Below, one piece after another: positions 1-42,270 of a stretch of DNA of 42,270 bases; within the stretch, counting starts at the first letter, position 1; each line of letters opens with the position of its first letter. The notes under the pieces are model-generated. The model was given only the letters and a program-made list of their open reading frames with translations. It was not told the DNA's origin and ran no database searches. The stretch is from Ignavibacteria bacterium GWF2_33_9 (GTDB lineage Bacteria; Bacteroidota; Ignavibacteria; Kapaibacteriales; UBA2268), in assembly GCA_001804565.1 (NCBI GenBank), contig MHAC01000002.1:1-42270 (forward strand). The letters run 5' to 3'. The translations under genes and the position numbers were made by a program.

Positions 1-1
1 G

Positions 2-1117
2 GATCCTGAAGTGAAAACAAATGGTGGATTAGCAATTATTGGATCCGAACGTCACGAAGCACGACGTATTGACCGCCAGTTACGTGGTCGTGCCGGTCGC
101 CAGGGTGACCCGGGCAGTTCAATCTTTTTTATTTCGCTGGAAGATAAATTGATGAGGCTTTTTGCTGCTGAACGTATTGCAAAATTAATGAACACATTCA
201 AAATGCCTGAAGGTGAACCAATAACTCATCAAATGATTACCAAAACAGTAGAAAATGCACAAAAGAAAGTGGAAGAAAATAACTTTGGTATTCGTAAGCA
301 TTTGATTGAATATGACGATGTGATGAATATGCAGCGTGAATTGATTTACGTTAAACGTCGTTCAGCACTTCGTGGTGACAGATTGAAAGCAGATTTATTC
401 GATTATATTTACGATATTGCTGCAGGCTGGTTCGAACAATATCACGAAAAGAAAGATTTAAAAGGACTTAAGAATCAGGTGCGTTCAGTTTTACTTTGTG
501 AAATTGATATTTCCGAACAAGAATTTGACGGTGCAAAAGAAGCAGATGTGGTTGAAAAAATTGTGAAAGCAGCTGAAGATTTTTACAGTCGTAAAGAACA
601 AATGCTTGGCAAAGAGTATATGACTCATTTGGAAAAATATGCAGTACTGCAAACAATTGATGATAAATGGAAAGAGCATTTGAGGATGATGGACGAAATC
701 AAAGAAGGTATAAATCTTCGTGCATATGGACAGAAAGACCCATTGCTTGAGTACAAAGGCGAAGCTGTTGAACAATTCAGAACTTTGCTGGAGGAAATAG
801 CTTTAAGTTCAGTTTCGATTGCATTTAAGTATTTCCCGCAAATGCAGCCTAAGGAAGTGCAGATGAAAGCTGCTGAGCTTAATATTCCGAAAGTTCGTGC
901 AAAATCACTTGACCATGGAATAACTATGGGTCGTGATGAAAGTACAACAGAATTTGTGAGCAGGGCAGGAGCTCCACGAGCTCAGGAACAGGAAAGTAAC
1001 AGAAGTTCAGTTGCAACATTTCGCAGAACTGAAGATAAAGTTGGGCGTAATGATCCTTGTCCATGCGGTAGCGGGAAAAAATACAAAAATTGTCACGGAA
1101 GTGCTAATTTGAATTAA
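2..1117 (+). CDS. secA: Protein translocase subunit SecA, C-terminal part (5' truncated)
   Basis: SecA is the cytosolic ATPase that drives preproteins through SecYEG. The reading frame is already open at the window edge (Asp-Pro-Glu before Val-Lys), so the GTG at 11 is internal and only about the last 371 residues are present. They begin at the end of the second nucleotide-binding fold: [20 protein letters not shown] followed by [14 protein letters not shown], which is helicase motif VI with its arginines. The helical wing and scaffold follow, with [16 protein letters not shown], typical of SecA. A variable linker leads to a C-terminal SEC-C zinc module, [14 protein letters not shown], which in other SecAs binds SecB or ribosomes. 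Upstream SecA domains lie outside the window. Alr begins 78 nt downstream. No strong terminator is visible between them. Confidence 0.97.
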
Positions 1118-1195
1118 TTCCGATAATATTTTATTCTATTATATAATCCTTTGAAATAAGGAATAATTAATTAATATTTCAATCAAAAAAAATTA

Positions 1196-2311
1196 ATGCG
1201 AAATTCCTTTATTGAAATAAATTTAAATAATCTTGAGCATAATTTAGAGCAAATAGCAAAACATATTGCTCCTGCAAAAATGCTGCCTATAATCAAAGCA
1301 AATGCATACGGGCATGGAATGATCGGTATTGCCAAGAATCTTGTGCATCCTTCAATCGAAATGCTGGGTATTGCTTATCCTAATGAAGGGATTGAATTGC
1401 GTGAAGCAGGCGAAACAAGAAAACTATTGATTATTATTCCTCCAGAAATTGATGAAATTGCTGATATTATTGATAATCAGATTGATATAACTATCGGTAA
1501 TTTAAGCTGCTTGCCCGAAATTAACGCAATTGCAAAGAAAAAGCACCGCAAAATCAAGGCTCATTTATACATCAATACTGGTATGAATCGTGACGGCATT
1601 ACTTCTGAGGAATTTAATGATTTTTTAAAGACTTACAGAAATTATGACTATATAATCTGGGAAGGGATTTGCAGCCATTTAGCTGCTTCGGATTTTGACG
1701 ATAAATCCTTTTCGTACGAACAAATAGACAAATTCAAAAAAGTGTTGGAACTATCAGAAATCGCAGGTTTGCAATTTAAATATGTACATATCGCAAATTC
1801 CGGAGCAGCTGCAAGTATAGGATCCGCTCATTTCAATTTAGTACGTCCCGGAATTGCCCTTCATGGTTTGATGCCCCGCAGCGATTATGCCGAGAAACTA
1901 AATTTGAAACCAACTTTATCACTTAAAACATATATAAAGAAGATAAATCATCTTAAAAAAAATGAAACTGCCGGTTATAGTTTCCGCTTTGTATCGAAAG
2001 AAGAAACAAACATTGCAGTTATTCCTTTGGGTTATGGTGATGGTTTTCTTTTCTCATTAAATAATAACGCTCAGTGCCTTATTCACGGCAAGCGTTATGA
2101 TATAGTAGGTTCAATTTGTATGGATCAGATGTTTGTGGATATTAAACAAGATAATATAAATGAAGGGGAACAAGTTGTTCTCATTGGTAAGCAGGGGAAC
2201 GAAGAAATTACTGTGTATGAACTTGCTAAAAGAGCAAAAACAATCCCTTACGAGATAACAACTTCAATACTCAAGAGACTCCCCAGAATTTTCGTGGAAA
2301 ATAATGTTTAA
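1196..2311 (+). CDS. alr: Alanine racemase (PLP-dependent)
   Basis: Alr converts L-alanine to D-alanine for peptidoglycan, in the cytosol. At 371 residues the length is normal for the family. Lys34 in KANAYGHG is the PLP-binding lysine. Tyr261, in AGYSFRF, matches the second catalytic base. Arg132 lies in NTGMNRDG, and CMDQ near residue 308 matches the conserved substrate and dimer region. The N-terminal TIM barrel and C-terminal beta domain (from about residue 240) are complete. The ATG at 1196 has no obvious Shine-Dalgarno, but the protein starts right at the conserved first strand (SFIEINL). The last 8 bases overlap scpA, which suggests translational coupling. Together with scpB this forms a likely three-gene operon. 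Confidence 0.96.
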   Translation: MRNSFIEINLNNLEHNLEQIAKHIAPAKMLPIIKANAYGHGMIGIAKNLVHPSIEMLGIAYPNEGIELREAGETRKLLIIIPPEIDEIADIIDNQIDITIGNLSCLPEINAIAKKKHRKIKAHLYINTGMNRDGITSEEFNDFLKTYRNYDYIIWEGICSHLAASDFDDKSFSYEQIDKFKKVLELSEIAGLQFKYVHIANSGAAASIGSAHFNLVRPGIALHGLMPRSDYAEKLNLKPTLSLKTYIKKINHLKKNETAGYSFRFVSKEETNIAVIPLGYGDGFLFSLNNNAQCLIHGKRYDIVGSICMDQMFVDIKQDNINEGEQVVLIGKQGNEEITVYELAKRAKTIPYEITTSILKRLPRIFVENNV

Positions 2312-3029
2312 GATAAAATTAAAAGATTTCGAAGGTCCTTTCGACCTGCTTTTATACTTCATTAAAAGGGATGAACTTGACATATACGATATTCCTATTG
2401 CACCGATCGCAGCTGAGTTTCTCGCATATGTGAAAATGATGCAGATTATGGATGTCGAACCGGCAAGTGAATTTTTAGTAATGGCTTCTACTTTACTTCA
2501 AATTAAAGCAGAAATGCTGCTTCGCCAGGACGATGAAGATAGTGAGACAGGAGATGAAAATGACCCACGTTTACCTCTTGTTGAACAATTGCTTGAATAC
2601 AAAAAATTCAAGGAAGCATCCAAACATCTTTCACGAGCATCTGAGGAAAATAAATATAGATTTTACCGACAGCAATACGATACTGAAATTGCTGAATATG
2701 AAAAGAATGCTACTTACAAAAATGCTACTCTTTTCAATTTACTCGAAGCATTGGACAAAGTGTTGAAACGCCATAGTGGGGTTGCCGAATCTTTTCATCA
2801 GGTAAATTTATTCCCGATTTCGATTGATGAAAAGAGAAATGACATTTGGACATTTTTGCAAAGAAAGTCCAGAATGTATTTTCTTCGTTATATTGAGAAT
2901 TTCACAAAAATGGAAATTGTTGTTACTTTCCTTGCTATTCTGGAAATGGCTAGGGAAAATCAAATAAGCCTGCTTCAGGATGACGAAGAAGCAGATATTG
3001 TTGTAACTGTTGGTATGAGTTTGAATTAA
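2304..3029 (+). CDS. scpA: Segregation and condensation protein A (ScpA kleisin)
   Basis: ScpA is the kleisin that bridges the two SMC heads in bacterial condensin and acts with ScpB in chromosome segregation. The 241 residues start with FKIKLKDFEGPFDLLLYFIK, the classic ScpA N-terminal helical signature, with DELDIYDIPIAPIA after it. A charged linker around residues 80-90 follows, and a C-terminal winged-helix end (about 180-241) is present, so the protein is full length. The start overlaps the end of alr by 8 nt. ScpB follows after 9 nt, with a weak AAGGGTG ribosome-binding site. No smc gene lies in the window. Confidence 0.95.
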   Translation: MFKIKLKDFEGPFDLLLYFIKRDELDIYDIPIAPIAAEFLAYVKMMQIMDVEPASEFLVMASTLLQIKAEMLLRQDDEDSETGDENDPRLPLVEQLLEYKKFKEASKHLSRASEENKYRFYRQQYDTEIAEYEKNATYKNATLFNLLEALDKVLKRHSGVAESFHQVNLFPISIDEKRNDIWTFLQRKSRMYFLRYIENFTKMEIVVTFLAILEMARENQISLLQDDEEADIVVTVGMSLN

Positions 3030-3038
3030 GGGTGAAAA

Positions 3039-3815
3039 ATGGAAAATATCAATTTTGAATTATTAAGTTCAGCAGAAAAAAAATCAATTATAGAAGCACT
3101 TATTTTTGCAGCAGATTTTGCAATAAATTCCGATACACTTTGGCAAATTGTGAATCATGATTCAAATCCCACTCGCTCTATTACAGAAAATGATACTCAA
3201 TTTGAAATATTGGCAAAAGCAAATAAAGAAAATTTTCAGAAAGAAATCCGAGAAATAGTTGAGGAAATTAATCATGATCTGGCAGAATCCGACAGACCAT
3301 ACGAAATAGTTGAATTTGCAGGTGGGTGGCAATTTTCTACAAGGAAGGAATTTGGCAGAATTGTTCATTTTTACTATAAATCAAAATTATCACGTCGATT
3401 ATCCAATGCCGCACTTGAAGTTCTTTCTATTATTGCATATCGTCAACCGATTACAAAAGCAGAAATCGAGCAAATTCGTGGAGTGAATTCCAATGAAGTT
3501 GTGAATTCTCTGCTCGAAAAATCTTTTGTAAAAATTGCAGGACGCAAAAATGTTCTTGGCCGCCCTTTACTCTTCGAAGTTACATCCGACTTTCTGCGTG
3601 CATTCGGAATGAATAGCCTTGAAGATTTACCGAAAATGAAAGATTTTGAAGATTTGGTTCGTGAAGAATTCACCAAAGAAGAGGAAGATATTTTCACTCT
3701 GGATGTTTCAGATGTCGAAATCGAACATATTGAAGCAATAGTTGATGACACTGAACCTGAAGATTCTGACACCATTACCAAAGATACTTCAAACACAAAA
3801 ACAGATGAGGAATAG
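3039..3815 (+). CDS. scpB: Segregation and condensation protein B (ScpB)
   Basis: ScpB dimers bind ScpA and complete the SMC-ScpAB condensin. Two winged-helix domains are recognisable: the first begins with KKSIIEALIFAADFAIN, and the second contains the hallmark ALEVLSIIAYRQPITKAEIE followed by IRGVNSNEVVNSLLEK and GRPLLFEVT. The C-terminal tail after about residue 210 is long and acidic (many Glu and Asp, ending in DEE) and probably disordered. An insertion of about 20 residues sits between the first helices, near residues 40-65. The stop codon lies only 4 nt from the stop of the convergent CNNM gene, with no hairpin between them. Confidence 0.94.
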   Translation: MENINFELLSSAEKKSIIEALIFAADFAINSDTLWQIVNHDSNPTRSITENDTQFEILAKANKENFQKEIREIVEEINHDLAESDRPYEIVEFAGGWQFSTRKEFGRIVHFYYKSKLSRRLSNAALEVLSIIAYRQPITKAEIEQIRGVNSNEVVNSLLEKSFVKIAGRKNVLGRPLLFEVTSDFLRAFGMNSLEDLPKMKDFEDLVREEFTKEEEDIFTLDVSDVEIEHIEAIVDDTEPEDSDTITKDTSNTKTDEE

Positions 3816-3819
3816 AGAA

Positions 3820-5148
3820 TTATCCCTTTTTATCTTCATCTTCGATTCTCGGTTTTAGGAAAGTTAGACGAACTTTTTCCAAAACAAGCTGCGAACGGGA
3901 AATAATTTCGAACTTGTAATCATTAAGCTCAAATGTTTCACCTTCATCAGGAATTCGCCCAAGACTGAATAAAATAAATCCTCCGATTGTTTCATAATTG
4001 TCACTATCCGGAAGTGCTTGAGGAATTGTATCATTAACATCATCGATTGGCATTTTAGCTTCCAGTTCATATGAATTTTTTTCAAGCTGGTGAATTAATG
4101 GAGTTTCTTCATCATATTCATCCTGAATCTCACCGACCAATTCTTCGATAATATCTTCCAGTGAGATGATACCGACTGTGCCGCCAAATTCATCTAAAAC
4201 AATTGCTAGATGTACTTTATGTACTTGCATTTTTCGTAAAATCAAATTGATTTTGTCGTTTTCATTCACAAAAAATGCTGGCCGTAAGTAATCGCTCAAT
4301 CTTCGGAAACCTTCCGTTGTAAACATCCTAAGAATATCTTTTGCATAGATTTCACCAACTATATTATCAATATTATCCGAATAAACAGGCAACCTGGAAT
4401 ATCCTTCTGCTAAGAATTTATCTTTAATATCCTCAACTTTCATTTCCTTATCTACAGCAACAATTTTATTGCGTGGCACCATCACCTGCTTAACCGGAGT
4501 TTCGGCAAAGTCGAAAACATTTTCGATTAAAGTATGTTCTTCCATTGCAATTTCACCTTGTGTGGAACTTTCCTCTAAAATCACAAGCAATTCTTCTGGA
4601 GTATGAGCCGATACATGTCCATCTGAACTTACTTCCAGCCCAATCTTCTTAATCATCATATTTGCAAAAGAATTCAAAACCCAGATAATAGGTTTAAAAA
4701 GGATTTCGAAAAAACGTAAAGGTAATGCAACTATATAGGTAACTTTTTCGGGATACTGAATAGCCAAATTCTTCGGAACTAATTCTCCGAAAACAATATG
4801 CAGGAAAGTAATCAAAGCAAATGCTGTAGGGAGGGCAATTTGATGTGCCAAATGCGGTGAAATTGAAATACCCAGAAACTTCATTGTTTCGATAATCACA
4901 GCGGAAACAACTCCTTCCCCTATCCAACCTAAACCTAAGCTGGTGAGTGTAATTCCTAATTGAGTAGCAGAAAGATAAGTGTCCAAATTGGAAAGAATTT
5001 TCTTGGCAATTTTTGCCATAGTGGATCCCGCTCTGGCAGAAACTTCTACTGTGCTTGATCTAACCTTTACAATCGCAAATTCGGCAGCAACAAAAAAAGC
5101 ATTCATTGCTACGAATAAAAATGTGAGAAATATGTTCCAAATTATCAT
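3820..5148 (-). CDS. CNNM/CorC-type membrane protein (hemolysin C family, DUF21-CBS-CorC_HlyC)
   Basis: The protein has 442 residues in the usual order of this family: an N-terminal CNNM (DUF21) transmembrane domain with about four hydrophobic segments to residue 160, a linker with LVILEESSTQGEI, a pair of CBS domains at about 205-330 (VMVPRNKIVAVD and HLAIVLDEFGGTVGIISLED), and a C-terminal CorC_HlyC domain (IGGFILFSLGRIPDEGETF). Family members are linked to magnesium or cobalt efflux, and some Bacteroidota paralogues (GldE) are linked to gliding. Without neighbouring gld genes I cannot choose between these. The start lies 3 nt after the recO stop, so the two are very likely co-transcribed. 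It converges on scpB with a 4-nt gap. Confidence 0.9.
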   Translation of the reverse strand: MIIWNIFLTFLFVAMNAFFVAAEFAIVKVRSSTVEVSARAGSTMAKIAKKILSNLDTYLSATQLGITLTSLGLGWIGEGVVSAVIIETMKFLGISISPHLAHQIALPTAFALITFLHIVFGELVPKNLAIQYPEKVTYIVALPLRFFEILFKPIIWVLNSFANMMIKKIGLEVSSDGHVSAHTPEELLVILEESSTQGEIAMEEHTLIENVFDFAETPVKQVMVPRNKIVAVDKEMKVEDIKDKFLAEGYSRLPVYSDNIDNIVGEIYAKDILRMFTTEGFRRLSDYLRPAFFVNENDKINLILRKMQVHKVHLAIVLDEFGGTVGIISLEDIIEELVGEIQDEYDEETPLIHQLEKNSYELEAKMPIDDVNDTIPQALPDSDNYETIGGFILFSLGRIPDEGETFELNDYKFEIISRSQLVLEKVRLTFLKPRIEDEDKKG

Positions 5149-5151
5149 TGT

Positions 5152-5898
5152 TTAATATATTAAATTTATGGATTCCAGAAATAAACTCTTATCTGTATGA
5201 TATCCCAGATATTTATTGAAAAGATGGAGTAATTTATAAACTTCGCCTTTATCGAATGCAACTTCAGGGATTTCGTTTATTTCAGAATTATAGATATCGT
5301 TTATTTTTTTATATAAATTTAAGTCTAATATAACATTATAACGATTTTCTTCTGATTTAGTATTATAATTGTGGAATGTACCGTTTTCATAATTGAAAGT
5401 TACCAAATTTCTGTTAGGTGTTTGGAATAATATTTCGTTTGATATAGAAATATTCAAACCCAGATTTGACATAAAGTCTAAAAGGAATTTCAATAATAAG
5501 CAGAATGGTTCTTTGGGACTATCATTCAAGAGTTGCAGATATTTTATCATACTTTTGAAAATATGTAAATTAACATAATGCTCTTCCAAAATCTTATAAA
5601 TTGTTTCCGCCATAGCAAAAGCGATGGCAGTATGCTCCAGGGAAGTGCGAATATTCCAGAAATTTACGGCAATTTCAGTATCGGAAAGTAACTGCAACTG
5701 CGATTCAGGCTTTTTGTAAAAGAAAATCGTGAGATAATTCATTGGCTCCAAAGTTGAACCAAACTTATTCTTCTGCTTCTGAGCACCTTTCACTATTGCA
5801 GTCATCCGCCCAAAATCCTTAGTAAAAAAATTAACGATTTTGCTTGTTTCTCCGTATTTTTTGGAATTCAGGACTATTGCTTCTGTTTTTTCTATCAT
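5152..5898 (-). CDS. recO: DNA repair protein RecO
   Basis: RecO is a mediator of RecFOR recombination: it anneals single-stranded DNA and helps load RecA onto SSB-coated DNA. The 248 residues fit the family. The N-terminal OB fold is clear: EAIVLNSKKYGETSKIVNFF followed by GRMTAIVKGAQKQKNK and LEPMNYLTIFFYKK. A helical C-terminal domain follows (ETIYKILEE, LLLKFLLDFMSNLGLN). The CxxC-type zinc cysteines found in some RecO proteins are absent, which is common in the family. The ATG at 5898 matches the conserved N-terminus, though no Shine-Dalgarno is apparent. The gene is first in a two-gene unit with the CNNM protein and divergent from the amidohydrolase at 5989. Confidence 0.9.
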   Translation of the reverse strand: MIEKTEAIVLNSKKYGETSKIVNFFTKDFGRMTAIVKGAQKQKNKFGSTLEPMNYLTIFFYKKPESQLQLLSDTEIAVNFWNIRTSLEHTAIAFAMAETIYKILEEHYVNLHIFKSMIKYLQLLNDSPKEPFCLLLKFLLDFMSNLGLNISISNEILFQTPNRNLVTFNYENGTFHNYNTKSEENRYNVILDLNLYKKINDIYNSEINEIPEVAFDKGEVYKLLHLFNKYLGYHTDKSLFLESINLIY

Positions 5899-5988
5899 TG
5901 ATTTCTGTAAAAAAGCAATTTACTAAAGTTTTTGCTAAATTTCCAAAATAATCTTAATTTACATTTAAAATAAACAGAAAAAAAGCAA

Positions 5989-7497
5989 ATGTTACCTGAA
6001 TATATGAAAATTGAAATCCATGGAGAGAAAATCGGCAGTGTTTCTCCAGAACAAAATAAATCAAGAATAATCATCAAAGGACAGGAATATTGTTTCGAAA
6101 ATGCAATGGTTCTGCCAGGATTGGCAGATGCACATCTGCACTTTTTCGGGATAGGCGAAGCAGCACAAATGCCGGATTTTCGGAATTGCAAAAGTGAAGA
6201 CGAAGTTCTGAATGCATTGCTCAGAAAGCCTTTTCAAAGAGGTGATTGGCTGGTAGGATTCGGATGGAATCAGGAAAATTTCACAAGTAAAAAGTATCCA
6301 CATAAACATATATTTGATAAGGCATTTCCTGATATACCTGTTTTTCTGAAAAGAATTGACGGGCATGCAGCACTATTAAACTCCTATGCTCTTGAATTAC
6401 TTGGTATTAGTGAAAGTTCCCCTTCACCTGAAGGCGGAAAAATCGAAAAGGATGCAAATGGTGAATTAACCGGCATTCTGGTGGATACTGCGATGGATAT
6501 AGCAATAAATCGACTGCCATTTTACAGTGAAGAACAAATCAGGAATATTATTGGCTGGTCGCAGGAATATTTATTCTCATTAGGTTTGACTGAAGTAATT
6601 GATATGGACCTGGAACCTCGTCTTATTCCGTATTTTAAGAAATTTGACTATGATGGATTCCTGAAGATGAGGGTGAATGCATTCGTAAAGTCGCAAAATA
6701 ATGAGCATAAGGATTCTGTGAAATCACCCTATTTTGGGAATAATTTTTCCATAAGGGGTTTAAAACTTTACGTTGATGGTGCTCTTGGTTCACGTGGTGC
6801 CGCACTCAAATCATCTTATGCTGATGATTTCGGCAATACCGGTCTGATACTTATGAAAAAAGAGGAAATAGTAAAAAGAATAAATGAGGCAATTTCGCAA
6901 GAACTGGCAGTAGCAGTTCATTCAATTGGAGATAAAGGTGCAGAAATTGTGCTCGATGCATTCAATGAAGTAATTTCCTCAAATCCAAATGCAATTCAAA
7001 AATTTTACGAAAAAAGAAGAGAATTGCCTCTTAGACTTGAGCATTGCCAGATTATTTCTTCAGATGATTTTAGTAAATTTGCTTCAGGATTGATTGGAGC
7101 TTCCATTCAGCCAATTCATTATACTTCCGACACCACAAACATGATGGCTCAGAAAAGATTGGGGGAAACAAGGATGAAAGATGCTTACCGCTGGAAATCA
7201 CTGAAAGCAACCAATGCCAAATTGCTTGCCGGTTCTGATGCACCAATAGAAAGCCCTGACCCATTTCTTGGCATAAGGGCTTTGACAAACGAAAATCGTC
7301 CTGATGAGAAAACTACCCTTGCAGAAGCTTTCGATGCTTACACTGTGAATATACAAAAATCTTTAGGTAATTATCCAGCACGTGGGATTATCAAGATGGG
7401 GAATGATGCAGATTTAGTGATAATTTCCGGTTCACAGCAAGTGCTTTGCACAATCTCGCACGGGCAGATTGTATTTAGAAATGAAGCAAGAAAATGA
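5989..7497 (+). CDS. Amidohydrolase family protein (YtcJ-like, Amidohydro_3)
   Basis: This is a metal-dependent hydrolase of the amidohydrolase superfamily, 502 residues, with no signal peptide and so probably cytosolic. Visible landmarks are the strand-1 metal motif LADAHLHFFGIG, RIDGHAALLNS, the strand-6 AVHSIGDKGAEIVLDA, RLEHCQIIS, and the strand-8 aspartate in LLAGSDAPIESPDPFLGI. That order is typical of the YtcJ subgroup, often annotated as exoenzyme-regulatory or N-substituted-formamide deformylase-like. The natural substrate cannot be read from the sequence. An alternative start is the ATG at 6004; neither has a clear ribosome-binding site. The gene stands alone and ends just before a strong hairpin shared with the convergent T9SS gene. 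Confidence 0.88.
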   Translation: MLPEYMKIEIHGEKIGSVSPEQNKSRIIIKGQEYCFENAMVLPGLADAHLHFFGIGEAAQMPDFRNCKSEDEVLNALLRKPFQRGDWLVGFGWNQENFTSKKYPHKHIFDKAFPDIPVFLKRIDGHAALLNSYALELLGISESSPSPEGGKIEKDANGELTGILVDTAMDIAINRLPFYSEEQIRNIIGWSQEYLFSLGLTEVIDMDLEPRLIPYFKKFDYDGFLKMRVNAFVKSQNNEHKDSVKSPYFGNNFSIRGLKLYVDGALGSRGAALKSSYADDFGNTGLILMKKEEIVKRINEAISQELAVAVHSIGDKGAEIVLDAFNEVISSNPNAIQKFYEKRRELPLRLEHCQIISSDDFSKFASGLIGASIQPIHYTSDTTNMMAQKRLGETRMKDAYRWKSLKATNAKLLAGSDAPIESPDPFLGIRALTNENRPDEKTTLAEAFDAYTVNIQKSLGNYPARGIIKMGNDADLVIISGSQQVLCTISHGQIVFRNEARK

Positions 7498-7512
7498 TAT
7501 TACAGATTAAAT

Positions 7513-7554
7513 AATCAGAAAATCCCCTGCTTTCGGGCAGGGGATTTTCTGATT
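7513..7554. terminator. Bidirectional Rho-independent terminator, 18-bp perfect stem
   Basis: Arms at 7513-7530 and 7537-7554 are perfect reverse complements (18 bp), with a 6-nt loop. The stem holds a GC-rich core (cccctgc/gcagggg) flanked by A/T tracts on both sides. It lies between the convergent amidohydrolase (ends 7497) and the Asp-box T9SS gene (ends 7623), so it can serve both. Confidence 0.9.
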
Positions 7555-7622
7555 TATCTTTTCTATTGTTTCAAATATACATCTTCGGTGTTTGTGACGA
7601 GTACAATTTTGCTTGAATAGCT

Positions 7623-9680
7623 TTAGATCTTTATAAATTTAAGTGGTTTGTAATTACCTATTTTCACGAAATATATTCCTGGTATCAATTCAGAAATATT
7701 AATCATAAGTTGTTCATCTAAATTTTGTAATTTAATTCCAAATAATATTTTTCCATAAATATCGAAAATCGTTATATCATTAAGTTCAGGATTGCTGTTT
7801 ACATTATTGCTAAATATATTTATAGTTAAATAATCATTTGCAGGATTAGGTGAAATTATAAATAATTCATCTGATTGAGATAAATTATCGACACTTACAG
7901 CCTCTCCAAAATCCTGTATTTTAGCTCGACAAACACCATCATATGTACCTGCATAAATATATTTACTGTCTTTTACCAGAGCAGATACACAAAGGTCAAA
8001 TAAACCACTATTTTGCGGCGTCCAAGTATTCCCATGATTCAAAGAGACATAAACACCGTATTGAGTAGATGCAAAAAGTACTCCATTTGCATTTAATAAA
8101 GATTTGATTGTTTTTCCATTTATCGAATTATTGTATTGCTTCCATACACTTGAATTTGTAAATGAAATAAATACTCCATTATCATAGACACCTGCATATA
8201 CAAAATCATCAGTGCAATATAATGCGGTTATATAGGAGTTTAGCAAGCCATTGTTGTTTTCCTTCCAAGTTAAACCGTTATCCGGGGAATAATATATGCC
8301 ATTATCTACTGTGCCAACATAAAGGTTAGTTGTATTACTGCAGATACTTGTGATTTTTTGGTTATCCAAGAGTTTTGAAGCACTTTCCCAAAATTCGCCC
8401 TCGTTATCCGAAACAAATAAACCATTATCTATTGAACCGACATAAATCCTTCCGTTATAATTCCAAATTGTATTAATGTTAAAATTAGTTAGTCCATTGT
8501 TTACTTCTTGCCAACTTTGACCATTATTTGTAGATTTATAAATTCCACTTTTTGTTGCAGCAAAAATATTATCATTCATCACCGTTAAGCTATTAATTTG
8601 ATAATCATTCAGGCCTGAATAGTAAGAATCCCAAGAAAATCCTTGGTTGCTCGAACTTAATACTTTCAGAGGAGATCCCATAAGCCCTGCGAATATTTTT
8701 TGATTTTCAGAAAAAAGAGAAATTACTTTCTTGGATGTGGAAATATTATTCGTGTTGACCCAACTATTTCCATTATCAATTGACTTGTATATGAGTCCGT
8801 GATATCCACCTGCAAAAATATTGTCATTAATAACATATACTGATTTAATTACAGGATTTTCGGAAACAAAGTTCCTTTGTACCCATGATTCACCTTTATC
8901 AGAAGAGCAATATAAATTCCCATAATTGACACCAATAATGATATTGTTGTCCTTGATCCCAATTGAATTTACTCTGGAATTTTCAATTCCAATATTTTTG
9001 GCAATCCATGTATTGCCATTATCATTAGATGAAAAGACTCCAAAGCCATTAATTCCAACATAGATTATACTATCTTGAATTGCTACGGAATTTATTGATT
9101 TGTTGGTAATTCCAACGGATTTATTAGACCATGAATTGCCATTATCTGAAGAAAAATAAATCCCTTTACTTTCTGTTCCTGCGTACAATTTGCCTTCATT
9201 TTCTAATAGTGACAATACATTTACATTTGCAATTCCATCATTAATTGGTGTCCAATAATCGTGAGTAGAGTTTGATACATAAACACCATTATTAGTTCCT
9301 ACGTATATTGTGTCTTCGTATTCACAGAAGCAATTTATGGCTTTATTGGTTAAGCCATTTTTATTAGGATACCAAGAATTACCATTGTTACTTGAACATA
9401 TAATTCCTTGAGATGTCCCTAAATAAATAATCCCTTTACTCGAAAGTATTGTAGAAAGTTGCGTATTAAGTTCTTCTGAAATAATTGCTGACCAAGTATC
9501 TCCTTCGTCATTAGAAACATATAAATTTAAATTCGAAATTGCGAAAAGTTTTGTACCTGATTGTGTGAAACCAATTACGTAATCTCCATAAATGCGATTT
9601 GGTTGCTCCCATTGAGCAAAAAGTTGGTTTGAAAGAATATTGAAAATAAAGAAAAACAAAAAACAATATAGCTTTTTCAT
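7623..9680 (-). CDS. Secreted Asp-box beta-propeller protein with T9SS C-terminal sorting domain
   Basis: 685 residues, exported. It has an N-terminal signal peptide (MKKLYCFLFFFIFN, cleavage probably after QLFAQ). The body to about residue 590 is a run of about 13 units of roughly 40-45 residues. Each carries an Asp-box-like motif such as SSDNGNSW, SIDNGNSW or SPDNGLTW, and most are followed by an IYVGT or LYAGT strand. Such repeats form beta-propellers in sialidases, sortilin-type and YCF48-type proteins. No sialidase catalytic arginine triad is evident, so a binding or structural role is more likely than an enzyme. From about residue 605 there is a type A sorting domain: ISPNPANDYLTINIF, DIYGKILF, LIPGIYFVKIG and a basic end. 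The start has AAAGG 8 nt upstream. It is transcribed alone. Confidence 0.9.
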   Translation of the reverse strand: MKKLYCFLFFFIFNILSNQLFAQWEQPNRIYGDYVIGFTQSGTKLFAISNLNLYVSNDEGDTWSAIISEELNTQLSTILSSKGIIYLGTSQGIICSSNNGNSWYPNKNGLTNKAINCFCEYEDTIYVGTNNGVYVSNSTHDYWTPINDGIANVNVLSLLENEGKLYAGTESKGIYFSSDNGNSWSNKSVGITNKSINSVAIQDSIIYVGINGFGVFSSNDNGNTWIAKNIGIENSRVNSIGIKDNNIIIGVNYGNLYCSSDKGESWVQRNFVSENPVIKSVYVINDNIFAGGYHGLIYKSIDNGNSWVNTNNISTSKKVISLFSENQKIFAGLMGSPLKVLSSSNQGFSWDSYYSGLNDYQINSLTVMNDNIFAATKSGIYKSTNNGQSWQEVNNGLTNFNINTIWNYNGRIYVGSIDNGLFVSDNEGEFWESASKLLDNQKITSICSNTTNLYVGTVDNGIYYSPDNGLTWKENNNGLLNSYITALYCTDDFVYAGVYDNGVFISFTNSSVWKQYNNSINGKTIKSLLNANGVLFASTQYGVYVSLNHGNTWTPQNSGLFDLCVSALVKDSKYIYAGTYDGVCRAKIQDFGEAVSVDNLSQSDELFIISPNPANDYLTINIFSNNVNSNPELNDITIFDIYGKILFGIKLQNLDEQLMINISELIPGIYFVKIGNYKPLKFIKI

Positions 9681-9810
9681 TTTAACACCTTTATATTTAA
9701 AGATTTTTTTCAGAATTTCTGCAATTCAAAAATGTAAATTACAAAAAAAAAAAAGAGTTAACTATATTTTACGTGAAAAAAAATATTAAAAGAAGATGAT
9801 TTAGGTGCGG

Positions 9811-10770
9811 CTAACTTAATAAATCGAGTATAACAAGTGCAGCAGCGGATTCTAGAATGACAGGTGTGCGGAGTGCAAAACAAACATCGTGGCGTCCTTG
9901 CACTTTTATTTCAGTAATTTCATTCGTTTGCAAATTCACTGTTTTTTGTGATTTTCCAATGCTGGAAGTAGGACGGAATGCAACACGGAAGTGTATATCA
10001 TTTCCATTGGAAATTCCACCTGAGATACCGGCAGTATTATTTGTTTGTGTAGTGCCGGATTTGTCGGTAATTATGTCATTATAGTCGCTGCCCTTCATTC
10101 GGGCAGAGGCAAAACCTGCACCGAACTCAATTCCCTTCACTCCGGGAATGGAAAACATCATTGCACTCAAAGCAGACTCAATGCTATAAAAGAAAGGTTC
10201 GCCTTTTCCCGCAGGAATTACCGAAATAGTGCAGGAAACAATTCCTCCGAGAGAATCACCTGCATCGGTAGTTGCCCTTAACAATTCATCCCAATTTTGC
10301 GTGCCGCCAATTTCTTCAATTTTTGCAGAAAAAGTGATTTCAGGCATTAGCATTTGAGCAATTGAACCAGCCACAATCAGTGGAGTAGTAAGCCTGCCCG
10401 AAGAATGTCCGCCACCTGATATATCGGCAAATTTGCCATATTTTGCAATTTGAGTGAAATCAGAATGTCCGGGGCGGGGAGTTACTTCGAAGTGATAATC
10501 TGATGGTTGATGTAATTTATTTGGAAGTGCAAATGCTATCGGGGTGCCGGTGGTAAAACCGTCTTTCACACCTGAAAGAAAACTGATTTCGTCAGGCTCT
10601 TTTCTAGTTGTTGTGCCGAAAGCATTGCAGCGGCGTTTAGCAAGATTCGATTTGATTAAGTCGAAATCAATTTCCAAACCTGAAGGAATCCCATCAAGTA
10701 TCCCGCCAATGGAATGTCCGTGGGATTCCCCGAATATTTGAAATTTAATATTTTTTCCGAATGAATTCAT
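9811..10770 (-). CDS. aroC: Chorismate synthase, short divergent form
   Basis: AroC makes chorismate from EPSP, the last step of the shikimate pathway, and needs reduced FMN. The N-terminus is clear (NSFGKNIKFQIFGESHG), as are LSGV..GFTTGTPI, RPGHSDFTQIAKYG, GGISNGNDIHFRVAFRPTSSI and GRHDVCFALRTPVI, so both conserved histidines are present. The protein has only 319 residues against about 350-390 normally. The loss lies mainly in the middle and at the C-terminus. The usual RGGGRSSARET reads SGGGHSSGRLT, and RRRPG reads KRRCN. It may still be an active AroC of a divergent branch, but activity is inferred. The start codon lies 1 nt after the stop of the upstream permease gene, indicating co-transcription. 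Confidence 0.85.
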   Translation of the reverse strand: MNSFGKNIKFQIFGESHGHSIGGILDGIPSGLEIDFDLIKSNLAKRRCNAFGTTTRKEPDEISFLSGVKDGFTTGTPIAFALPNKLHQPSDYHFEVTPRPGHSDFTQIAKYGKFADISGGGHSSGRLTTPLIVAGSIAQMLMPEITFSAKIEEIGGTQNWDELLRATTDAGDSLGGIVSCTISVIPAGKGEPFFYSIESALSAMMFSIPGVKGIEFGAGFASARMKGSDYNDIITDKSGTTQTNNTAGISGGISNGNDIHFRVAFRPTSSIGKSQKTVNLQTNEITEIKVQGRHDVCFALRTPVILESAAALVILDLLS

Positions 10771-10771
10771 T

Positions 10772-12037
10772 TTAATCTAATACTTCATATCCAACATTTT
10801 CAACTGCTTCTTTAATTTCCTCTAAATCATAATCACCTGTTATATATGCGGCATTTTCTTCTAGTACAACTCTAACATTTTCGACACCTGTTGAAACAAT
10901 AGCACGCTTGACGTTCATAACGCAGTGATTACAATTCATACCATCTATTTTAAGTTTTACTTCACTTTTCATATTCATATCTTCTTTTTTAATATTTTTT
11001 ATAAAGTATTTTTTAATATATTTTCGATAAACGGACATTAACAATAAAATCAGAAAAATGCCGCCAATTGTATATTCCCAAGTTCCAAATTCCATTACAT
11101 GATTATGTTTATGGGACATAAAAGTGTGAGGATTAACATCTACCCAAATAAAAATCCTATCCAAAAGCAAGCCGAAAAGTATTGAAAGAATAGAAATTGA
11201 ACCAACAAATACAAAAGTTGCTTTTTTCCCTAAAGTTTTTATTAAGATTGTCAGAGATGCAGCATTAGTTGCCGGACCGGCTGCCAGGAAAACGAATGCG
11301 ACACCGGGAGAAAAGCCTTTCATAATCAGCGAAACTGCAATAGGAATAGATGCTGTTGCACAAACATACATCGGAATGCCGATTGCAACTAAAGCAAGCA
11401 TTCCTAGTATTCCTGAACTCAATACGCTCCCTGTAAAGAAGTCAGTAGGAATAAAATAAGTAATCAATCCTGCAATTAACAATCCGATAATGAATTGTGA
11501 TGAAATATCATCTAAAAATTCTACAAAAGGATAGATTACTATTTTATTGAAATAATGCGTGAAATCCTTTTTGTGATTAGGGTACAGCATTGGAAATTCC
11601 ATCATTTTCGGCGTGGATTTTGGAAAATCTTTCACGAAAATCTTCGTAAAAGTTCCGCTCAAAATTCCCATAAGAAAGGCTGCAATTGGGCGGAAAATTG
11701 CAAAAATAGGTCCAAGCATCCCGTAAGTTGCGACTATACTGTCAATCCCTGTCTGGGGAGTTGAGGTAAGGAAAGAAACAGTCGCAGATTTAGATGCACC
11801 ATTATTTGCCATGTAAACTGCACTTGGAATCACTCCGCAGGAGCAAAGTGGTAAAGGTACTCCGAAAAGTGATGCTTTGAAGATGGAAGAAAAATTATTC
11901 TTCCCAATATGCTTAGCCACAAGATCTTTAGTCATCCAAACATTCAATATTCCTACGAAAATCAAACCGAACATCAAATATGGAGCCATTTCTAAAAACA
12001 ATTGCAGCATTGCTTGCAATATATCTATTATAAACAT
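10772..12037 (-). CDS. SO_0444/ArsP-like metal efflux permease fused to a C-terminal HMA domain
   Basis: 421 residues. The first 340 or so form a permease of the DUF318/ArsP superfamily, with about eight hydrophobic segments and the motifs PLPLCSCGVIPSAVYM (Cys65, Cys67), STPQTGIDS, CATASIPIA (Cys226) and AGPATNAAS. These features match the SO_0444 group, linked to Cu/Zn efflux. A short His-containing loop (SHKHNH, about 309-314) precedes the last membrane segment. Residues 358-421 are a heavy-metal-associated domain with GMNCNHC (Cys369, Cys372), which would hand metal to the permease. The role as metal exporter is inferred from the family. It lies 37 nt downstream of a T9SS propeller gene and 1 nt upstream of aroC, all on the minus strand. 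Confidence 0.87.
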   Translation of the reverse strand: MFIIDILQAMLQLFLEMAPYLMFGLIFVGILNVWMTKDLVAKHIGKNNFSSIFKASLFGVPLPLCSCGVIPSAVYMANNGASKSATVSFLTSTPQTGIDSIVATYGMLGPIFAIFRPIAAFLMGILSGTFTKIFVKDFPKSTPKMMEFPMLYPNHKKDFTHYFNKIVIYPFVEFLDDISSQFIIGLLIAGLITYFIPTDFFTGSVLSSGILGMLALVAIGIPMYVCATASIPIAVSLIMKGFSPGVAFVFLAAGPATNAASLTILIKTLGKKATFVFVGSISILSILFGLLLDRIFIWVDVNPHTFMSHKHNHVMEFGTWEYTIGGIFLILLLMSVYRKYIKKYFIKNIKKEDMNMKSEVKLKIDGMNCNHCVMNVKRAIVSTGVENVRVVLEENAAYITGDYDLEEIKEAVENVGYEVLD

Positions 12038-12074
12038 TAATTTGCCTTATTTAGAAATTGATTTTTTTCAAGTC

Positions 12075-14225
12075 CTATTCTTTTATAAACTTAATTATCT
12101 CATTTTTATTGCTTGTTTGAATAATAATCAAGTAAAATCCTGATGGTAAATCATTCATATCCAAAAGAAGTGAATTATCTCCATTTTCTGTAAATTTTAT
12201 TGCTTGTTTTTGTCCGAGATAATCCATTATTTCGATGTCTTGGATTGCAGAACACGATAAATCATCATTCATTTTCAAAGTTGCAAAATTAGAAGCCGGA
12301 TTCGGATAAAGTGAAAATATTTTTGCTTTAGATTCAAAACTTTGCTCATCAATTGAATTATAAACTCCATATTCACGGAACATAGTAATTGCTATCGATT
12401 CCACATCTGCTTTGTAAATCCAGCTATTATCATTTATATCAACGTACAGTTTATATGCTTTTTCGTAAATTAGATTAAGTTCCTCCGGTGTTTTCCACCC
12501 AAAATCATCTTTCTTCCATACTTTTTCATCTACTTGCAAATACATTTTGTCTGGAGGAACGAATGAAAGTAAAGGCACTTTGTCGAGTAAACTTTTGAAA
12601 GCAGGTACATCATTTTCTCCGGAGGTAATAATATCCCAATTTCCGTCATTAAACTTGAAAATATCGCCAACTGAAGCCAGCCAGATATCTCCATTATAGT
12701 CAGCATACATTTTCAAGTCTTCGAATGTGCGGATTTTCTTTGGAATATCTGAAGGGATTATTGAATCAATCCATTTATTATCCCTAAATCCATAGTATCC
12801 TTCTAAAGTTTTCACCCATTTAATGCTATTTTTATCGATTATGACATCTCCAAATGTGAAATTATCTGCTTTGCCGGGGAGTGAAAATGTATCTGTTCTA
12901 CCTTCGAAATATCTCCAAAGATGTCGATTGGAAGTCATCCAAAGTGTATCGGCTGAATCAAAGGAAAGTCCGTATTTTGATATAGAAGAATATTTATCAT
13001 CAAGTACTGAATGAAGAGAATCTTCAGTGAACTGATAAAGTTGATTGTGGGATATTATGTAAACGTCATTAAGTGAATTTGTTGCTATATCTTTAATACC
13101 GCCAATTTTGTTAAATCCTTTTTTAATTCCGTAAAATTTGAAATTATGTGTGTCAAATATACCCATTCCGTCATAATTTGCAATGTAAACATAACCGTTA
13201 GGTGCGGAATAAAATGTGTTAAGAAATTGTCCGGGCATCAGTTCATTATCATAAATCGTTGAGTAAGTTGTGTCTTTATTCTGTACTTTTTTAATTAACT
13301 TACAAGAACCGCCCATCCAAATATTATCAAGATAGTCAATGTAAGAAGTCATAGGTCTGCCGATTAGTCCATTGGAAATATTGTAATCAATCATTGTGAT
13401 TTCCGAAGAAGCAACATCAATTTTGAAAAATCCTGCAGCATTTGTTCCGCTAATGTCACCGTCTGCAGATAGATTAATATCATCAATATAACTTTCCTCC
13501 TGTGAACTCATCATAAGTTGCTGGAAAGAAATTTCATCCTGGCGGATAAGACCGTATGTGCCATAAGTAGCAATCCATTTCACGCCGGTCCTATCTTTAA
13601 TTACTTTTCTATATGAAATTTGATTCGAACCAATAAGAGCTTCAGCAGGCAAAGTAACTTCTGTTAATTCGCCATTAACTAACACATCAAAATGAGGACT
13701 ATTTGAGCAAATAAAGACTGTGTCGGAATTTGGATCAAATGAGATGCTGGTAACATTGAAATCAATACCATAGTTTTCAGTTTCCCATTCGGAGCCATTT
13801 TTAATTATCAATCCTTTATCTGTACCAATCCAAAGTAATCCGGTTGGATCTTCAACCATGCAATTCACCTTATTTGAAGGCAATGGAGAATTTTCTGTCG
13901 TAAGGATACTCCAGTTAGTATCATAAATCATCCAAATCCCCAGATTGGAAGAAAGATAAATGTTTCCGTCAAAATTACGCCATATATCTGTGAACATCAG
14001 TTCTGTACTAGCCAAAGCCATATAATCCTGATGCCATTTCTTCATTTCGCCTGTATTCAAATCATATGTGCTAATTCCCCTTCCGACAGCCCAAATTGTG
14101 TTATCAAACTGCCTGATTTTTTTAACAGTTGGATCGCTTATTGCAATTGCTTGTGGAGTTAATGCTGCCGAAAGTGATTCAATTGCAAAAACGAAAATTA
14201 TCATTATGTAAGTGAATTTTTTCAT
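12075..14225 (-). CDS. Secreted two-component-regulator-type propeller protein with T9SS sorting domain
   Basis: 716 residues with an N-terminal signal peptide (MKKFTYIMIIFVFAIESLSA). The body holds repeated propeller blades of the kind seen in extracellular sensor domains of Bacteroidota: DPTGLLWIGTDKGLIIKNG, DYLDNIWMGGSCKLI, NGYVYIANYDGMGIFD, NGDIWLASVGDIFKFNDG. There is no histidine kinase or transmembrane part, so it is a stand-alone propeller. The C-terminus (about 640-716) is a type A T9SS domain: FSLYPNPASNFATLKM, IMDYLGQKQ, LPSGFYLIIIQ and a Lys-rich end. The function is unknown. It would be secreted or attached at the cell surface. The gene is first in a possible three-gene unit with the metal permease and aroC. 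Confidence 0.88.
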   Translation of the reverse strand: MKKFTYIMIIFVFAIESLSAALTPQAIAISDPTVKKIRQFDNTIWAVGRGISTYDLNTGEMKKWHQDYMALASTELMFTDIWRNFDGNIYLSSNLGIWMIYDTNWSILTTENSPLPSNKVNCMVEDPTGLLWIGTDKGLIIKNGSEWETENYGIDFNVTSISFDPNSDTVFICSNSPHFDVLVNGELTEVTLPAEALIGSNQISYRKVIKDRTGVKWIATYGTYGLIRQDEISFQQLMMSSQEESYIDDINLSADGDISGTNAAGFFKIDVASSEITMIDYNISNGLIGRPMTSYIDYLDNIWMGGSCKLIKKVQNKDTTYSTIYDNELMPGQFLNTFYSAPNGYVYIANYDGMGIFDTHNFKFYGIKKGFNKIGGIKDIATNSLNDVYIISHNQLYQFTEDSLHSVLDDKYSSISKYGLSFDSADTLWMTSNRHLWRYFEGRTDTFSLPGKADNFTFGDVIIDKNSIKWVKTLEGYYGFRDNKWIDSIIPSDIPKKIRTFEDLKMYADYNGDIWLASVGDIFKFNDGNWDIITSGENDVPAFKSLLDKVPLLSFVPPDKMYLQVDEKVWKKDDFGWKTPEELNLIYEKAYKLYVDINDNSWIYKADVESIAITMFREYGVYNSIDEQSFESKAKIFSLYPNPASNFATLKMNDDLSCSAIQDIEIMDYLGQKQAIKFTENGDNSLLLDMNDLPSGFYLIIIQTSNKNEIIKFIKE

Positions 14226-14338
14226 TTGTCAGATATATTTCTTTTAAAAAATGCAATTTAATAAATATAATTGTAATTCTAAATAAACAACGTAAATATG
14301 CTGTGTATTTGAATAATTTTTCATAATTTTAAAGTTAA

Positions 14339-14346
14339 TATTTTTG
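14339..14346 (+). promoter_or_regulatory. Candidate -7 promoter element (TAnnTTTG type)
   Basis: TATTTTTG ends 24 nt before the ATG of the C69 peptidase and matches the Bacteroidota -7 consensus TAnnTTTG. No good -33 TTTG lies at the expected distance, so this rests on one short, AT-rich motif. Confidence 0.35.
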
Positions 14347-14370
14347 TAAAAAATAAAAATTGGGTATAAA

Positions 14371-16020
14371 ATGAATTTGCAAAAACTATCTGTTCTGATA
14401 ATAACAGTTTTATTTTTAAGTTTCGTAAAATCAGAATCCTGCACAAATTTGCTTGTATCGAAAGGAGCGTCAGTTGACGGTTCCACGATGATAACTTACA
14501 ATGCAGATGCAGGCGGATTTATGGAACCATTTTATTATATGGAAGCTGCAGACCATGCACCCGGAGAAATGGTTGATATATACGAATGGGATAGCGGCAA
14601 ATATTTGGGAAAAATCAAGCAGGTTGCTCATACATATAGAGTCGTAGGTAATATGAATGAACATCAAGTAAGCATTGGAGAAACAACTTATGGTGGTCGT
14701 GAATTACATGATTCTACAGCGATTGTGGATTATGGCTCATTGATGTATATTGCTTTGCAAAGAGCAAAAACTGCACGTGAAGCAATCAAAATTATGGGTG
14801 AACTCGTTGCTGAATATGGTTATTACAGTAGTGGAGAATCATTCTCTGTTGCAGATCCTAATGAAGTATGGATTCTCGAAATGATTTCCAAAGGAATGGA
14901 AGAAAAAGGAGCTGTTTGGGCCGCTATTCGCATTCCTGACGGATATATTGCTGCGCATGCAAATCAAGCACGCATTCAATCATTCGATATGAATGATAAG
15001 GAAAATGTAATGTGCTCACCGGATGTTGTAACTTTCGCTGAAAGAATGAAATTTTACGATAAAAAAATAGATGGTGCATTCAGTTTCCAAAAAGCCTATG
15101 CACCTGCAGATCCTGGAGCTTTACTTTACTGCGAAGGACGAGTTTGGAGTATTTTTAATCGTGCTGCTCCTTCCCAAAATTTTAAATCAGATTACTGGCG
15201 ATGCGTGAAAGGTGAAGAACCTTATCCGCTATTCATTAAACCCGACAAAAAATTGAGTGTGAAAGATGCAATTGCATTGATGCGTGACCATTTTGAAGGA
15301 ACTCCTTATGATATGACTACAGGAGTTGCGGCAGGTCCTTTTGGAGTACCTTATCGCTGGAAAAATCTTGGCTGGAAAATCTCTACTGATACAGTGAACG
15401 CTTATGGATGGGAAAGACCAATTTCTACACAGCAAACTGCATTCGCTTTTGTTTCGCAGATGCGTTCATTCTTACCCGATGAAATTGGTGGATGTTTCTG
15501 GTACGGAGTGGACGATACTTACTCGAACGTGTATATCCCTCTTTACTGTTCAATTCAACGTCCTCCTGCACCATTCGTTGGTGGCAGTATTCAGAAATTT
15601 GATATTACCAAAGGCTTTTGGGTGTTCAACTTAGTTGCAAATTTGGCTTATACTAAGTATTCATATATGATTAAAGATATTCAGGTAGTTCAATCAGAAT
15701 TGGAAAACAAATTCCATGCAACCCAGGAGTATTTTGAAAAAGCAGCATTGGACTTATATAAAATTGACAAAAAACTTGCTGTTGATTTTCTTACCGATTA
15801 TTCATGCTCGCAATCGCAAACTACTGTGGACCGTTGGAGACAACTTTGGGAAGAACTTGTTGTGAAATATAATGATGGCTTTATTAACGATGTGAATGTT
15901 GATAATGGACGTCACCCAAAAGGAGTTGGGTATGGAGATGAATTTTTCAAGGAAGTACTGAAAGATACACCGGGTTATTATGACGTGAAGTGGAGAGATA
16001 AACCCAAAAAGAAAAAGTAA
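14371..16020 (+). CDS. C69-family dipeptidase (PepD-like Ntn hydrolase), exported
   Basis: 549 residues. Peptidase family C69 enzymes are N-terminal nucleophile hydrolases that cleave dipeptides, with a cysteine exposed at the mature N-terminus. Here a signal peptide (MNLQKLSVLIITVLFLSFVK) runs into SESCTNLLVSKGASVDGSTM, so Cys24 is the expected nucleophile. CTNLLV...DGSTM corresponds to the start of cytosolic PepD proteins. Other family marks are EHQVSIGETTYGGRE, YGYYSSGESFSVADPNEVWILEM, and GVPYRWKNLGW. The C-terminus ends in a basic KKKK stretch. The protein should be periplasmic or secreted and may supply amino acids from peptides. The FtsB/DivIC-like gene follows after 42 nt. Confidence 0.9.
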   Translation: MNLQKLSVLIITVLFLSFVKSESCTNLLVSKGASVDGSTMITYNADAGGFMEPFYYMEAADHAPGEMVDIYEWDSGKYLGKIKQVAHTYRVVGNMNEHQVSIGETTYGGRELHDSTAIVDYGSLMYIALQRAKTAREAIKIMGELVAEYGYYSSGESFSVADPNEVWILEMISKGMEEKGAVWAAIRIPDGYIAAHANQARIQSFDMNDKENVMCSPDVVTFAERMKFYDKKIDGAFSFQKAYAPADPGALLYCEGRVWSIFNRAAPSQNFKSDYWRCVKGEEPYPLFIKPDKKLSVKDAIALMRDHFEGTPYDMTTGVAAGPFGVPYRWKNLGWKISTDTVNAYGWERPISTQQTAFAFVSQMRSFLPDEIGGCFWYGVDDTYSNVYIPLYCSIQRPPAPFVGGSIQKFDITKGFWVFNLVANLAYTKYSYMIKDIQVVQSELENKFHATQEYFEKAALDLYKIDKKLAVDFLTDYSCSQSQTTVDRWRQLWEELVVKYNDGFINDVNVDNGRHPKGVGYGDEFFKEVLKDTPGYYDVKWRDKPKKKK

Positions 16021-16062
16021 TTTTTTAATTACAATTCAGAATTTTATTCAGTTTGAGGATTA

Positions 16063-16377
16063 ATGAAACTATTCAAAGATTGGGATAATAAGAAAAAGGC
16101 AAATGTTTTCATCTGGCTTATGTTAATTATTACAATCATTGCCTATATTGTTTTTTCTCCCAGCGGGATTGTGAACAGATATATTCTTACAAAGAAAAAT
16201 AATGTATTAAAATTAAAAATTGCAAAAGAAAATCAAATAAATGATTCGTTGAATAAGCAAATCAACAAGATACTTAACGATACCAATGAAATTGAAAAAA
16301 TCGCCCGAGAGAAGTATGGTATGAAGCTCCCGGGCGAAAAAATATATATTGTCCCTTCTAAAAAGAAAGAAGAGTAA
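16063..16377 (+). CDS. Septum formation initiator family protein (FtsB/DivIC-like)
   Basis: 104 residues, a single-pass membrane protein of the divisome. A short basic cytosolic tail (MKLFKDWDNKKKAN) is followed by one transmembrane helix (about residues 15-35). Next come a periplasmic coiled coil (about 42-80, NNVLKLKIAKENQINDSLNKQ) and the family signature EIEKIAREKYGMKLPGEKIY. In well-studied bacteria FtsB/DivIC joins FtsL and FtsQ/DivIB to activate septal peptidoglycan synthesis. The start is supported by GAGGA 6 nt before the ATG. The 3' part of this gene also encodes, on the other strand, a likely terminator for hslU. Confidence 0.85.
   Translation: MKLFKDWDNKKKANVFIWLMLIITIIAYIVFSPSGIVNRYILTKKNNVLKLKIAKENQINDSLNKQINKILNDTNEIEKIAREKYGMKLPGEKIYIVPSKKKEE
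16294..16337 (-). terminator. Rho-independent terminator of hslU inside the antisense of the FtsB-like gene
   Basis: Arms at 16301-16311 and 16327-16337 pair as 7 GC-rich base pairs, one mismatch, then 3 more pairs, with a 15-nt loop. Read on the minus strand, the stem is followed at once by six T (16300-16295). It lies about 50-90 nt downstream of the hslU stop at 16386. The plus-strand side has A residues instead, so it should act in one direction only. Confidence 0.75.
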
Positions 16378-16385
16378 TTCACTTA

Positions 16386-17804
16386 TTAGAGAATAAATTT
16401 CGACAAATCAATATTTGTTGTGATGTGAGCTAGTTTCTCTTTTACGAAATCAGCATCAATTTTTATTATCTTCGAGTGCTTCTTATCAGGAATATCGAAC
16501 ATCAATTCTTCAAGTAATTGAGTGAGAATTGTATGCAAACGTCTAGCACCGATATTAGTTACTTCGTTATTTATTAGAGCAGCTGTGGAGGCAATCTGCT
16601 TAATAGCGCTCTCTTCGAAAATCAGCTCAACACCTTCCGAATTCATCAAAGCATTATACTGCTTTATCAATGCGTTTTCGGGGATAGTAAGAATCTTCAC
16701 AAAATCCTCTTCAGTGAGGCTTTGCAATTCGACTCTTATTGGGAAACGACCTTGTAATTCGGGAATTAAATCAGATGGTTTAGATATATGGAATGCACCA
16801 CTTGCTACAAAAAGTATATGGTCAGTCTTCACGCTGCCATATTTAGTATTTACTGTCGAACCTTCCACGATTGGCAGTAAATCCCTTTGAACACCTTCAC
16901 GGGAAACATCAGCACTACCTCCACGGTTTTCACCGGCAACAATCTTATCAATCTCATCAATAAATATTATTCCGGAATTTTCTGCACGAACGAGGGCATC
17001 GTTCACAACTGAATCCATATCAATCAATTTTTCTACTTCTTCTTTTGCAAGTATTTTATATGCTTCAGAAATTTTGACTTTTCTTTTTTTCGATTTTTTC
17101 GGTATAACTGAATTCATCAAATCTTGGATATTCATTCCAAGTTCATCACCGCCAATTGGTCCGAGTATTTGCATAGAGGGAGCGGAATCTGCAATTACGT
17201 CAATTTCAATCTCTCTGTCATTCATTTTTCCTTTTCGTAATATTGCACGTAGTTTTTCACGTGTTTCTTCATTTTCCTTAATTTCTTCGGCAGCATTCTC
17301 AGGAGAAAATGATTTTTTAGGAACTGGTGGGATTAAAATATCCAAAATTCTTTCTTCAACGGCGATTTCTGCTAATTTTTCTTTTTCAATTTTATGTTCT
17401 TCCTTCACAACTTTTACAGATCGGTCAACAAGTTCACGAACCATTGATTCGACGTCACGCCCAACATAACCCACTTCGGTGAACTTGGTTGCTTCCACTT
17501 TCACAAAAGGAGCCTGTGCCAAAGATGCAAGTCTGCGTGCTATTTCTGTCTTTCCTACTCCCGTTGGTCCGATTAAGATAATATTATTAGGCATTATTTC
17601 ATCTTTCATGCTGCCTTCAACTTGCTGTCTTCTCCATCGATTTCGCAAAGCTATTGCTACGGATTTTTTTGCTTCATCTTGTCCTATGATGAATTTATTC
17701 AGTTCCGATACAATCTGGTGTGGTGTTAATTGCAATTCTGTTGTATTTTTCAAAATAAAATTCTGCTCGGATGTTTCCTGAAGTAATTTGTTTTCGCTAT
17801 TCAT
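16386..17804 (-). CDS. hslU: ATP-dependent protease ATPase subunit HslU
   Basis: HslU (ClpY) is the AAA+ unfoldase that feeds substrates to the HslV peptidase. 472 residues with all landmarks: IVSELNKFIIGQDEAKK, Walker A GPTGVGKT (79-86), pore loop GYVGRD (112-117), an I-domain insertion with low conservation (about 150-245), Walker [13 protein letters not shown], and sensor-2 GARRLHTI. The C-terminus DLSKFIL keeps the tail that docks into HslV, so a partner should exist. Yet hslV is not adjacent: the neighbours are FtsB-like (convergent, 8 nt away) and OsmC (divergent). The N-terminus is about 22 residues longer than in E. coli, with no internal Met before the conserved region. A terminator is seen inside the neighbouring gene. 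Confidence 0.96.
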   Translation of the reverse strand: MNSENKLLQETSEQNFILKNTTELQLTPHQIVSELNKFIIGQDEAKKSVAIALRNRWRRQQVEGSMKDEIMPNNIILIGPTGVGKTEIARRLASLAQAPFVKVEATKFTEVGYVGRDVESMVRELVDRSVKVVKEEHKIEKEKLAEIAVEERILDILIPPVPKKSFSPENAAEEIKENEETREKLRAILRKGKMNDREIEIDVIADSAPSMQILGPIGGDELGMNIQDLMNSVIPKKSKKRKVKISEAYKILAKEEVEKLIDMDSVVNDALVRAENSGIIFIDEIDKIVAGENRGGSADVSREGVQRDLLPIVEGSTVNTKYGSVKTDHILFVASGAFHISKPSDLIPELQGRFPIRVELQSLTEEDFVKILTIPENALIKQYNALMNSEGVELIFEESAIKQIASTAALINNEVTNIGARRLHTILTQLLEELMFDIPDKKHSKIIKIDADFVKEKLAHITTNIDLSKFIL

Positions 17805-17915
17805 AAGTAATAATTTATTTTCATTCGTTAAAGTTATTAATACGAAAATAGTGATTAAAAATTTCTTACATTGCTATTCGTTCATATGTTTTTATGAATT
17901 AAAATTTTAGAGAAA

Positions 17916-18329
17916 ATGAAAGTAACTTTACAATTACAGGAAAAAATGCGAATCAAAGGACTTGATTCTGCAGGTCATGAAACTTTTTTCGATACAGTTG
18001 AGGCACATGGTGGTGACGATACTGCTGCAACTCCAATGTCAATTTTACTACAGGCTATGGGAGCATGTTCATTTATGGATGTTGTTTCGATTCTTAATAA
18101 GAAAAGAAGACAGGTGGATAATCTCGAAATAGAGATTGAAGCAGTTCGATCAGATAAGCATCCGAAAGTTTTCACAGATGTTCATCTTAAGTATGTTCTT
18201 ACCAGTCCAGATGCAGAAATGAAAGATTTGGAAAGAGCAATTGAATTAAGCCAGACAACATATTGTGGGGCATCTGCAATGTTTCAGCGTTCAGGATGTA
18301 ATGTTACAACTGAGGCAGTAATTATTTAA
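17916..18329 (+). CDS. OsmC family protein
   Basis: 137 residues. OsmC/Ohr proteins are thiol peroxidases that reduce organic hydroperoxides with a pair of cysteines. The two candidates are Cys51 (MGACSFMDVVSIL) and Cys117 (TTYCGASAMFQ), 66 residues apart as in the family. A third cysteine is at 128 (RSGCNV). N-terminal strands with DTVEAHGGDD and ATPMSILLQAMGAC are typical of the OsmC branch rather than strict Ohr, so the substrate is uncertain. It is a single gene, divergent from hslU with 111 nt between them. It ends in a strong bidirectional hairpin at 18361. Confidence 0.88.
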   Translation: MKVTLQLQEKMRIKGLDSAGHETFFDTVEAHGGDDTAATPMSILLQAMGACSFMDVVSILNKKRRQVDNLEIEIEAVRSDKHPKVFTDVHLKYVLTSPDAEMKDLERAIELSQTTYCGASAMFQRSGCNVTTEAVII

Positions 18330-18360
18330 ATATTATATCTTTTTATAAAAAGAAAAAAGA

Positions 18361-18393
18361 AAAAAAATTCCGGTTCAGCCGGAATTTTTTTTT
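18361..18393. terminator. Bidirectional Rho-independent terminator
   Basis: Arms at 18361-18373 and 18379-18391 form a 13-bp perfect stem (attccgg/ccggaat core with A/T tails) and a 5-nt loop, flanked by A on the left and T on the right. It lies between OsmC (ends 18329) and the convergent lipoprotein gene (ends 18416). Confidence 0.9.
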
Positions 18394-18415
18394 AATTGTT
18401 AGTTTACTATTTTTT

Positions 18416-18940
18416 TTATGGGCTAATAGTGTCTGGTAATGCAGGAGCTTCATTATAAGAAGTTCTTGGAATGCTGGTGACACCTGAAGCTATTACCCAA
18501 TGCCCGTTTTGCTTTAAAAGATTTCTGGAAACTCTTAAGAAATGATGTTCATTAATACCATTATGCGAAGTTTCCATCTCAACTCCATAAATAATAGAAG
18601 CCACTGTTGCTCTATCATCCATAGTAATAAAAGGATTAGTAATAGCATTGAATATAGTATTTTCGTAAAGATCCCATTGTTTTTGAATTGCATCTTTGTA
18701 TTCAGCAAATGTTTTAATTATTTCACTTTCATCCGTCCCAAAGAATGCAACAGAATCTGCCAGGGTTTTAAGTAATTCTGCAAAATTTTCATTTTCAGAA
18801 GCAGTATTATTTGCTTCGATAACTTTAATGATTTCTTTTTCCTGTGCAATTTTTTGATCGTAAGTCATAACTTTATGATTACTTTGACAAGAAATTAAAG
18901 TAATTAAAGCAAGTGAAAAAAGTGTCAAAAATAATTTCAT
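18416..18940 (-). CDS. Small lipoprotein with SnoaL/NTF2-like fold
   Basis: 174 residues from the ATG at 18940, which I prefer over an in-frame GTG at 18952: that GTG is part of the ribosome-binding site (GGAG, 6 nt before the ATG). The start MKLFLTLFSLALITLISCQS is a lipoprotein signal with the lipidated cysteine after LIS. The mature part looks like an NTF2/SnoaL-type ketosteroid isomerase-like domain (IIKVIEANNTASENENFAELL, later NGHWVIASGVTS), as in DUF4440-type proteins. The fold call is by pattern only. Function is unknown, with location probably periplasmic or outer membrane. It lies downstream of RidA but is separated from it by a terminator. Confidence 0.7.
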   Translation of the reverse strand: MKLFLTLFSLALITLISCQSNHKVMTYDQKIAQEKEIIKVIEANNTASENENFAELLKTLADSVAFFGTDESEIIKTFAEYKDAIQKQWDLYENTIFNAITNPFITMDDRATVASIIYGVEMETSHNGINEHHFLRVSRNLLKQNGHWVIASGVTSIPRTSYNEAPALPDTISP

Positions 18941-19094
18941 AAGCAACTCCACAGATTTAATTTTTCAATTTTTATTTTTTATATTACTAAAATAATACTT
19001 TTAAGTGAATAAATAACAGATTTTTGAAAAAATGTTAAAAAAAATTGAAAAACAAACATAAAGAGCTTTGTTTATGGTATTATGTGAATGAAAA

Positions 19095-19132
19095 ATTAAA
19101 AAACAATGAACACTAATTCATTGTTTTTTAAT
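19095..19132 (-). terminator. Terminator of the RidA gene, AT-rich 16-bp stem
   Basis: Arms at 19095-19110 and 19117-19132 are perfect reverse complements (16 bp) with a 6-nt loop. The stem is AT-rich, so it is less stable than a classical terminator, but its outer half is an A/T tract that yields a U-run. It begins 22 nt after the RidA stop. The plus strand has the same structure but no gene to end. Confidence 0.7.
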
Positions 19133-19153
19133 ACTTCAAAGATTAATTTTCTT

Positions 19154-19531
19154 TTAGAGAACTGCAATTGCCTCAATTTCTATCAAAACATCTTTCGGTA
19201 AGCGTGCAACTTCGTATGCAGCACGTGCTGGTTTGCTATCTCCGAAATATGATTCATAAATTTGATTCATTATACCAAATGTTCCCATATCCTTCAGCAA
19301 GACAGTTGTTTTCACAACATTTGAAAAAGTAAGACCTGCTTCTTTTAAGATTGCTTCGATATTTTGGATTGATTGATGAGTTTGCTCTTCGATTGTTGCA
19401 CCGGCTAATTCACCGCTTGGAGTTAATGGAATTTGTCCGGAAATGAAAAGGAATTTTCCTTCTGCAATTATTGCTTGTGAATAAGGTCCAATAGGAGCAG
19501 GTGCATTAGATGTCAAAATTGCTTGTTTCAT
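19154..19531 (-). CDS. RidA family enamine/imine deaminase
   Basis: RidA hydrolyses reactive enamines and imines (for example 2-aminoacrylate) released by PLP enzymes, in the cytosol as a trimer. The protein is 125 residues from the ATG at 19531. A longer open frame upstream adds 68 residues without family similarity and should be ignored. The chosen start has AAAGGA just upstream and fits the normal length. Motifs: [38 protein letters not shown], and [23 protein letters not shown] with the catalytic arginine (Arg103). It is divergent from the epimerase gene at 19692. Confidence 0.95.
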
Positions 19532-19662
19532 TTTTTTCCTTTTATTGAAAATTAAAAAATATATTAATTTCAAAATTATTAAAATTTGCCCAAAAGTCTT
19601 ATGAATTGCATTAAGTTTTACATTTATACTTATGTATTTATAAATAAGTTGAAAAAAAATCG

Positions 19663-19670
19663 TAATTTTG
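19663..19670 (+). promoter_or_regulatory. Candidate -7 promoter element (TAATTTTG)
   Basis: TAATTTTG matches TAnnTTTG and ends 21 nt before the ATG of the epimerase at 19692. The same octamer stands 21 nt before the ATG of the TPR gene and upstream of rpsA. No matching -33 TTTG lies at the usual spacing here. Confidence 0.45.
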
Positions 19671-19691
19671 AAAATAATAAAAAAGTTGATT

Positions 19692-20612
19692 ATGAAAATA
19701 TGTATTACAGGTGGAGCAGGTTTTATTGCTTCCAATATTGCTGATAAATATATCGAATTGGGTCATGAGGTTGTAATTATTGATAATTTATCACTTGGCT
19801 TCATAGAAAACATTCCTGCCGGAGCTAAATTTTATGAAATGGACATTAATGATGAAAATTTAATTAAAGTATTCGAGGAAGAAAAATTCGACATTGTCAA
19901 TCATCATGCAGCACAAATGAGTGTACGTAATTCAGTTGCACTTCCGATAGAAGATGCTAAAACCAATATTTTGGGCGGCATTAATATCTTCGATTGCGCA
20001 GCACGAACAGGAGTAAAAAAGGTAATATTTGCATCTTCAGCAGGTACTGTTTATGGTGAACAGTTGGAATTCCCATGCGACGAAACACATCAGAATATGC
20101 CGATTTCTCCCTATGGGGTTGCAAAATTTGCAGAAGAAAAATATTTACAATATTATTCAACTGTATTTGGTATGAATTATATCATACTTCGATATACAAA
20201 TGTTTACGGCAGAAGGCAAAATCCTAAAGGAGAAGCCGGTGTAATAGCAATATTTGCCTTGAAGATGCTTAATGGTGAAGAAACTTTCCTTACAGGGCAA
20301 GGTAATATTACACGTGATTATGTTTATATTGATGATGTAGTTGATGCAAATGCACGAGCATTGGATTTGAATCTGAAAGGTGTATTCAATATAGCAACCG
20401 GTGTAGAAGTTGATTTGCATTATATTTTCGACCATCTGGCAAATCTTACAAATTACACACAACCGAAAGTCCTGGCGGATTACAAAATTGGTGAACAAAT
20501 GAGAAGCGTTTGCAGCTCCAAAAAAATCACCGAGGCTACAGGCTGGGAACCAAAGATGCCTTTGGATAAAGGTTTGATTGAAACTGTAAAATATTACAAA
20601 ACAAAATTATAA
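19692..20612 (+). CDS. NAD-dependent sugar-nucleotide epimerase (UDP-glucose 4-epimerase-like, SDR family)
   Basis: 306 residues from the ATG at 19692. An in-frame TTG at 19668 would add eight residues before the conserved start and overlaps the putative promoter. This is an extended short-chain dehydrogenase: NAD-binding GGAGFIA (7-13), [26 protein letters not shown], and the catalytic Tyr141-x3-Lys145 in [23 protein letters not shown] and [19 protein letters not shown] are typical of UDP-glucose/UDP-GlcNAc 4-epimerases of the GalE-like bacterial group. The exact sugar cannot be decided. The ROK kinase follows 21 nt later, so the two may act in the same sugar metabolism. Confidence 0.9.
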
Positions 20613-20633
20613 AATTTGACACTAGGAGAGAAA

Positions 20634-21557
20634 TTGCATCTAGGGATTGACATAGGCGGAACCAATGTAAAATTTGGAATTGTAGATTCCGACTTAAATT
20701 TGATTTTCCATTCATCCGAAAAACTACCTTTGCAATTAAATCAACCGGAAATTGTATCCTGGCTTCAAAGTCAAATTCAAAATCAAATTATCAATTTCCC
20801 CTCAATTTCCACAATCGGAATTGGAATACCCGGAATAATTAGTAAAGAGGGAATCATAATTGTTTCACCAAATATTCCACAACTTTCCGGAGTAGAAATC
20901 AAATTAACCCTTGAAAAACATTTCAGGAGAAAGATTGCAATTGATAATGATGCAAATGTTGCAGCACTTGCAGAACTTTACTGCGGGAACGGAAAAGGTT
21001 TGCACGACTTTGTGTATATCACTCTCGGAACGGGAGTTGGAGGGGCATTAGTTTTGGACGGAAAAATTTATCATGGCAGTAATTTCGGTGCTGGTGAAAT
21101 AGGTCACATAATTATAAATCCCTACGATGAACTGAATCACGAAAAACCTTATAGAACAGGGGTATTGGAAGAATATCTTGGCAAAGAAGCAATAATACGT
21201 ACAGCAAAGAATTTAACTAAAAAATATGAAAATTCACCCATTGTCAAAAATGAACTTTGGGATGTGGCTGATATTTCCGACTATGCAGACAAAGGTGACA
21301 AACTTTCCATTGAAACAATGAAACTTTGCGGCTATTATCTTGGTTTGGGAATTGTTAGTGTTGCAAATTTGCTGGATGTGCCTAATTTCATTTTGGGAGG
21401 GGGAATTTCCAAATCGTCCGATATATTTTACAAAAGCGCAAATGATACAGCAAAACAAAGAGTGCTTCCACAATTAGAAAAGCAGTTATCCGTCAATAAA
21501 GCAGTTTTTTCTGAAAAATCCGGAATAATCGGAGCAGCAATTTTAGGAAAAATTTAA
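20634..21557 (+). CDS. ROK family sugar kinase (glucokinase-like) without the zinc cysteines
   Basis: 307 residues from a TTG start at 20634, chosen because AGGAG stands 5 nt before it and the protein then begins directly with the phosphate-binding strand LGIDIGGTNVKFGI. An upstream in-frame TTG at 20616 has no such site. Other ROK marks are IGIGIPG, the catalytic aspartate in IDNDANVAALAEL, and the signature TLGTGVGGALVLDG with NFGAGEIGH. The usual zinc loop CxCGxxGCxE is missing: after GEIGH the sequence runs through NHEKPYRTGVLEEYLG with no cysteine. The sugar (glucose, N-acetylmannosamine or other) is uncertain. Probably cytosolic and co-transcribed with the epimerase upstream. Confidence 0.87.
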   Translation: MHLGIDIGGTNVKFGIVDSDLNLIFHSSEKLPLQLNQPEIVSWLQSQIQNQIINFPSISTIGIGIPGIISKEGIIIVSPNIPQLSGVEIKLTLEKHFRRKIAIDNDANVAALAELYCGNGKGLHDFVYITLGTGVGGALVLDGKIYHGSNFGAGEIGHIIINPYDELNHEKPYRTGVLEEYLGKEAIIRTAKNLTKKYENSPIVKNELWDVADISDYADKGDKLSIETMKLCGYYLGLGIVSVANLLDVPNFILGGGISKSSDIFYKSANDTAKQRVLPQLEKQLSVNKAVFSEKSGIIGAAILGKI

Positions 21558-21609
21558 TAAAGCTAGTGTAAAAATTTTCATACAGTGGCAAAAAAAATTG
21601 TCAATTATT

Positions 21610-21640
21610 TTTGTCATTGTAATTGTTTTTATTATCTTGC
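21610..21640 (+). promoter_or_regulatory. Candidate promoter of the NlpC/P60 gene (TTTG-N19-TATCTTGC)
   Basis: TTTG at 21610-21613 is followed after 19 nt by TATCTTGC at 21633-21640. The spacing fits the Bacteroidota -33/-7 pair, though the -7 element is imperfect. It would give a leader of about 45 nt before the first ATG at 21690. Confidence 0.4.
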
Positions 21641-21689
21641 AATTTACAAAAAGTAGAAAAACGAATTTTTCGTACCAAACATTCATAAA

Positions 21690-22520
21690 ATGAGAGGGAA
21701 AATGATTCTAAAAAGCAGTTCAGGTCTAAAAATCGCAATAATACTTATGCTTATTATTTCGATACTTTTTACTAATACAGTGGATTCACAGGCCAAAAGA
21801 AAGAAAAGACATAGAACTCACAGGAGTTATAATAAAGAAGCAACAAAGAAAATGACAATGAAAATAGTTGCTTCGAATCAGGAATTAGCTGACTTAGCAG
21901 GTGTTCCTTACGATACACTTACGTGTGATGTTTCCGTTGATGAAAATGATGAAATCATAGGCGAATTAGGCGAAGATATAAATGAATTGGAAGCAGAAGA
22001 TACTTTTGCATACGATGCAGAAAACTTCCAAAGTATATTTCTTGCCCTTGCCGACGATGGTTTCACTGCTGCGGGTATAAGTAAAAATGAAATTTATAAT
22101 GAAGCTGAATCGCTTTTTGGTATTCCTTATAGATTCGGTGGAGTTACTGAACGTGCTTTGGATTGTTCCGCTTTCTCAAGATTGATATTCGAAAAAGTTG
22201 CAAAAATAAGATTACCCAGAACTGCACGTGAGCAAATACAATATGGTGCAAAAATCAAAGATATTGACGAATTAGAATTTGGTGATTTAGTCTTTTTCCA
22301 TACTTATTCCAGAAGATTTGCTTCTCACGTAGGCATTTATTTAACTGATGGTCTTTTTGTACATGCCGGAACTCGTAATGGAGTTACAATTACTTCTATT
22401 AATTCTCCTTATTATACTAAGCGGTTTATTGGAGGCAGAAGACTTACAGAAAAAGATTTAAGAAAACTGAAATTTGAAGATAATAACGAAGATGATAATA
22501 CTCTGAAAGCAGCTATGTAG
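21690..22520 (+). CDS. NlpC/P60 (C40) peptidoglycan hydrolase, exported
   Basis: 276 residues. NlpC/P60 enzymes cut the D-Glu-diaminopimelate bond of peptidoglycan stem peptides in the periplasm. A hydrophobic signal segment (about residues 13-33) is followed by a strongly basic stretch (AKRKKRHRTHRSYNKEATKK), an acidic linker, and the catalytic domain from about residue 130. The triad is Cys159 (RALDCSAFS), His213 (ASHVGIY) and His225 (FVHAGTRNG), with FGDLVFFHT between. The ATG at 21702 (after AGAGGGA) is an equally possible start. The stop codon lies inside the loop of its own terminator hairpin. Confidence 0.9.
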   Translation: MRGKMILKSSSGLKIAIILMLIISILFTNTVDSQAKRKKRHRTHRSYNKEATKKMTMKIVASNQELADLAGVPYDTLTCDVSVDENDEIIGELGEDINELEAEDTFAYDAENFQSIFLALADDGFTAAGISKNEIYNEAESLFGIPYRFGGVTERALDCSAFSRLIFEKVAKIRLPRTAREQIQYGAKIKDIDELEFGDLVFFHTYSRRFASHVGIYLTDGLFVHAGTRNGVTITSINSPYYTKRFIGGRRLTEKDLRKLKFEDNNEDDNTLKAAM

Positions 22521-22533
22521 GCTGCTTTTTTTT
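22506..22533 (+). terminator. Rho-independent terminator overlapping the NlpC/P60 stop codon
   Basis: Arms aaagcagc (22506-22513) and gctgcttt (22521-22528) enclose a 7-nt loop that contains the TAG stop, followed by a run of T to 22533. The left arm is coding sequence. Confidence 0.85.
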
Positions 22534-22626
22534 GCCTCATTTATGCTTTTTACTTTCTAACAATTAGCAAGAAAAAACGTAAAACAACAAAAAGAATATT
22601 TAAGTAATATAAAAATTATACTTTTA

Positions 22627-22661
22627 GAACATTTTACCGCTTGTTATTTGATAAAATGTTC
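22627..22661. promoter_or_regulatory. 10-bp inverted repeat around the rpsA promoter (candidate operator)
   Basis: gaacatttta (22627-22636) and taaaatgttc (22652-22661) are perfect reverse complements separated by 15 nt. The right half ends 1 nt before the -7 element and the -33 TTG lies in the spacer. A protein dimer bound here would cover the promoter. No T-run follows, so it is not a good terminator. Confidence 0.5.
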
Positions 22662-22670
22662 GTAATTTTG
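22641..22670 (+). promoter_or_regulatory. rpsA: Candidate rpsA promoter (TTG-N19-TAATTTTG)
   Basis: TTG at 22641-22643 and TAATTTTG at 22663-22670 are separated by 19 nt, the spacing known for Bacteroidota promoters. Transcription from here gives a leader of roughly 75 nt before the rpsA ATG at 22753. Confidence 0.55.
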
Positions 22671-22702
22671 TAATCTTATTAATTCACAAATGTTTAATTA
22701 AA

Positions 22703-22732
22703 CAGTTCAGAATTATTGGCGAATCTGAACTG
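22703..22732 (+). promoter_or_regulatory. rpsA: rpsA leader hairpin just before the ribosome-binding site
   Basis: cagttcaga (22703-22711) and tctgaactg (22724-22732) form a perfect 9-bp stem with a 12-nt loop. It ends 4 nt before the Shine-Dalgarno AGGAG at 22737-22741. S1 represses its own translation through a structured leader in E. coli. A similar role here is an inference from position and shape only. Confidence 0.5.
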
Positions 22733-22752
22733 GAATAGGAGCCAACATAATT

Positions 22753-24816
22753 ATGGAAAATATACAAGACAAAATGCAGGATGCTGCATCTACTAGCCGC
22801 CCTCAAATATTAAACCAATTTAAATCCGTTGATGCATTGCTTGATTCAGGTTTTGAAAATCTGGAAATGGATGAAAGTACTTTCGGAAATCTTTGGGAAG
22901 ATAAATTTGAAGATGTGAAAGAAGAACAATTGGTGAAAGGTAAAATCATTGAATTCGTAAAAGATGAAGTGATTGTTGATATAGGATTTAAATCCTATGG
23001 TTTCATCCCACGTGGAGAACTCATCAATCCTGAATCATACCAATTGGGTGAAGAAATTGAAGTTTTTGTGGAAAGATTGGAAGATATTTCCGGTCGTGTT
23101 GTACTTTCCCGTCGTCGTGCTGATTTTATGAAAATCTGGGATAGAATTATTGAAATCCACGAAAAGCAAGAAACTATCAGCGTGAAAATTTTACGCCGCA
23201 TTAAAGGTGGTATGGTGGTTGATCTTCTCGGTATCGAAGCATTTTTGCCGGGTTCACAAATTGATGTTCGTCCGGTTAGAGACTTTGATGTTTGGGTTGG
23301 ACAGAACATAGATATTAAGATTGTTAAAATTAATCTCGCAAATTACAATGTAGTTGTAAGTCATAAAATACTTCTCGAAGAAGAACTCAGCGAGCAACGT
23401 CTAGAAATTATGTCCCGTCTCGAAAAAGGTCTGGTACTCGAAGGCGTTGTGAAAGCAATTGCTGATTTCGGTATCTTTGTTGATTTAGGCGGTGTGGACG
23501 GTTTGGTTCATATCACTGACTTATCATGGGGTAGAGTTACTCATCCTTCAGAAGTTGTTACTTTAGACCAACAGGTTAAAGTTGTTATTTTAGATTTCGA
23601 TCAGGACAAGAAGAGAATTTCTTTGGGTATGAAGCAATTGACTTCACATCCATGGGATGCAATCGGCGAAAAATATCTTGATGGTGTAAAAGTTACGGGT
23701 AAAGTTGTTAGCTTAACAGATTACGGTGCATTTATTGAAATTGAAAAAGGTATCGAAGGACTTATCCATATTAGTGAAATGTCATGGACACAACATATTA
23801 AACATCCTTCACAAGTTGTTTCACTCGGACAAGACGTTGAAGCAATCGTATTGAATATTGATAAAGAAAATAAAAAACTTGCTCTAGGTATGAAGCAATT
23901 GCTTCCGGATCCATGGGAAGATTTATTGAAGAAATATCCAATCGATTCTGAACATGAAGGAACTGTAAGAAATATAACTAATTTTGGTACTTTCGTTGAA
24001 TTGGAACCAGGTGTTGATGGTTTGGTACATATCAGTGATTTGTCTTGGACAAAGAAAATTCGTCATCCGGGCGAATACGTGAAAAAAGGCGATATGTTGA
24101 AAGTGAAAGTAATCGGTATTGACTTACAACAAAGAAGAATTTCTCTTGGTCACAAACAAGTTGGAGATAATCCTTGGGATTACCTTGAAGAAAAATATCG
24201 TGTTGGCCAAGAAACTACTGGAAAAATTGTTAGAATCATCGAAAAAGGTATCATAGTTGAGCTCTCTGACGGTGTTGATGGTTTCGTTCCTGTTTCTCAA
24301 TTATCATTTGCTCCGGTTCGCAATATTAGTGAATATTTCAGAATGGATGATACTTTACCACTTAAAGTTGTTGAATTCGACAAAGATGCAAAGAAAATTG
24401 TTCTTTCTGCAGTTGAAGCATTAAGAGGTAAAGACGCTGATATTATCGAAAAATATAATACTCAACACCCTGTTCCTAATGCTCATCAGTATTCAACTTA
24501 TGAAGTTAAGCCTGAATCATTACAGGAAGAAATTGCTAGTATGGAAAGCGAAACAGAAGCTTACTTAAAACAGGAAGTTAATTTCTATCCAAGTATTGAC
24601 GAAGCTTTTGATGAAAACAAAGAACCTGTGGTAGAAATTAAAAATACTGAAGCTGTTAGACTTTCTGATATTCCTATTAAGGCAAAGAATGAAGTAGCAG
24701 AGGAAGCAGTAACTGAAGAAGTTGTAGAAGAAACAGTAACTGAAGAAGCTATAGATGAAACAGTAACTGAAGAAGCTATTGAAGAAACAGTAACTGAAGA
24801 AAAAACAGCTGAATAA
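22753..24816 (+). CDS. rpsA: 30S ribosomal protein S1
   Basis: S1 binds mRNA on the 30S subunit and helps start translation of structured or SD-poor messages. 687 residues: an N-terminal part of about 55 residues, then six S1 RNA-binding domains to about residue 560. The third to fifth show the best motifs: GIFVDLGGVDGLVHITDLSWGR, GAFIEIEKGIEGLIHISEMSW and GTFVELEPGVDGLVHISDLSW, each followed by a KRISLGMKQ-type strand. The tail from about 590 is acidic and ends in 9-residue repeats rich in VTEE. The protein is longer than the E. coli form (557) because of both ends. The start has AGGAG 11 nt upstream, behind a hairpin. It is transcribed alone, with a terminator downstream. Confidence 0.97.
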   Translation: MENIQDKMQDAASTSRPQILNQFKSVDALLDSGFENLEMDESTFGNLWEDKFEDVKEEQLVKGKIIEFVKDEVIVDIGFKSYGFIPRGELINPESYQLGEEIEVFVERLEDISGRVVLSRRRADFMKIWDRIIEIHEKQETISVKILRRIKGGMVVDLLGIEAFLPGSQIDVRPVRDFDVWVGQNIDIKIVKINLANYNVVVSHKILLEEELSEQRLEIMSRLEKGLVLEGVVKAIADFGIFVDLGGVDGLVHITDLSWGRVTHPSEVVTLDQQVKVVILDFDQDKKRISLGMKQLTSHPWDAIGEKYLDGVKVTGKVVSLTDYGAFIEIEKGIEGLIHISEMSWTQHIKHPSQVVSLGQDVEAIVLNIDKENKKLALGMKQLLPDPWEDLLKKYPIDSEHEGTVRNITNFGTFVELEPGVDGLVHISDLSWTKKIRHPGEYVKKGDMLKVKVIGIDLQQRRISLGHKQVGDNPWDYLEEKYRVGQETTGKIVRIIEKGIIVELSDGVDGFVPVSQLSFAPVRNISEYFRMDDTLPLKVVEFDKDAKKIVLSAVEALRGKDADIIEKYNTQHPVPNAHQYSTYEVKPESLQEEIASMESETEAYLKQEVNFYPSIDEAFDENKEPVVEIKNTEAVRLSDIPIKAKNEVAEEAVTEEVVEETVTEEAIDETVTEEAIEETVTEEKTAE
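24706..24801 (+). repeat. 27-bp tandem repeat in the 3' end of rpsA (about 3.5 copies)
   Basis: Units start at 24706, 24733, 24760 and 24787 (the last one partial). The core cagtaactgaagaa is identical in all four copies. The period is a multiple of three and encodes about 9 residues around VTEE in the acidic tail of S1. Copy number could vary between strains. Confidence 0.85.
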
Positions 24817-24840
24817 TTTATTATAACAATAAATTAATGA

Positions 24841-24870
24841 AAAAGACTGCTTAGGCAGTCTTTTTTTTTG
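24841..24870 (+). terminator. Rho-independent terminator of rpsA
   Basis: Arms aaaaagactgc (24841-24851) and gcagtcttttt (24856-24866) form an 11-bp stem with a 4-nt loop, followed by T to 24870. It begins 25 nt after the rpsA stop. Confidence 0.93.
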
Positions 24871-24976
24871 TAATATTTAGAATACATAGATTCTTTGAAA
24901 AATACTATTGTAAGTATTTCGTGGAAATTAGGTAATTTAGAATTTTTACGAATTTACAATTAATATAATTAATGTT

Positions 24977-27109
24977 ATGAAAAATATGAATAAAAATTTA
25001 ATGAATAAAGTAACTTTTCTTTTATTTCTCTTGGGATTTTTATCTTGCACCATGCCTGAGAAAACAATGGCATTAAATCAAGATATGGAAGTGTACTATT
25101 CAATTGATGTAGAAATAAATCCCTCAATGTCCTATCTTACGGGAAATACCACTGTAGAAATTCTTTATAGTAACGAAAAATCTTATGAATTTCATTTGCT
25201 GAAATCACTGAAAATTACAAATTTCCAGTCATCAATGTTTGATATGAAAATTGAGGATGAAAATGAGTTTTACTCAAAAATTATAATAACAAGAAAATTC
25301 CCCTCCAAAAATTCTGTATTCCATATTAGTTATGAAGGCAAAGTATTTAATCCTCCTGCAGAAACCAATCTTACACAAAGGCATTCTCATTCAGAAGGAA
25401 TAATTTCTTCAAAACCTGATGAGGGAATTTATTTGCCTTCAGGTTCCTTTTACCCTTCCATATCTGATGTAATTGGAAACTTCACAGTTAAAGTGAAAGG
25501 ACCTGCAGATTATACTTTCGTAACAAGCGGTAATATGAAAAAGATATCATCTGACTCAAAATTCAATGTGAGAGAGTGGAAAATGCCATTTCCTACAGAT
25601 GGAATTACTATTGTTGGCGGGAAATTTATTGAATATTCAAAAACTTTTGATGGAACTGAATTTCAATTATTTACTTATGATAGCACTAAATTTGCTGAAA
25701 CATATTTGAATTCGAACATCAAGTATTATCAAATTTATACTAACTTATTTGGTAAATATCCATTCAATACATTCAGTATTGTTGAAAATTTCTTTGCAAC
25801 AGGATTTGGAATGCCCGGTTATACACTTCTTTCAGGTAAATTGCTTGTTATGCCATGGGTAACTTTATCACCCGGTTCGCTTGCACACGAATTTGTCCAT
25901 AATTGGTGGGGGAACAGCGTTTATGTGGACTATTCCGGAGGAAACTGGTGCGAAGCACTTACAACATTTTCTTCAAATTACTATTATAATGTAGAAGAAA
26001 ATAAGGCCGCTGAAATGCTTGATTGGCGTAAAAAAGCACTTATGGCTATTGATGCACTTGAACCTGAGAAGAATTATCCGGTTATCGATTTCAAGTATCA
26101 AGAAGATATGTTCGATGCAGTAATCGGCTATAGTAAAGGTGCATTTATTTTCTATGAAATTTACAAATTTGCCGGAAAAGAAGCATTTTTCATCGCTCTT
26201 AAGAATTTTGCAAATGAATTCAAAGGCAAACGTGCTTACTGGTCAGATTTAATTGATTATTTTGTTAAATTTGCTCCAACAGAAATTACTGCAAAATATA
26301 ATTTAAAAGAAATAATTAATCAATGGCTGAGTTCCAAAGATATACCTGCTGTGAGACTTTTGGATGCAAAGAAAAATGGAAATACAATTGATATTACACT
26401 GGAAAAAACCACAGATTTAACTCTTACAATTCCTATTAAATTAATTGGGAAAGAGAAATCTGAATACTTTAATTTTGTTGTTTCAGATAAAAAATTCAGT
26501 ACAAAAATAAATGCAGATTTTGATGTTGAAAAAATACAAGTAGATCCGGATTACATGGCTCTTCGAAAAATTTATGATTGGGAAAAACCATTCAGTTTCG
26601 GCAGAACTCTATCATCAAATCCACTTGTGGTTTTGCCTTCGGAGAATTCACCAAATTATAAAGTTGCTAAAGAATTTTATGATGAATTAGTAGCCAGCGA
26701 TTATAAATTTAGTTTCAAGAGTTCGGATAAGTTAACAAATGATGATATTAAAAACAATTCTCTCTTTTTGCTTGGAAATTCTCATGAATATGATTTGATG
26801 AAAAACATACTAAAAAATCTTCCTGACGGATTGGAAATATCAAACGGAAATTACGAAGTGGATGGTAAATCTTCACCTGAATCCGAAAATTGCATGCTAT
26901 TTTGTACGGACCATCCGGCAGATGCAACTAAATATTGTACTGCTATCGTATTCGACAATTTAACTGATATAAAATCTCTACGTAGATTTTTCCATTATCA
27001 GAGTTATTCAATGGCTTTATTGAGTATTACTAAACCCGGAAGACCAATTTTCAGTACTGAGGTTTATCCTAATGTTACTTCGAAAGTAGAAATGGAAAAA
27101 GCATTCTAA
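24977..27109 (+). CDS. M1-like metallopeptidase lipoprotein lacking the GAMEN motif
   Basis: 710 residues. The N-terminus carries a lipoprotein signal (FLLFLLGFLSC, Cys24). An N-terminal beta domain (about 35-230) leads to a gluzincin core: HEFVH at 304-308, then Glu326 in GNWCEAL, and Tyr385 in GYSKGAF, the Tyr-x-Lys-Gly-Ala usual in M1 enzymes. Two points differ from classical aminopeptidases. The exopeptidase motif GAMEN is replaced by GFGMPG (276-281), and HExxH and the third zinc ligand are separated by 17 rather than 18 residues. It is therefore a divergent M1 member, probably attached to a membrane facing the periplasm or surface. The C-terminal part (about 540-710) has no recognised domain. 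YbaK follows after 12 nt. Confidence 0.85.
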   Translation: MKNMNKNLMNKVTFLLFLLGFLSCTMPEKTMALNQDMEVYYSIDVEINPSMSYLTGNTTVEILYSNEKSYEFHLLKSLKITNFQSSMFDMKIEDENEFYSKIIITRKFPSKNSVFHISYEGKVFNPPAETNLTQRHSHSEGIISSKPDEGIYLPSGSFYPSISDVIGNFTVKVKGPADYTFVTSGNMKKISSDSKFNVREWKMPFPTDGITIVGGKFIEYSKTFDGTEFQLFTYDSTKFAETYLNSNIKYYQIYTNLFGKYPFNTFSIVENFFATGFGMPGYTLLSGKLLVMPWVTLSPGSLAHEFVHNWWGNSVYVDYSGGNWCEALTTFSSNYYYNVEENKAAEMLDWRKKALMAIDALEPEKNYPVIDFKYQEDMFDAVIGYSKGAFIFYEIYKFAGKEAFFIALKNFANEFKGKRAYWSDLIDYFVKFAPTEITAKYNLKEIINQWLSSKDIPAVRLLDAKKNGNTIDITLEKTTDLTLTIPIKLIGKEKSEYFNFVVSDKKFSTKINADFDVEKIQVDPDYMALRKIYDWEKPFSFGRTLSSNPLVVLPSENSPNYKVAKEFYDELVASDYKFSFKSSDKLTNDDIKNNSLFLLGNSHEYDLMKNILKNLPDGLEISNGNYEVDGKSSPESENCMLFCTDHPADATKYCTAIVFDNLTDIKSLRRFFHYQSYSMALLSITKPGRPIFSTEVYPNVTSKVEMEKAF

Positions 27110-27121
27110 GGAAGGTGAGAG

Positions 27122-27598
27122 ATGTCTCAGGATATTCCAGTAACAACTGCAGTCAGATTTTTACGAAGCAATAATATTGATTTTGAAGGATATCAATATA
27201 AATATGAAGAAAAAGGTGGTACTCGTCATACTGCAGAAGTAATGCAAGTAGATGAACATAAAGTGATAAAGACTTTGATTTTCGATGCAGATAATGAGTT
27301 AATTATTGTACTGATGCATGGCGATAGGGAAGTGTCCACAAAGGAATTGGCACGACAAATTGGAGTAAAAAAAGCCCAGCCTGCCGATGCAAAGAAAGCG
27401 ATGAATGCAACAGGTTATCAGTTCGGTGGTACAAGCCCTTATGGAACTAAAAAGAAAATGGACATTTTTGCAGAAGAAAGCATATTCGGTTTGCCTGAAA
27501 TATACATAAATGGTGGTAAAAGGGGATTCATTGTAAAATTGAATATTGAAGAATTTAAGAAAAGTCTGGATTTTAATTTGGTTAATGTTGCCATTTGA
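27122..27598 (+). CDS. ybaK: Cys-tRNA(Pro)/aminoacyl-tRNA deacylase, YbaK/EbsC family
   Basis: 158 residues. YbaK-type proteins remove misattached cysteine or other amino acids from tRNA (tRNA-Pro in E. coli) in the cytosol. The N-terminus VTTAVRFLRSNNIDFEGYQYKYEE is the standard opening, followed by VIKTLIFDADNELIIVLMHGDREVSTKELARQIG and the active-site region TGYQFGGTSPYGTKK, then LPEIYINGGKRGFIVKL. The length is full for the family. The start has a good purine-rich site (AAGGAAGGTGAGAG). Its position directly after the M1 gene suggests co-transcription, but I see no functional link. Confidence 0.93.
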   Translation: MSQDIPVTTAVRFLRSNNIDFEGYQYKYEEKGGTRHTAEVMQVDEHKVIKTLIFDADNELIIVLMHGDREVSTKELARQIGVKKAQPADAKKAMNATGYQFGGTSPYGTKKKMDIFAEESIFGLPEIYINGGKRGFIVKLNIEEFKKSLDFNLVNVAI

Positions 27599-27855
27599 AA
27601 ATGAACAGAAATTCATAAATCTCGAAAAAAGCGAAATATTTTTTTTTAATTTATAGGAAATTATTATTTTTCAATAAACCTTAAGATGTGCTCTGGGAAA
27701 TAATCTTAGCGATTACTCGGAAAAATAATTAAAAAATAGTCATAAAACTAAAAAAATATTTGCCTTTTTATGTTACAAAATCGCTTTTAATGTGTTATTA
27801 TAATAAAGATGTTGTGCAATTTACAAAAAGTCATCAAAATTTGAATACTAAAGTG

Positions 27856-30800
27856 ATGAAATATTATCTTACAAACTTCATTATTCTCTTCATATTATTA
27901 AGTGGAGTTTCCTTGGCAGAATTCGATTTGGAAGGATTCAAGGAAGCCACTCAAGATATTAGGCGAATAGATAATTTCGGTACAGATTTTTACTTAACTG
28001 TACCACCTGCATATTTCAATGAAAATCAGAATAATGTTTCAATCAAAATTTACGTATTTTCTTATTACGAAACAAAGGTGAAATTGCAGGTTGAATCCAA
28101 GGCTTTCACCGAAAGTGCAATGGTTTATCCCGAAACAGAAACAATTTTCGACATTTTACCCGAAATTGCATTCCCGTTTACACAAACATCTACTTTACCA
28201 ACAAGCAATGAGGAATTTTACAAAAAATCAGCATTACGTATAACTAGTGATTTTCCGGTAGCAGTTTATATTGTCCTTTCCGGCACAATGCAAAGTGAAG
28301 GTTATTTAGCTTTGCCTGTGTCGTCATCCGGAAGAGAATATGTATTGCAAAGTTATATTGACCCAAGTTCACAGGTTAGTTCTACTATTAATTACCCTGC
28401 AATGGCCGGTATAGTGAATCCTTTTGACGGCAACAAGATAACTGTAATAATGAGTAATACTTTAAAGGGCAAAGTTTTCCTGAATGATACAACATCTAGA
28501 GTACTTGATAAAGGTGATACATGGTTTGTATCGCTTAAAGGAAAAACAGGAGATTTGAGTGGTGTGAAGATTATTTCAGATAAACCAATTACAGCAATTA
28601 CAGCAAATCAAATTGCTTCTGTTCCTGTTGGTAGTCCTCCGACTAATTATTTGATAGAACAGGAAATTCCGACAAAAGCGTGGGGACATTCTTTCCATAT
28701 TCCACGAATTATTTCAAGAAATAAGTCTCCCATTTTCAAAGTTGCTGCTAAAGATGCAAATACTGAAGTCTATCTGAATGGTATTTTACAAACGACTTTA
28801 TTATCATTAGCAAATTCGAGTGAATATATTGAACTTCGTCCTGATGTTACTAATCCGAAAGCACTTGATGTGATTACAGCAAGCAAAGATATCTCTGTAT
28901 CAGTATTTCACCCGGGTTATTCCGATGAATCTACAAATCAGGATTTCTACAAACCCAGCAGAACAAATCTTGTACCGTATGAACAATATGCAAATCAGAT
29001 GCTGTTCAATATTCCGAGATATGCATTAGAAAATGAAAAATCAGATATTTTTTTATATTTAAATGTTCAATTGAATTCTGACGGTTCTATTCCTGATAAT
29101 CTGGAAATTGGATATTATGTAAATAATGTTTTGATTTGGAAAAAAGTCGCAAATTTGAATATACTGGATAAAAAAGAATTTAAATATCAGTTCAATGCAC
29201 GAAGATTTGCTCAATTGGTAATTAAAATGACGGAATCTGGTAATTATAAATTACGTGGAGATAATAATTTTTCTGTTACATTGTTTGCTTCAAATGAAAC
29301 AGGTACTTTTTCATTCCCTGCAGGATTACCACAAAAGTTTATTCATTCAGTTGACCATGAAGCTCCGGTTCCTAATTATGTGATGGCATGCGATGGGTCA
29401 TTAATAGGCACAACTACAGACAAGCCTGATAATGCAGCAATAAGATCAAATCTTACAACACCGATTTTCCATTCAAATGTGAGCAATAATTATGACAGAA
29501 TATTCGATAATGTTATTCCGGGGATTACAACTTCTTTCAATTGGAAATTGAATGTAAGGGACAAAAATCAGGATGCAAATGCCGTCATTACATTCCGTGA
29601 CTATGCCGGAAATGATACTATTGTATTTTTCGAATATATTGCTCCGAAAATTACTTTAACTCCAAGTGTCCTGGATTTTGGCAATACAAAAGTAAATCAG
29701 GAATATTCTAAACTTATTACAATTAAGAATAATTCGGATAGTACTTACGTAATAACAGATTTACCGTTCAAATATAAAATCAGAGGATTTGCATTAAGAT
29801 CAAATTTTAGTCAAATCACTTTAAATCCCGGAGATGAAAAGCAAGTAGAAATTACATTCAAATCATCTTCCAGAGGAGTTTTTGATGATTCAATCGGAGT
29901 GAATAATAATTGTTTTTCTGCATTTAAAGCTAAAGTAATTGCTCAAACCGGTTCTCCGAAGATAATTGTAACAGATGTCTTTTTTAATGATGTTACTCTT
30001 CCAAGTACTGAAAGCAAATTTGCAACAATTACGAATGTTGGTGAAAATGATTTGACGATTACAGGTTGGTCACTTAGCGATAACGTGAACTTCACTCCAG
30101 CGTTCGGACGTGAAATATCTCAGTCTAAACCTTTAATTATTCCACCTAATCAAAGTTTCACATTTTCTGTAATATTCAATCCTACTGTTGAAAAATCTTT
30201 CAATGAGCAATTGATATTCACTAGTGATGCTAATGAATTGGATAGTCTATGTTTGATTAAAGCAAAAGCGATTTCAACAGGGATGCTCACTTCATCTTAT
30301 GATTGGCAGAATGTTAGATTGGACATATCAGCATCGCCGGAGAAATATTTGGCTGAAAATGCAATTACTATTAAAAATACCGGCAAGAGTAATATTACAA
30401 TCAGTAAAATCAGCATTGAAAGTGGAAGTATAAATACAAATAATTTCGAAATTGATTATTTATCCATTATCGGTAAGACTTTAAAAGAAAATGAATCGAT
30501 TTCTTTGAATGCCACTTTTATACCAAGGAATATTGGCAAGAATGAACTGATTTTGAAATTCACATCTAATTATGGTTCAGAAAATATTTCTACCTTGTCA
30601 GCTATTGTGGTTGTTCCTAAAATCAAACCGATTGAAGAAACAATTGATTTCGACACTACTTTGGTAAATTATCCTTCGCAGGAAAACAGTCGTTTAATTG
30701 AAATAGTGAATTTATCCCAAGCTGACTGGCAATATGCAGATAATTTGACGATATACGAAATCCTCCCACAGGAACCAAAGGTTGCTTCTCTGAATAGTAA

Positions 30801-32037
30801 TGATGATTCAAGTTCATATTTTATTAATGTTACAGATATTGAGTTTCCTCTTACGCTTCACCCGGGTCAAAAATTATCAATTCCGGTTGCCTTTTCTGCA
30901 AAGGATACCGGATTTATTGAAACTAAATTATATGTAAAATCTGATGCACTAAATAATTTTGAAGTAAATCTGAAAGGTTATGGTGCGGACAGAATTGTAT
31001 CAATGTCCGGACTGGACTTGGCAAATTGCCTTGGAGTGCCGATTCAGGGGGCAATTCAAATTAAAAATAATTCTGTTCAGGAAATTGAAGTAGAAGAATT
31101 ATCTATCGATAATCAGGATGCCGATTTCAAAATTTTGGATGATATTAGCAGTGGTTTAAAGATAAAACCTCTTGAATCTAAATTGATTAATGTTGTATAT
31201 ACTCCAACCGGGCTTTCCAGCAAATCTGTTAAAGTTTACGGGAAATTAAAAGGTGAAGTAGTGCCAAGTCTGACAGCAGAAATTACCGGAAAAACTAATC
31301 AATACCTTCTTTCATCCTATTTATCTCCTGTTTCGCAAACATCGAAAATTGATGAAGATATATCTACTAAAATCTATTTGGAAGAAAATCCTGAACTTGC
31401 AGATTTTCAATGCGATAAGTTTTTGGTATATATGAATTTTACAGGCGATTTCCTTAAATTAATGCCAAATTCTATTGAACTTGGAACAACACTTGCCGGA
31501 AAATTCAAAATTGATAATCTAAAAATTAATCAAGCTTCGGGAACAGCAGAGTTTCAACTTACATCATTGCAGGGTGTATCTCAAATTTTAAAAGGCGAAT
31601 TCCTGAAAATGCAATTCCATACATATTTTCCTACAGGTTCGTCTAATTTGGGTGTTGTATCTGCGGAAATTATTCCTATGAATAATTCATGCTACATTCT
31701 GAAAACATCTTCCAGCAATGTAGTGTTGAATCAAACTTGCGTTGACGATTTACGGAAAATACAGATTTCCGGAAATGATTATTATCTGCAGGGCTTGCAG
31801 CAAAATCCTGTTACAGAAAACCAAGAAATCGAATTCGGAATTCCTTTCAATAATTTTACTGATATCAGTATTTATAATCATTCCGGAACACTATGCAACA
31901 GACCGGTGTTTGGAGATATTGGCAAAGGCTCTTATACATTTATTCTGGATATTAAAAACCTCTCAAATGGGATTTATTTCTTGCAGTTCAAATCAGGTGA
32001 ATATACAAAAGTGAAAAAATTTATTATTGCAAAATAA
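27856..32037 (+). CDS. Large T9SS surface protein with IgGFc-binding-like and ASH/choice-of-anchor domains
   Basis: 1393 residues from the ATG at 27856, which starts a clean signal peptide (MKYYLTNFIILFILLSGVSLA). A longer open frame begins at 27760 but adds 32 residues without sense. The first half (about 25-530) resembles the IgGFc-binding N-terminal region: FGTDFYLTVPPAYF, VYIVLSG, YVLQSYIDPSSQ, VKIISDKPITAITANQ. The second half holds several immunoglobulin-like ASH-type repeats: LTPSVLDFGNTKVNQEYSK, then blocks with VNVGENDL/NTGKSNITI-type strands and a VAFSAKDTG motif. The C-terminus is a T9SS domain (IYNHSGTLCN, LSNGIYFLQFKSG, VKKFIIAK). It is probably a surface adhesin or matrix protein. 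The 257-nt upstream gap holds only AT-rich sequence and a weak small hairpin. Confidence 0.82.
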   Translation: MKYYLTNFIILFILLSGVSLAEFDLEGFKEATQDIRRIDNFGTDFYLTVPPAYFNENQNNVSIKIYVFSYYETKVKLQVESKAFTESAMVYPETETIFDILPEIAFPFTQTSTLPTSNEEFYKKSALRITSDFPVAVYIVLSGTMQSEGYLALPVSSSGREYVLQSYIDPSSQVSSTINYPAMAGIVNPFDGNKITVIMSNTLKGKVFLNDTTSRVLDKGDTWFVSLKGKTGDLSGVKIISDKPITAITANQIASVPVGSPPTNYLIEQEIPTKAWGHSFHIPRIISRNKSPIFKVAAKDANTEVYLNGILQTTLLSLANSSEYIELRPDVTNPKALDVITASKDISVSVFHPGYSDESTNQDFYKPSRTNLVPYEQYANQMLFNIPRYALENEKSDIFLYLNVQLNSDGSIPDNLEIGYYVNNVLIWKKVANLNILDKKEFKYQFNARRFAQLVIKMTESGNYKLRGDNNFSVTLFASNETGTFSFPAGLPQKFIHSVDHEAPVPNYVMACDGSLIGTTTDKPDNAAIRSNLTTPIFHSNVSNNYDRIFDNVIPGITTSFNWKLNVRDKNQDANAVITFRDYAGNDTIVFFEYIAPKITLTPSVLDFGNTKVNQEYSKLITIKNNSDSTYVITDLPFKYKIRGFALRSNFSQITLNPGDEKQVEITFKSSSRGVFDDSIGVNNNCFSAFKAKVIAQTGSPKIIVTDVFFNDVTLPSTESKFATITNVGENDLTITGWSLSDNVNFTPAFGREISQSKPLIIPPNQSFTFSVIFNPTVEKSFNEQLIFTSDANELDSLCLIKAKAISTGMLTSSYDWQNVRLDISASPEKYLAENAITIKNTGKSNITISKISIESGSINTNNFEIDYLSIIGKTLKENESISLNATFIPRNIGKNELILKFTSNYGSENISTLSAIVVVPKIKPIEETIDFDTTLVNYPSQENSRLIEIVNLSQADWQYADNLTIYEILPQEPKVASLNSNDDSSSYFINVTDIEFPLTLHPGQKLSIPVAFSAKDTGFIETKLYVKSDALNNFEVNLKGYGADRIVSMSGLDLANCLGVPIQGAIQIKNNSVQEIEVEELSIDNQDADFKILDDISSGLKIKPLESKLINVVYTPTGLSSKSVKVYGKLKGEVVPSLTAEITGKTNQYLLSSYLSPVSQTSKIDEDISTKIYLEENPELADFQCDKFLVYMNFTGDFLKLMPNSIELGTTLAGKFKIDNLKINQASGTAEFQLTSLQGVSQILKGEFLKMQFHTYFPTGSSNLGVVSAEIIPMNNSCYILKTSSSNVVLNQTCVDDLRKIQISGNDYYLQGLQQNPVTENQEIEFGIPFNNFTDISIYNHSGTLCNRPVFGDIGKGSYTFILDIKNLSNGIYFLQFKSGEYTKVKKFIIAK

Positions 32038-32058
32038 ATGACATTATGAATTTAAAAC

Positions 32059-32091
32059 AAAAAAGTCCGAAAATTACTTCGGACTTTTTTT
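32059..32091. terminator. Bidirectional Rho-independent terminator
   Basis: Arms at 32059-32070 (aaaaaagtccga) and 32079-32090 (tcggactttttt) make a perfect 12-bp stem with an 8-nt loop. It sits between the T9SS surface gene (ends 32037) and the convergent YceI gene (ends 32107) and can serve both. Confidence 0.92.
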
Positions 32092-32106
32092 ATTGGACAT
32101 TACAGA

Positions 32107-32700
32107 TTATTTATCTGCTTCTATAAAGATATTTAAGTCAATATCATCATATATTAATTTATCACCAATCTCTTTAAAAAATGTTTTGGAACGATATTTC
32201 ACATCAAATTTGGTTCTGTCAAAAGTTACCATAATATTAGCAGACAAGTGACCATCTTTAATCTCGAGTGAAGCAGGAATCATTACTTCTCCTCTTTTAT
32301 TCTTGATTGTCAGGTTCCCGATAATAAAATAGTCATTTTTCAATTTCTTATCCATTCTTTTGAATGTTAATTTTGCTTCGGGATATTTTGCTACATCAAA
32401 GAAATCGGGTGATTTTAAGTGTGTTTCCAGTTTTTCTTTGTCTGCTTTATTATCAAGGTCTGTATTTTCAATTGTTGACATATCAACAACAAAAGTACCG
32501 GAAATTAGCTTTTTATTTTTAAAAACCAATTCACCGGATTTGAACTTAATTGTCCCTTTGTGATCTTTGCCAATTTGACGACCGGACCAATTGATTAGAC
32601 TCTTCTTCAAGTTTAATTTGTATGTTACTTCCTGTGCAAATGTATTTGCAGTAAGAAAAGCAAAAATTAGAAGTAACAGGATTGAAAATTTATTTTTCAT
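32107..32700 (-). CDS. YceI family exported protein
   Basis: 197 residues with a signal peptide (MKNKFSILLLLIFAFLTANTFA, cleaved before QEVTYK). YceI proteins are periplasmic lipocalin-like barrels that bind isoprenoid or other hydrophobic ligands. Family marks are LINWSGRQIGKDHKGTIKF, ISGTFVVDMSTIENTD, LETHLKSPDFFDVAKYPEAKLTF and a final DDIDLNIFIEA strand. The ligand is unknown. It lies 13 nt downstream of the winged-helix membrane protein gene on the same strand, so the two may be made together. It ends at a shared bidirectional terminator. Confidence 0.93.
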   Translation of the reverse strand: MKNKFSILLLLIFAFLTANTFAQEVTYKLNLKKSLINWSGRQIGKDHKGTIKFKSGELVFKNKKLISGTFVVDMSTIENTDLDNKADKEKLETHLKSPDFFDVAKYPEAKLTFKRMDKKLKNDYFIIGNLTIKNKRGEVMIPASLEIKDGHLSANIMVTFDRTKFDVKYRSKTFFKEIGDKLIYDDIDLNIFIEADK

Positions 32701-32713
32701 AATATTATAAGGA

Positions 32714-34054
32714 TTATTTGTTTAAATTTAAAATAAAATTATCTACATTATAGATTGGAACAGCATTTTCATTAATATCTACAGTTCCACGCATTTCTGC
32801 CATTAATTTATTCAATGAATTTTGTGCTTTGGAAAATAGATTTTGTGGTAAACTAATAGTATTCGCAATTTTTTCAAAAGTGATATCATTTCTTAGTACC
32901 ACGATAGCATATAACAATTTCTTTCTCATTATATTATTTTCTCTCAGTTTCTTCGCTCTCAAAACAAAAGGGTATCTCAAAATAGGTATAAGAAAGAAAG
33001 ATATTGAGAAAATCATAGGAAACCAACCCAGTGCAATTTGGAAGAAAACAGGTACATTAATAATTTGTTCTTTATAGAGAATCGGGTCACCTAATGTGTT
33101 CAATAAAAAGATTGAGACAATTAAGTTAAAAGTATTCATTAGAATAATTCCTGCATTTCTACCGGTGGAATTACCGTTCATTACGGCTGGTTGTTCCACT
33201 TCGTCGTAATAATAAATGATTTGTCCGCCATCCAAATCTTGAGATTGAGAATGGAGCATATTGGTGAAATCTGCAATGACATTTCCATCATCATCAATTT
33301 CCAATTCACCACTAAATTTGGCTGCATATTCTGCAAGTAATTCTTCAGCTTTATTCATTGTTACTCCAGAAAGAAGCACAATGTCTGCAGCAGTTAATCT
33401 TCCGTTAGAAACTTTCCTCAAATAAGCCAACGTTTCTCTTTTATCACCCAATTCATCTTTAGGAGGAACTTCCGGACCAAAAACAAAATGAAAAACTGCT
33501 TGTACGAAATTTTTACCTTTATTTTTCGGTTTTTCATATTGTTTATATCGCAAACCGGATGGATCTGTCATCATTTGAATACGATTGGAAAATGAAATCC
33601 AATACATCCCTTCGAATATTGCTCGGAATAATCCTCCAAAAATGCTTAAATCCGGTCCACGCCTGTCACGATCATTCCCACCAGACATTGAAAGTGCGAT
33701 AATAATTATAACGAATACTACAGTATATACAATGAGTATTATTCCTGTTAATGCCTTGTAAATTGCCTGAAAAACTTTCCAAAGCACATTCAGAAAATTC
33801 TGCATAACTTCAGCAAAGGATTTCTTCCCGATTTTTTCCAAAGGATAAATAAACTGGAATAAAAGCTTGCCGTTTTCGGGATTCATCGTTACTTTAGCAC
33901 GATAAATTTCAAGCAGTCTTTTTACTGAATCATTGATTTCAAATAAAGAATATCCAGTTTCAGCTGCTAAATCTTCCGGTGAAAATCTTCCTCTGGTTTT
34001 GGGTAATAATTTCTCAACCTTTAATAAAATTTCTTCTTGTTTTGTTTGAGCCAT
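32714..34054 (-). CDS. Integral membrane protein with three winged-helix-like modules (function unknown)
   Basis: 446 residues from the ATG at 34054; an in-frame GTG at 34075 would add seven. I do not recognise a named family. Three similar stretches look like small winged helices, each a helix-turn-helix pattern followed by a short beta hairpin: about 6-68 (FSPEDLAAETGYSLFEINDSVKRLL, then wing NPENGKLLFQF), 205-263 (LTAADIVLLSGVTMNKAEELL, wing DDDGNVIADF) and 376-437 (ITFEKIANTISLPQNLFSKAQ, wing NENAVPIYNV). Hydrophobic segments lie between them at about 102-124, 301-322 and 335-363. The arrangement suggests cytosolic regulatory or protein-binding modules on a membrane anchor. No catalytic motif is visible. 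YceI follows 13 nt downstream. Confidence 0.7.
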   Translation of the reverse strand: MAQTKQEEILLKVEKLLPKTRGRFSPEDLAAETGYSLFEINDSVKRLLEIYRAKVTMNPENGKLLFQFIYPLEKIGKKSFAEVMQNFLNVLWKVFQAIYKALTGIILIVYTVVFVIIIIALSMSGGNDRDRRGPDLSIFGGLFRAIFEGMYWISFSNRIQMMTDPSGLRYKQYEKPKNKGKNFVQAVFHFVFGPEVPPKDELGDKRETLAYLRKVSNGRLTAADIVLLSGVTMNKAEELLAEYAAKFSGELEIDDDGNVIADFTNMLHSQSQDLDGGQIIYYYDEVEQPAVMNGNSTGRNAGIILMNTFNLIVSIFLLNTLGDPILYKEQIINVPVFFQIALGWFPMIFSISFFLIPILRYPFVLRAKKLRENNIMRKKLLYAIVVLRNDITFEKIANTISLPQNLFSKAQNSLNKLMAEMRGTVDINENAVPIYNVDNFILNLNK

Positions 34055-34212
34055 ATTAACTTTTTTTAAATTCACTATTTAATATAAACGAATTTATCCG
34101 AAAAGATTGAAATTCATTTTAATAACTTTTACATTTTGCAAGTTTTACTATATATATAACAAAAAAAACTGCTAAAAATTACATATTTAAACAATTATTT
34201 TTTCATACTCGT

Positions 34213-34220
34213 TAATTTTG
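34213..34220 (+). promoter_or_regulatory. Candidate -7 promoter element (TAATTTTG)
   Basis: TAATTTTG ends 21 nt before the ATG at 34242, the same octamer and distance as upstream of the epimerase gene. No matching -33 TTTG is seen at the expected spacing. Confidence 0.45.
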
Positions 34221-34241
34221 CAATATATAAATCAATGAAAC

Positions 34242-34865
34242 ATGAAAAAATATCTACTAATTCTTACTATTTTTCTTTCTGCATTCTCTGTCCATTCCCA
34301 GAAAAGCGATATTGAATATGCAAATCAATATCTGCAGGACGGGCATTACGAGAAATCAATTGAGTATTTTTCCAAAATTCTGCAAATAAATCCCAAATTT
34401 ACTGCAGCAATTTATTCCAGAGGTACTGCGTATTTGAGGTTACAGAAATTCAGTCAGGCTGAAATGGATTTTACAAACGTACTTGAGCGTGATGAAGAAA
34501 ATACGAAAGCATTGCTTGGCAGAGCAATATGCTATAGGAATATGCAAAAATATCAAGAAGCTATACGTGATTTAGACAAAGCCGTAAAATTGGATTCAAC
34601 TTATTTTGAATGCTATTACGAAAGAGCGAATATTTTTTATCATTTGGAAGAGGACAAAGAGGCACTCAAAGATTATTCCAAAGCAATTTCCATTAATCAG
34701 AATTATGACCTTGCGTATTATGGCAGAGCATTGATTTATTACTATGCTAATAAAAAGGAAGAAGCAATCACTGATTTCAGAAAATTTCTATCTATACATA
34801 ATCAGAATGACTCTTTGCGGGCTGGTTCAGAAAGAGTATTAAATTATCTGACTGAAGAGGATTAA
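34242..34865 (+). CDS. Exported tetratricopeptide (TPR) repeat protein
   Basis: 207 residues. A signal peptide (MKKYLLILTIFLSAFSVHSQ) is followed by about five TPR units of 34 residues, with the usual small and aromatic positions: YANQYLQDGHYEKSIEYFSKILQINP, AIYSRGTAYLRLQKFSQAEMDF, ALLGRAICYRNMQKYQEAIRDL, CYYERANIFYHLEEDKEALKDY, AYYGRALIYYYANKKEEAITDF. It is likely a periplasmic or outer-membrane scaffold for protein contacts, with partners unknown. The glycosyltransferase gene starts on the very next base after its stop, so the two are translationally linked and may work together in envelope polysaccharide production. Confidence 0.85.
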   Translation: MKKYLLILTIFLSAFSVHSQKSDIEYANQYLQDGHYEKSIEYFSKILQINPKFTAAIYSRGTAYLRLQKFSQAEMDFTNVLERDEENTKALLGRAICYRNMQKYQEAIRDLDKAVKLDSTYFECYYERANIFYHLEEDKEALKDYSKAISINQNYDLAYYGRALIYYYANKKEEAITDFRKFLSIHNQNDSLRAGSERVLNYLTEED

Positions 34866-35987
34866 ATGCGAATTGCCTATCTTTCAACCTTTTTTCCTTT
34901 TCGTGGTGGAATTGCACAATTTAATGCTTCTCTTTTCAGGGAATTTGAAAAAGATAATGAAGTTCGTGCTTTTACTTTCAAAAGACAGTATCCGAACTTT
35001 CTTTTTCCCGGAGAAACTCAAATGGTTTCCGAAAAGGATAAGGTAGATGAAATTCCTTCTTCAAGGCTCGTAGATACAATCAATCCTTTTTCATACATTA
35101 CTGCTGCATCAGCAATCAATAGATTTCAACCGGAATTGATGGTTTCAAAGTTCTGGATGCCTTTCTTTGCACCGGCTTTAGGGTATATTTCCGGAAAATT
35201 AAAGAAGCATGGGACAAAAAATATTTGCGTTCTGGATAATGTTATCCCTCACGAAAAGAGAATAGGCGACATTGCTCTAACCAAATATTTCCTGAGCAGG
35301 CAAAGCGGATTTGTCTGCATGAGTGAAACAGTTCGTAAAGATTTACTGACTTTGAAGCCGGATGCAAAATACATTATGTTTCCCCATCCGCTATATGACC
35401 ACTTTGGAGAAAAAATATCTGCTGAAGGAGCGAGGGAAATTCTAAATATTCCTAAGGATAAAAAAGTTCTTTTATTCTTTGGGTTCATCAGAGATTACAA
35501 AGGACTCGATATTTTGATAAATTCGCTGAAAATGTTGCCAGAAGATTATCATTTAATTATTGCCGGTGAAGTATATGGAAATTTTACAAAATATGATGAT
35601 TTGATTAAGGAATTGAATTTGAAAAATAAAATAACCTTGGCAGTGAAATACATTAGCGATAAAGAGGTCCCCATGTATTTTTCTGCTTCGGATGTATGCG
35701 TATTACCATATAAATCTGCAACTCAAAGTGGAATTGTGAGTATATCTTATCAGTTTAATTTACCTCTTATTGCAACTGATGTAGGCAGCTTGAAAGAGAT
35801 GATTGAACCATATAACGCAGGTTTGATGATAAAGGAAGTATCCTCTGTCGCATTATCCGATGCTATCAAAAACTATTTTGACAATAATCTGAAAGAAGAA
35901 TTTCAGCAAAACATGACTGTTTACAAAGAAAAATACAGTTGGGGTAATTTGGCAAAAGCTATAAAGGAATTTTATCAAACCCTTTAA
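34866..35987 (+). CDS. GT4-family glycosyltransferase (GT-B fold)
   Basis: 373 residues, no signal peptide, cytosolic or membrane-associated. The N-terminal domain begins with MRIAYLSTFFPFRGGIAQFNASL, the acceptor-side opening typical of GT4. The C-terminal donor domain shows KKVLLFFGFIRDYKGLDILINSL, HLIIAGEVYG, YISDKEVPMYFSASDVCVLPYKSATQSGIVSISYQFNLPLIATDVGSLKEMI. The EX7E motif appears in a common variant with Gln in place of the first Glu. The acceptor and sugar cannot be told. Together with the TPR gene (no gap) it may serve cell-envelope glycan synthesis. Confidence 0.9.
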   Translation: MRIAYLSTFFPFRGGIAQFNASLFREFEKDNEVRAFTFKRQYPNFLFPGETQMVSEKDKVDEIPSSRLVDTINPFSYITAASAINRFQPELMVSKFWMPFFAPALGYISGKLKKHGTKNICVLDNVIPHEKRIGDIALTKYFLSRQSGFVCMSETVRKDLLTLKPDAKYIMFPHPLYDHFGEKISAEGAREILNIPKDKKVLLFFGFIRDYKGLDILINSLKMLPEDYHLIIAGEVYGNFTKYDDLIKELNLKNKITLAVKYISDKEVPMYFSASDVCVLPYKSATQSGIVSISYQFNLPLIATDVGSLKEMIEPYNAGLMIKEVSSVALSDAIKNYFDNNLKEEFQQNMTVYKEKYSWGNLAKAIKEFYQTL

Positions 35988-36033
35988 TTAAAATTAGTTT
36001 TGATTTGTTTTATATTGATTTAACAAGTTAGCT

Positions 36034-36062
36034 AATAAAGAAAAGACGGGAAAACCCGCCTC
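36034..36062 (-). terminator. Rho-independent terminator of clpX
   Basis: Read on the minus strand, ggcggg (36060-36055) pairs with cccgtc (36050-36045) around a tttt loop (6 pairs, one of them G-T). A TTTTCTTTATT run follows down to 36034. It lies about 25 nt after the clpX stop at 36084. The plus strand lacks a T-run, so the GT4 gene is less well served. Confidence 0.75.
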
Positions 36063-36083
36063 TACTTATTCTCAATTCTTATA

Positions 36084-37328
36084 CTATTCTGCTTTCTTTT
36101 CCTTGATGTAATCAAAAGTTGGTTTGGCTTTTTGAGTAATACATTCTTTATGGATAATCACCTTATTAATTTCAGGAGTATCAGGCAAAGAGAACATAAC
36201 AGGAATGAGGATTTCCTCAACAATACTGCGTAAGGCTCTTGCTCCTGTTTTACGTTTCTTTGCTTCAAGGGCAATTGCATGCAGAGCATCATCTTCCACA
36301 ACTAACTGCACTCCGTCTAAACCAAGCAATTTTTCATATTGTTTGATGATTGCATTTTTCGGTTCGAGCAAAATATTGATTAAAGCATCTACGTCCAAAT
36401 CGTGCAAGGAAGTGATAACTGGCAAGCGGCCAACGATTTCAGGAATAAAACCGTATTTCACCAAGTCATCAGGTTCAACTTGCTTGAGCAGCAAATAAGA
36501 ATCTTCAATTTTTAGAACAGGTTCAGAAGTGAATCCAATAGAGGATTTTTTCATTCTTTGAGCGACAATTTTTTCTAGTCCTTCGAATGCACCACCTACA
36601 ATGAATAATATATTTTTTGTATCCAAATAAAGTAATTTCTGTTCGGGATGCTTTCTGCCGCCTTTTGGAGGAATTCCCGAGCGAGTTCCTTCCAAAATTT
36701 TCAATAATGCCTGCTGAACACCTTCTCCTGACACATCACGGGTAATACTGCGTGATTCACTTTTGCGTGTAATTTTGTCAATTTCATCTATGAAAATGAT
36801 ACCTTTTTCTGCTTTTGCAACATCATAGTCCGCATTTTGGATAAGATTCAGTAAGAGGGTTTCCACATCATCACCCACATAACCTGCTTCAGTCAAGGTA
36901 GTTGCATCTGCTATTGCAAAAGGTACTTTTAGGATATTTGCAAGAGTACGTGCCAATAATGTTTTACCGGTTCCTGTCGGACCAATCAGCAAAATATTAC
37001 TTTTTTCCAATTCTACGTCATCAGATTCTTTATTGGAAAAAATTCTTTTATAGTGATTATAAACTGAAACGGAAAGTATAATTTTTGCATCATCTTGCCC
37101 AATTACGTATTGGTCTAGTGTTCTCTTGATTTCTGAAGGTTTTGGAAAATTAAATTTTGGAATTGCATTTTCACGCTGAAATTTAACTTTTTCTTTCAAA
37201 ATATCGTTTGCACTTTCTATGCAATGATTACAAATGAGTACTCCTCCGGCACCTTCAATGAAATTTTCAACTTCATTGGAATGACGTCCGCAAAAAGAGC
37301 AATTTGAATTTTTCAGATTTTTCGACAT
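36084..37328 (-). CDS. clpX: ATP-dependent Clp protease ATP-binding subunit ClpX
   Basis: ClpX is the AAA+ unfoldase that delivers tagged proteins to ClpP. 414 residues, full length. The N-terminal zinc finger uses Cys10, Cys13, Cys33 and Cys36. Then follow [25 protein letters not shown], Walker A GPTGTGKT, the pore loop EAGYVGDD, Walker [11 protein letters not shown], and a sensor-2 [11 protein letters not shown]. The IGF-type loop needed for ClpP docking is present as SSIGFTSE. It starts 3 nt after the clpP stop and is co-transcribed with it, clpP first. No trigger factor gene precedes clpP in the window; a ferritin gene is divergent instead. Confidence 0.98.
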
Positions 37329-37331
37329 TCT

Positions 37332-37934
37332 TTACTTACCCAATTCTTCATTTTTGGAGATGATTTTATCAATTATTCCATATTTCACTGCTTCTTCAGC
37401 AGTCATATAGTTGTCCCTGTCAGCATCTTTGCGAATATCGTCTAAAGATTTTTTAGTGTGTTTTGCAATGATATCATATAGATTTTCACGAGTACGAATG
37501 ATTTCCTTTGTGTAAATTTCAATATCTACAGATTGACCTTGAGTACCACCGGATGGTTGATGCATCATAATTCTTGAATTTGGCAATGCAAGGCGCTTAC
37601 CTTCAGCTCCGGCAGTGAGTAATAACTGACCCATAGAAGCAGCCATACCAACACAAATAGTAGAAACATCTGGTTTGATAAATTGCATAGTATCGTAAAT
37701 CGCTAAACCTGCAGAAACGCTTCCACCCGGTGAATTTATATAAAGACTAATGTCTTTTTCAGCATCTTCACTAGCTAAAAAGAGAAGCTGTGCGATTATC
37801 AAATTTGCAACATAATCATCAATTGGACTACCCAAAAAGATAATTCTGTCTTTGAGCAATCTTGAATAAATATCATAAGAGCGTTCACCACGGCTGGTTT
37901 GCTCGACTACCATTGGAATTAATTGATTTTGCAT
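37332..37934 (-). CDS. clpP: ATP-dependent Clp protease proteolytic subunit ClpP
   Basis: ClpP forms the tetradecameric serine peptidase chamber served by ClpX. 200 residues with a complete triad: Ser100 (GMAASMGQ), His125 ([10 protein letters not shown]) and Asp174 (ADRDNYM), all shifted by +3 from the E. coli numbering. The N-terminal axial loop region ([23 protein letters not shown]) and [16 protein letters not shown] are standard. The ATG at 37934 has CAGGGA just upstream. It is the first gene of a clpP-clpX operon. The 174-nt divergent region shared with ferritin is AT-rich and holds no operator that I can defend. Confidence 0.98.
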
Positions 37935-38108
37935 ATTTCCCTGCTTTTTTTTTGACTTTTAAGACGAATTTTGATAGCTACAATTTTTTTTAGCAATAAT
38001 TAACAAATATTATTTATTTTTGAAAAAAATAAAAGTATTTTTTAAGAATAAAATCTCGAAAATAACGTTTAAAAAGTATTCCGAAAATTTATAATAAGAG
38101 GGAAAATT

Positions 38109-38615
38109 ATGATATCTGAAACACTGCAAAATGCAATTAATAAGCAAATTATCAGAGAAATGTATTCATCAAACTTGTATTTATCCATGGCTGCATATTA
38201 TGCATCAATTAATTTGAATGGATTTGCCAATTGGATGAGAATTCAAGCGGAAGAAGAAATGGCTCACGCTTTGAAGTTTTTCGATTATGTCCTGGACCGT
38301 GGCGGGAATGTGGCACTTGGTGCTATTGATGCACCTCAGGTTAAATGGGATAATGAAGTTGCTCCATTCGAAGATGCATATGCTCATGAGCAAAATGTTA
38401 CTGCTTGGATTAATGAATTGATGGATTTATCACATTCTGAAAAAGATTATGCTGCAATCAGTTTCTTAAACTGGTTTATTGATGAACAGGTCGAAGAAGA
38501 AAAGAATGCAAGTGAAATTTTAGACCGTTTGAGTCTGACTCATTCCTCACCTGCGAGTTTATTTCTTTTGGATAATGAATTGAAACAAAGAGTGTTTGTT
38601 CCTCCAACCGCATGA
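38109..38615 (+). CDS. Non-heme ferritin (FtnA-like)
   Basis: 168 residues. Ferritin oxidises Fe(II) and stores iron in a 24-subunit shell. The ferroxidase ligands fall at exactly the E. coli FtnA positions: Glu17, Glu50, His53, Glu94, Gln127 and Glu130. The four helices are intact (QIIREMYSSNLYLSMAAYY, MRIQAEEEMAHALKFFDYV, AYAHEQNVTAWINELMDL, FLNWFIDEQVEEEKNASEI). GAGGG precedes the ATG. Heme-binding methionine of bacterioferritin is not indicated. It lies next to Clp protease genes and near a flavodiiron protein, in keeping with oxygen and iron stress handling. Confidence 0.96.
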   Translation: MISETLQNAINKQIIREMYSSNLYLSMAAYYASINLNGFANWMRIQAEEEMAHALKFFDYVLDRGGNVALGAIDAPQVKWDNEVAPFEDAYAHEQNVTAWINELMDLSHSEKDYAAISFLNWFIDEQVEEEKNASEILDRLSLTHSSPASLFLLDNELKQRVFVPPTA

Positions 38616-38636
38616 TATAGCAACAATAATTATTCT

Positions 38637-38667
38637 AAAAAAAAGACGCTCATGGGCGTCTTTTTTT
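38637..38667. terminator. Bidirectional Rho-independent terminator
   Basis: aaaaaaagacgc (38638-38649) pairs perfectly with gcgtcttttttt (38656-38667), 12 bp with a 6-nt loop. It lies between ferritin (ends 38615) and the convergent glycosyltransferase (ends 38691). Confidence 0.93.
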
Positions 38668-38690
38668 ATATTTGCTTGAAATTTAATTAC

Positions 38691-39839
38691 TTACGAAATA
38701 ATATTTTCAATTTCCTCAAGCTGCTTTTCAAAGAAAAATTCATTTGATATTTTTCCGGAATTCTTATGATATTTCTTATAATTTCTTTCCAATTCTTCCA
38801 TTTTTTCAATAATTTCTTCTTTCTTTAATGTTTTCGGGATGATTACACCATTATCATAATCTGCCACAACTTTATGCAATGCCGGTAAATCGCTCACCAA
38901 CACCGGCAGACCACAGGAAATATATTCGAAAAGTTTATTGGGTAAGGCCAATTCGTATGAAAAAGAAATAGGTTCAATTATGCTCATACCGATATCTGCG
39001 GATGCCGTAATATTGAGCAATTCTGAGTATTCCACTTCCGGATGGAAAAACACAACCTTTTCAAGTGAATTATCTTTAACATATTTGCGATATTTCTTTT
39101 CGAAGCCTCCTGAACCAATAATGCAAAATGCATATTTCTCCTTCAATTCTCTGAAAGCATTTAATAGAGGCAATATTCCTCGTCCGTTCAGCAAAACACC
39201 CTGATAAATGATAATCTTTTTATCTTTTGGAATATTAAATATATCTCGCAGGTAATCTGTCCTGACAATATCCTTTTTACGGGGATAATTATAGATCACG
39301 CTGAAAGGAGTATCTGTCTTAAAATAGGATTTCAAATATTCAGCATCAAGTTCACCCGATACGACGAAATGGTCAACTTTGCGTACAAACCTTTTTTCCA
39401 GACGAGAAATGATTTTTTGTTTATTCATACTTGCAGAAAGTGGTCCCAATGCTGAAAAAATTTCCCTTGAGTCGTAAATAATTTTAGGTTTATTCTTATT
39501 CTTTTTATTTACTTTCTTTGCAATACTAATTGCAGCTTGCAAGGAATAAAGATCTGCTGCAAAAATATACTTAACTCCATTGCGGTAAAATGGATATTTG
39601 TGGTAAAATGACTTGTGCAAAAATTCTGCCCATTTCAAAACATATCTTTTCAATATTACCTTAAATCGGACAGAATCACTGCCAAGATAAGATTTCTTTT
39701 CATATTTACCAGTAAGTGAAATTGTAAAAACACTTTTTCCTGCAGATTTGAACATATCAATAAAGTTCCTGCTTCTTCCATCAGTTCGGAGGTCAGAAAA
39801 TGAAATTAAGATAATATCGAAATGTTCGTTTTGTATCAT
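38691..39839 (-). CDS. Glycosyltransferase, GT4-like (GT-B fold)
   Basis: 382 residues, cytosolic. The N-terminal half holds FDIILISFSDLRTDGRSRNFIDMF and KIIYDSREIFSALGP, and a basic region KKVNKKNKNKPK that could touch the membrane. The donor domain shows KKIIIYQGVLLNGRGILPLLNAF, FCIIGSGGFEKKYRKYV, and ELLNITASADIGMSIIEPISFSYELALPNKLFEYISCGLPVLVSD, the EX7E-like end of GT4 enzymes. The first four codon bases overlap the stop of the FemAB-like gene upstream (ATGA), so the two are translationally coupled. The glycan made is unknown. Confidence 0.85.
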   Translation of the reverse strand: MIQNEHFDIILISFSDLRTDGRSRNFIDMFKSAGKSVFTISLTGKYEKKSYLGSDSVRFKVILKRYVLKWAEFLHKSFYHKYPFYRNGVKYIFAADLYSLQAAISIAKKVNKKNKNKPKIIYDSREIFSALGPLSASMNKQKIISRLEKRFVRKVDHFVVSGELDAEYLKSYFKTDTPFSVIYNYPRKKDIVRTDYLRDIFNIPKDKKIIIYQGVLLNGRGILPLLNAFRELKEKYAFCIIGSGGFEKKYRKYVKDNSLEKVVFFHPEVEYSELLNITASADIGMSIIEPISFSYELALPNKLFEYISCGLPVLVSDLPALHKVVADYDNGVIIPKTLKKEEIIEKMEELERNYKKYHKNSGKISNEFFFEKQLEEIENIIS

Positions 39840-40813
39840 TTGAATTTATAGTGAAATGTACTTCGCAAAATTCCACGTGAATTAAATCTTTCCTTAAAAT
39901 TGATTAATCCGAGTGATGGAGTCATTGGGTCTTCCGCTTTTGTATCTTGCGAAACCCCAATGTCTATCCACTTATATCCGTTTTCAGTAGCCCATCTTAC
40001 TGTTTCATACATCACGAGATAGATCGGTTTCAGATGCTCGAATTCATATAGAAGCATATTGTAAAAACAAAGTACAACATTTCCATTTGCAAGGAAAAGC
40101 CAAGAACCTGCAATTGGTAATTCACCATAATATACAAGCATTAGTTTCACTTTATCCGGCATCAAATCACGAATTCTCAGCATATCTTCTAATGAATGTG
40201 TGGGAAGTACATCATGTCGTGCTTTATTGCTCAGCAAAATATTATTGAATGTTTCATAATCTTCTGAATCCTCAATCCTTAAATTATCTTCACGAAGAAT
40301 TTTATGAATTGTCTTTCTGGCAGTTTTATCGAAATATTTCAAAAAATCTTTCCCGTGCTTCAGGTCAATGGCATGAGAAATATAGTGTAATTCGAAATCG
40401 AATTTCCGATAGAGCATCGCATATTCAATATGCTGATTATAATTCGTAGAATACATTATTGGGGGAGGAATTAGGAAAATTTCTTCTGTTCCTTCACTTC
40501 GGAAATAATCCATCATTGCATCCACTAAATTCAAAGCAATATCGAAAGGAATATCACCGGCAACGATTGAGCCGTAACTTGCACCGACAGGCGACCAGTA
40601 AGTCCTTCCATTTTCTTTGAATCCACCGGGTAATACAGCGAGCAGTTTGCCATCCTGCCAAAAAGTTAAATTTGAAAACTCAAACTTTCCGTGTGTATGA
40701 TAATCCAAAAAGACTAAATTGTGGAACATTGTTCCATTATTTGATTCAGCTACCAATTTTTCCCAGGCATCATACATAGATGAATTATAGGGGATTACTT
40801 CAATTTTGGACAT
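39836..40813 (-). CDS. FemAB/GNAT-like acyltransferase (BioF2-like domain)
   Basis: 325 residues, no signal peptide. Two tandem acyltransferase-like halves are suggested: an N-terminal one with AWEKLVAESNNGTMFHNLVFLDYH and LLAVLPGGFKENG, and a C-terminal GNAT-type one with DFLKYFDKTARKTIHKILRE, LMLVYYGELPIAGSWLFLANGNVVLCFYN and LVMYETVRWATENGYKWIDIGVS ... GLINFKERF. This pattern matches peptidoglycan-bridge FemAB-like and exopolysaccharide-linked acyltransferases (sometimes PEP-CTERM/XrtA-linked). I cannot assign a substrate. It is coupled to the glycosyltransferase downstream and starts 11 nt after the flavodiiron gene. Confidence 0.75.
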   Translation of the reverse strand: MSKIEVIPYNSSMYDAWEKLVAESNNGTMFHNLVFLDYHTHGKFEFSNLTFWQDGKLLAVLPGGFKENGRTYWSPVGASYGSIVAGDIPFDIALNLVDAMMDYFRSEGTEEIFLIPPPIMYSTNYNQHIEYAMLYRKFDFELHYISHAIDLKHGKDFLKYFDKTARKTIHKILREDNLRIEDSEDYETFNNILLSNKARHDVLPTHSLEDMLRIRDLMPDKVKLMLVYYGELPIAGSWLFLANGNVVLCFYNMLLYEFEHLKPIYLVMYETVRWATENGYKWIDIGVSQDTKAEDPMTPSLGLINFKERFNSRGILRSTFHYKFK

Positions 40814-40824
40814 AAAATTTCCGA

Positions 40825-42015
40825 TTATTTGAAAGATTCAAGATAAATTTTTGCAAACTCTTTTGCTTTAGTGAGCATTTCAGCATTAGGCATCCACTGC
40901 ACTTTGAAAGGGGCTGCTGCAATTTCAAAGCCACCTGAACCTAAGTGTTCATTCATCATGTCTATTGGTTTTGGACTCCAACCATAAGAACCGAAAGCAG
41001 CTGCTTTCTTGTTTTCAGGTCCCATATTGCAGATTTCTTCAAGCAAACCTGCGATTGTGTTCAATATACCATTATTAATAACTGAAGAACCCACCAGGAT
41101 ACCCTTGGAACGGAATACATTTGTCATAATATCGCTTGAATCTGTTTTGCCGGCATGGTAAATTTTTACGTCTAATTCAGGTTCAAGTTCTTTCATTTCT
41201 TCAGCAATAGTTTCAGCGATTTTAATTGTTGCACCATACATTGAATCATAAAAGATTGTAACCTGATTTAATTGATAAGCATCTGACCAAAGACGATATT
41301 TTTCCAAAATTTCAGGGATATATTCCTTCCAGACAACTCCGTGTGCAGGACAAATGAAATCAAGTGGCAAATTCATTTCATCGAGCTGCTGCATTTTCTT
41401 TTTTGCTTTGTTTGCAAACGGGAATATAATGCTGGCATAGTATTTTTCTGCTTCGTCCATTATTTCGCTTTTTCTTGAATCATAATCGAAAATTGAAGTT
41501 GCAGCAAAATGATGTCCGAAAATATCATTTGAGAAAAGTACATTTTCATTATTCAAGTAGCACATCATTGTATCTGGCCAGTGGAGCATAGCTGCATCTA
41601 TGAATAACAATTCATTCTTTCCCAAAGAAATTTTATCACCCGTTTTCACAATTTGGAAATTCCAATCTTTATGGTATTGTCCCTTAATTGCTTTGGCTCC
41701 GCTAGCTGTACAAATGATTGGTGTATTGGGAATACGTTCCATCAAATACGGTAAAGCACCGCTATGGTCAGGTTCTGAGTGATTTACTACTATATGATCA
41801 ATGGAATTCAAGTCAATAATTGTTTCCAGATTGGATATGAAATCAGTAGCGTATGGTGCGTAAACTAAATCAACAAGGACAGTTTTTTCATCCTGAATCA
41901 AATAAGAATTATAAGAAGAGCCATGATGTGTGGAAATTTGATCTCCATGGAATCCACGAAGATTATAATCCATTTTTCCTACCCATTTTACTGATGGTGA
42001 AATATCTATAATCAT
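40825..42015 (-). CDS. Flavodiiron protein (FprA family A-type flavoprotein)
   Basis: Flavodiiron proteins reduce O2 to water and/or NO to N2O in the cytosol and protect anaerobes and microaerophiles. 396 residues in two domains. The metallo-beta-lactamase-like part has the full diiron ligand set: His79, Glu81, Asp83 and His84 in HSEPDH, His145 (AMLHWPD), Asp164 (FSNDIFG) and His225 (CPAHGVVW). The C-terminal flavodoxin domain (from about 252) binds FMN through DSMYGATIKIAE. There is no rubredoxin or other extra module, so it is class A. Preference for O2 or NO cannot be read. AGGAT precedes the ATG. A HIT gene lies 67 nt upstream. Confidence 0.95.
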   Translation of the reverse strand: MIIDISPSVKWVGKMDYNLRGFHGDQISTHHGSSYNSYLIQDEKTVLVDLVYAPYATDFISNLETIIDLNSIDHIVVNHSEPDHSGALPYLMERIPNTPIICTASGAKAIKGQYHKDWNFQIVKTGDKISLGKNELLFIDAAMLHWPDTMMCYLNNENVLFSNDIFGHHFAATSIFDYDSRKSEIMDEAEKYYASIIFPFANKAKKKMQQLDEMNLPLDFICPAHGVVWKEYIPEILEKYRLWSDAYQLNQVTIFYDSMYGATIKIAETIAEEMKELEPELDVKIYHAGKTDSSDIMTNVFRSKGILVGSSVINNGILNTIAGLLEEICNMGPENKKAAAFGSYGWSPKPIDMMNEHLGSGGFEIAAAPFKVQWMPNAEMLTKAKEFAKIYLESFK

Positions 42016-42082
42016 AATTATCCTAAAAGTTTTATTACAAAAATAACAAATTAAGTTTGAAAACTAAGTAGAATAAATATCC

Positions 42083-42270
42083 TTATAGATGCTCCTTAAT
42101 TTTTTTGTAAACATCTTCGTTGGAAAATGAAATTACATTAGTTTCACCTGTGACATACATGAAATTCTTGTCACCCGCCCAACGTGGGACAATATGGAAA
42201 TGAATATGACCGGGCACACCTGCTCCTGCCACCTCTCCGATATTTACTCCGATATTATATCCATGAGGTC
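42083..42270 (-). CDS. HIT family hydrolase, C-terminal part (5' end outside the window)
   Basis: Only the last 61 residues are inside the window, on the minus strand, with the stop TAA at 42085-42083. They read PHGYNIGVNIGEVAGAGVPG, then HIHFHIVPRWAGDKNFM and a tail ending in KIKEHL. The HxHxHxx motif of histidine-triad nucleotide hydrolases is exact, and the GVPGH and PRW.GD.NFM context is that of Fhit/Ap4A hydrolase-like bacterial members. These split dinucleoside polyphosphates or AMP conjugates. The gene is upstream of the flavodiiron protein on the same strand with 67 nt between, so co-transcription is possible. Confidence 0.9.
   Translation of the reverse strand, partial: PHGYNIGVNIGEVAGAGVPGHIHFHIVPRWAGDKNFMYVTGETNVISFSNEDVYKKIKEHL

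Follow-up and report, generated by a model that had tools for sequence, protein, structure and literature searches.

The leader of rpsA, the gene for ribosomal protein bS1, was analysed in a window of 42,270 nt (the whole stretch of DNA studied) from Ignavibacteria bacterium GWF2_33_9. Comparison shows that an AU-rich linear motif, in its fullest form AACTAATGTTTAACTAAAC, precedes rpsA and is flanked in several families by predicted pseudoknot helices, and that a hairpin in the window occupies the place of one of these helices, P2, downstream of the same motif. The window hairpin is real, and these observations suggest that it is part of a conserved structured rpsA leader of Kapabacteria and their relatives in the class, of which it would be the surviving P2 half, and that through this leader S1 would limit its own synthesis. 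We give this reading a probability of about 0.5, a value slightly lowered because the model built from alignment A5 (below) misses relatives and because one leader of the genus, L003, is weak.

Features of the locus and of the window hairpin

The perfect 9-bp stem with a 12-nt loop, which the sequence-only reading had placed 4 nt before the AGGAG of rpsA, was borne out at 22703-22741: GAAT separates stem from AGGAG, and the hairpin covers 50 to 21 nt upstream of the start. The upstream gene encodes an NlpC/P60 protein (PF00877, Pfam) and ends in a terminator-like stem and T run, so that rpsA is probably transcribed here as a unit of its own. The succession of CTTG, 19 nt and TAATTTTG, which we take to match the Bacteroidota -33/-7 promoter pattern, includes TAATTTTGTAAT, every column of which is invariant among the five genus members. 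The predicted transcript start at about 22676, placed by script 5 nt past the promoter box, gives a 77-nt leader. A perfect 10-bp inverted repeat (GAACATTTTA/TAAAATGTTC, 22627-22636/22652-22661) lies across the likely -33 box and the spacer; by eye it has no counterpart in the genus relatives, and it is a possible operator or an AT-rich chance repeat. The C-terminal tail of RpsA (24700-24816) is an acidic, near-repetitive stretch (EETVTEEAIDETVTEEAIEETVTEE).

Features of the rpsA locus, in coordinates of the window
Feature	Position	Strand	Remarks
Likely intrinsic terminator of upstream NlpC/P60 gene	22506-22533	+	8-bp stem into 8 T
Likely promoter	22640-22670	+	CTTG 22640-22643, 19 nt, TAATTTTG 22663-22670
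Linear motif TTCACAAATGTTTAATTAAAC	22683-22703	+	core AATGTTTAATTAA at 22689-22701
Hairpin at P2 position	stem 22703-22711/22724-22732, loop 22712-22723	+	arms CAGTTCAGA and TCTGAACTG
Shine-Dalgarno AGGAG	22737-22741	+	outside hairpin; GGAGCC in all five genus members
rpsA, ribosomal protein bS1	22753-24816	+	ORF of 687 aa; Pfam S1 domain PF00575, 6 stretches, E 4.7e-90

By itself the 9-bp stem is no more than mildly unusual. The 42-kb window contains 9 perfect stems of this length with loops of 3-12 nt, where 20 dinucleotide shuffles average 3.85; if three or more G/C are required in each arm, the window has 3 and the shuffles average 0.9. The segment from -51 to -8 of rpsA (-12.2 kcal/mol) ranks top by z (-2.85) among the start-proximal segments of the 33 window genes, the runner-up among the best 8 having a z of -2.34 and -5.7 kcal/mol. 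In the predicted fold of the window leader, GGAG is unpaired with a probability of 0.66-0.80, and TTCACAAATGTTTAATTAAAC, upstream of the hairpin, has weak pairing or none; AU-rich single-stranded stretches are likewise a feature of the gammaproteobacterial S1 leader. Three other readings of the window leader and its neighbours were rejected. The stem is followed by GAATAGGAGCCA with no T run, which speaks against a terminator or attenuator; a fold closing the rpsA start codon was set aside because its pairing draws on bases 5' of the predicted transcript start; and a pairing of the hairpin loop with the flank of the Shine-Dalgarno (SD) sequence (TTGGC/GCCAA in L001 and L002) was equalled by 57 of 120 permutations.

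The layout is constant in all five genomes of the genus, with promoter box, AWTGTTTAAYTAA, hairpin, GGAGCC and start codon in this order. Each of them has a stem between AWTGTTTAAYTAA and GGAGCC, with nearly every letter replaced: CAGTTCAGA/TCTGAACTG, CAAAGTATAAA/TTTATACTTTG, GGTGT/ACACC, TTGTGTTTT/AAAGCACAA and GTGTTTTATT/AATAAAACAC, the last two coming from near relatives of each other. When the segment past the motif was folded against shuffles, p was 0.018, 0.01, 0.136, 0.016 and 0.002 in that order, so that four of the five are individually below 0.02 and the third, L003, is not significant; the combined value (Fisher) is 7.7e-6, or 4.7e-5 without L004, the near relative of L005. L003 has 5 outer pairs, and its hairpin does not appear in the minimum-energy fold computed for the leader together with the first codons. 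A protein-DNA operator would hardly be expected to replace almost every letter and yet keep its palindrome, as an RNA stem may. The compensatory changes that had been proposed as a check on the hairpin were therefore found, as a genus stem nearly rewritten yet still pairing (clear in four of five) and as changes on both sides in the related families described below.

Complementarity between the segment 5' of the motif and the hairpin loop (P1 in the families below) was unsupported in the window genus, where 487 of 2000 permutations did as well and a separate comparison gave a z of -0.31; a pseudoknot is thus not supported in the genus. AU-rich P1 pairings do exist in L004 (9 bp) and L005 (8 bp), and in L001 the 5' segment can form 7 bp with the SD (TCTTATT/AATAGGA). 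The sequence-only reading, which saw a single compact hairpin, is right for the window genus; it understates the wider element, which in related families is a pseudoknot.

A 4-base SD core lies within -20 to -4 in 94 of the 99 rpsA leaders of the order, a count biased upward because the starts were partly picked by their SD. Within the window such a core precedes 8 of 33 genes, compared to 8.4% of random positions, and the earlier description of the group as weak in SD use is therefore roughly right here. The anti-SD is sequestered in Bacteroidia, according to the part of the source available to us (PMC9976891). The window rpsA has AGGAG and so departs from the gammaproteobacterial S1 leader, which is characterised by the absence of a canonical SD.

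A linear motif and a pseudoknot in related families

Leaders were collected through rpsA: 99 belong to the order, and a further 81 come from elsewhere in the class and phylum, 50 of these from the class. In the order, 110 of 123 genomes had a strong rpsA match and 99 leaders were read. L090 and L240 (start codon not found) and G061 (contig end too near) were dropped; a script assigned the start codons, some of which (L138 and L194 among them) are open to doubt. The motif cut-off was passed by 94 leaders, with 49 in the group tests and 26 in the list of 5' hairpins.

A position-specific matrix of the core motif scored 78 of the 99 order leaders above the 95% level of shuffled leaders and 63 above the 99% level, counts that are biased by training on the same leaders. 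The window copy is weak: its score of 9.6 lies between the two levels, the best other window gene reaching 9.4. The long form AACTAATGTTWAACTAA recurs with at most one mismatch upstream of rpsA elsewhere in the class, and the window motif differs from it by three mismatches (counted by eye). In a search independent of rpsA, both exact copies of the long motif lay before rpsA, as did 8 of the 30 copies that were read, the other 22 being elsewhere. A role as a genome-wide element was rejected, as the 13-mer (at most one mismatch) occurred 27 times in its own genome against 59 times for the reversed control. One copy with one mismatch, in L124 (G000:C67:17082), lies 90 nt upstream of an ORF and is probably due to chance; the start of this ORF (MRKDSLRNIAIIAHVDHGKT) resembles what we take to be a BipA/TypA GTPase.

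An H-type pseudoknot can be read in order families f2, f3, part of f9 and the single f6 leader, and in class families f18, f20 and f23. Its layout is P1a, the linear motif, and a P2 hairpin carrying P1b in its loop, followed by the SD. P1 takes such different forms as GGCCC/GGGCC, GACCC/GGGTC, GGCTCG/CGAGCC, CCGCAC/GTGCGG, GCCATC/GATGGC, ACCATC/GATGGT, GTCATC/GATGAC, AAGCCGT/ACGGCTT, ACAAGCTA/TAGCTTGT and ACAAATCAA/TTGATTTGT. In alignment A5, whose 19 rows are 15 of the 17 f18/f20/f23 leaders (two f23 leaders excluded) plus 4 new ones from the motif search, and whose families were picked after the pseudoknot had been noticed, 93.9% of P1 cells are paired and 5 of 6 pairs show changes on both sides. 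None of 500 shuffles was as high for cells paired, for either measure of both-side change or for the covariation score, and 96 of 500 were as high for further pair types; partners slid out of register pair at most 51.5%. The same count on A2, a structure-blind alignment of f2 and f3 (26 rows), was rejected, with 71.5% paired against 70.3% after sliding by one column, the latter with the higher covariation score. Because MAFFT shifts the register in A2, we used in its place a register-free test of own against permuted partners, in which none of 2000 permutations reached the observed value in A5 (n=19) or in order families f2/f3/f6/f9 (n=32), some best pairings differing from the named P1 (for example L102, L144, L152, L161). 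By duplex energy the outcome was mixed: own P1 partners did better than the mean of crossed partners in 7 of 7 f3, 6 of 7 f18/f20 and 6 of 6 f7 leaders, but in 10 of 17 f2, 1 of 5 f9 and 0 of 2 other f1 leaders.

Support for P2 comes from a stem search against shuffles and not from an alignment count. With 60 shuffles, mean z was -3.35 in f18 (n=10), -5.03 in f20 (n=5), -6.04 in f23 (n=2), -3.15 in f3 (n=7), -1.73 in f2 (n=20) and -1.03 in f9 (n=9); for 7 of 10 f18 and 4 of 5 f20 leaders, none of the 60 shuffles had as good a pseudoknot score. The same search gave a mean z of -0.25 in f1, the family of the window (n=43), and found no pseudoknot in f4, f5, f11, f13, f22 and f24 (mean z -0.35 to 0.6, 60 shuffles). 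Through P1 in the class relatives and the rewritten stem in the window genus, these leaders have the conserved secondary structure with compensatory changes by which r-leaders are recognised. In f30, leaders L212-L215 and L217-L220 carry ATCTCTC...GAGAGG before the start, overlapping a possible P1 (by eye); L216 (f25) lacks it, and the stem search in f30 gave nothing beyond shuffles (mean z -0.1, n=8). Elsewhere in the phylum, L231 (f39, z -0.76) and L232 (f40) permit P1 as single cases, with the pairings CCCTGAA/TTCAGGG around TTGTTTAACAA and CCGACA/TGTCGG with a GATC stem.

At all seven f18/f20 loci examined, a same-strand upstream ORF stops 70-101 nt before rpsA, and in six of these cases the final codons or the stop of that ORF overlap with P1a. 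The upstream ORF encodes cytidylate kinase (Pfam) at the two f18/f20 loci scanned, and the upstream gene is LytB at the scanned f23 locus. A leader that starts within the preceding gene favours a post-transcriptional role over a purely promoter one, although in the class part of the conservation of P1a may come from cmk coding.

A search of 84 sources with a model built from the 19 A5 leaders gave 19 matches (E <= 5), of which the first 8 are f1 rpsA leaders: L004 and L005 (E about 1e-4), L088, L030, L002 (0.016), L007, L020 and the window (0.27). L004 and L005 are aligned with non-standard pairs in P1, and the L004 match is due to the motif and not to P1. At E <= 5 the model matched none of the 26 f2/f3/f6/f9 sources and neither f23 leader, so the kinship of these families is one of shared layout and not of sequence. 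In g21 what the model matches at the P1 position is a local hairpin, GCCAT/ATGGC (alignment of L088; L030 also listed), and L079 (g21), which the model did not match, has GCTAT/ATAGC there by eye. Among the 26 other f1 leaders, 10, from 5 of 14 genera, have a significant hairpin (p <= 0.05) directly 5' of the motif; the remaining 16, including g9 and g15, have none at this level. We infer that the AU-rich f1 leader is a pseudoknot come apart with one helix retained, and that the window hairpin descends from P2.

Proposed function and alternative readings

Control by S1 is, by analogy, the likeliest function that we infer for the leader. bS1 prefers U-rich or AU-rich single strands and pseudoknots, and in gammaproteobacteria it is a strict autogenous repressor, competing with the S1 of the 30S subunit for a site that lacks a canonical SD (PMC10931766, in the part available to us). 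In the rpsA leader, free S1 would bind its own mRNA at the AU-rich motif, which the helix or pseudoknot would hold open and in position; S1 so bound would block the 30S subunit from the adjoining SD, which the hairpin itself does not hide. When free S1 is scarce, ribosome-bound S1 would use the motif to load rpsA mRNA. The simplest reading is that the gammaproteobacterial S1 logic operates here with a different RNA. Against S1 feedback stands the canonical SD, as such an SD abolishes S1 autoregulation in E. coli (PMC10931766, available text); if control is compatible with an SD here, poor availability of the anti-SD in the phylum may be the reason. A more specific proposal, to which we lean a little less than to the reading above, is a new family of S1 autoregulatory leaders in Kapabacteria and their class relatives, in which an H-type pseudoknot would clamp a near-duplicated ACTAA motif, would be reduced in f1 to one hairpin on either side, and would work with a canonical SD.

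The strongest competitor, which we consider possible at perhaps half the weight of S1 self-limitation, is a constitutive translation enhancer, with the AU-rich motif as an S1-dependent docking site and the hairpin as a spacer that leaves motif and SD separate and accessible, so that rpsA would be highly expressed with no feedback. The anatomy is equally expected from it, the window GGAG is mostly unpaired (0.66-0.80), and S1 targets 5' of an SD can be enhancers; however, a pseudoknot with changes on both sides in related families exceeds what an open docking site needs, and the S1 of gammaproteobacteria is an autogenous repressor (both statements on S1 from the available part of PMC10931766). 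That the genus retains a stem and swaps its letters, as if its presence alone counted, would also suit a hairpin that protects the mRNA against decay independently of S1. This we regard as unlikely, since the hairpin is located at the SD, about 27 nt into the predicted transcript, and adjoins a class-wide motif, with a pseudoknot at the equivalent place in relatives.

A motif as long as this one could instead be read by a different factor, whether another ribosomal protein, a regulator or a small RNA, an explanation that seems slightly less probable still: the upstream gene varies (NlpC/P60, cytidylate kinase, LytB) and rpsA is constant, partly by design, as leaders were collected via rpsA. 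Finally, a functionless chance hairpin would fit the modest excess of stems that have three or more G/C in each arm (3 found where 0.9 are expected) and the non-significant L003, but it is very improbable given stems at the same place with different letters throughout the genus (combined p 7.7e-6).

The rpsA leader studied here resembles the initiation region of E. coli and gammaproteobacterial rpsA in its structure, its AU-rich single strands and its presumed ligand, S1. It differs in keeping GGAG, as the gammaproteobacterial leader lacks a canonical SD and loses regulation if one is added, and in the pseudoknot of its relatives, of which the available part of that report makes no mention (PMC10931766). 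Like the L13, S4, S6:S18, S15 and S16 leaders of Bacteroidia, Flavobacteria and Chlorobi described by Eckert and Weinberg in 2020, it is lineage-restricted and supported by covariation (PMC7247131, available text); Table 1 of that report has no S1 or rpsA leader, and 'rpsA', 'bS1' and 'protein S1' are absent from the main text as available to us (PMC7247131). Another ribosomal protein gene whose ribosome binding site forms a pseudoknot is E. coli rpsO (S15), where S1 helps the 30S subunit to accommodate the structure, but gene and ligand are different and the rpsO pseudoknot includes part of the coding sequence (PMC3858243, available part). Flavobacterium johnsoniae rpsU offers another strong SD on a ribosomal protein gene, in a group where most genes do without SDs; its control by bS21-free ribosomes needs an extended SD, whereas rpsA here has an ordinary AGGAG, and a leader structure is not described for rpsU in the portion of the report available (PMC9976891).

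Rfam gave no gathering match in the window and none above cut-off on the leaders of 20 related loci (E <= 1), a weak match to the snoRNA ceN40 (21.4 bits, cut-off 35) just touching the L245 leader at its upstream end. In a literature search that covered few subscription papers, the rpsA reports, as far as their text was available, concerned E. coli and mycobacteria, and no S1 leader was found for the Kapabacteria lineage. The suggestion of a distinct element has held up, in that the leader covaries and no described S1 leader for the lineage came to light among these sources. As far as seen, the leader is ordinary in kind, being a ribosomal-protein leader, and new in its combination of gene and lineage and in its form.

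S1 feedback has been described for gammaproteobacteria, where the missing SD is part of the mechanism (PMC10931766, available text). If S1 self-limitation through this leader is true, a phylum that mostly ignores SDs would have solved the same control problem in a second way, by a conserved and covarying S1 leader that keeps a canonical SD, with the pseudoknot, the 5' hairpin and the 3' hairpin available as natural forms for comparison.
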